This document shows, piece after piece, positions 1 to 35,136 of a DNA stretch of 35,136 bases. A program made the position numbers and the translations under genes. A model generated the notes under the pieces. The model saw only the letters and a list, made by a program, of their open reading frames with translations. It did not search any database and was not told the DNA's origin. The stretch spans positions 1 to 35,136 of the forward strand of contig JACDGV010000026.1 of NCBI GenBank assembly GCA_013821425.1, read 5' to 3'. The DNA is from Nitrosospira sp. (lineage in GTDB: Bacteria > Pseudomonadota > Gammaproteobacteria > Burkholderiales > Nitrosomonadaceae). Positions within the stretch are counted from its first letter, which is position 1, and each line of letters begins with the position of its first letter.

Positions 1-87
1 CAGCACTCAACGTTAGGCTATAAGTCACCCATACGGTTTCTGGATGACTGGCTTATTGCTCAACAGAAAGAAAAACTGGTAGCATAA
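1..87 (+). CDS. IS3-family transposase (OrfB), C-terminal fragment
   Basis: Frame 1 is open from the first base to a TAA at 85-87 and gives 28 residues. They include HSTLGYKSP near the start and a charged tail (QQKEKLVA). The pattern (R)xHSxLGYxSPxxF is the standard C-terminus of IS3-family DDE transposases, just after the last catalytic Glu, which is not in the window. The gene is cut by the window edge, not by mutation as far as can be seen. Its sequence differs clearly from the transposase tail at the right end of the window, so two different elements are involved. Confidence 0.75.
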   Translation, partial: QHSTLGYKSPIRFLDDWLIAQQKEKLVA

Positions 88-126
88 ACCCCACCTCTTA
101 GAAGACGAAAAACCGGGGGAACCTCA
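1..126 (+). mobile_element. Right end of an IS3-family insertion sequence
   Basis: The window opens inside an insertion sequence. It carries the 3' end of a transposase gene (1-87), followed by a short non-coding end. The likely tip is near base 126: read on the - strand the end begins TGAGGTTCCCCC, which fits the TG...CA tips of IS3-family elements. Beyond it the minus-strand host frame resumes. The exact tip is inferred, because the other end of the element is outside the window. Confidence 0.6.
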
Positions 127-395
127 TTAGTGCTGGCATCGACGGTGAAGTTATAAACCTGGCCGGAATCGAGGCCGTTGATCTCGAACACCCCGGTAAA
201 ATTATCCGCAAGCCGGTCGCCCAGGAGAGCTGCCGGGATGGCGCTGGCGAGAGGCCGTAGCGGAACTATCCGCGTGGATGCGATCGGAATACCATCTACT
301 CGCCATGCGAGGACGGGGGGCTGGGAAGCAAGAACTCCGACCCATATGCGCACACTGCCACGAGGTGCCGCCCGGGGCACAAGGAATATTTTCAT
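60..395 (-). pseudogene. Small hypothetical protein, apparently truncated by the left IS
   Basis: This is a 111-codon frame starting at ATG 395. Residues 1 to about 89 are host sequence. The rest, down to the TGA at 60-62, is read from the IS. The segment around residues 66-86 (GVFEINGLDSGQVYNFTVDA) has the rhythm of a beta-sandwich, fibronectin-like strand pair (G-L-x-x-G-x-x-Y-x-F-x-V). This resembles the N-terminal domain of PhoD-like metallophosphatases, but the match is weak. Its ATG overlaps the TGA of the small upstream ORF at 392-538, suggesting translational coupling. It was most likely a longer secreted or envelope protein before the insertion. The function is not established. Confidence 0.45.
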
Positions 396-538
396 CGCCT
401 GGCAGGCTTATGCATTGGTGGTGCGCCGGATAGTGGAGAAGAGCAGGAGCTCTGGATGGGCATCATATCGGCCAACTTCAAATCGCTGTGCAAACGGTAG
501 CCGCTGGCGACCAAAAATATCAAGATCAGAACAGCCAC
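392..538 (-). CDS. Small hypothetical membrane-anchored protein (48 aa)
   Basis: The frame starts at GTG 538 with a good Shine-Dalgarno AGGAG (549-545) a few bases upstream. Residues 2-13 (AVLILIFLVASG) are hydrophobic and look like a short membrane or signal segment. The rest is polar and rich in Pro and Ser. Its stop overlaps the ATG of the next gene (ATGA at 395-392), the usual mark of two co-translated genes. A perfect TATAAT lies at 580-575 on the same strand, about 37 bases upstream of the GTG, although no good -35 box was seen. No family was recognised. A second open frame overlaps the same bases, so the assignment rests on the start signals. Confidence 0.4.
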   Translation of the reverse strand: MAVLILIFLVASGYRLHSDLKLADMMPIQSSCSSPLSGAPPMHKPARR

Positions 539-805
539 GCCTCTCCTGAGATTCTCTTTTCCTCAGACTAACGAATTATACGGTAGGCCAAGCTGTATTG
601 GGGAGTTGCGGAGCATTTGTGCAAGCCTCTCCCGAATGGCCGCAACGCGCTCCGGGGAGGACTTGTTCAGGCTTCCTCAGGGCGAGGTCCAGGCCGGAAG
701 ATCATCAAAGGCTCTATAGTTGAGGTAGACATTCTACAAGCGTCAATGCCGATCAGGATTAGGACTATATTAAGGACTGCATTATTTTTCCTTTGCATCA
801 TGTCA
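539..805. other. Non-coding stretch, no gene recognised
   Basis: Short frames exist on both strands here but none resembles a known family or has a convincing start. The only signal noted is the TATAAT at 575-580 (minus strand), which could serve the small ORF pair at 60-538. No clear terminator for mnmC was found. Confidence 0.4.
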
Positions 806-2647
806 TCAGCCCCTGCTCGCAACCGGTGCAGCCCGAGCCAGTGCATTGATGACATCGAAGGGCAGGGGTGGCAACTGGCCCGATGCGGCGGCTGCAATCA
901 ACTCACCCGAAAGCCCGGCGGTTATGAGACCGCGCGTGCCATGCCCGAGGCTGGTATACAAGCCAGGCAATAACTCACCCACCAGTGGCATGGCGCCCGG
1001 AAAGGAAGCCCTTACCGATGCGCGCCCGCCCAGTTGTCCGGCGACGCGGACGGAATCGATATCGGCCGCCTTGCTCAGCGCCGGGGATATCTCCCTCAAT
1101 CTCGACAAATTTTCGACGGTATCCGACGTGCGCAAACAGGTTGATTCATCGTTAAAGCCATGGGTTGCTCCGATCATATGCAGCCCCTCGGCGGAGGGAG
1201 TCAAATAACCACTGGCGCATACAATAGCCCGCAGTCTTTCACTATACGGAGTGGCAGGAAACGCGGTAATCTGGCCCCGTACCGGGGTCAGTGGCAAGTG
1301 CGCCAAAGGGGCGAGTGTCTTTACCCGGTATCCAGTACAAGCCACCACTACCGGGGCCGAGAAAGACCAGGGTTGTTCGTGCTGGTCTTTTCCTGTCACG
1401 TGCCAGCAGGTGTCCGTTGCTGTCAAGGATTCGGCTCGGTAGCCTGTAAGCCGCGTAATGGAAGGGCTTGTAGCCAGCGCGGCGCACACCCTTGGTGGAA
1501 CCAGCCATCCCCCCGCAGGAAACCAGAGACCACCATGCGTCAGCTGGATACCGGCCAGCTGCGATGCCTCAGCCGCATCTACTTGCCGGCATACATGGGG
1601 CGGCCAACCGAGTGCGGCCAGTTTGCCGATGCGTTGCGCCTCTTCCTGCGAAAATGCCAATTGCAACTCCCCACATTCCCCGCGGACCGTGCCATCAATG
1701 GGCAGCTTTTCGTCAAGCAAGGCAAGCACATGGCCGTAGGATGCCAACACAAAGCGCTGCAGCGGATTCATGCCCGCGCTCAAGCGGGCGTGCAGAACGC
1801 CTCGCGGATTGCCCGATGCTCCCGCTGCCAGGGTCAGCCCATGTTCAATCAGGGTCACGGATATTCCACGCTCGGCAAATGCCGATGCAGCGGCACAACC
1901 CGCCACCCCCCCACCGATAACGACGACTGTTGCGGGCCTGGAGCGGGCCGGGGGGGAACCGGGCAGACAACCGTGCAACATTTCTCGCTTGCGTCCGAAT
2001 CCCGGCGATTTCTGTACCCCGAATCCGGCTTGTCGCAAACCCCTGCTGACGGCACCGGCACAGGTGTATGTTGCAAATGTCGCGCCGGGCCGCGACGCGC
2101 GAGCGAGGTTCTCGAACACCTGCTGGGTCCACATCTCGGGATTGCGTGCGGGTGAGAAGCCATCAAGAAACCACGCATCAATGGCGCTGCGGATTTCAGG
2201 CAGGGCCCGGGCCACGTCGTCCAGCACCAGCGTGAGGCGTACTCGGCCGTCGGCGAAGCTCCATCGATTCCAGCCAGGCATGCGCCGTCTCCAGCGGGTA
2301 ATGAGGCTATCGGCGTAGCTTTGCAACTCCGGCCACAGTGATAACGCATCGCTTAACGCGCATTCATCCAGAGGATATTTCTCGATGCTGAAGAAATCGA
2401 GGGAAATGCGTGACGAGGAGGGGGCAATCTGGTCGAGTAACTGCCAGGTGCATAGAAAGCTTAGTCCTGTGCCGAATCCAGTCTCGCCAACGGCGAGACC
2501 TTCGCCATTCCGCAACGCGGCAAAACGCTCAGCCAACTGGTTGCCTTGCAGAAAAACATGGCGTTTTTCCAACAGTCCGGAATCCCTTGAGAAGTAGATG
2601 TCGCCGAAGCGCCGGGAGAATGGCTTTCCGTCGAGCCAATCAAGCAT
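806..2647 (-). CDS. mnmC: Bifunctional tRNA mnm5s2U biosynthesis protein MnmC
   Basis: MnmC makes the last two steps of 5-methylaminomethyl-2-thiouridine at tRNA position 34. An FAD oxidoreductase domain removes the carboxymethyl group, then a SAM-dependent methyltransferase domain methylates the amine. The N-terminal methyltransferase half shows ETGFGTGLSF (about 55-64, SAM binding) and DGFSPARNPEMW (about 162-173). The FAD half opens with the Rossmann motif GGGVAG (about 245-250). The C-terminal part carries TSLGHGTRG, typical of DAO-type oxidoreductases. At 613 residues it is a little short for the family but complete. It stands alone, with 197 bases to the terC-like gene upstream on the same strand. 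Confidence 0.93.
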   Translation of the reverse strand: MLDWLDGKPFSRRFGDIYFSRDSGLLEKRHVFLQGNQLAERFAALRNGEGLAVGETGFGTGLSFLCTWQLLDQIAPSSSRISLDFFSIEKYPLDECALSDALSLWPELQSYADSLITRWRRRMPGWNRWSFADGRVRLTLVLDDVARALPEIRSAIDAWFLDGFSPARNPEMWTQQVFENLARASRPGATFATYTCAGAVSRGLRQAGFGVQKSPGFGRKREMLHGCLPGSPPARSRPATVVVIGGGVAGCAAASAFAERGISVTLIEHGLTLAAGASGNPRGVLHARLSAGMNPLQRFVLASYGHVLALLDEKLPIDGTVRGECGELQLAFSQEEAQRIGKLAALGWPPHVCRQVDAAEASQLAGIQLTHGGLWFPAGGWLVPPRVCAALATSPSITRLTGYRAESLTATDTCWHVTGKDQHEQPWSFSAPVVVACTGYRVKTLAPLAHLPLTPVRGQITAFPATPYSERLRAIVCASGYLTPSAEGLHMIGATHGFNDESTCLRTSDTVENLSRLREISPALSKAADIDSVRVAGQLGGRASVRASFPGAMPLVGELLPGLYTSLGHGTRGLITAGLSGELIAAAASGQLPPLPFDVINALARAAPVASRG

Positions 2648-2844
2648 CTATGAAGGGTTTGATATGTGGGTTTGTCACAAGTGGAGCCGGGGAAATCATT
2701 GTCGGAAATGACCTGATGCTATAAGTCCCGAGAAGAGCATCTCTTTGTTGGTGAGCAGGCGCATCTGGAGCAAATACAGGAAACAGGAGCATGTCTTGTC
2801 GCCGCAATCCCAGCCTTAACTCTGGTTGCTCAATTACTCAATTC

Positions 2845-3600
2845 TCAGGGCTCAATGGTGTCGGCGTGCTTGCGCAACTTAACCGGCTCGGTGCTTTTTT
2901 TCCGCATCCGAAGGTTGAGAAATTCCACGCCGACTGAAAAGGCCATTGCGAAATAAATATAGCCTTTCGGAACATGTACATCAAAACCTTCGACTATTAG
3001 CGTCACTCCTACAAGAATCAGGAATGAAAGCGCAAGAATCTTGATGGTCGGATGAGCCTCCACGAAATCGCCTATAGACTTGGCCGCCATTAGCATTACC
3101 AGCACTGCCACAATAATCGCAATTGCCATCAACGACACATGGTCGACCAGACCTATTGCCGTTATCACCGAATCCAGCGAAAACACAATGTCCAGGATGG
3201 CAATTTGCACCAGAACCATCCCCATGCTAGTGACGACAAGTACTTTGCCGTTACCTGCCGCACCTTCCAGGCTGTTGTGTATTTCATGAGTCGCTTTGGC
3301 CAGAAGAAACAGACCGCCGCCGATCAGAACTATATCACGCCCCGAAACCTCCTCGCCAAATACGGTGAACCAGGGCTCGCTCAAGCTCATAACCCATGAA
3401 ATGGAAAACAGCAAACCGAGGCGGGTCAGCATGGCCAGGCTGAGGCCCATCCTTCTCGCGAAATTACGCTGAGCCTCCGGGAGACGTCCTACAAGAATCG
3501 AGATGAAAATGATGTTGTCTATGCCTAAAACGATTTCCAGCGCTGTCAATGTTACTAACGCTACCCATGCTTCCGGGCTCGCCAGCCACTCGAACATCAT
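2845..3600 (-). CDS. TerC-family integral membrane protein (YoaE/YgdQ-like)
   Basis: This is a 251-residue protein made almost entirely of hydrophobic segments, about seven helices. It has the two acidic membrane motifs of the TerC family: EIVLGIDNIIF at 22-32 and DIVFSLDSVITAIG at 137-150, with Asp28 and Asp143 as candidate metal ligands. Relatives are linked to metal ion export, for example loading of manganese onto exported enzymes, and to tellurite resistance. The exact substrate cannot be read here. The start has two adjacent ATG codons and either could be used. It is separated from egtD by about 158 bases and is probably transcribed on its own. Confidence 0.88.
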   Translation of the reverse strand: MMFEWLASPEAWVALVTLTALEIVLGIDNIIFISILVGRLPEAQRNFARRMGLSLAMLTRLGLLFSISWVMSLSEPWFTVFGEEVSGRDIVLIGGGLFLLAKATHEIHNSLEGAAGNGKVLVVTSMGMVLVQIAILDIVFSLDSVITAIGLVDHVSLMAIAIIVAVLVMLMAAKSIGDFVEAHPTIKILALSFLILVGVTLIVEGFDVHVPKGYIYFAMAFSVGVEFLNLRMRKKSTEPVKLRKHADTIEP

Positions 3601-3758
3601 ATTCCCCTATTTTTAAACGGAATGCTTGCCGTGAAGCCGTTTTTTGATCCGATTTTTGCTGTGCCTCGCGTCATGAAGCTGCTGGCTGGCCTTTTCATTG
3701 TTCAACGCACAATCGCAAAGAACTGTTATGAGCTGGAATACAAAAACCTGTAAGTCGT

Positions 3759-4727
3759 TCATGTTATCACGCCGAGGCTTACCGCAAACCAGCAGTGAGG
3801 ATCCGTCCAGGTATTTTCTACCTCGAAGCCGCCACATTGAAGCAGGCTCTCCAGGCGCTCCATGGTGTATTTATAGCTGTTTTCCGTGTGAATGCGTTCG
3901 CCTTGATCAAACCGCAGCGTCATGTCGAGCGAATCGACCCTGACGGATTGCCGATACCTGCTTTCCAGATGCAGTTCCATCCGCGATGCTTGTTCGTTCC
4001 AGAACGATACGTGGCAAAAAGCATCCAGTTCGAAGTGGCCGCCAAGTTCGCGGTTAATCCGGACAAGAAGATTTTTATTGAATGCAGCGGTTATTCCCGC
4101 ACTGTCGTTATACGCAGCGTTCAGGACATCGGTATTCTTCACCAGATCGGCGCCAAGCAGTAGCTGGTCTCCGCTGTCCAAATGCCTGGCGATATTTTTC
4201 AGCAGGCGGACCGCTTCGTCCCGTTCCAGGTTACCGATACTCGAACCGATGTACAAGACAACGCGAGGGGGAGACTGTAATTCAAGAAACGTCAGGTCCT
4301 CGAAATCGCCAACATAAGGACATACACACACTGTTTCCAGATCTCTTTCCACTTCGCGTTTAGCGACCTGCAAAGCGGTTGCGGACACGTCGAGTGGACA
4401 ATAATTTACGGCGGATTGACGCTGTACCAGGGAACGCAGCAAAATGCGCGTCTTGGTCGCCGTCCCTGCGCCCAGTTCGGCGACGGAAACGTCCCGGCCG
4501 AGCCGGGAGCATATTTCTTCCGCATACATCATGAATATGCCTGCTTCCGTTCGTGTCGGGTAATACTCCGGCAAACATGTGATCTGCTCGAACAAAGCCG
4601 AGCCGCGCTCATCATAGAGGAGCTTGGGCGGCAGGCTTTTCGGTGTACGGGACAGGCCGTCGAATACATCCCCTGCTATCGCCGATAGCGGGGTTGACGC
4701 AAGACTGAGCCGTTGTTGTGAAATCAT
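3759..4727 (-). CDS. egtD: L-histidine N(alpha)-methyltransferase EgtD (ergothioneine synthesis)
   Basis: EgtD trimethylates histidine with three molecules of SAM to give hercynine, the first step of ergothioneine synthesis. The sequence has the family signature YDERGSALFEQITCLPEYY (38-56) and the SAM-binding motif VAELGAGTATKT (82-93). At 322 residues it has the usual length. Its ATG overlaps the stop of egtB (ATGA at 4727-4724), so the two are translationally coupled, with egtB first. The pair makes a compact cytoplasmic route to a thiol antioxidant. No egtA, egtC or egtE homologue is next to it. Confidence 0.95.
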   Translation of the reverse strand: MISQQRLSLASTPLSAIAGDVFDGLSRTPKSLPPKLLYDERGSALFEQITCLPEYYPTRTEAGIFMMYAEEICSRLGRDVSVAELGAGTATKTRILLRSLVQRQSAVNYCPLDVSATALQVAKREVERDLETVCVCPYVGDFEDLTFLELQSPPRVVLYIGSSIGNLERDEAVRLLKNIARHLDSGDQLLLGADLVKNTDVLNAAYNDSAGITAAFNKNLLVRINRELGGHFELDAFCHVSFWNEQASRMELHLESRYRQSVRVDSLDMTLRFDQGERIHTENSYKYTMERLESLLQCGGFEVENTWTDPHCWFAVSLGVIT

Positions 4728-6103
4728 GAGCCGGCTCCGTCATGAGCCAACCTGATGCCGGAAAACTGCCAACGCATCTGCGGCGGAAAAAAATTTCGAT
4801 ACGATTTGCGTATGTGTGATTCAGGCGTGGCACAGGACCCGCCGCGCAATACCATCTGGTTGCACATGAACTTGCTGTTGTATTCCCCTTCAGCGCCCGA
4901 AGGCGGACGATATCCGGGGTAGGCGATATAGGGGCTCGAGGTCCACTCCCACGTATCGCCGAAAAACTGCTGAAGCTCCGGGTGCCGCAACCTCGTCTGA
5001 ACGGCTGGGCGTGGGTGATACGCCTCGCTCTCCAGAAAATTTCCGCTTACCTTCGTTGCGTTCCTGGCAGAGCCGGCGGCCACTTCCCATTCAAATTCCG
5101 TGGGCAGGCGAAATCCCGCCCAGCGGGCGTATGCATCAGCTTCGTAGAAGCTTATATGACATACCGGTTCGCCGCGGTTCAACGGCACCATGCCCTGACA
5201 GGTAAACTGGTTCCAGCCATCGCCGGTCCTTTCCCAGTAGAGTGGCGATATCCATCCATTCCCGCAAACTTGATCCCACGCGTCCGAAAGCCAGAATTCC
5301 GGCCGCTTATAGCCGCCGTCGGCCATAAAAGCCAGATATTCCTGATTGGTAACAAGGCGAGATGCAATGGAAAACGGGTGTATATAGGTGGCATGCTGTG
5401 GCAGTTCGTTATCGAAAGCAAAGCCGTGCGTGTCATTTCCCACTTCGTAAATAGCTTCATCGAAGCTATACCAGGTCAGCGGGACTGCGAAAGGTTCAAT
5501 CATCCGGGGCTGGCTGGGCTGGTAACCGGGGCGCAGGGGATTGGTCCAGAAAGCATGCTTGATGTCGGTAACAATTAATTCCTGATGTTGTTGCTCATGA
5601 TTCATCCCCAGTTCAAGCAAGCGTAAAACTTCGGCAGACGCCCCGTACTCAAGCAGATCACGGATCCTGTCATCAACGCATGAGCGGTAAAAGCGGACCT
5701 GATCCAGGCCAGGGCGGGAAAATGTCCCCCGGATGCTGCGTTCGGGATGATTGCCAAGCCGCTTGTAGTACGAGTTGAACAGGGAACTGAATTGTTCGTC
5801 GAAAGGAAGGTAATCGGTTACATACGGAGACAGGATGAACGTCTCGAAGAACCAGGTGGTATGTGCGATATGCCATTTCGCCGGGCTTGCGTCCGGCATG
5901 GATTGCACCATCTGGTCCTCCGGGGAGAGGGTTTCCACGAGCTTCAATGTCCGACTGCGCACTTCATCGTACCGCTCCGGCCATCCATGCGACGTCGAAG
6001 CTCCTGCATGCAAGCCGGAAGCCTGTACCTTGTTCATTTCCTGAGACGAGAGCTTTAACCCGGAACCCATACGGTAGCGGTTGTGCCTTGGTTCAATAGA
6101 CAT
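4724..6103 (-). CDS. egtB: Ergothioneine biosynthesis protein EgtB (hercynine sulfoxide synthase type)
   Basis: EgtB is a non-haem iron enzyme that joins hercynine to a thiol (gamma-glutamylcysteine or cysteine) through C-S bond formation with O2. Residues about 45-185 form the DinB-like domain, with WHIAHTTWFFE (77-87) and the iron motif HEQQHQE (His169, His173, Glu175). Residues about 205-455 form the sulfatase-modifying-factor (FGE) fold, with RLPTEFEWEVAA (332-343), GDTWEWTSSPY (382-392), LRGGSCATP (419-427) and a final FSGIRLA. The 459-residue length is normal. It is the first gene of the egtB-egtD pair. The far N-terminus (about 1-35) is not conserved, so a downstream start is possible. 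Confidence 0.94.
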   Translation of the reverse strand: MSIEPRHNRYRMGSGLKLSSQEMNKVQASGLHAGASTSHGWPERYDEVRSRTLKLVETLSPEDQMVQSMPDASPAKWHIAHTTWFFETFILSPYVTDYLPFDEQFSSLFNSYYKRLGNHPERSIRGTFSRPGLDQVRFYRSCVDDRIRDLLEYGASAEVLRLLELGMNHEQQHQELIVTDIKHAFWTNPLRPGYQPSQPRMIEPFAVPLTWYSFDEAIYEVGNDTHGFAFDNELPQHATYIHPFSIASRLVTNQEYLAFMADGGYKRPEFWLSDAWDQVCGNGWISPLYWERTGDGWNQFTCQGMVPLNRGEPVCHISFYEADAYARWAGFRLPTEFEWEVAAGSARNATKVSGNFLESEAYHPRPAVQTRLRHPELQQFFGDTWEWTSSPYIAYPGYRPPSGAEGEYNSKFMCNQMVLRGGSCATPESHIRKSYRNFFPPQMRWQFSGIRLAHDGAGS

Positions 6104-6449
6104 AGGAAGGCAATCCTTGAATTAATGAGCCATCTGGGGCATTTTGCTGGTTTTGGTGAGCCGTGACCGCCCGAAGCCTCGAGCCGAATTTTCAACAGCC
6201 CATGGAATTATCCTGCCGACAGCATCGGCCATTCCGTGCGCTGTCAAACATACGGGAGCTTGCGAGACAGAATACAGTTGCGTTGACGGGCAAGTCCGTG
6301 CTGGCAAAATGGGTTTGTACGCTACCGCACCGACCTCATGCAGCAGTTCGGGCATTCTGGTATCCGTCTGATTCGCTTCGAGTAGTAATCGAATTGGCTT
6401 GGGAAAAGAGTAAAACGAAACCTTGAAAAGTCTTTCACAGGAGATAACC
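6104..6449. other. Divergent intergenic region between egtB and the PRC-barrel gene
   Basis: These 346 bases separate two diverging genes and must hold promoters for both. Frames of 75-109 codons cross it on both strands, but none has a recognisable family, a good ribosome binding site or a coherent composition. I see no convincing promoter box or repeat. Confidence 0.5.
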
Positions 6450-6971
6450 ATGACTTACTTAGATCGCGACACCTACGGAATGTATAAAGGCTACGGTAAA
6501 GCAGGGAGCGGGCCCGGTCCCCGATTGATGGGTGCTGATACACTCATCGGAGAGGATGTCTACAATCACAAGGATGAGGATCTGGGTGATATCAAGGATA
6601 TCATGCTGGACATGAATAACGGAAAGATCGCATATGCCGTATTGTCTTTCGGTGGCTTTATGGGAATCGCTGACAAGCTTTTTGCCGTGCCATGGAATGC
6701 GATGACGCTGGATACCGAGAACAAGCGTTTTGTGCTCAATGTGGATAAGGAGCGTCTCGAATCCGCGCCAGGGTTCGATAAGGATGACTGGCCCGATATG
6801 GCTGACCCAACCTGGCAAAACACCATCAATTCCTACTACGGCACGAAATCCTATACCGATACAAGCTATGCCGATACCAAGTCCACTAAGGATTATACGA
6901 CTCCCGCCGACAGGGACAGGGACCGGATTATTCCGGTAGCGCCGTCTGGCACCGACTACGTAAAAAAATGA
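6450..6971 (+). CDS. PRC-barrel domain protein, stress-associated
   Basis: The ATG at 6450 was chosen over a TTG at 6423 because it has the Shine-Dalgarno AGGAG (6439-6443) six bases upstream. The 173-residue product has a PRC-barrel domain at about residues 25-90, with the typical pattern LIGEDVYNHKDEDLGDIKDI then GKIAYAVLSFGG and FAVPWNAM. It is followed by a low-complexity tail rich in Tyr, Thr, Asp and Lys (SYTDTSYADTKS). PRC-barrel proteins of this form are soluble and often induced by stress, with no known enzyme activity. It has its own strong terminator at 7057-7087. A cytoplasmic location is inferred from the lack of a signal peptide. Confidence 0.85.
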   Translation: MTYLDRDTYGMYKGYGKAGSGPGPRLMGADTLIGEDVYNHKDEDLGDIKDIMLDMNNGKIAYAVLSFGGFMGIADKLFAVPWNAMTLDTENKRFVLNVDKERLESAPGFDKDDWPDMADPTWQNTINSYYGTKSYTDTSYADTKSTKDYTTPADRDRDRIIPVAPSGTDYVKK

Positions 6972-7056
6972 AAGTGGCGGAGATTACGTACACAAATAAT
7001 AAAGCAGCGGGAGCGTCACGCCCCGTGGGCACTGGGGCTTAGTCCGCGAAATGTGG

Positions 7057-7087
7057 AAAAAGAGGCAAGTTTATCTTGCCTCTTTTT
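7057..7087 (+). terminator. Rho-independent terminator of the PRC-barrel gene
   Basis: A perfect 13-bp inverted repeat (AAAAAGAGGCAAG / CTTGCCTCTTTTT) with a 5-base loop TTTAT ends in a run of T. Because of the flanking A and T runs it can act on both strands, so it could also stop transcripts from the patatin remnant coming from the right. Confidence 0.92.
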
Positions 7088-7231
7088 CATTATTTGAGCG
7101 TAATATGCGAACCCGTCGAAAAGGTTTCAGCGCCTGTACACAGCCCCATCAATCAATGCCGATATGCCGATATTTCAGTAACTGCGGATTTATGAATAGA
7201 AGATTTATAACTCCGCATCCACCAATTACCC
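7088..7231. other. Short intergenic region with a tandem octamer
   Basis: Nothing coding is evident. There is one tandem duplication of TGCCGATA at 7157-7172, probably chance. Confidence 0.4.
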
Positions 7232-7680
7232 TCAGACGAATCCATCAAAATATTCAGCTTTGACGTTTGTGGCGACCGCCTGGCCTACGGCCTGGAGCTG
7301 GTTGATGTACTCCACAGAGTCCAGCATTTGCACGTCTTCCGGCTTGATATGAGTCAGCCCCAGCATCTTCAATCCCTCCGCGTTCAGCTGGTTGTTATAG
7401 CGGGCGTAGGTGAACAGCTTATTTGATCCCCCAGGCCCTCCCGTGCCTATCAGGTTGCCGACTTCCCGATCCAGTTCGCCTCCTGCAAGACATTTGCCAA
7501 AAATACGGCAGAGCAGGTCCTGCTCGTTCAGTGCGGCAGCCATTAGCGCAGAGGGGATGGAGCCAGCGTTATAAAGCACATTCATCTCGTCCGGCTTCAG
7601 ATCGGCATTCGCCTTTGGACTGGTGCTTGTGCCAAGGCTACCATTATCGAACCGGCAAGATTGGAGGCAATTTCGGAGTT
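7232..7680 (-). pseudogene. Patatin-like phospholipase, C-terminal remnant
   Basis: The open frame reads backwards from about 7680 to the stop at 7232. Its only ATG is at 7585, inside conserved sequence. Residues such as PDEMNVLYNAGSIPSALM, then QDLLCRIFG, KLFTYARYNNQL, LDSVEYINQLQAVGQAVA and a final AEYFDGF, match the C-terminal third of patatin-like lipid hydrolases (pattern FTYVRYNxEL...LDSVxxIxxLxxVGxAVA). The N-terminal domain with the GxSxG nucleophile and the DGG motif is missing. An in-frame TAA lies just upstream of the remaining reading frame. I therefore read it as a decayed gene. A short expressed protein from the ATG at 7585 (117 aa) cannot be excluded. Confidence 0.7.
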
Positions 7681-7728
7681 AATTCTTCTTCGATCGGAGG
7701 CTGGTTATAGCCTGTTAAACTCTGCCAG

Positions 7729-8877
7729 ATGCAGCCCATTCCTTACTGGCGTCTTTCCGGTTTCTATTTCTTTCATTTCGCCTTCATCGGCGCCTTCGCT
7801 CCGTACTGGAGCCTTTATCTCCAATCCCTTGCTTTCAGCGCTTTCCAGATTGGGGTGCTGATGTCGCTGCTGCACGTGACGCGCATATTTGCACCGGCCG
7901 CCTGGGGCTGGCTTGCCGACCATACCGGCAAACGGCTGGTAATCGTGCAACTGGCTGCCATCACCGGTTTGATCAGTTATGGCGGCGTCTTTTTTGGCGA
8001 GTCGTTCGCCTGGATGTTCACGATAATGGCACTGATGAGCTTTTTCTGGAGCGCATCGTTGCCGCTGATCGAGGCCACGACGCTTTCTTTCCTGGGCGAG
8101 AGCACTGCAAAGTACGGACATATTCGAGTTTGGGGTTCAGTAGGATTTATTTTCGCGGTGACGGGCGTCGGCTATCTGCTGGATGCGACTGACATAGGCT
8201 CGTTATTGTGGGCAGTGCTCGGGTTCAAGCTGGGCATTGTGGTCTTTTCACGCCAGATTCCCGAAGCTGAAATAGCGGTTCATCCTGCCGATAGTCAATC
8301 CGTGCGAGAGGTATTCAAGCGGCCGGAAGTACTGGCGTTTTTCGCGGCTTGTTTGCTGATGGCGGTTGCCCATGGCCCTTACTACACTTTTTATTCCATC
8401 TATCTGGTCGACCACGGTTACACCAAGAGTACTGTCGGCTGGTTATGGGCAACAGGAGTAATCTGTGAAATCGGAGTGTTCTTTCTTATGCCGCAACTGA
8501 TGCACCGGTTCGGCTTGAGGCAGATCATGGCTTTCTGTTTCGGTTGCGCCATTGCACGTTTCTTGATGATAGGCTGGGGGGTGGAATCGCCGGCCGTGGT
8601 TTTACTGGCCCAAGTCCTCCATGCTGCGACCTATGGCGCCCATCACGCCAGCGCAATGATGGTGGTGCATCAGTTCTTTCGCGGGCGCCACCAGGCCAAG
8701 GGGCAGGCGCTTTATACCAGCCTTACATTCGGCCTTGGTGGAACGCTGGGGGGGCTATTCAGCGGCTATGCCTGGGATTGGCTGGGGCCGGGCCTCACTT
8801 ATACGCTGTGCGCGGTCGCGGCTCTGTTTGGCTTGATACTGGTGGTGTGGAAAATGAACGTGGGCCGGCATGTATAA
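7729..8877 (+). CDS. Major facilitator superfamily transporter (HcaT-like)
   Basis: The 382-residue protein has about twelve hydrophobic helices and no signal peptide. The start MQPIPYWRLSGFYFFHFAFIG and the loop GWLADHTGKRL between helices 2 and 3 fit the MFS_1-like / 3-phenylpropionate permease (HcaT) branch of the MFS. A second group of conserved residues, HAATYGAHHASAM at about 302-314, is also typical of that branch. The substrate cannot be told from sequence. It sits alone between the patatin remnant and the leucine genes, with the leuC start 95 bases downstream. The ATG at 7729 lacks a strong ribosome binding site. Confidence 0.85.
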   Translation: MQPIPYWRLSGFYFFHFAFIGAFAPYWSLYLQSLAFSAFQIGVLMSLLHVTRIFAPAAWGWLADHTGKRLVIVQLAAITGLISYGGVFFGESFAWMFTIMALMSFFWSASLPLIEATTLSFLGESTAKYGHIRVWGSVGFIFAVTGVGYLLDATDIGSLLWAVLGFKLGIVVFSRQIPEAEIAVHPADSQSVREVFKRPEVLAFFAACLLMAVAHGPYYTFYSIYLVDHGYTKSTVGWLWATGVICEIGVFFLMPQLMHRFGLRQIMAFCFGCAIARFLMIGWGVESPAVVLLAQVLHAATYGAHHASAMMVVHQFFRGRHQAKGQALYTSLTFGLGGTLGGLFSGYAWDWLGPGLTYTLCAVAALFGLILVVWKMNVGRHV

Positions 8878-8884
8878 GCTTGCC

Positions 8885-8958
8885 AAGAAATCCCCGGGTA
8901 TTTCTTCCTGTCTCTTGCCGGCTGGTTATGGGATAATTTCCAGTTCATCAAATTATCC
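8885..8958 (+). promoter_or_regulatory. Two inverted repeats in the leader of leuC
   Basis: The gap before leuC holds two stem-loops. The first is AAGAAAT / ATTTCTT (8885-8891 with 8900-8906), whose interior CCCGGG makes it an almost continuous palindrome. The second is GGATAATTT / AAATTATCC (8931-8939 with 8950-8958), a perfect 9-bp stem 14 bases before the leuC start. Neither has a T run, so they are not typical terminators. They may be operator sites or RNA structures near the ribosome binding site. No leucine-rich leader peptide was seen. Confidence 0.4.
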
Positions 8959-8972
8959 GGTTGATTTGCGAG

Positions 8973-10382
8973 ATGCAAACGTTATACGACAAACTCTGGC
9001 AAAGCCATGTGGTGCACGAGGAATCCGATGAACCGGATGGCATGACGCTGCTCTATATTGATCGCCACCTGGTGCATGAAGTCACTAGCCCGCAGGCATT
9101 CGAAGGGCTGAAGCTGGCGGGCCGCAAGCCCTGGCGGCTCGATTCCATTCTGGCCGTAGCGGATCATAACGTGCCTACCACCCGGCGTGATCGCGGCATC
9201 AGCGACCCGATATCACGCCTTCAGGTGGAGACCCTGGATGACAATTGCGACGAATTGGGCATTACCGAATTCAGGATGAACGACCTGCGCCAGGGTATTG
9301 TGCACGTGATCGGGCCTGAGCAGGGGGCTACGCTGCCGGGCATGACAGTGGTTTGCGGGGATTCGCATACCAGCACGCATGGCGCGTTTGCCTGTCTTGC
9401 TTTCGGCATAGGCACGTCTGAAGTGGAGCATGTGCTCGCGACGCAGTGCCTGCTGATGAAAAAAGCCAGATCGATGCGGGTGATGGTCGAGGGCAAGCTT
9501 GGCCACGGCATCACCGCCAAGGATGTCGCGCTCGCCATCATTGGCGAGATCGGCACGGCGGGCGGTACGGGCTATGCCGTGGAATTCGCCGGCAGCGCCA
9601 TACGTGATCTTTCGATGGAAGGCCGCATGACGCTCTGCAACATGGCAATCGAGGCAGGCGCGCGCGCGGGGATGATAGCGGTGGATGATACTACCACTGA
9701 ATATATCCAGGGCCGTCCGTTTGCACCGAAGGGCGATTTGTGGGACAAGGCGGTCGCTTACTGGCGCACGCTGAAAAGTGACGAGGGTGCACGTTTCGAC
9801 AAGGTGGTGACCCTGGAGGCGGCTCGGATCAAGCCGCAGGTTACATGGGGAACTTCTCCCGAAATGGTGGCAACGGTGGATGGGAACGTCCCCGACCCGG
9901 CACAGATTTCCGACATTGTTCAGCGCCACGATATGGAGCGTGCCCTGAAATACATGGGGCTCGCTCCCAACACCCCCATCCGCGAAATCCGCCCGGACAA
10001 GATATTTATCGGTTCCTGCACTAATGCGCGCATAGAAGACCTGCGCGCTGCGGCAAAAGTGGTGGAAGGCAAGCACATTGCCGGGAATATCAAGCTGGCG
10101 ATGGTCGTGCCGGGTTCGGGTCTGGTCAAGCATCAGGCCGAGCAGGAAGGACTCGACAAGGTATTCCGTGACGCGGGTTTCGAGTGGCGTGAACCGGGCT
10201 GCTCGATGTGCCTGGCGATGAATGACGACCGGCTTGGGCCAGGAGAACGCTGCGCCTCCACTTCCAACCGTAATTTTGAGGGCAGGCAGGGGCTCGGGGG
10301 ACGCACTCATCTGGTGAGTCCGGCGATGGCTGCCGCGGCGGCAGTGGCAGGACATTTTGTGGACGTACGGGAAATATATTAG
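8973..10382 (+). CDS. leuC: 3-isopropylmalate dehydratase large subunit LeuC
   Basis: With LeuD it converts 2-isopropylmalate to 3-isopropylmalate in leucine synthesis. It is an aconitase-type [4Fe-4S] enzyme. The three cluster cysteines are visible: Cys349 in GSCTNAR, and Cys410 and Cys413 in GCSMC. Other signatures are [21 protein letters not shown] and the start [15 protein letters not shown] chose the ATG at 8973 (469 aa) because family members begin there. A TTG at 8961 would add four residues. It heads the leucine cluster, and leuD follows after a small lipoprotein gene. Confidence 0.96.
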
Positions 10383-10393
10383 AATCATATTGC

Positions 10394-10417
10394 AACAAAA
10401 TCGATTTTGTTTTTTTA
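10394..10417 (+). terminator. 18-bp palindrome and T run between leuC and the entericidin gene
   Basis: AACAAAATCGATTTTGTT (10394-10411) is a perfect palindrome that runs into further T residues. As RNA it could fold a 7-bp A/U-rich stem with a UCGA loop and a U tail. That would be a weak terminator at best, perhaps lowering transcription after leuC. It could instead be a protein-binding site. A TATAAA follows at 10419-10424. Confidence 0.4.
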
Positions 10418-10438
10418 CTATAAAAAGGGGAGACGGGA

Positions 10439-10564
10439 ATGAGAGTATTGACGGTAGTGGTTGCGTTGGTGGCTGCTTTCAGTTTGTCTGCATGCAATAC
10501 CATGCAGGGCCTGGGTAAGGATGTCCAGAGTGGCGGTGAGGCATTGGAGAAACAGGCAAAATAG
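10439..10564 (+). CDS. Entericidin A/B-family small lipoprotein
   Basis: This is a 41-residue gene between leuC and leuD. The start ATG 10439 has a purine-rich ribosome binding site GGGGAG (10427-10432). Residues 1-18 form a lipoprotein signal peptide, followed by the lipobox LSAC with Cys19 as the lipidation site. The mature part NTMQGLGKDVQSGGEAL is the entericidin pattern (CNTxxGxGxDIxxxGxxI). Entericidins are tiny envelope lipoproteins, described in enterobacteria as a toxin/antidote pair. Single copies next to leuC are frequent in betaproteobacteria and their role there is unknown. No partner gene is present. Confidence 0.85.
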   Translation: MRVLTVVVALVAAFSLSACNTMQGLGKDVQSGGEALEKQAK

Positions 10565-10582
10565 ATAAGAACCGATTAGCTG

Positions 10583-11221
10583 GTGAAAAAATTTAACTTT
10601 TGCGACGGATTGGTGGCGCCGCTTGATCGCGCCAACGTCGATACCGACGCCATCATTCCGAAGCAATTTCTGAAATCCATCAAGCGATCCGGCTTCGGGC
10701 AGAATCTTTTCGACGAATGGCGTTACCTGGATCACGGGGAGCCGGGGATGGATTCCTCCAAGCGCAGGCTCGATGGGGGTTTCGTGCTCAATCTGCCACG
10801 TTACAGCGGCGCACAAATACTGCTCGCCCGCGCCAACTTTGGCTGTGGTTCGAGCCGGGAACACGCACCATGGGCGCTTCAGGATTACGGCTTTGAGGCG
10901 ATCATTGCGCCCAGCTTCGCCGATATTTTTTTCAACAACTGTTTCAAGATAGGCCTGCTCCCCATTGTGCTCGACACACATAAGGTGGATCAATTATTTC
11001 AGGAGGTAGAGGCGACCGAAGGCTACCGGCTGATGGTTAATCTGAGAGATCAATCGGTAACCACGCCAGGCGGAGACTCGTTCCTTTTCGATATCGATCC
11101 TTTCCGGAAGCATAGTCTGTTGAACGGCCTGGATGAAATTGGCTTGACCTTGCAACACGCCGACAGGATCAAGGCGTTTGAGGACAAGCATCGCGACTCG
11201 CAGCCGTGGTTGTTTGCATGA
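10583..11221 (+). CDS. leuD: 3-isopropylmalate dehydratase small subunit LeuD
   Basis: This is the swivel subunit that pairs with LeuC. The 212-residue product starts at GTG 10583 ([22 protein letters not shown]) and carries [11 protein letters not shown] and the substrate-binding loop [15 protein letters not shown] at about residues 89-103. Length and order are normal for the bacterial enzyme. It lies 18 bases after the entericidin gene and 26 bases before leuB, so these genes are probably one transcript. Confidence 0.96.
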
Positions 11222-11247
11222 AAGGTTTTTCGGCGTAAAAAGAATTT

Positions 11248-12309
11248 ATGAAAATTGCGATTCTGTCCGGTGACGGCATCGGTCCGGAAATCGTCGCTCA
11301 AGCGGTGAAAGTCCTCGAAGCATTGCGGAATGACGGACTAAAACTCGAGCTTGAGCCAGGCCTGCTGGGCGGTTGTGCGGTGGACGCGGCCGGCGACCCC
11401 TTCCCCGAGGCGACCCGCAAGCTTGTTGCTGAAGCCGATGCCGTGATTCTCGGCGCGGTAGGCGGTCCACGGTATGACATGCTGCCGCGCCAGCTTCGAC
11501 CCGAACAGGGCTTGCTCAGCATCCGCAGGGTATTGAATCTGTTCGCCAATCTGCGTCCGGCGATACTGTACCCCGAGCTTGCCAATGCATCAACGCTGAA
11601 GCCCGAAGTGGTCGCTGGCCTTGATATCCTCATTGTGCGCGAACTGACGGGGGATATTTATTTTGGCGAACCACGTGGTATCGAACGGCGCGATGGCCAA
11701 CGCGTTGGGTACAATACGATGATTTACAGCGAAGCCGAGATACGCAGAATCGCAAGGGTGGCTTTTCAGGCGGCGCGCAAGCGTAGCCGCAGGCTGTGCT
11801 CCGTGGACAAGATGAATGTACTCGAATGTACGCAACTATGGCGCGACGTCGTGACCGAGACCGCCGGCGAATATCCGGACGTGGAGCTCTCGCACATGCT
11901 GGTGGATAATGCCGCAATGCAGTTGGTACGCAACCCCAGGCACTTCGATGTGGTGGTGACGGGCAACATGTTCGGCGACATCTTATCGGATGAGGCTTCC
12001 ATGCTGACCGGCTCGATCGGCATGTTGCCATCGGCGTCGCTGGACGAAAAGAGCAAGGGTCTTTATGAGCCCATCCATGGCTCCGCCCCCGACATTGCGG
12101 GCCAGGACGTGGCAAACCCGCTCGCGACAATATTGTCGGTGGCGATGATGCTACGCCACACCTTCGATCTTGCGCCCGATGCGAGCCGCATCGAGAGCGC
12201 GGTAAAAAAAGTCCTGGCGCAAGGCTATCGTACTGCGGATATTTACGAGCCGGGAATGGAGAAGGTCGGAACCCGGGCCATGGGTGACGCTGTTCTGGCA
12301 AATTTGTAG
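11248..12309 (+). CDS. leuB: 3-isopropylmalate dehydrogenase LeuB
   Basis: LeuB oxidises and decarboxylates 3-isopropylmalate with NAD+ to give 2-oxoisocaproate precursors. The 353-residue protein has the N-terminal GDGIGPEIV (residues 9-17), the substrate loop [14 protein letters not shown], the metal-site region [14 protein letters not shown] and the NAD-binding motif [17 protein letters not shown]. All are typical of the IPMDH branch of isocitrate dehydrogenase-like enzymes. It sits between leuD and asd in the expected order. Confidence 0.97.
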
Positions 12310-12357
12310 ATTAAGCTGGAAGGAGACGAGGTCGAATTCCTGAGTAGAGAGGTGATC

Positions 12358-13470
12358 ATGAGACAAGTCGGGTTTATCGGCTGGCGTGGCATGGTGGGTT
12401 CGGTCCTTATGCAGCGGATGCGAGAAGAAGACGATTTCGCCCTGGTTGAGCCTACCTTCTTCACAACTTCGCAGAAGGGCGGAAAGGGTCCGAATATCGG
12501 CCGCGAGACATCACCGCTCAAGGATGCGCACGATATAGACGAGCTCAAGGCGATGGATATTCTTGTTTCCTGCCAGGGGGGCGACTATACCAGCACCGTT
12601 TTCCCCAAGCTCCGTGAGGCAGGCTGGAACGGTTACTGGATTGACGCGGCCTCGACATTACGCATGGGGGATAATGCTATAATCATACTTGACCCGGTGA
12701 ATCTGCCGGTGATCAAGCAGGCGCTGCACGACGACGTAAAAAATTACATTGGCGGCAACTGTACCGTTAGCCTGATGCTGATGGCGGTAGGCGCGTTATT
12801 CGAGGAAGACATGGTGGAATGGATGAGCGCCATGACTTACCAGGCGGCATCCGGCGCCGGGGCGCAGAACATGCGCGAGTTATTGCTGCAGATGGGCGAA
12901 GCGCATCGCGTGGCAAAAGACCTGTTGGATGATCCGGCTTCGGGCATACTGGATATCGACCGGGAAGTTGCCGGAACCTTGCGCGATGTCAATTTTCCGA
13001 TCGGGAATTTCGGTGTGCCGCTGGCCGGTAGCCTCATCCCGTGGATCGACCGGGATCTGGGCAATGGGCAAACACGCGAAGAATGGAAAGGCCAGTCCGA
13101 GACAAACAAGATTCTTGGCCGTACCGATCAGTCGGTTCCGGTCGATGGAATTTGCGTTCGCGTCGGCGCGATGCGCTGTCATAGCCAGGCGCTGACTATC
13201 AAGCTAAAGAAGGATGTGCCGCTGGATGAGATCGAGGATATTCTTGCGGCTTCAAATAGTTGGGTGCGGGTCGTTCCCAATGAGCGCGAGAGCACATTGA
13301 AAGAACTGACCCCGGCTGCGGTTACCGGTTCGTTGACAATCCCGGTAGGGCGCTTGCGAAAGCTTTCCATGGGGGGAGAGTATCTTTCTGCCTTCACGGT
13401 TGGAGACCAGTTGCTATGGGGGGCCGCGGAACCGTTGCGAAGGATGCTGAGAATCCTGGTGGAGGCATGA
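12358..13470 (+). CDS. asd: Aspartate-semialdehyde dehydrogenase
   Basis: Asd reduces aspartyl phosphate to aspartate semialdehyde with NADPH, feeding lysine, diaminopimelate, methionine and threonine synthesis. The start [20 protein letters not shown] contains the NADP-binding loop. The catalytic Cys135 is in [10 protein letters not shown], as in the Gram-negative type enzyme. I chose ATG 12358 (370 aa), which follows an AGAGAGG ribosome binding site and matches the family start. A GTG at 12352 would add two residues. It follows leuB by 48 bases. Confidence 0.96.
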
Positions 13471-13719
13471 GCATCGCATCGTTAATCGGTAAGGCATTTC
13501 TTCCCCTGAAGATCATTAAAAGCCCTGCAAGTTAAAATAACCAGCTCATTCCCCCCTGTTATTTGCCACACGTCGTTGCAGGTATCCGCGTTGCAGATCC
13601 TGCATATATCGGATGGTTATCCTGATTCCGCCAGCAAGATGCCGGCGCCGCTGTAAACGAGATTCATTGCCTCGGAACGTACTCATTCCAACGCTCCTTT
13701 ATACCATGGCGCCTGTGCC
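13471..13719. other. Gap between asd and truA without a gene
   Basis: In many betaproteobacteria a fimV gene lies between asd and truA. Here there are only 249 bases, with no LysM or FimV-like frame on either strand. No terminator or clear promoter was found. The truA promoter, if separate, would have to be here. Confidence 0.45.
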
Positions 13720-14562
13720 GTGAGAATCGCATTGGTGCTGGAGTACGATGGCAGCCATTTCTGTGGCTGGCAAAGCCAGCGCTCGGGTTGCTCGGTGCAG
13801 GACGCGGTGGAGGCGGCATTATCCACAATTGCGTGCCACGCCATTCGGGTAATTGCGGCAGGGCGTACCGATACCGGTGTCCACGCATCCTGTCAGGTAT
13901 TGCATTTCGATACTCAGGCACAGCGACCGGCCAGCGCCTGGGTTCGTGGTGCCAATGCCCTGTTGCCCGACAGCGTTGCCGTGTTGTGGGCATCGCAGAT
14001 TCCCGATGCGTTCCATGCCCGCTATTGCGCCATTGAACGCCGCTATCTCTACCTGTTACTGAACCATCCGGTGCGCCCCGGGCTTTATCACGGCAGTATT
14101 GGCTGGTTCCATGAGATTCTTGATCATGAAGCTATGCGGGGCGCCGCGCAAATACTGGTGGGTGAACATGACTTCAGCGCCTTTCGCGCGGCGGAATGCC
14201 AAGCCAGCATGCCGGTGCGCACTCTGACGAAACTGGAGATCACGCGGGATGGCGATATCATCGTGTTTGAGTTTCGTGCCAACGGGTTCCTGCACCACAT
14301 GGTGCGGAATATTGTCGGTTGCCTGATCTATGTGGGCAAACACAAATATCCGCCCGAATGGGTAAAGGCACTGCTCGAAGGACGGAAACGCAAGGACGCC
14401 GCCCCCACGTTTTCGCCCGCCGGTTTATACCTCGCAGGCGTGACCTACGACCCCGGATGGAAGCTGCCTGGCTTTATTGATCCTCCGCACCTTGCAGTCT
14501 GGTCCGGGACGAGACGGCCTGCCAATAGCAAGGCTGCGACTGACAAAGCTGCGACTGAATGA
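13720..14562 (+). CDS. truA: tRNA pseudouridine synthase A (positions 38-40)
   Basis: TruA isomerises uridines at positions 38-40 of the tRNA anticodon stem. The catalytic Asp51 lies in GRTDTGVHA (48-56). Other family marks are VLEYDGSHFCGWQ (6-18), FHARYCAIERRYLY and NGFLHHMVRNIVG. The 280-residue length is usual. The only plausible start is GTG 13720. The stop overlaps the first possible trpF start (ATGA at 14559-14562), linking this gene to the trp cluster. Confidence 0.95.
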   Translation: MRIALVLEYDGSHFCGWQSQRSGCSVQDAVEAALSTIACHAIRVIAAGRTDTGVHASCQVLHFDTQAQRPASAWVRGANALLPDSVAVLWASQIPDAFHARYCAIERRYLYLLLNHPVRPGLYHGSIGWFHEILDHEAMRGAAQILVGEHDFSAFRAAECQASMPVRTLTKLEITRDGDIIVFEFRANGFLHHMVRNIVGCLIYVGKHKYPPEWVKALLEGRKRKDAAPTFSPAGLYLAGVTYDPGWKLPGFIDPPHLAVWSGTRRPANSKAATDKAATE

Positions 14563-14603
14563 GTAAAATCAATGGAATCGAAAGAGCACAAAAGATTGGC
14601 GGC

Positions 14604-15230
14604 ATGTCCGTACGGGTGAAAATCTGCGGTATAACCCGCCCTGAGGACGCGCAGGCGGCCGCACGGCTTGGCGCGAATGCCATTGGCCTGGTTTTCTGGA
14701 GGCCAAGCGGGCGTTACGTTTCGCCCGTGAAGGCCAGGGAAATTGTCGCCGCGCTGCCGCCATTCGTTACCGCTGTTGGCGTTTATGTTGACCCCGACCC
14801 GGGGTGGGTAGAAGAAACCGCCACCGTGGCCGGCCTGGACCTGCTGCAATTTCATGGAGATGAAGCCCCTGAATTCTGCCGCCAATTTTCGTTGCCTTAT
14901 ATAAAGGCCGCGCGAGTCAGGGCAGGGGTAGATTTGCTACAATACGCAACCCGTTTTACCGGAGCCAGGGGATTGCTGGTGGATACCTACGTCGAAGGCG
15001 AACCGGGCGGAACCGGACATGCGTTTGACTGGACCCTGCTTCCCCGCGATTTACCGCTGCCGCTGATCCTGTCCGGAGGGTTGCACGCCGGCACCGTTGT
15101 GCAGGCTGTCCGGCAGGCCCAGCCATGGGCGGTGGATGTGTCAAGCGGTGTGGAAGCCGCCAAGGGTGTCAAGGATGCCGAAAAAATTGCTGCTTTCATG
15201 CGAGGAGTCCGAACCAGTGAAAGTTTATGA
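14604..15230 (+). CDS. trpF: Phosphoribosylanthranilate isomerase
   Basis: TrpF converts phosphoribosylanthranilate to CdRP in tryptophan synthesis. The TIM-barrel signatures are present: [12 protein letters not shown] near the N-terminus with the catalytic Cys, LQFHGDE, LLVDTY and [12 protein letters not shown]. Family members begin just before VKICGIT, so I chose ATG 14604 (208 aa). The ATG at 14559, which overlaps the truA stop, would add 15 non-conserved residues and could be used through translational coupling. The 3' end overlaps trpB by 14 bases. Confidence 0.93.
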
Positions 15231-16413
15231 TTTTCCCGATAAACAGGGTCACTTTGGGCCGTACGGCGGAATATTCGTGGCGGAAACGCTTATTGCCGCG
15301 CTGGAGGAGTTGCGGGTGCAGTATGAGCGCTATCGCAGCGATGCGGCTTTCCAGGCGGAATTTGCCCATGAATTGAAGCACTACGTGGGCCGCCCCAGCC
15401 CCATATACCACGCGAAAAGGTGGTCGGCGCAGTTGGGAGGAGCGCAGATTCTCCTGAAGCGGGAAGACCTGAACCATACTGGCGCGCATAAAATCAACAA
15501 CGCGATTGGCCAGGCGCTCCTGGCGAAGCGCATGGGCAAGTCACGCGTGATTGCCGAGACCGGCGCAGGCCAGCACGGCGTCGCCAGCGCCACCGTAGCG
15601 GCCCGCTACGGGATGGAATGCGTTGTGTACATGGGTTCGGTGGATGTGGAACGCCAGGCGGCCAATGTGTACCGCATGAGGCTACTGGGAGCAACCGTGA
15701 TCCCGGTGGAATCGGGTTCGCGAACATTGAAGGACGCGCTCAACGAGGCGATGCGGGACTGGGTGACCAACGTTGAAAATACGTTTTATATCATTGGCAC
15801 AGTAGCCGGACCGCATCCCTACCCGATGATGGTGCGCGATTTCCAGGCGATCATTGGTCGGGAAGCTATTGGCCAGATGCAGGAAGAATACGGACGCCAG
15901 CCGGATATGCTGATTGCTTGCGTAGGCGGCGGTTCCAATGCTATTGGCCTGTTTTATCCCTACCTGGACAGTAATGTCCGCATGATTGGCGTGGAAGCGG
16001 CGGGGCGCGGGATCGAGACGGGTCAGCACGCCGCTACCCTGACAACGGGAAGGCCGGGCGTATTGCACGGGAATCGCACCTATCTGATCCAGGATGAGGA
16101 TGGCCAGATTATCGAGACCCATTCCATTTCGGCGGGGCTGGATTATCCGGGGGTCGGGCCCGAACATGCATGGCTCAAGGACAGCAAACGCGCCGAATAC
16201 GCCGGAATAACCGATGACCAGGCGCTGGAGGCGTTTCATGCCCTTTGTCATTACGAGGGCATCATACCCGCGCTGGAGTCCAGTCACGCGCTGGCCTATG
16301 CCGCCCGGCTTGCACCCCAGCTTGCGAGGGAGAAGCTGCTGCTGGTGAACCTGTCGGGACGGGGTGACAAAGACATGGCTACAGTGGCACAGGCCTCGGA
16401 TATTACCTTCTAA
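15217..16413 (+). CDS. trpB: Tryptophan synthase beta chain
   Basis: TrpB condenses indole with serine using PLP. The start GTG 15217 is supported by GAGGAG at 15202-15207 and by the family N-terminus ([18 protein letters not shown]). A much longer frame upstream only reads through trpF. The PLP lysine is Lys92 in [10 protein letters not shown]. The glutamate and glycine motifs AETGAGQHG and [10 protein letters not shown] are intact. The protein has 398 residues, as expected. The start lies inside the end of trpF and trpA follows after 16 bases. Confidence 0.97.
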
Positions 16414-16429
16414 CCCCACACCTCTGTTC

Positions 16430-17242
16430 ATGTCCCGCATTCCAGCCGTATTCGACAACCTTCGCCAGCAACACAGAAAGGCGCTGATTCCGTTCATCAC
16501 CGCGGGCGACCCTGAACCAGCGATGATGGTTCCATTGATGCATGAACTGGTGAAGGCCGGGGCCGATATTATCGAGCTTGGGGTCCCGTTTTCCGACCCT
16601 ATGGCCGATGGGCCGACCATACAGCGATCATCGGAACGGGCATTGAAGCACCACGTTGGTTTGAGAAATGTGCTGGCGATGGTGGAGGAATTCAGAAGAG
16701 ATGATGCCGGAACCCCGGTCGTGCTGATGGGCTATGCAAATCCGGTTGAAACGATGGGCTATGGCACGTTTTCGGCGAGAGCGAGAGAATGCGGGGTGGA
16801 TGGGGTGCTAATCGTGGATTATCCGCCGGAAGAGTCCGCCGAGTGGGTCAAACATCTCCTGGCCCGGCAAATAGACCCCATTTTTCTGCTTTCTCCCACC
16901 ACTCCGCAAGCGCGTATTGAACGCGTAGCGGACATGGCGCAGGGTTATGTATATTACGTTTCGTTAAAGGGCGTCACCGGTGCGCTGAATCTTGACCTGG
17001 GTGATGTGGCAGCCAAACTGACTCAACTGCGTTCCAGCATATCCATTCCCATAGGCGTCGGTTTCGGCATACGCGACAGGGCGACCGCCAGGGCGGTGGC
17101 GGGTCTTGCCGATGCGGTTGTAATAGGCAGCCGCATCATCGAGGAAATCGAGAATTCACCGAAGGCCCGGATTTTGACAAACGTATACGGCCTGGTAAAA
17201 AACCTTCGTACCGCCATCGACGAAGCCGGCCCGAAACACTAA
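16430..17242 (+). CDS. trpA: Tryptophan synthase alpha chain
   Basis: TrpA cleaves indole-3-glycerol phosphate and passes indole through a tunnel to TrpB. The catalytic residues Glu49 and Asp60 are in [18 protein letters not shown] (48-65). The phosphate-binding region GVGFGI is also present. ATG 16430 gives the normal 270 residues. The upstream frame to 16364 overlaps trpB and is rejected. trpC, trpD and trpE are not in the window, which fits the split trp genes of betaproteobacteria. Confidence 0.96.
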
Positions 17243-17266
17243 CCAGTTTCATTAACCAACAATCTT

Positions 17267-18133
17267 ATGAGCTGGTTTCAAAAACTTCTCCCGCCAAAAA
17301 TCAAGCGCAAGGAAAGTGGTGAAAAAAAGGCCGTGCCCGAGGGCCTGTGGAGTAAGTGCGCCTCCTGCGAGGCGGTGCTGTACTACTCCGATCTCGGAAA
17401 CAACCTCAATGTCTGTCCCAAGTGCAATCATCACAACCGGATTTCCGCCCGGGTGCGTCTCGATTTGTTTCTCGATCCCGAGGGCCGCTATGAGATCGGG
17501 CCGGAAGTGCAATCCCTTGACCCCCTGAAATTCAAGGATAGCAAACGCTATGTCGACCGCTTGTCGGAGGCGAAAAGGGACACGGATGAAGACGACGCGC
17601 TGGTGGTAATGCAAGGTAACGTCAAAGCCGTGCCCCTCGTCGCAGCGGCGTTTGAATTCGGTTTCATGGGCGGGTCGATGGGTTCGGTGGTGGGCGAGCG
17701 TTTTGTACGCGGAGTACAGACCTGCGTCGAACAGCGCCTGGCTTTTGTCTGTTTCGCCGCCAGCGGTGGCGCGCGCATGCAGGAGGGATTACTATCGCTG
17801 ATGCAAATGGCCAAGACAACGGCGGCGCTCACCCAGTTGAGCCAGGAACGGCTGCCTTTTATCTCTGTACTGACCGATCCCACCATGGGTGGCGTATCGG
17901 CCAGCTTTGCCTTCATAGGTGATGTGGTAATCGCTGAGCCGCAGGCTCTGATCGGTTTCGCCGGGCCGCGAGTGATCGAGCAAACGGTGCGCCAAACGCT
18001 TCCGGAAGGATTTCAGCGCGCCGAATTCCTCCTGGACCATGGGGCCGTTGACATGATCGTGGATCGCCGGCGGATGCGCGACAAGGTTGCCAACCTGTGT
18101 ACGTTACTGATGCGTGCGGCTCCGCCGGGGTGA
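17267..18133 (+). CDS. accD: Acetyl-CoA carboxylase carboxyltransferase subunit beta
   Basis: AccD with AccA forms the carboxyltransferase that makes malonyl-CoA for fatty acid synthesis. An N-terminal zinc ribbon is visible with Cys31, Cys34, Cys50 and Cys53 (CASC...CPKC). The crotonase-like core shows [25 protein letters not shown] and [12 protein letters not shown]. The 288-residue length is typical. The C-terminus lacks the long tail seen in some relatives. It lies 24 bases after trpA and 56 before folC. Confidence 0.97.
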
Positions 18134-18189
18134 CCGCTGTCCTAAACGCAAATGTCTATTTCGTCATATCGCCGCGTTGGCGGTAATGA

Positions 18190-19506
18190 ATGACCACCCC
18201 CCGTCCAACATCCACAACTCTTTCCGAGTGGTTGTCCCGTCTCGAGCGTGTCCACCCTCGGACTATCGAATTGGGACTGGGGCGGATAAGCCGCGTCAGG
18301 GACGAACTGGGGCTCGTACCGTCGTTTCCCATAATAACGGTGGGAGGTACGAATGGTAAGGGGTCTTCATGCGTCATGATGGAATCCATCCTAAGCCATG
18401 CGGGATACCGGGTAGGCTGTTACACTTCGCCGCATTTGTTGCGTTACAACGAACGGGTGCGGATAAGCCGCCGGGAAGCTAGCGACGAGGAGTTGTGCAA
18501 CGCTTTTCATGTGGTTGAGTCGGCCCGGCTTGGCACGGGCATTTCTCTGACTTATTTTGAATTTGGCACGCTGGCCGCGGTGCAATTGTTCAGCCAGGCC
18601 GGGGTGGACGTCGCCATTCTGGAGGTGGGGCTGGGTGGGCGGCTGGATGCAGTCAATCTTTTCGATGCCGATTGTGCCGTACTTACCAGCGTTGGCTTCG
18701 ACCACATGGATTATCTCGGAGATACACGCGAGAAAATAGGGTTCGAGAAAGCGGGAATTTTCAGAAGCGGCAAGGGCGCAATCTGCTCGGAGCCGGCTGT
18801 TCCGGCAGCAGTCCGGCTTCACGCGAACAGGATCGGGGCAAAGCTGATGCTCATCGGCGAACACTTTGGTTACTCAACCGGAGAAAATGGATGGAGTTAT
18901 TGGGGAAGCAGCAGGAAGTGCCATTCGCTTCCCTATCCGGCCCTGCGCGGCGCGCATCAATTGCGCAACGTCAGTGCCTGCCTTGCTGCGCTGGACTCCG
19001 TCAGGGATACCCTGCCGGTAACCATGGGTGACATACGCCACGGTTTACTGGACGTTGTATGGCCGGGACGGTTCCAGGTGTTGCCGGGACGCCCCGTGAC
19101 GGTGCTGGACGTAGCCCACAACCCGGATGCCGCGGGCGTTCTGGCGGACTGTCTCGGCAGTATGGGGCACTATCGTAGAACATATGCGGTATTCGCGATG
19201 CTCAAGGACAAGGACATAACAGGGGTGGTGCGGGCACTTGCGGCCAAGGTGGATACCTGGCTGATAGCTGGCATGGATGGGCCTCGCGGCGCATCGGCCG
19301 AAGAATTGGGGCGGGCGCTGGTGACGGCCGGCGTGAGCAAAGCAGCAGCGGGGGAAGGGGGAGCAGGGGCGGAGGCGATACAGGGTTTTCCCAATCCCGC
19401 CGCAGCTTATGCACATGCCTGTGAGCAGGCAGCTGAAAATGATAGAATTTGCGTTTTTGGCTCATTCCATACCGTAGCTGAAGTATTACGGTACAGACAA
19501 GGTTGA
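18190..19506 (+). CDS. folC: Dihydrofolate synthase / folylpolyglutamate synthase
   Basis: FolC adds glutamate to dihydropteroate and to folates. The Mur-ligase type ATP loop GTNGKGS is at 53-59, followed by YTSPHLLRYNERVRI. The central domain has LEVGLGGRLDAVN and TSVGFDHMDYLG, and the C-terminal domain has DVAHNPDAAGVL. At 438 residues it is complete. Two overlapping ATGs lie at 18186 and 18190, but only the second is in frame. The accD-folC-SPOR-cvpA-purF order matches the classic gammaproteobacterial operon. Confidence 0.95.
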   Translation: MTTPRPTSTTLSEWLSRLERVHPRTIELGLGRISRVRDELGLVPSFPIITVGGTNGKGSSCVMMESILSHAGYRVGCYTSPHLLRYNERVRISRREASDEELCNAFHVVESARLGTGISLTYFEFGTLAAVQLFSQAGVDVAILEVGLGGRLDAVNLFDADCAVLTSVGFDHMDYLGDTREKIGFEKAGIFRSGKGAICSEPAVPAAVRLHANRIGAKLMLIGEHFGYSTGENGWSYWGSSRKCHSLPYPALRGAHQLRNVSACLAALDSVRDTLPVTMGDIRHGLLDVVWPGRFQVLPGRPVTVLDVAHNPDAAGVLADCLGSMGHYRRTYAVFAMLKDKDITGVVRALAAKVDTWLIAGMDGPRGASAEELGRALVTAGVSKAAAGEGGAGAEAIQGFPNPAAAYAHACEQAAENDRICVFGSFHTVAEVLRYRQG

Positions 19507-19529
19507 GCACAGGGCAATCAAGCAACTCA

Positions 19530-20219
19530 ATGGCAAAGACCATAAGCGAAGAAGAAATTCAGCTACGTAAGCGTGCAAGAAGGCGTCTGGTCGGCGCGAT
19601 CACGCTGGCAATCGCAGCGATTGTAATCCTGCCAATGGTTCTCGATAACAAACCGGAGCAGCACAGTCAGGAAATCGATATCCGCATACCATCGGAAGAT
19701 GGCGTAGATGAACTTTCTCCCGAGCCCGTTCCCTTCGAACAAACACCCATCGCCGCAGCTCCCGAAAAGCCTGCAACAGGTATCCAGCGGGAAAATCAGG
19801 CCGGGTCCTCGCTACCCGTAAAGCCTGCTCCATTGGAAAAAAAAACCTCAAAGAAGCCGGATCCCATAACGGAAGGGAGAGCCCCCGACGCCAAGGCTGA
19901 ACCCACAGTTGCCGGAGCCACGTTTGGCAGGGAACCTGGTCAGTTTGTCGTGCAACTAGGCGCTTTTTCGGAGCCGGCGAAAGCCAGGCAACAGCTGCAA
20001 AGCCTGATAGCGAAGGATATCGCGACGTTCACGAATGCGAAGGCCTATACTGAAACGCTTCGGGTGGACAGGGAATCCGGCAAGGGCGACGCTAAGGAGG
20101 CCGGCAAGCGCGAAATTACGCGTGTGCGCGTTGGCTTTTTCGGTACTCGCGAAGAGGCTGAGAAAGCGCGTGAAAAATTGAAAGCGCTGGGATTCGATGG
20201 AGTGGTGACAGATAAATAG
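19530..20219 (+). CDS. SPOR-domain membrane protein (DedD-like)
   Basis: This protein has 229 residues. There is a basic cytoplasmic N-terminus (RKRARRRL), one membrane helix at about 21-37 (VGAITLAIAAIVILPMV), and a Pro/Glu/Lys-rich periplasmic linker. A C-terminal SPOR domain at about 140-225 begins FVVQLGAFSEPAKARQQ. SPOR domains bind denuded peptidoglycan at the division septum. DedD of E. coli has the same layout and place next to folC and cvpA. ATG 19530 was chosen over a TTG at 19503 that overlaps folC. The weak ribosome binding site suggests coupling to folC. Confidence 0.85.
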   Translation: MAKTISEEEIQLRKRARRRLVGAITLAIAAIVILPMVLDNKPEQHSQEIDIRIPSEDGVDELSPEPVPFEQTPIAAAPEKPATGIQRENQAGSSLPVKPAPLEKKTSKKPDPITEGRAPDAKAEPTVAGATFGREPGQFVVQLGAFSEPAKARQQLQSLIAKDIATFTNAKAYTETLRVDRESGKGDAKEAGKREITRVRVGFFGTREEAEKAREKLKALGFDGVVTDK

Positions 20220-20288
20220 CGCCAGGATGAGATCGCGACCGGCGCTACGCACGTGCCAACCGCATTTCTGTAAACTGGTTGCTCGCGT

Positions 20289-20798
20289 ATGACTATTTTC
20301 GATTATTCCGTTCTTGCCATACTTGGCTTGTCGATCTTGCTGAGCGTGGTGCGGGGTATGGTGCGCGAGCTGTTATCACTGGCAGGCTGGGTGGTGGCAT
20401 TCATGGTGGCGAATTCCTTTGCAGCGGGGTTTGCGCCCATGTTGCCCGCCAGCGTTGCAGGCGAACCGCTGCGTGAATTGCTGGCATTTACCGCGACGTT
20501 CTTGTCGGCATTACTGGGAATGGGCCTGGTTGCCATGTTGGCATCTGCCCTGGTGAAAACCGTAGGGCTAGGGTTTGCAGACCGATTCATGGGATCGTTG
20601 TTCGGTTTTATACGCGGGCTGCTGGTGGTTCTATTAATTGTATTGGCCGCCGGATTTACGGCATTGCCCCAGGAGCCGTTCTGGAGGAAAGCCGTGTTGA
20701 GCGAGCCTCTGGAAACCGCCGCGATGATGATAATTCCCTGGTTGCCCCCGGATTTCTCGCAGCGCATCAATTATGTAAAAACGAAGCGGGATGGATGA
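20289..20798 (+). CDS. cvpA: CvpA family inner-membrane protein
   Basis: The 169-residue protein has four hydrophobic segments and the CvpA pattern: MTIFDYSVLAILGLS at the start, the GMVREL motif in the first loop, and DRFMGSLFGFIRGLLVV in the third segment. CvpA was named for colicin V production in E. coli. Its role is still poorly understood but it is linked to envelope stress. It lies between the SPOR gene and purF as usual. 124 bases separate it from purF. Confidence 0.92.
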   Translation: MTIFDYSVLAILGLSILLSVVRGMVRELLSLAGWVVAFMVANSFAAGFAPMLPASVAGEPLRELLAFTATFLSALLGMGLVAMLASALVKTVGLGFADRFMGSLFGFIRGLLVVLLIVLAAGFTALPQEPFWRKAVLSEPLETAAMMIIPWLPPDFSQRINYVKTKRDG

Positions 20799-20922
20799 GC
20801 GGATTCCACGTATCTGAGAACGAGAAAAACTTCATGTCGATGCCAAAGATGCAGTGCCAGGGGATTTTCCTTGAACTTTTTTGTGCGGCGTTAATCTAGT
20901 CATTCCTTGCGGAGTATAAATC

Positions 20923-22443
20923 ATGTGTGGAATTCTGGGTCTCGTCGCACAAACTCCCGTCAACCAGTTGTTATACGATGGGCTTCTGGTGCTCCAGCAT
21001 CGGGGGCAGGACGCGGCGGGCATCGTTACCGCGCAAGGCAATACGTTTCACATGCACAAGGAAGGCGGATTGGTGCGGGACGTGTTCCGCACCCGGAACA
21101 TGCGCGCTCTGCTTGGCAATATCGGAATCGGGCATGCGAGATACCCTACCGCCGGGTCCGGCGAATCGCCAGCCGAGGCACAACCGTTTTATGTCAATTC
21201 GCCGTTCGGTATCGTGCTGGGGCACAATGGCAATCTTACGAACGCGGCGCAGCTCAAACAGGAATTGTTCCGGGAGGACTTGCGCCATGTCAATACCAAT
21301 TCAGACTCGGAAGTGCTCCTCAATGTGCTGGCTCATGAATTGCAGAGAAGCACCAAAAACCATCAACTCGATCCCGCGGCCATTTTTGCCGCGGTGTCAC
21401 GCGTACACCAGCGGTGTCGAGGTGCCTATGCGGTAGTAGCGATGATAGCAGGCTATGGATTGCTCGCTTTCCGCGACCCGTACGGAATCCGTCCACTTGT
21501 GTTTGGCTGTGCCGAGACCGAGTTCGGGCTGGAGTATCTGGTTGCGTCGGAGAGTGTGGCGCTGGATACCCTGGGGTTCAAGCTGGTCCGCGATGTGGCC
21601 CCTGGCGAAGCGGTGTTCATTGATGAAAGCGGTAATTTCTACAATCAGCAATGTGCCGACAATCCTTCGCATAACCCGTGCATCTTCGAGTATGTCTACA
21701 TGGCGCGTCCCGATTCGGTAATGGATGGTATTTCCGTATATGAAACGCGGCTGAACATGGGTGAAAGCCTGGCGGATAAAATCACCACGACCATGCGTCA
21801 TCTTGATATCGACGTGGTGATTCCGATCCCCGATTCCAGCCGCCCCAGCGCCTTGCAGCTGGCAAACCGCCTGGGCGTGAGCTTTCGCGAAGGTTTCGTC
21901 AAGAATCGTTATATCGGCCGTACCTTTATCATGCCGGGACAGCAGTTGCGGCGAAAGTCGGTTCGCCAAAAGCTTAATGCCATGAGCGTAGAGTTTCGGG
22001 GAAAAAATGTTCTGCTGGTCGATGATTCCATTGTCAGGGGCACCACCAGCCGCGAAATTGTGCAGATGGCGCAGGAGGCTGGCGCAAATAAGGTTTATTT
22101 CGCTTCCGCCGCCCCACCGGTAAGGTTTCCCAACGTTTACGGGATTGACATGCCGACGAACCAGGAACTCATCGCCACCGGCAGGGACGAAGATGAAATC
22201 CGCCGCGAAATAGGCGCGGATTACCTGGTTTTTCAGGACCTGGATGCGCTCATAAGCGATGTGCGCCGGGTTAATCCATCTATTACCGATTTTGAAACAT
22301 CCTGCTTCGACGGGCATTACATCACGGGAGATGTTACACCGGAGTACCTGGCCGTTCTGGAGGCGCAACGGGGTGGCGGGGCACTATTGTCGCGCGCCGG
22401 ATCCAGTACACAACTGGATTTGAACCTTGTATCAGCAGGGTAA
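20923..22443 (+). CDS. purF: Amidophosphoribosyltransferase
   Basis: PurF makes 5-phosphoribosylamine from PRPP and glutamine, the committed step of purine synthesis. Cys2 in MCGILGL is the N-terminal nucleophile of the glutaminase domain, so no propeptide is present. The PRPP loop [11 protein letters not shown] is at 366-376, and [13 protein letters not shown] precedes it. The 506-residue length fits the proteobacterial enzyme. A GGAG ribosome binding site (20911-20914) lies eight bases before the ATG. A purR-type operator was not seen. Confidence 0.97.
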
Positions 22444-22449
22444 GGATAT

Positions 22450-22478
22450 TTGACAAAAACGCTTCCCAAGCGTAACTT
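22450..22478 (+). promoter_or_regulatory. Candidate metZ promoter overlapping an inverted repeat
   Basis: TTGACA at 22450-22455 is a consensus -35 box. TAACTT at 22473-22478 is a fair -10 box at 17-bp spacing. Transcription would start near 22485, at the edge of the SAM-II aptamer. The spacer holds a perfect inverted repeat ACGCTT-CCC-AAGCGT (22459-22473), which could be an operator or the end of the purF transcript. Confidence 0.55.
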
Positions 22479-22486
22479 AATAATGT

Positions 22487-22542
22487 TTGCGCCGATTTGA
22501 TATTCAGCTTGCGGGCGCGTTATAAATTCTGCTAAAGCGGGA
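22487..22542 (+). ncRNA. SAM-II (SAM-alpha) riboswitch aptamer upstream of metZ
   Basis: The sequence follows the known SAM-II layout. P1 is formed by GCGCC (22489-22493) with GGCGC (22514-22518), extended by one T-G pair. The first loop has GATTTGA and CTTGC. P1 is followed by the conserved GTTATAAAT and GCTAAA (22531-22536), then GCGGGA, where the pseudoknot strand is expected. Compared with the family consensus recalled from the literature, the GATTTRA, UUGC-x-GCGCGU-x-AUAAAU and GCUAAA blocks agree in order and spacing. SAM-II elements control metA, metX and metZ genes, which fits the gene directly below. It would turn metZ off when SAM is abundant. Confidence 0.85.
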
Positions 22543-22544
22543 GG

Positions 22545-22578
22545 AAACCCGTTTTGGCAACTGCTGAACGGGTTTTTT
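22545..22578 (+). terminator. Intrinsic terminator of the metZ riboswitch leader
   Basis: A 9-bp stem, AAACCCGTT (22545-22553) with AACGGGTTT (22567-22575), closes a 13-base loop. The T run reaches 22578. It lies between the aptamer and the metZ ribosome binding site (AGGAGG, 22582-22587). CGGG at 22538-22541, at the 3' edge of the aptamer, can pair with CCCG at 22548-22551, giving a rival hairpin that would break the terminator. That is the expected arrangement for SAM-controlled attenuation. Confidence 0.82.
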
Positions 22579-22596
22579 ATTAGGAGGAAATCTGAC

Positions 22597-23775
22597 ATGC
22601 CCGACGATTTCGAGCTGCAAACCCTGGCGTTGCATACGGGGATTCACCGTAGTCAATTCAATGAACACTCGGAGGCACTGTACCTCACCTCGAGTTTTGT
22701 ATTCGACAGCGCCGCCCAGGCAGCCGCCCGCTTCTCCGGCGCAGAACCGGGAAATATCTACTCGCGCTTTACCAATCCTACCGTAACCGCTTTCGAAGAA
22801 CGGCTTGCCGCCCTGGAAGGCGCCGAGGCTTGCGTGGCCACTTCGTCCGGAATGTCGGCCATCCTTGCCTGCGTGATGGGGTTGCTATCCGCGGGGGATC
22901 ATATTATTGCATCGCGCAGTCTGTTCGGTTCCACGGTAAGCCTGTTCAACAATATTCTCAAACGTTTCAATATCGAAACGACATTTGTTTCCGCAACCGA
23001 CATTTCGGCATGGGAGGCCGCGGCGAAACCTGGGACGAAACTCCTGTTTGTGGAAACGCCATCAAACCCGCTTACTGAAATCTCCGATATCAGCGCGCTT
23101 GCGGCCGTGGCCAAAAAAGCCGGCGCATGGCTCGCGGTTGATAACTGTTTCTGCTCGCCCGCACTGCAAAGGCCCCTCGAACTGGGCGCCGATCTGGTGA
23201 TTCATTCCGCCACTAAATACCTTGAGGGTCAGGGCAGGGTGCTGGGCGGCGCGGTACTTGGTGGACGCGACCTCGTGATGGATGGAATATTCAGCTTCCT
23301 GCGTACCGCCGGACCAAGCTTGAGCCCCTTCAACGCCTGGGTGATCCTGAAAGGAATGGAAACCCTGAAAATCCGCATGGAGACGCATTCTGCAAATGCA
23401 GTGGAAATTGCTCGCTGGCTGGAAGCGCAAACCGGCGTCGCCAGGGTCTATTACCCCGGTTTGCCTTCGCATCCCCAATACGATCTCGCGAAACGTCAAC
23501 AGAAAACCGGGGGCGGGATCGTTTCTTTTGAGTTGGAAAAAGGAAGAGAAGCGGCATGGCGCGTGGTGGACTCGGTTCGTCTGATTTCCATCACCGCTAA
23601 CCTGGGTGACACCAAGAGCACGCTCACTCATCCCGCCACTACCACCCATGCCCGCATCAGCCAGGAAAGCAGGGATGCCGCAGGGATCGGGGAGGGTTTG
23701 CTGCGGATTGCCGTGGGACTGGAGGCGGTCAAGGATATACGCGCTGATCTGGCAAGGGGATTGCGCGGGGAGTAA
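22597..23775 (+). CDS. metZ: O-succinylhomoserine sulfhydrylase
   Basis: MetZ makes homocysteine directly from O-succinylhomoserine and sulfide, a PLP-dependent step of methionine synthesis. The PLP lysine is Lys207 in IHSATKYLEGQGR. SRFTNPTVTAFEERLAALEG (56-75) and ATSSGMSAIL (81-90) are the usual Cys/Met-metabolism motifs. FVETPSNPLTEI and the final GDTKSTLTHPATTTHA are also present. The 392-residue length fits the family. The assignment to the succinyl rather than acetyl form rests on family resemblance. It is the last gene of the rightward run and converges on gspF with only 27 bases between. Confidence 0.93.
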   Translation: MPDDFELQTLALHTGIHRSQFNEHSEALYLTSSFVFDSAAQAAARFSGAEPGNIYSRFTNPTVTAFEERLAALEGAEACVATSSGMSAILACVMGLLSAGDHIIASRSLFGSTVSLFNNILKRFNIETTFVSATDISAWEAAAKPGTKLLFVETPSNPLTEISDISALAAVAKKAGAWLAVDNCFCSPALQRPLELGADLVIHSATKYLEGQGRVLGGAVLGGRDLVMDGIFSFLRTAGPSLSPFNAWVILKGMETLKIRMETHSANAVEIARWLEAQTGVARVYYPGLPSHPQYDLAKRQQKTGGGIVSFELEKGREAAWRVVDSVRLISITANLGDTKSTLTHPATTTHARISQESRDAAGIGEGLLRIAVGLEAVKDIRADLARGLRGE

Positions 23776-23802
23776 GTTCCTCCCTCGTTTCCTAAGGAAG
23801 CC

Positions 23803-25008
23803 CTAATAGACCAACTGATTGATCTCGATGATGGGCAGCAGTATCGCCAGGACGATAATGAGCACTATTCCCCCCATCACCAGAATCATCAGGGGCTCGA
23901 GCAGTGTTAAAAACACCGCTAGGCGCCGCTCGAGAGCCTGAGTCTCGAGCTGCGCGGCGCGCTCGAGCATCTGCTCCAGCTTCCCGCTCATTTCCCCGCT
24001 CGCTATCAGGTGGATGAGCAGGGGCGGGAAGACCCCAGTTTCGCGCAGCGCCCGGGATAGACTCATCCCTTCGCGGACCCGTCCGATGGTATCCTCGATC
24101 GCTCTACGCATCACGTCGTTACTCATTACCTGCGCGCCCGAATCCAGCGCCGTGAGAAGCGGAACCCCGCCCCCAACCAGGATAGCCAGCGTGCTGGCAA
24201 AACGAGAGGTGTTTCCGCTGCGAATCAGCGACCCCAGCCAAGGTGTTCGCAGTAATAGAATATGCCAGCGATATCGAAACGCATTCCGGCGCAAAGCCGC
24301 GCGGACTGCAACCAGGGCCGCGACGACGGCAATCATGAGGTAAGGCCAGGTTGGGCGAAGAAAATCGCTCAGACCGATCAGCGCTCGCGTCAGGAACGGC
24401 AGACTCTGACGCGAGTGTTGAAACACCTGCACCACTTGCGGCACTACATAGATTAGCAAACCGGCAACAATAATGACGGCTACTATCGTCACCAGGGCCG
24501 GGTAGAGAAGCGCAAGGCTGGTTTTCTGTTTCAACGCCTGGCGTGTGTCGAGGTACTCGGCGAGATGCTGCAGCACTATGGGCAATGCGCCCGATTCCTC
24601 GCCACCACGAACCAGTGCCCGAAAAAAATTCGGAAAACTTTTGCTGTAGCTGCCCAGGGCTGCGGATAGGGAAAGCCCAGCAGTCACCTCGGTTTTGACG
24701 CCGCCGAGTATCTCGGCTGTGAAGGGCTCCTCGCTTGCCTCGATCAGCGCGGCAAGCGCCTGTTCCACCGTCAGGCCCGCTGCAAGCAGTGTCGCCAGCT
24801 GCCGCGTAAGCAGGCTCAGTTCGGCCGGAGATATTCCTCGTGCCCAAGGTAGCTGCGCGCGTTCACGGGCACGTACCTGATCAACCGCCGAAGGCAGCAG
24901 GCCTTGGGCGCGTAATTGCGCTCGCGCCTGGCGCGGCGTGTCGGCGTGGATTACGCCGGTTATCGCGCGGCCCTCGACGTCGAGCGCTTCGTAACGGTAA
25001 GCTTCCAA
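23803..25008 (-). CDS. gspF: Type II secretion inner-membrane platform protein GspF
   Basis: GspF is the polytopic platform protein of the type II secretion system. The N-terminus YRYEALDVEGRAITGVI leads into two T2SSF domains (about 70-190 and 272-395). Three membrane helices lie near 170, 220 and the C-terminus (VMGGIVLIIVLAILLPI). At 401 residues it is complete. The start appears to be TTG 25008, since no ATG or GTG fits, which is uncommon. It follows gspE by 12 bases and ends the gspCDEF operon. Confidence 0.95.
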   Translation of the reverse strand: MEAYRYEALDVEGRAITGVIHADTPRQARAQLRAQGLLPSAVDQVRARERAQLPWARGISPAELSLLTRQLATLLAAGLTVEQALAALIEASEEPFTAEILGGVKTEVTAGLSLSAALGSYSKSFPNFFRALVRGGEESGALPIVLQHLAEYLDTRQALKQKTSLALLYPALVTIVAVIIVAGLLIYVVPQVVQVFQHSRQSLPFLTRALIGLSDFLRPTWPYLMIAVVAALVAVRAALRRNAFRYRWHILLLRTPWLGSLIRSGNTSRFASTLAILVGGGVPLLTALDSGAQVMSNDVMRRAIEDTIGRVREGMSLSRALRETGVFPPLLIHLIASGEMSGKLEQMLERAAQLETQALERRLAVFLTLLEPLMILVMGGIVLIIVLAILLPIIEINQLVY

Positions 25009-25020
25009 AGGCAGCGGGTC

Positions 25021-26487
25021 CTATTCGCGCGTCACACGCACCACCTCTTCCAAAGCCGTCACCCCCTGTGCAGCGAGGCGCAGGCCGTCATCGCGCAGGG
25101 ACCGGGTGCCGCGTGAAACGACATAGTCCCGCAGACTTTGCTCGGAGGCGCGATCATGAATATGCCGGCGAAGTTCATTGTCGACTGTCACCAGTTCGTA
25201 TATACCCGTTCGGCCCCGGTATCCTGTCTGATTGCACGCAGCGCAGCCTTGAGCGCGATAGAGAGCCCCCGTTGCCAGCGCGAGTCCCGCGAATTGCGGC
25301 ATATCTCCATCGAGGGGCTGGCGGCAGTCCAGGCACAGGCGTCGGACCAGACGCTGGGCGCCTACACCGATCAGGCTGGATGCCAGTAGAAATGGTTCCA
25401 CGCCCATATCCACGAGCCGGACAACGGCGCTTACCGCATCATTGGTGTGTAAAGTTGCGAACACCAGGTGACCGGTGAGACTGGCCTGAACTGCGATCTG
25501 CGCGGTTTCAAGATCGCGGATTTCTCCGATCATGATGACATCAGGGTCCTGCCGCAGGATGGTTCGCAGAGCCCGCGCAAAACTCATGTCGATACGGGTG
25601 TTGATCTGTGTCTGGCTGATACCGTCGAGATCGTATTCGATGGGATCCTCGACGGTCATCATATTGAGAGCGGCGGAGTCGAGTCTCGACAGCGCAGCAT
25701 AAAGCGTCGTCGTCTTGCCGGAGCCCGTTGGACCGGTTACGAGAATAATGCCGTGTGGTTCCCGGATAAGCTTGTCCATGCGCACAAGTGTCGCGCCGTC
25801 CATCCCGAGCCGCGACAGATCGAGCCGGCCTGCCTGCTTGTCGAGCAAACGGAGGACTGCGCGTTCGCCGTGGGCAGTCGGAATAGTAGATACGCGCACG
25901 TCGACCGGCTTTCCGGCCACTCGCAGCGTGATTCGCCCATCCTGCGGCAGGCGTTTCTCAGCGATGTCGAGTTGCGCCATGATCTTGATGCGCGAGATGA
26001 TTGCCGCATGCAGCGAGCGTGCCGGTTCTACCAGGTCGCGCAAGGTACCATCGATACGCAACCGTACGACCGAGCGCGTTTCAAAGGCTTCGATATGTAT
26101 ATCGGAGGCTGCATCGCGTAGCGCCTGCGTAAACAATGCGTTAATGAGGCGGATCACGGGGGCGTCATCCTGGCTTTCAAGCAGATCCTCGACTTTTGGC
26201 AACTCCTGCAACAACCTGGAAAGGTCTATATCCTGTGCGAGACCCCCGGCAAGCGCGGCGGCACCCGAGCTTGCCCCGTTGTATAAAGTGGAAACAAGTT
26301 CATTAAACTCCTCATCGCCTATCCGTCGAGCCCGCAGGGGCACGCCCAGAGCGCGGCGCAATTCCGCAATCGCGCCAGCGTGGGCGTGGCTGCGGACCGC
26401 TACCTCCGCCTGATCATCACTGCATGACGTGACCACGACACCGTGCTTCTTTACGAACGCGTAGGGAACTGCAGGGAGGCTGGTCAT
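25021..26487 (-). CDS. gspE: Type II secretion ATPase GspE
   Basis: GspE is the cytoplasmic hexameric ATPase that powers pseudopilus assembly. From ATG 26487 (488 aa) the protein begins MTSLPAVPYAFVKKHGV, the usual GspE start. The Walker A is GPTGSGKTTT at about 252-261, the Asp box and Walker B region are VEDPIEY and IMIGEIRDLETA, and the tetracysteine zinc site is CLDC...CAAC. A longer frame from ATG 26538 would overlap gspD by 32 bases and add 17 non-conserved residues. I consider that start less likely. Confidence 0.94.
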   Translation of the reverse strand: MTSLPAVPYAFVKKHGVVVTSCSDDQAEVAVRSHAHAGAIAELRRALGVPLRARRIGDEEFNELVSTLYNGASSGAAALAGGLAQDIDLSRLLQELPKVEDLLESQDDAPVIRLINALFTQALRDAASDIHIEAFETRSVVRLRIDGTLRDLVEPARSLHAAIISRIKIMAQLDIAEKRLPQDGRITLRVAGKPVDVRVSTIPTAHGERAVLRLLDKQAGRLDLSRLGMDGATLVRMDKLIREPHGIILVTGPTGSGKTTTLYAALSRLDSAALNMMTVEDPIEYDLDGISQTQINTRIDMSFARALRTILRQDPDVIMIGEIRDLETAQIAVQASLTGHLVFATLHTNDAVSAVVRLVDMGVEPFLLASSLIGVGAQRLVRRLCLDCRQPLDGDMPQFAGLALATGALYRAQGCAACNQTGYRGRTGIYELVTVDNELRRHIHDRASEQSLRDYVVSRGTRSLRDDGLRLAAQGVTALEEVVRVTRE

Positions 26488-26506
26488 TATGGTACTTTCA
26501 GTCTTT

Positions 26507-28864
26507 TTATCGTGGTCCCGTTCCATCGGGGAAATCATTTTCCACGTGTTGGTCAGGGGTGTCTATCACACGAGGAGGAATCTCCCCCTTACCACGAGAA
26601 CCACCGGTCTTACCGGCTGGCGGGGAGGCACTGGATTCACGGGGCGGCAGACTGGGCGATTCCATGTCGGGAAGAATGATGTTATATCGGGGCTCGGCCT
26701 TCTTCTGTTCGCCTAGAACCCGGTCATACTGCGCATCGGCAAGCGGGTCGGCGCGCCCGGCATCGCGTATCAGCGTCGGCCGCAGGAATACCATCAGGTT
26801 GGTTTTACTGCGCGACCGCTTGTTGTAACTGAATAATTGGCCGACCCACGGGATCTGCCCGACCAACGGTATTCTTTCAACTCCGTCGCTAACGGAGTCC
26901 TGCATCAGGCCGCCGAGCACAATAATTTGTCCGTCGTCCACCAGTACCGTCGACTCGATTGAACGTTTGTTCGTAATCAACCCATTGGTCGAGTTGACCG
27001 TGCCTGGAACAACGCTGGATACTTCCTGGAAAATTTGTACGCGGACGGTACCGCCTTCCGAAATGAGGGGCTTTATCCTCAGCGATAGCCCCACATCCTG
27101 GCGGGTGACCGTCTGGAATGGCGAAGCTACGGAGCCGCCCACGGGCGGAATAAACTGACCGGTGGGAATTGGAACATTCTGGCCTATGACAATCCTGGCC
27201 TCTTCATTATTCAGCGTGAGTAATGTCGGGGTAGAAAGGATGTTGGCATTGGCATCCGTTTCCAGCGCCCGGATAAGGGCATGAAGATTAATTATGGGAC
27301 CGACGCCAGGGATTGCCGTAACAAGACCTTTCATTATCCCAAGGGTCAGGCCGGTCCCAGCATTGGCAACTGGATTCTGGGCGGACGAGAGAATATTTCC
27401 GCCGCCGGTTGTCGCATTAAAACTGGTGCCGCCGATGACTTGCGTGCCGCCCTGGCCAAGGTTGGCCAGATTTTGCCACTGAATCCCAAACTCCGCCGCG
27501 CGGTCGGCCGTAATCTCGGCAATCAGCGCCTCCAGATAAACCTGCGCGCGGCGCACGTCGAGCTTTTCTATCACTGCACGCAAATTGTTGTAGATGGCAT
27601 CTGGCGCGGTAATGATGATGGAGTTGGTGGCTGAATCCGCCTGTATGATACCGGACGTGGCGGAAGGGGCGGCTTGTGTTTGCATGGGGGCTGGCGTCAA
27701 CGCCAAAGCCCCGGGAACCGCATCCGTACCCAGGCCCGAAGAGGAGCTGGAGGCGCCAGTGGAACCGCCAAGAGAAGAGATTCCAAAAGCCGTGCCGGCC
27801 GGCTGGCCTGATCCTGCGGCAGAGGAAAGCGGAGAGGCTGTATTGTGATAGACCGACCGCAGCGTTTCGGCAAGTTTCACCGCATCGGCATTCTTTAGAA
27901 AAACGACGTGCATATTGCCGCCGGCGCTGGTGGGTGAATCCAGTGTTGCTGTCAATTGGCGTACCCGGCGAAGGGCGGCCGGATCTCCGGAGCGAGCAAG
28001 CAGGGTGTTCGAGCGGGCATCCGCGACAACCGCAAAGCGCTGGACCGTGTCCATGGCCGCTCCTCCTCCCTGCGCTTGTGCCGATTCTGCAAATAACCTG
28101 TTGATTGTTTGCGCGACGTCGATTACGGAAGCATGTTGAAGCGGTATCGAGATCGGATCGGTTCCGCTGGGTTGATCGATCGAGCCGATAATCTTTTCCA
28201 GCCGCTGAAGGTTGCTCGCGTAATCAGTGATAACCAATGTATTGCTGTTCGGGTTCGCCGTGATGCTGTTATTGGGGGCGATCAACGGGCGCAGAACCGG
28301 CACCATCTGCACCGCTGATTCATACTGCAGGGTAAATACCTGTGTCTGGATACGTTCCCCGGAAGCGCGTCGCTTATCCCCAGGGCCAAGGGTAGGGCTC
28401 TGGTACAGCTTGGCATCGCTTTCGGGAACAATCCTGATCATTCCGTAATCCTCCACCGCCGCGTATCCGTGCAGGCGCAGGGCGGACAAGAATACATCGT
28501 ACACAAGTGCACTGGACATTGGCCTCGCCGAAACGATATTGATCGTGCCCTTGACGCGCGGATCAAGCAAAAAATTCTTTTGCGTAATTTCACTCACGGC
28601 TTTCACCACTCCTTCAATATCGGCATTGACGAAGTTGAGGGTGACGACATCGAGACCAGGAGGGGTTGACGGCTCGTGGTTGGGGAGCGGAGCCGCTATA
28701 GGAAAAGGTTCCGTAAGGCCGCCTTTCCCGTTCGTTTCCCCTATGCCTCCTGACGGTCCCGAAGCCGGGGTATCGGCAGACCACACCTGGGCCGCACCGG
28801 CCAGCACGGCCGTACATAGAAACCCGGTTCGCAACCAGGGATAATTCATTGTTGTACTTTTCAT
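26507..28864 (-). CDS. gspD: Type II secretion outer-membrane secretin GspD
   Basis: GspD forms the outer-membrane channel of the secretion system. Residues 1 to about 29 are a Sec signal peptide (ending AAQVWSADTP). The N0 domain begins VTLNFVNADIEGVVKAVSE. N1-N3 repeats follow, the N3 part with a Ser/Gly-rich insertion near 335-370. The secretin domain has VPIPTGQ and the C-terminal beta segment VPLVGQIPWVGQLFSYNKRSR. The 785-residue length is within the normal range. The C-terminal tail is rich in Pro and Ser and may serve as a pilotin or S-domain. No pilotin gene is nearby. Two ATGs five codons apart can serve as start. Confidence 0.95.
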   Translation of the reverse strand: MKSTTMNYPWLRTGFLCTAVLAGAAQVWSADTPASGPSGGIGETNGKGGLTEPFPIAAPLPNHEPSTPPGLDVVTLNFVNADIEGVVKAVSEITQKNFLLDPRVKGTINIVSARPMSSALVYDVFLSALRLHGYAAVEDYGMIRIVPESDAKLYQSPTLGPGDKRRASGERIQTQVFTLQYESAVQMVPVLRPLIAPNNSITANPNSNTLVITDYASNLQRLEKIIGSIDQPSGTDPISIPLQHASVIDVAQTINRLFAESAQAQGGGAAMDTVQRFAVVADARSNTLLARSGDPAALRRVRQLTATLDSPTSAGGNMHVVFLKNADAVKLAETLRSVYHNTASPLSSAAGSGQPAGTAFGISSLGGSTGASSSSSGLGTDAVPGALALTPAPMQTQAAPSATSGIIQADSATNSIIITAPDAIYNNLRAVIEKLDVRRAQVYLEALIAEITADRAAEFGIQWQNLANLGQGGTQVIGGTSFNATTGGGNILSSAQNPVANAGTGLTLGIMKGLVTAIPGVGPIINLHALIRALETDANANILSTPTLLTLNNEEARIVIGQNVPIPTGQFIPPVGGSVASPFQTVTRQDVGLSLRIKPLISEGGTVRVQIFQEVSSVVPGTVNSTNGLITNKRSIESTVLVDDGQIIVLGGLMQDSVSDGVERIPLVGQIPWVGQLFSYNKRSRSKTNLMVFLRPTLIRDAGRADPLADAQYDRVLGEQKKAEPRYNIILPDMESPSLPPRESSASPPAGKTGGSRGKGEIPPRVIDTPDQHVENDFPDGTGPR

Positions 28865-28883
28865 GTTGAGCCGCGAAGGCCGT

Positions 28884-29432
28884 TCATTCGTGGATTTGTG
28901 TCAGGAACGAATCCACGGATGAGCCCTGTTCTGGCAAAGTAGCGGTTTCCATGGACGAGATTGCTGTCGGCCATGAAAGGTTTTCGCGCATCCCGTCGCG
29001 CTCCAAAACAATGTGGTCTGCGTGAACCTCGTACAGCCGGACCCCGGGCGCAATGTCTTTCCCTTCAAGTACCGCGAGAATCTCTTTCCCGTTGAGTTGC
29101 ATGATGGCATGTCCTTGGCGGCGATCGGGAGTGGCCGCAACACCCAGCAGTTTGATTGCGATGATGTCGATCGTCTCGATGGCATTTATGGCATTAATAG
29201 GCTGTTCACGTTGCGCGGTGCCGAACAAATCACTCGCGGCTGCTGTGTTAATGCTGGCGGGCTCCACTGCCTGGGCAGGACCCCGAGCATCCGGCGCAGG
29301 CTGCGTAACCTCGAACCACAACGAGGCCCAGTACGCCAGCACCCAGCCGGGCATTGCGAGTCCAGCGAGAGTGATTACATATACCGGGGCCATTTGTGCG
29401 AGTTTCCGGCGGCCCAATGAGATATCCGGCAT
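28884..29432 (-). CDS. gspC: Type II secretion inner-membrane protein GspC
   Basis: GspC links the inner-membrane platform to the secretin. It is a bitopic protein of 182 residues with one helix near residues 14-40 (YVITLAGLAMPGWVLAYW), a short linker and the HR domain at about 65-155 (DLFGTAQRE, then IKLLGVAATPDRRQGHAIMQ and GVRLYEVHADHIVLERDG). A PDZ or coiled-coil domain at the C-terminus is absent or very short, as in several betaproteobacteria. It heads the leftward gspCDEF operon. Confidence 0.9.
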   Translation of the reverse strand: MPDISLGRRKLAQMAPVYVITLAGLAMPGWVLAYWASLWFEVTQPAPDARGPAQAVEPASINTAAASDLFGTAQREQPINAINAIETIDIIAIKLLGVAATPDRRQGHAIMQLNGKEILAVLEGKDIAPGVRLYEVHADHIVLERDGMRENLSWPTAISSMETATLPEQGSSVDSFLTQIHE

Positions 29433-29712
29433 TCGCTTAATGCTTGAACCTTGTCAACGAGGTGGTGAAAAAGGAAGACGTCCGGGTAAAAAGTGGTCTG
29501 TAATAACCCGCTGTTGAAAAATGATAATCCCTGAACGTGATAAAGGTATATTTGAACAGGAGCATTTTTTAGCGCTTAATCCAAGCGTTATCCCGGCAGG
29601 CATAATCGTAACCTGTGCACCTCCAGCCCTTCCTGCGACCGATAAGTTGGTTGGCCGATTTACAAAAATCGGCAAAAGGCAAATCTTATATAACTTTCTA
29701 TAATCTTCTGTG
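29433..29712. promoter_or_regulatory. Shared control region of the two divergent gsp operons
   Basis: These 280 bases lie between the starts of gspC (-) and gspG (+). Two inverted repeats stand out. One is GCCGATTT-ACAA-AAATCGGC (29654-29673), a perfect 8-bp stem 39 bases before gspG. The other is centred on CGCTT-AATCC-AAGCG (29573-29587), which extends to 8 bp per arm with one G-T pair. Neither is followed by a T run on the strand it would stop. An A/T-rich block TTATATAA at 29686-29693 may be the gspG -10 region. No strong -35 was found for gspC. The TTGACA at 29457-29452 would put its -10 over the start codon. Confidence 0.5.
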
Positions 29713-30252
29713 ATGTCATTACCGTTCAGTTTAACCAAGGGCTCCCGTTTGGGCTCTCGTTTGCGCCTTCCGCCTGGAAATCAGGAAATTGATTCGAGTC
29801 CGGCCGACAGTTCAGAAACGCCGGACGCGTTCCGCTGCCAGCGCGGTTTTACATTGCTTGAAGTGATGGTTGTGGTGGTCATCCTGGGCATTCTGGCAGT
29901 AATGGTTGTGCCAAAAATCATTAGCCGCCCTGACGAGGCGCGGATTATTGCTGCAAAGCAGGATGTCGCCAGCCTGATGCAGATGCTCAAACTTTACCGT
30001 CTCGACAATTACCGCTATCCCAAGACAGAGCAGGGGTTGCAGGCGCTGATGGCCAAGCCGGTTGATCCTCCGATTCCGCCCAACTGGAAAGCGGGAGGAT
30101 ATATCGAGCGCCTGCCCAGGGATCCATGGGGAAATTCCTACCAGTACCTGAATCCCGGCATTCATGGGGAGATCGACGTTTTCAGTTTTGGCGCCGACGG
30201 CATGCCCGGCGGGAACGGCAACGATGCAGATGTCGGTTCCTGGAATCTCTGA
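29713..30252 (+). CDS. gspG: Type II secretion major pseudopilin GspG
   Basis: GspG is the main subunit of the periplasmic pseudopilus. The prepilin cleavage site and helix are clear: QRG-FTLLEVMVVVVILGILA, with Glu at +5. The globular part has the GspG hallmarks YRYPKTEQGLQAL, LPRDPWGNSYQY and FSFGADGMPGG. The leader is 45 residues long if ATG 29713 is used, far longer than the usual 5-15. No start codon with a ribosome binding site lies closer to the cleavage site. The stop is 22 bases before gspH. Confidence 0.95.
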   Translation: MSLPFSLTKGSRLGSRLRLPPGNQEIDSSPADSSETPDAFRCQRGFTLLEVMVVVVILGILAVMVVPKIISRPDEARIIAAKQDVASLMQMLKLYRLDNYRYPKTEQGLQALMAKPVDPPIPPNWKAGGYIERLPRDPWGNSYQYLNPGIHGEIDVFSFGADGMPGGNGNDADVGSWNL

Positions 30253-30274
30253 TTTCCACGTTGTGCGAAAAATC

Positions 30275-30772
30275 ATGATTTCGACCGCCACGAAGAATGA
30301 TCGAGGCTTCACGCTCATCGAAATGCTCATCGCACTGGTGATCATCGGCCTTTTTGCCGCCCTGATCAGCAGCAAGGTGCAACCGGATGAGCGCGACAGG
30401 TTACGCGCCGAGGCCGACCGGCTGGCGCAACTCCTTGAGCTGGCTGCAACTGAAGCCCGTATGTCGGGAATGCCGATAGCATGGAAAACAGACGGCGTGA
30501 GCTACGAATTCCGGCAGAATCGAAGGGGCGGCGGCTGGTCGGAAATGCGTGGCAATGATCTGTTTCGCGGACGGGTACTACCCGGTGGCATAAAGATTAC
30601 AGGCATGATGATCGAGGCCATGCCAGCAGATGCCATGCACCTGGAGTTCAGTCCCCATGCTTCATGGAGCGCCTACGCCATTAAAATGGCTCTCGGCAGG
30701 GAGCGCTATACGGTCGCGGGGTCGCCCGTGGGAGATGTACGGGCAACGCGGGGAGAGGGGAAAGCCGAATGA
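30275..30772 (+). CDS. gspH: Type II secretion minor pseudopilin GspH
   Basis: This minor pseudopilin has cleavage after Gly11 (NDRG-FTLIEMLIALVIIGLFAAL) and Glu at +5. The rest has the GspH/FimT pattern, with a long helix (RDRLRAEADRLAQLLELAATEA) and a beta-rich region. The 165-residue length fits. ATG 30275 was chosen because it gives a normal leader. The frame open upstream to 30164 overlaps gspG. A GTG at 30263 is a possible alternative. Its stop overlaps the gspI start (ATGA). Confidence 0.9.
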   Translation: MISTATKNDRGFTLIEMLIALVIIGLFAALISSKVQPDERDRLRAEADRLAQLLELAATEARMSGMPIAWKTDGVSYEFRQNRRGGGWSEMRGNDLFRGRVLPGGIKITGMMIEAMPADAMHLEFSPHASWSAYAIKMALGRERYTVAGSPVGDVRATRGEGKAE

Positions 30773-31176
30773 TGAGATCGCGCCACGGCCTCCGCAGGAG
30801 AGATGGCGAAGGCTTCACGTTGATCGAAGTCCTGGTTGCATTGGCAATCATCGCCGTCGCGCTCATGGCCGCACTGCGTGCCGCGGGGCAGGGTACGGGC
30901 AATGTTACCGAGTTGCGGTCGCGCTTGCTTGCCGGATGGGTTGCCCAAAACCTGCTCGTGGAGCAACGCGCGCGGGGAGAGTGGCTGCCTTCGGGCACAT
31001 ATCGCGGCACGGCACGGCAAGGAAATATGGACTTCATCTGGCGCGAGGAGGTTATCGAGACAAATAATCACGCATTTCGCCAGGTTAATATCTTCGTGTT
31101 TGCACCCCCTCGTGAATCGCACTTGCTCGCGCATCTCACGGGCTTTCTGACACAACCGCCTGGATCGGGCCTGTGA
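30769..31176 (+). CDS. gspI: Type II secretion minor pseudopilin GspI
   Basis: This minor pseudopilin forms the tip complex with GspJ and GspK. Cleavage is after Gly15 (GEG-FTLIEVLVALAIIAVALMAAL) with Glu at +5. WVAQNLLVEQRARGEWLPSG is the conserved GspI region. The 135-residue length is normal. It is translationally coupled to gspH by a 4-base overlap. Unlike the other genes of the operon it is followed by a 185-base spacer. Confidence 0.92.
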   Translation: MMRSRHGLRRRDGEGFTLIEVLVALAIIAVALMAALRAAGQGTGNVTELRSRLLAGWVAQNLLVEQRARGEWLPSGTYRGTARQGNMDFIWREEVIETNNHAFRQVNIFVFAPPRESHLLAHLTGFLTQPPGSGL

Positions 31177-31361
31177 ATACGCCCCCCAGAGAGCGTTCGC
31201 GAAACATTTTGCAGCGTGTTTCGGGGGGCATCTTTTCTCGAAATATAAGGCCCCGGCCTGCGCGGCCGGGTGGTAGTCTCACATCCTGCCACATTGATAA
31301 GGCACTCCGTCGCCTCAAGCCGCCATCGTCCCCGCGCGGAATTTATTCCCGGACTCCTCCC
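31177..31361 (+). other. Structured spacer between gspI and gspJ
   Basis: These 185 bases hold two strong RNA folds. The first has GCCCCCC (31181-31187) with GGGGGGC (31223-31229), stacked on GAAACA / TGTTTC (31201-31206 with 31217-31222). The second is CCCGGCC-TGCGC-GGCCGGG (31252-31270). The frame of gspJ is open across the spacer from a GTG at 31173 that overlaps the gspI stop, so it could also encode a 63-residue extension of the GspJ leader. Confidence 0.55.
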
Positions 31362-31982
31362 ATGAAACCTGTTTCCGGGACCAGGGTCCGAGGATTTACC
31401 TTAATTGAGCTGCTGGCCGCACTAATTATTCTTTCTCTGCTGGCATTGATATCGTACCGGGGTTTAAGCTCAGTGCTGGATGCGCGCGAATATGTCGCGC
31501 GCGAAACCGAAAAATGGCGGCGCGTCACGGCGTTCCTCGCTCGGTTCGAGCGCGATGTGCAGCTAGCGGCGCCGCGACCGGTACGCGCCGGATCGACGAC
31601 AATTCCGGCATGGCGCGGGATAGTCATGCCGATGGCCGGAGAAGCATTATCGCCCTACCTGGAATTCAGCCGGTTTGGTTCAGCGGCGGGGACAGATACG
31701 GCGCGGCGGATTGCCTACCGGCACAACGATAAACAGGAAATCGAGCTGTGGCTCTGGCCGGGCCTTGATTCTGGACCGGGGGTGGCGCCATTGCGTTACC
31801 CGGTATTGACCGGAGTGACAAAGCTGGACTTGCATTACCTGACTGCCAACCTTGCATGGGTGGAAACCTGGCCAGTTGCCGCGGCTGGCTCGGCGGTTTC
31901 AACAGTTTCTTCCGTGCCCCACGCAGTGCGCGTGCGTATCGCTCTCGCTTCAGGTGAGGTGGTTGAGCGCATTTTCCAGTGA
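31362..31982 (+). CDS. gspJ: Type II secretion minor pseudopilin GspJ
   Basis: From ATG 31362 the protein has 206 residues with cleavage after Gly11 (RVRG-FTLIELLAALIILSLLALI) and Glu at +5. The conserved GspJ blocks RGLSSVLDAREYVARE, FLARFERDVQLAAPRPVR and LEFSRFG are present. It forms the tip complex with GspI and GspK. The start was chosen to give a normal prepilin leader. A GTG at 31173 would give a 74-residue leader. It lies 4 bases before gspK. Confidence 0.9.
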   Translation: MKPVSGTRVRGFTLIELLAALIILSLLALISYRGLSSVLDAREYVARETEKWRRVTAFLARFERDVQLAAPRPVRAGSTTIPAWRGIVMPMAGEALSPYLEFSRFGSAAGTDTARRIAYRHNDKQEIELWLWPGLDSGPGVAPLRYPVLTGVTKLDLHYLTANLAWVETWPVAAAGSAVSTVSSVPHAVRVRIALASGEVVERIFQ

Positions 31983-31986
31983 AATC

Positions 31987-32901
31987 ATGAGAATCGAGCA
32001 ACGCGGGGCCGCCATCGTGCTTGCCATGGGCGTGGTCGCAGTTGCGGCACTTGCGGCGGCCGCAATCATGGTTTCGCAGAGCGTGTGGTCACGGCACAGC
32101 CAGCTTGCCGGCGACTACGTCCAGGCACAGGTCATGGTCCAGGCAGGGGTAGACTGGATTCGCGCCGTTCTGAGTGATGACAGAAGAATGGGCAATGTCG
32201 ATCATCCGGGAGAACCGTGGGCGCAGCAATTACCAGCCATGCCGATTGACAACGGTGTGCTGACGAGCAGTATTGATGACCAGCAGGGATTATTCAATCT
32301 GAATAATCTGGTCCAGGACGGAAAAGCCAACCTCGTGCAACTCGCTCATTTCAAGCGCCTGCTAGCCTTGCTTGATTTGCCGGATACGCTTGGCAACACA
32401 CTGGTCGACTGGCTGGATGCCGACAGCGAGCAACATCCGCAATACGGTGCCGAAGACGAATACTATCTTGTGTCAGGGCCGCCTTACCTTGCCGCTAACA
32501 GGACGCTCACGGATATGTCCGAGCTCGCACAGGTGCGCGGTTTCGATAGTGCTACGCGCGCGCGCCTACGGTCGTTTGTGACGGCGTTGCCGGATCTTAC
32601 GGTTGTCAACGTAAACACCGCGCCGCCGGAAGTGCTTTCCGCCGTTATAGGAGGCCTGGGAATAGGCAATGCCCGGCTGCTGGTGGAGCAGCGCGCGAGG
32701 GCCTATTTCCGCGACCAGGCGGATTTTTTCAACCGTCTACCCGAGGGTACCCTAATTGACGAAGGGGACATTGGTGTGAGCAGCGATTATTTTTTGGCGA
32801 CGCTCCGTGTCACTATCGGCGAGGCGCAGGCGCAGGGCAGGGTATTGCTCGCTCGGGTAGGTCCCGGATGGCCCGCCATTGTCTGGCGCAAATACCAGTG
32901 A
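31987..32901 (+). CDS. gspK: Type II secretion minor pseudopilin GspK
   Basis: GspK caps the pseudopilus tip. The prepilin site is QRG-AAIVLAMGVVAVAALAAAA and lacks Glu at +5, as is usual for GspK. The large inserted domain shows SSIDDQQGLFNLNNLV, LVDWLDADSEQ, and the helix-hairpin-helix-like VNVNTAPPEVLSAVIGGL. At 304 residues it is of standard size. ATG 31987 is preferred over an upstream frame that overlaps gspJ. Its stop overlaps the gspL start (GTGA at 32898). Confidence 0.93.
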   Translation: MRIEQRGAAIVLAMGVVAVAALAAAAIMVSQSVWSRHSQLAGDYVQAQVMVQAGVDWIRAVLSDDRRMGNVDHPGEPWAQQLPAMPIDNGVLTSSIDDQQGLFNLNNLVQDGKANLVQLAHFKRLLALLDLPDTLGNTLVDWLDADSEQHPQYGAEDEYYLVSGPPYLAANRTLTDMSELAQVRGFDSATRARLRSFVTALPDLTVVNVNTAPPEVLSAVIGGLGIGNARLLVEQRARAYFRDQADFFNRLPEGTLIDEGDIGVSSDYFLATLRVTIGEAQAQGRVLLARVGPGWPAIVWRKYQ

Positions 32902-34154
32902 GTCTGCTTCGAATCCGTTGCGGTCTCTCGGTGGAACTCCTGAGATGGCAGTGGGTGCTTATAGACAATGGTCACCCGCCCATTCCACGGGAAGGCAAGG
33001 TTGAGCATTTACCGAAACACGCGGACTCTGTACAGTTGATCATTCCCGCGTCCCAGGTTCTGATAACGCGTACCCGCTTACCGAAAGCGGCGCGCAATCG
33101 TGCCGGTTCAATACTTTCCTTTGCGGTTGAAGAAGACACGCTACGCGAGCCCGATAACAATCAGGTAAGCTGGATCGGTTCGGCCGGCGAGGATGACGTA
33201 CTCGCGGTTGTGGACAAGAAAGGGCTGAAACAGGCTCTTGATGCGTTGGACGCCGCCGCTATCAGGGTGGATGAGGTTAACTGCGAAACGTTGTTGTTGC
33301 CATGGGTCGCGGGAGAATGGAGCCTCGCCTGGAATGGGCTCGAAAGTTTCGTGCGCACGGGTGAGTTTGAGGGCACGGCAACGGATTGTGGCGACGAGAT
33401 CTCGCCGCCATTGTCCCTGCAACTGATGCTCGAAGACGCGGGAGCGCGCGAAGCGACGCCAACATCCATTGCACTTTACACGATACCAACTGCAACGGCG
33501 ATGGCCAGCGGATCGGCGAGCGAACCGGCTGGAAAAACCGTGATACCGCCCGATATCCCGGCATGGCTACGAGAGCTCGGTGTGCCTGTCCGCTTCGCGG
33601 GTCACTGGGATTGGCGTAATGCGCCGGGGGATCGCAGTATCAGCCTGTTGCCGGTGCGCAAACGGTGGCGCCTTTCTTCTGGATTGCTTTCACGGCTGCG
33701 GCCGGCGGCATGGATTGCGGCAGTAGCTCTCGCCGTTCACTCGATGGCGCTTATCGTGGATTGGGCATTACTTGTCGATGAGCAGCGCGTATTGCGTCAT
33801 CAGATGGAGACCCGGTTTCGCGAGATCTTTCCCATGGCCGTGGCCGTGGTGGACCCGCCGCTACAGATGCGCCGCAAACTCATCGAGGCGCGGCACGCGG
33901 CGGGGGTACCTGATAATGCCGATTTCCTGCCCATGATGGGCACCCTGGCACCCATTTTACAGGAGCTGGCTCCTGGCGGCCTGCGGTCCGTGGCCTACGA
34001 AAGCGGTAACATCGCGCTTGAGCTGGCTATCGACGAAGGGCTGGCGCGCCGTATTGCAGTGCGGCTACGGGAATCCGGCCTGGATGTCAATATTAGTCCG
34101 GTCCCCGCAGAGAAGCAAAGCGGAATAATACTAATCACCGTGAGGACCATGTGA
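32898..34154 (+). CDS. gspL: Type II secretion inner-membrane protein GspL
   Basis: GspL recruits the ATPase GspE to the membrane. The cytoplasmic actin-like domain covers about 1-260 (for example LIIPASQVLITRTRLPKAAR). One membrane helix follows near 270-290 (AAWIAAVALAVHSMALIVDWAL), and a periplasmic ferredoxin-like domain completes the 418 residues. The GTG at 32898 overlaps the gspK stop and is the natural coupled start. An earlier frame from 32868 reads into gspK. GspM follows with another 4-base overlap. Confidence 0.9.
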   Translation: MSLLRIRCGLSVELLRWQWVLIDNGHPPIPREGKVEHLPKHADSVQLIIPASQVLITRTRLPKAARNRAGSILSFAVEEDTLREPDNNQVSWIGSAGEDDVLAVVDKKGLKQALDALDAAAIRVDEVNCETLLLPWVAGEWSLAWNGLESFVRTGEFEGTATDCGDEISPPLSLQLMLEDAGAREATPTSIALYTIPTATAMASGSASEPAGKTVIPPDIPAWLRELGVPVRFAGHWDWRNAPGDRSISLLPVRKRWRLSSGLLSRLRPAAWIAAVALAVHSMALIVDWALLVDEQRVLRHQMETRFREIFPMAVAVVDPPLQMRRKLIEARHAAGVPDNADFLPMMGTLAPILQELAPGGLRSVAYESGNIALELAIDEGLARRIAVRLRESGLDVNISPVPAEKQSGIILITVRTM

Positions 34155-34642
34155 GAAAGCGGCTGCGGAAAGCCTGGGAATCGCGGGCTCCACGCGACCG
34201 TAGGGCCATCGTGTTGCTGACGGTAATTTTAGGCGCATCTCTATATCTGTGGCTGATAACCTCGGCGGGCCAGGCGCGCGACCAGTTGCGTTCCAGTGTA
34301 CCGGTCCTTCGGCTCCAGGTCGGTAATTTCGAACAACAGGCGTCGGAATACGAGCGGCTGAAGATTGCCCCGCCAATACCGCAGCCGCCCGGAGATTTGC
34401 ACGCACTGCTCCAAACGCAGGTCGAGGCGGCAGGAATATCCCATGCGCTGGTACGGGTTGATCTCCTGGCGACGGATGAGATCCAGGTGATGTTCAGCGC
34501 CGTACCATTCGCGGATTGGCTTGACTGGGTGGCCGCCGTTCAGTTACAGCAAGTCCGTTTGGGGAGCGGCCGCATCGAGGCGTTGCCCGAACCGGGGAAG
34601 GTGATATTTACCGGCGTATTCGTTCGTGTTAGGGGCGAGTAA
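34151..34642 (+). CDS. gspM: Type II secretion protein GspM
   Basis: GspM binds and stabilises GspL. It has 163 residues, a basic N-terminus, one membrane helix at about 20-37 (AIVLLTVILGASLYLWLI) and a periplasmic ferredoxin-like domain with the typical end FADWLDWVAAVQLQQVRLGSGRIEALPEPG. It starts at GTG 34151, overlapping the gspL stop. It is the last gene of the operon here. gspN does not follow. Confidence 0.88.
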   Translation: MRKRLRKAWESRAPRDRRAIVLLTVILGASLYLWLITSAGQARDQLRSSVPVLRLQVGNFEQQASEYERLKIAPPIPQPPGDLHALLQTQVEAAGISHALVRVDLLATDEIQVMFSAVPFADWLDWVAAVQLQQVRLGSGRIEALPEPGKVIFTGVFVRVRGE

Positions 34643-34896
34643 CAAATTTCAACACATTATGCTTGGTTAAGCTGGGGGCGAAGCACGACCGATCCGTATC
34701 GTTGTTCGCCTAATCATAAAGTGTTTGGCATAAATCGGGAAAAAAATTGAGCATGTCCGATGAACACCCGATCTTCTAATATGAATGTCGAAATATCTTA
34801 CAGACTGATCTTTGCTCTTAATTAAAGGTGGTACATGCTCGGGGGTCAACAAAAATTAATCTCTTCCCTCAACATGTTAAATGTATTTTTCAAATC
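34643..34896. other. Intergenic region after gspM
   Basis: No gene was recognised. An imperfect hairpin built on GGCGAA / TTCGCC (34677-34682 with 34705-34710) may weakly end the gsp transcript, though it has no T run. A perfect 8-bp inverted repeat GAGCATGT / ACATGCTC (34749-34756 with 34833-34840) encloses 76 bases of A/T-rich sequence. Its purpose is unclear. Confidence 0.4.
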
Positions 34897-34912
34897 TGGC
34901 ACGTTTCTTGCG
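34897..34912 (+). promoter_or_regulatory. Sigma-54 (RpoN) promoter, -24/-12 elements
   Basis: TGGCACG-TTTC-TTGCG matches the sigma-54 consensus TGGCACG-N4-TTGCW at all but the last position. The GG is at 34898-34899 and the GC at 34910-34911, with the required spacing. Transcription would start near 34923, about 48 bases before the ATG at 34971. In exosortase/PEP-CTERM bacteria, promoters of this form stand in front of many PEP-CTERM protein genes and depend on the PrsR/PrsK regulators. That link is an inference here. Confidence 0.85.
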
Positions 34913-34970
34913 TATCAGTTGGCTGTAGTAAACCCAATCATACGAACAATAACTTTATTTTGGAAATAAT

Positions 34971-35033
34971 ATGAAAAAAAGTCTTTTTTCGAGAGGTTCG
35001 TTCGTGCCCGTGACCTGCTATCGTTTTTTGTAA
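34971..35033 (+). pseudogene. 5' end of a sigma-54 driven gene cut by the right IS
   Basis: The ATG at 34971 lies behind GGAAA and the sigma-54 promoter. The first 12 codons (MKKSLFSRGSFV) look like the basic start of a secretion signal. The frame then enters what appears to be the IS end and stops at 35031-35033. No downstream part of the gene is in the window. A PEP-CTERM protein is a reasonable guess from the promoter and the start, but nothing in the coding sequence proves it. Confidence 0.5.
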
Positions 35034-35136
35034 CCAATTCGAAAGTGAGTCTTCGGTTCAAGCATTCTGATTTTGCCACCGTTCCCGGCCTGCTTGAGCC
35101 GGTGTTCGATTGCCGAGCGAAGAATGCGGCCGCTCG
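35011..35136 (-). mobile_element. Right-hand IS3-family insertion sequence (partial)
   Basis: The window ends inside a second IS3-family element. Its transposase gene runs right to left and stops at 35058. About 47 bases later the element probably ends near 35011, where the sequence begins TGACCTGC, a plausible TG-type tip. The other end and any target duplication are outside the window, so the boundary is approximate. Confidence 0.55.
35058..35136 (-). CDS. IS3-family transposase (OrfB), C-terminal fragment
   Basis: The - strand frame entering from the window edge gives 25 residues before a TGA at 35060-35058. It starts ERPHSSLGNRTPAQAG, which is the conserved RPHSSLGYRTPAEF tail of IS3-family transposases. 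The catalytic DDE residues lie outside the window. It differs from the tail at the left end of the window (HSTLGYKSP), so it belongs to another element. Confidence 0.78.
   Translation of the reverse strand, partial: ERPHSSLGNRTPAQAGRERWQNQNA

Follow-up and report, generated by a model that had tools for sequence, protein, structure and literature searches.

A probable SAM-II riboswitch attenuator before metZ in Nitrosospira, and its likely identity with the metXZ element and Bp2_287

What controls the methionine gene metZ in the ammonia oxidiser Nitrosospira? In the window, the 35,136-nt stretch of Nitrosospira sp. DNA analysed here, metZ (22597–23775, plus strand; O-succinylhomoserine sulfhydrylase, NF006003, 711 bits against a cut-off of 522) follows purF (TIGR01134, 526 bits). 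With the end of the purF frame at 22443 and the metZ start at 22597, the plus-strand gap spans 153 bases (22444–22596). The original prediction placed a −35 box, a SAM-II aptamer, a terminator and a ribosome-binding site in this gap, in that order, and all four lie where it put them. The leader reads, on the plus strand, as a −35 box (TTGACA, 22451–22456), a probable −10 box (TAACTT, 22474–22479; 17 nt after the −35 and matching TATAAT at 3 of 6 positions), the aptamer, an antiterminator/terminator strand, a run of six U, the metZ Shine-Dalgarno AGGAGG (22582–22587) and the metZ start. Transcription probably starts near 22486, a few bases before the first aptamer helix. Our analysis indicates that the leader is very probably a SAM-II riboswitch, in a sequence variant frequent among beta- and gammaproteobacteria, acting on metZ through transcription attenuation.

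The Rfam SAM_alpha model (RF00521), whose use on this leader had been proposed, matches 22479–22556 on the plus strand with 35.3 bits, at E 1.1e-6 for the 241-base region searched and E 3.4e-6 for the whole genome. The next best site in the genome has E 0.295, leaving the metZ leader as the clear top site, and the SAM-II long-loop model RF01726 gives the leader only 12.5 bits (E 8.7). The score lies 0.7 bits below the RF00521 gathering score of 36, and a gathering-threshold Rfam scan of the window is therefore empty. The shortfall recurs in the family, where 40 of 125 genomes match RF00521 at E 0.01 and two exceed the cut-off. The window scores low because the model is centred on the alphaproteobacterial form. 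Apart from this cut-off, every computational test of a SAM-II attenuator came out positive at the metZ leader.

The aptamer has the two helices of the class. P1 (GCGCC, 22489–22493, with GGCGC, 22514–22518) closes around loop L1 and the 5′ strand of the pseudoknot P2, and is paired in all 26 distinct rows of the family alignment. L1 (GAUUUG, 22494–22499) carries a UUU (22496–22498), invariant in 27 of 27 family leaders, at the place of pocket nucleotides U10–U12. P2 joins UUCAGCUUGC (22503–22512) to GCUAAAGCGGG (22531–22541); in the register of the crystal structure, 22512–22507 pair with 22531–22538 and, past the bulged A22506, 22505–22503 pair with 22539–22541, the window’s two outermost P2 pairs being G–U. 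The crystal structure has a completely conserved pocket of U10–U12, U20–C23 and G42–A47 (PMC3764141). Mapped by motif, with UUGC at 22509–22512 as U20–C23 and GCUAAA at 22531–22536 as G42–A47, all 13 of these nucleotides occur in the window, and none varies among the 27 aligned family leaders; U22533 and A22536 correspond to the ligand contacts U44 and A47 in P2. SAM is the probable ligand of the metZ leader.

The family alignment comprises 27 of 30 reference leaders, with the window in place of L001; the near-duplicates L017 and L029 and the divergent L037 were left out. A search of it for compensatory change in P1 and P2 found none, the sequences being too alike. A wider set of 33 betaproteobacterial aptamers comprises the window, L010, L016 and 30 of 36 betaproteobacterial loci, the six with a long or unusual L3 (L060, L076, L112, L129, L141 and L155) being left out. 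Here, 92.4% of P2 cells are paired, and two pairs in P1 and two in P2 show changes on both sides; these four compare with 1.2 in shuffles, and none of 500 shuffles reached four. The number of pair types in this set is not unusual (83 of 500 shuffles). The family test placed the UU–AA pairs of P2 one base off the crystal structure, and the 33-aptamer test uses the structure’s own register; both registers count as paired because the letters concerned are invariant.

Downstream of the aptamer, two further helices compete. The antiterminator pairs 22531–22541 with CCCGUUUUGGC (22548–22558), and its 3′ strand overlaps the 5′ arm of an intrinsic terminator hairpin (22543–22577; core AACCCGUU, 22546–22553, with AACGGGUU, 22567–22574) that runs into a U-tract (22573–22578). 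The original prediction drew the switch as a CGGG (22538–22541) pairing with a CCCG (22548–22551); the places and the pairing are right, but these four pairs are only the inner third of an 11-bp helix. Across the 26 distinct family rows, 96.5% of antiterminator cells are paired, falling to 31–57% if one strand is slid by 1–3 columns, and the terminator core is paired in 98.6% of cells (4–62% if slid). No compensatory change in either helix was found within the family set because its sequences are too alike, and the evidence for the two helices is thus conservation, not covariation. The energies are −16.1 kcal/mol for the antiterminator and, with the aptamer strand kept unpaired, −16.3 kcal/mol for the terminator in the window, and −14.8 and −16.7 kcal/mol respectively as means over 27 leaders; the two helices are near-equal in energy in these leaders. 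Folding had been suggested as a check on the switch: the unconstrained fold of the window leader (22480–22600) gives the antiterminator, and keeping the aptamer strand unpaired gives the terminator. When the free segment from GCUAAAG to the U-tract is folded, the antiterminator forms in 19 of 27 leaders and the terminator in 8.

The antiterminator 5′ strand is exactly the whole P2 3′ strand. Because these 11 nucleotides are common to both helices, the SAM-bound pseudoknot and the antiterminator are mutually exclusive, and the antiterminator in turn excludes the terminator, as both use the terminator 5′ arm. From the two exclusions it follows that SAM should cause termination, a direction suggested by this anatomy and by the prediction made for metZ of Sinorhizobium meliloti. 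In the mechanism we propose, the RNA would start a few bases before P1. At low SAM, 22531–22541 would pair with 22548–22558, the terminator would be blocked and metZ transcribed. Once SAM is bound, P2 would hold these 11 bases, leaving 22543–22558 free to form the terminator, and transcription would stop near 22578 to give a leader RNA of about 90 nt. The metZ Shine-Dalgarno lies outside P1, P2, the antiterminator and the terminator.

The arrangement recurs before the best-matching metZ genes. When 58 metZ matches were ranked by protein similarity, the best 30 came from two genera and included the window; 29 of these carry the intact, contiguous element with a terminator, and in the thirtieth the element is split by an insertion; none of 19 metZ leaders from a third, sister genus of the family has it. 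The occurrence of the element before these best 30 metZ genes is more than chance. All 29 family leaders compared, the window among them, have a TTGACA no more than 90 nt ahead of P1, and in 27 of them a TAnnnT follows it at the 17-nt spacing. A simple generic scanner listed neither the leader’s promoter, for which it requires 9 of 12 matches, nor its terminator, for which its loop limit is 8.

The element is also widespread beyond the family. A pattern scan of named genomes returned at least 120 matches, of which the 103 whose P1 has 5 bp or more were kept and 17 with a shorter P1 dropped. The pattern fixes GATTTG, GCTTGC and GCTAAAG, so their conservation in this set proves nothing, and evidence was counted only from pairs outside them. 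Among the matches listed, 17 of the 103 loci form class A, with GGCCG-like loops and mostly from alphaproteobacteria; the other 86, defined as everything not in class A, form class B, to which the window belongs and which spans beta-, gamma- and some alphaproteobacteria, for example Thalassospira and Bradyrhizobium. For the pair tests 85 of the 86 were used, one locus without downstream sequence being dropped. Four of the ten P1 and P2 pairs tested in these listed class B matches exceed all 2000 shuffles, which ignore relatedness. At the second outer P2 pair, 72 of 85 loci have a standard pairing, with five recurring pair types, where shuffles average 40.4 and never exceed 53. Three pairs of P1 are standard in 83, 79 and 52 of 85 (shuffle maxima 68, 77 and 44). 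The other six pairs, including the three other outer P2 pairs, lie above the mean and within the shuffle range.

A covariance model, here called R1, was built from the 33 betaproteobacterial aptamers only. Tried on the 30 highest-scoring RF00521 loci, all of them in genomes outside the window’s class, R1 recovers every one (E 8e-8 to 8e-4); its top score elsewhere in these sources, or in seven control loci, is 10.9 bits. In the sample of the order, R1 matches 288 of 399 genomes and 126 of 158 genera at E 0.001. On a set of 399 genomes bearing the same labels, RF00521 reaches 177 at that E-value, 69 of them over its cut-off. In a phylum-wide sample of 398 genomes, 84 have an RF00521 match and 69 exceed the cut-off, and the scores grade from 88 bits down to the 26 bits that mark the E-value limit. 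We took the first open frames after the 103 listed elements mechanically and clustered them (clusters of 27, 22, 6, 6, 6, 3 and smaller). A scan of ten cluster representatives identified two as MetZ and the others as a MetX, a MetA, a phosphoadenylyl-sulfate reductase and an aliphatic-sulfonate binding protein, apart from a protein that resembles MetN and another, truncated by the locus end, that resembles MetH, both under their curated cut-offs, and two that gave no match at E 1e-50. From these identities, the element targets mainly methionine and sulfur genes.

Terminators follow the aptamer in 66 of the 103 listed loci (53 of 86 in class B, 13 of 17 in class A), compared with 3, 11 and 11 in rounds of mononucleotide shuffling; two of the 103 have less than 60 nt of downstream sequence and were not examinable. 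For 24 of the 53 listed class B terminators, pairing to the aptamer strand is unusually strong (z < −1.5), and this pairing is seldom locus-specific (8 of 53 at 0.1 or less); in the listed class A loci the signal is absent (mean z −0.10; 2 of 13). The antiterminator layout is thus frequent outside the family and not universal. We also looked for TTTRGC, a motif complementary to GCYAAA, in the 100 nt that follow the aptamer. It occurs in 12 of 84 listed class B loci (shuffle mean 3.1, maximum 11 of 200), against 13 of 84 for a reversed-motif control, and in class A in none of 17, with the reversed motif in 13 of 17; the motif was rejected and no claim is built on it.

Could the leader act in another way? 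A SAM-II aptamer might work mainly on translation, with P2 hiding a ribosome-binding site as proposed for the Sargasso Sea type and the terminator being incidental. Translation control has been reported for the metA SAM-II switch of S. meliloti (PMC9373788), and a GGGAGG (22539–22544) that resembles a Shine-Dalgarno lies partly inside P2. This GGGAGG is not conserved, however, other family members reading GCGGGAAAACCCG and similar; the Shine-Dalgarno of metZ itself lies beyond the terminator and outside P2, and a terminator is present at 29 of the best 30 of 58 metZ genes chosen by protein. We regard translation control as quite improbable. The same GGAGG-like motif precedes a nine-codon frame (TTG...TAG, 22554–22583), which raises the thought of a leader peptide controlling the terminator by ribosome-mediated attenuation, but the frame holds no run of methionine codons and the Shine-Dalgarno-like motif is absent in relatives such as L013, L022, L027 and L034, so that a leader peptide is barely credible. 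Both readings were set aside because neither the GGGAGG nor the short TTG frame is conserved.

The other two alternatives concern what the element is. Leyn 2014 described a ‘metXZ’ element in 35 genomes, of which 30 have it before metXW and others before metZ, Nitrosospira multiformis among them; it has six conserved blocks, a pseudoknot pairing blocks 1–4 and 2–6, a terminator and a suspected antiterminator (PMC4239095). The authors’ Rfam scan was positive for SAM_alpha only in Rhizobiales and Rhodobacterales, and they treated metXZ as new (PMC4239095), which would fit a distinct element that answers to another signal, such as a protein or another metabolite, and resembles SAM-II by convergence. 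Against such convergence stand the identical ligand-pocket nucleotides, the recovery by the beta-only model of every RF00521 locus tried (30 of 30), the grading of RF00521 scores from 88 to 26 bits and the presence of class B in alphaproteobacteria as well; we judge it quite improbable. Equally, the conserved RNA might be a minus-strand small RNA of the Bp2_287 type, the plus-strand features being its reverse complement. RF02424 (Bp2_287) does match the minus strand of the leader (22457–22578; 30.4 bits against a gathering score of 70) and that of relatives, and Khoo 2012 assigned the RT-PCR-verified candidate to one strand (PMC3521395). The terminator with its U-tract, the promoter, the Shine-Dalgarno, the gene order and the SAM-II pocket motifs are all on the plus strand, however, and Khoo et al. 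themselves proposed a cis-acting element for methionine genes (PMC3521395). A minus-strand RNA as the conserved species is very improbable.

RF02424 is antisense to the SAM-II element in all six places observed (the window, L129, L141, L190 and, weakly, L077 and L116, at E 0.018 and 0.48), with only L129 and L141 over the gathering score; at none of these six sites beside SAM-II elements does the match lie on the strand of the functional RNA. We take the minus-strand match to be the reverse complement of the SAM-II element. RF02424 takes its name from Bp2_Cand287, which Khoo 2012 located in front of methionine genes and thought might be cis-acting (PMC3521395). A 2024 review table equates an expressed Burkholderia cenocepacia transcript, RIT77, with Bp2_287 (PMC10987360), and Bp2_287 is mentioned once in PMC6337395.

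Returning to the SAM-II riboswitch, the class assignment of the original prediction is backed by the covariance model, the pocket identities, the covariation of the pseudoknot, the conserved promoter and the competing terminator and antiterminator; class membership, the pseudoknot, the terminator and the overlap of the three helices are computed. Its remark that SAM-II in a betaproteobacterial metZ leader is worth recording needs a correction, since betaproteobacterial SAM-II is already on record. Corbino 2005, the paper that defined SAM-II, has Bordetella bronchiseptica on its list and describes putative terminators for many of the sequences (PMC1273637); Barrick and Breaker 2007 had SAM-II in beta-Proteobacteria with terminators; a 2009 account found it commonest in Alpha-, Beta- and Gammaproteobacteria (PMC2704228); and the Nitrosospira metZ element of Leyn 2014 is on record under its other name. 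The leader is itself an ordinary, well-made example of SAM-II and not a rarity, and its added value is as a bridge between SAM-II, metXZ and Bp2_287.

We consider it likely that metXZ, Bp2_287 (drawn on the wrong strand) and the window leader are one class B SAM-II riboswitch, the usual methionine switch of the order, mostly under the Rfam cut-off and with its pseudoknot strand serving as the antiterminator strand. In this reading the strand that holds SAM would double as the antiterminator strand, and one set of 11 nucleotides would serve both to bind the ligand and to switch. From the order of the published blocks, the six blocks of metXZ would correspond to GCGCC, GAUUUG, CAGCUUGC, GGCGC, AAAU and GCUAAAG; the 2–6 pairing of Leyn 2014 would then be the U–A–U triples of the SAM pocket, and the partnerless block 3 would be the true P2 strand. 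Among the openly licensed papers surveyed, we found none linking SAM-II, metXZ and Bp2_287, which is weak evidence, and no such link in the accessible parts of PMC7367207, PMC6337395 and PMC12452182. This reading offers SAM as a testable ligand for an element left without one in a betaproteobacterial comparative study. The far higher scores that the Rfam model gives to the alphaproteobacterial form are a possible reason why SAM-II looks rare in betaproteobacteria, and the Rfam small RNA family Bp2_287 is probably drawn on the wrong strand.

Among the closest known systems is SAM-II itself (the metA motif, RF00521), with which the leader shares P1, the pseudoknot P2, the 13 pocket nucleotides and the position before a methionine gene, as well as a promoter directly before P1 and a terminator after P2 (PMC1273637). 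It departs from the RF00521 form in its class B P1 (GCGCC/GGCGC), the bulged A in P2 (UCAGCUU with AAGCG), a short outer P2 and a score under the cut-off. The S. meliloti metZ switch, for which termination on SAM binding is predicted, resembles the leader in the controlled gene, the predicted SAM-triggered terminator and a short terminated leader RNA; that RNA, the RZ sRNA, is more abundant at high SAM, but its stability is also higher then (PMC9373788). The S. meliloti metZ aptamer is, unlike the window’s, presumably class A, judging from Rhizobium loci. Bp2_287 shares the leader’s position ahead of metX or metZ, and its neighbouring genes include purF (PMC3521395), whereas in Rfam it is modelled on the opposite strand and classified as a small RNA gene. 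The metXZ element, compared by its published description only, fits the leader in position, taxon and architecture, and differs in that the accessible text of Leyn 2014 makes no link to SAM-II and proposes no ligand (PMC4239095).

The covariance model built from 33 betaproteobacterial aptamers (R1) matched none of the 19 metZ leaders of a sister genus in the same family (g3, probably Nitrosomonas; loci L247–L265) at thresholds up to E 1, and a weak match to RF00521, the Rfam SAM-II model, was found somewhere in 4 genomes of that genus. Judged by these sequence searches, the metZ switch seems to have been lost in g3.

A metZ aptamer in a relative from the same genus as the window (genome G095; L218:1196-1432) is interrupted in loop L3 by an insertion of approximately 230 nt, which is bounded by imperfect terminal inverted repeats of 22 nt and has a predicted fold of −96 kcal/mol. 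The locus still has the two aptamer halves, the terminator and the start of metZ. Stretches matching the insertion occur 17 times in G095 itself and 14 and 9 times in two relatives; a search for matches in the window's genome returned none.

Some genomes of the order contain two to five matches to R1. At L037:1179-1338, on the minus strand, two SAM-II-like aptamers scoring 46.1 and 31.4 bits lie in tandem, followed downstream by an open frame of 280 amino acids that has no Pfam match at E 0.01. Four further loci (L059, L060, L077 and L116) carry a second SAM-II-like copy within approximately 130 nt after the first. Among the matches listed, both copies at L059 fit the search pattern exactly; the second copies at the other three loci were recognized by eye only, and Rfam reported none of them at E 0.5.

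Between the −35 and −10 elements of the window promoter lies a small inverted repeat, ACGCTT CCC AAGCGT (22459-22473). The sequence AAGYGTA recurs ahead of the −10 element across leaders of the family, and this repeat or motif could serve as an operator or belong to an extended promoter.

RF02424 (Bp2_287), catalogued as a 'Burkholderia sRNA', matches locus L129 on the minus strand (815-638, 141 bits), antisense to the aptamer at 672-733 on the plus strand. The Rfam model of this family seems to represent the strand opposite a SAM-II leader.
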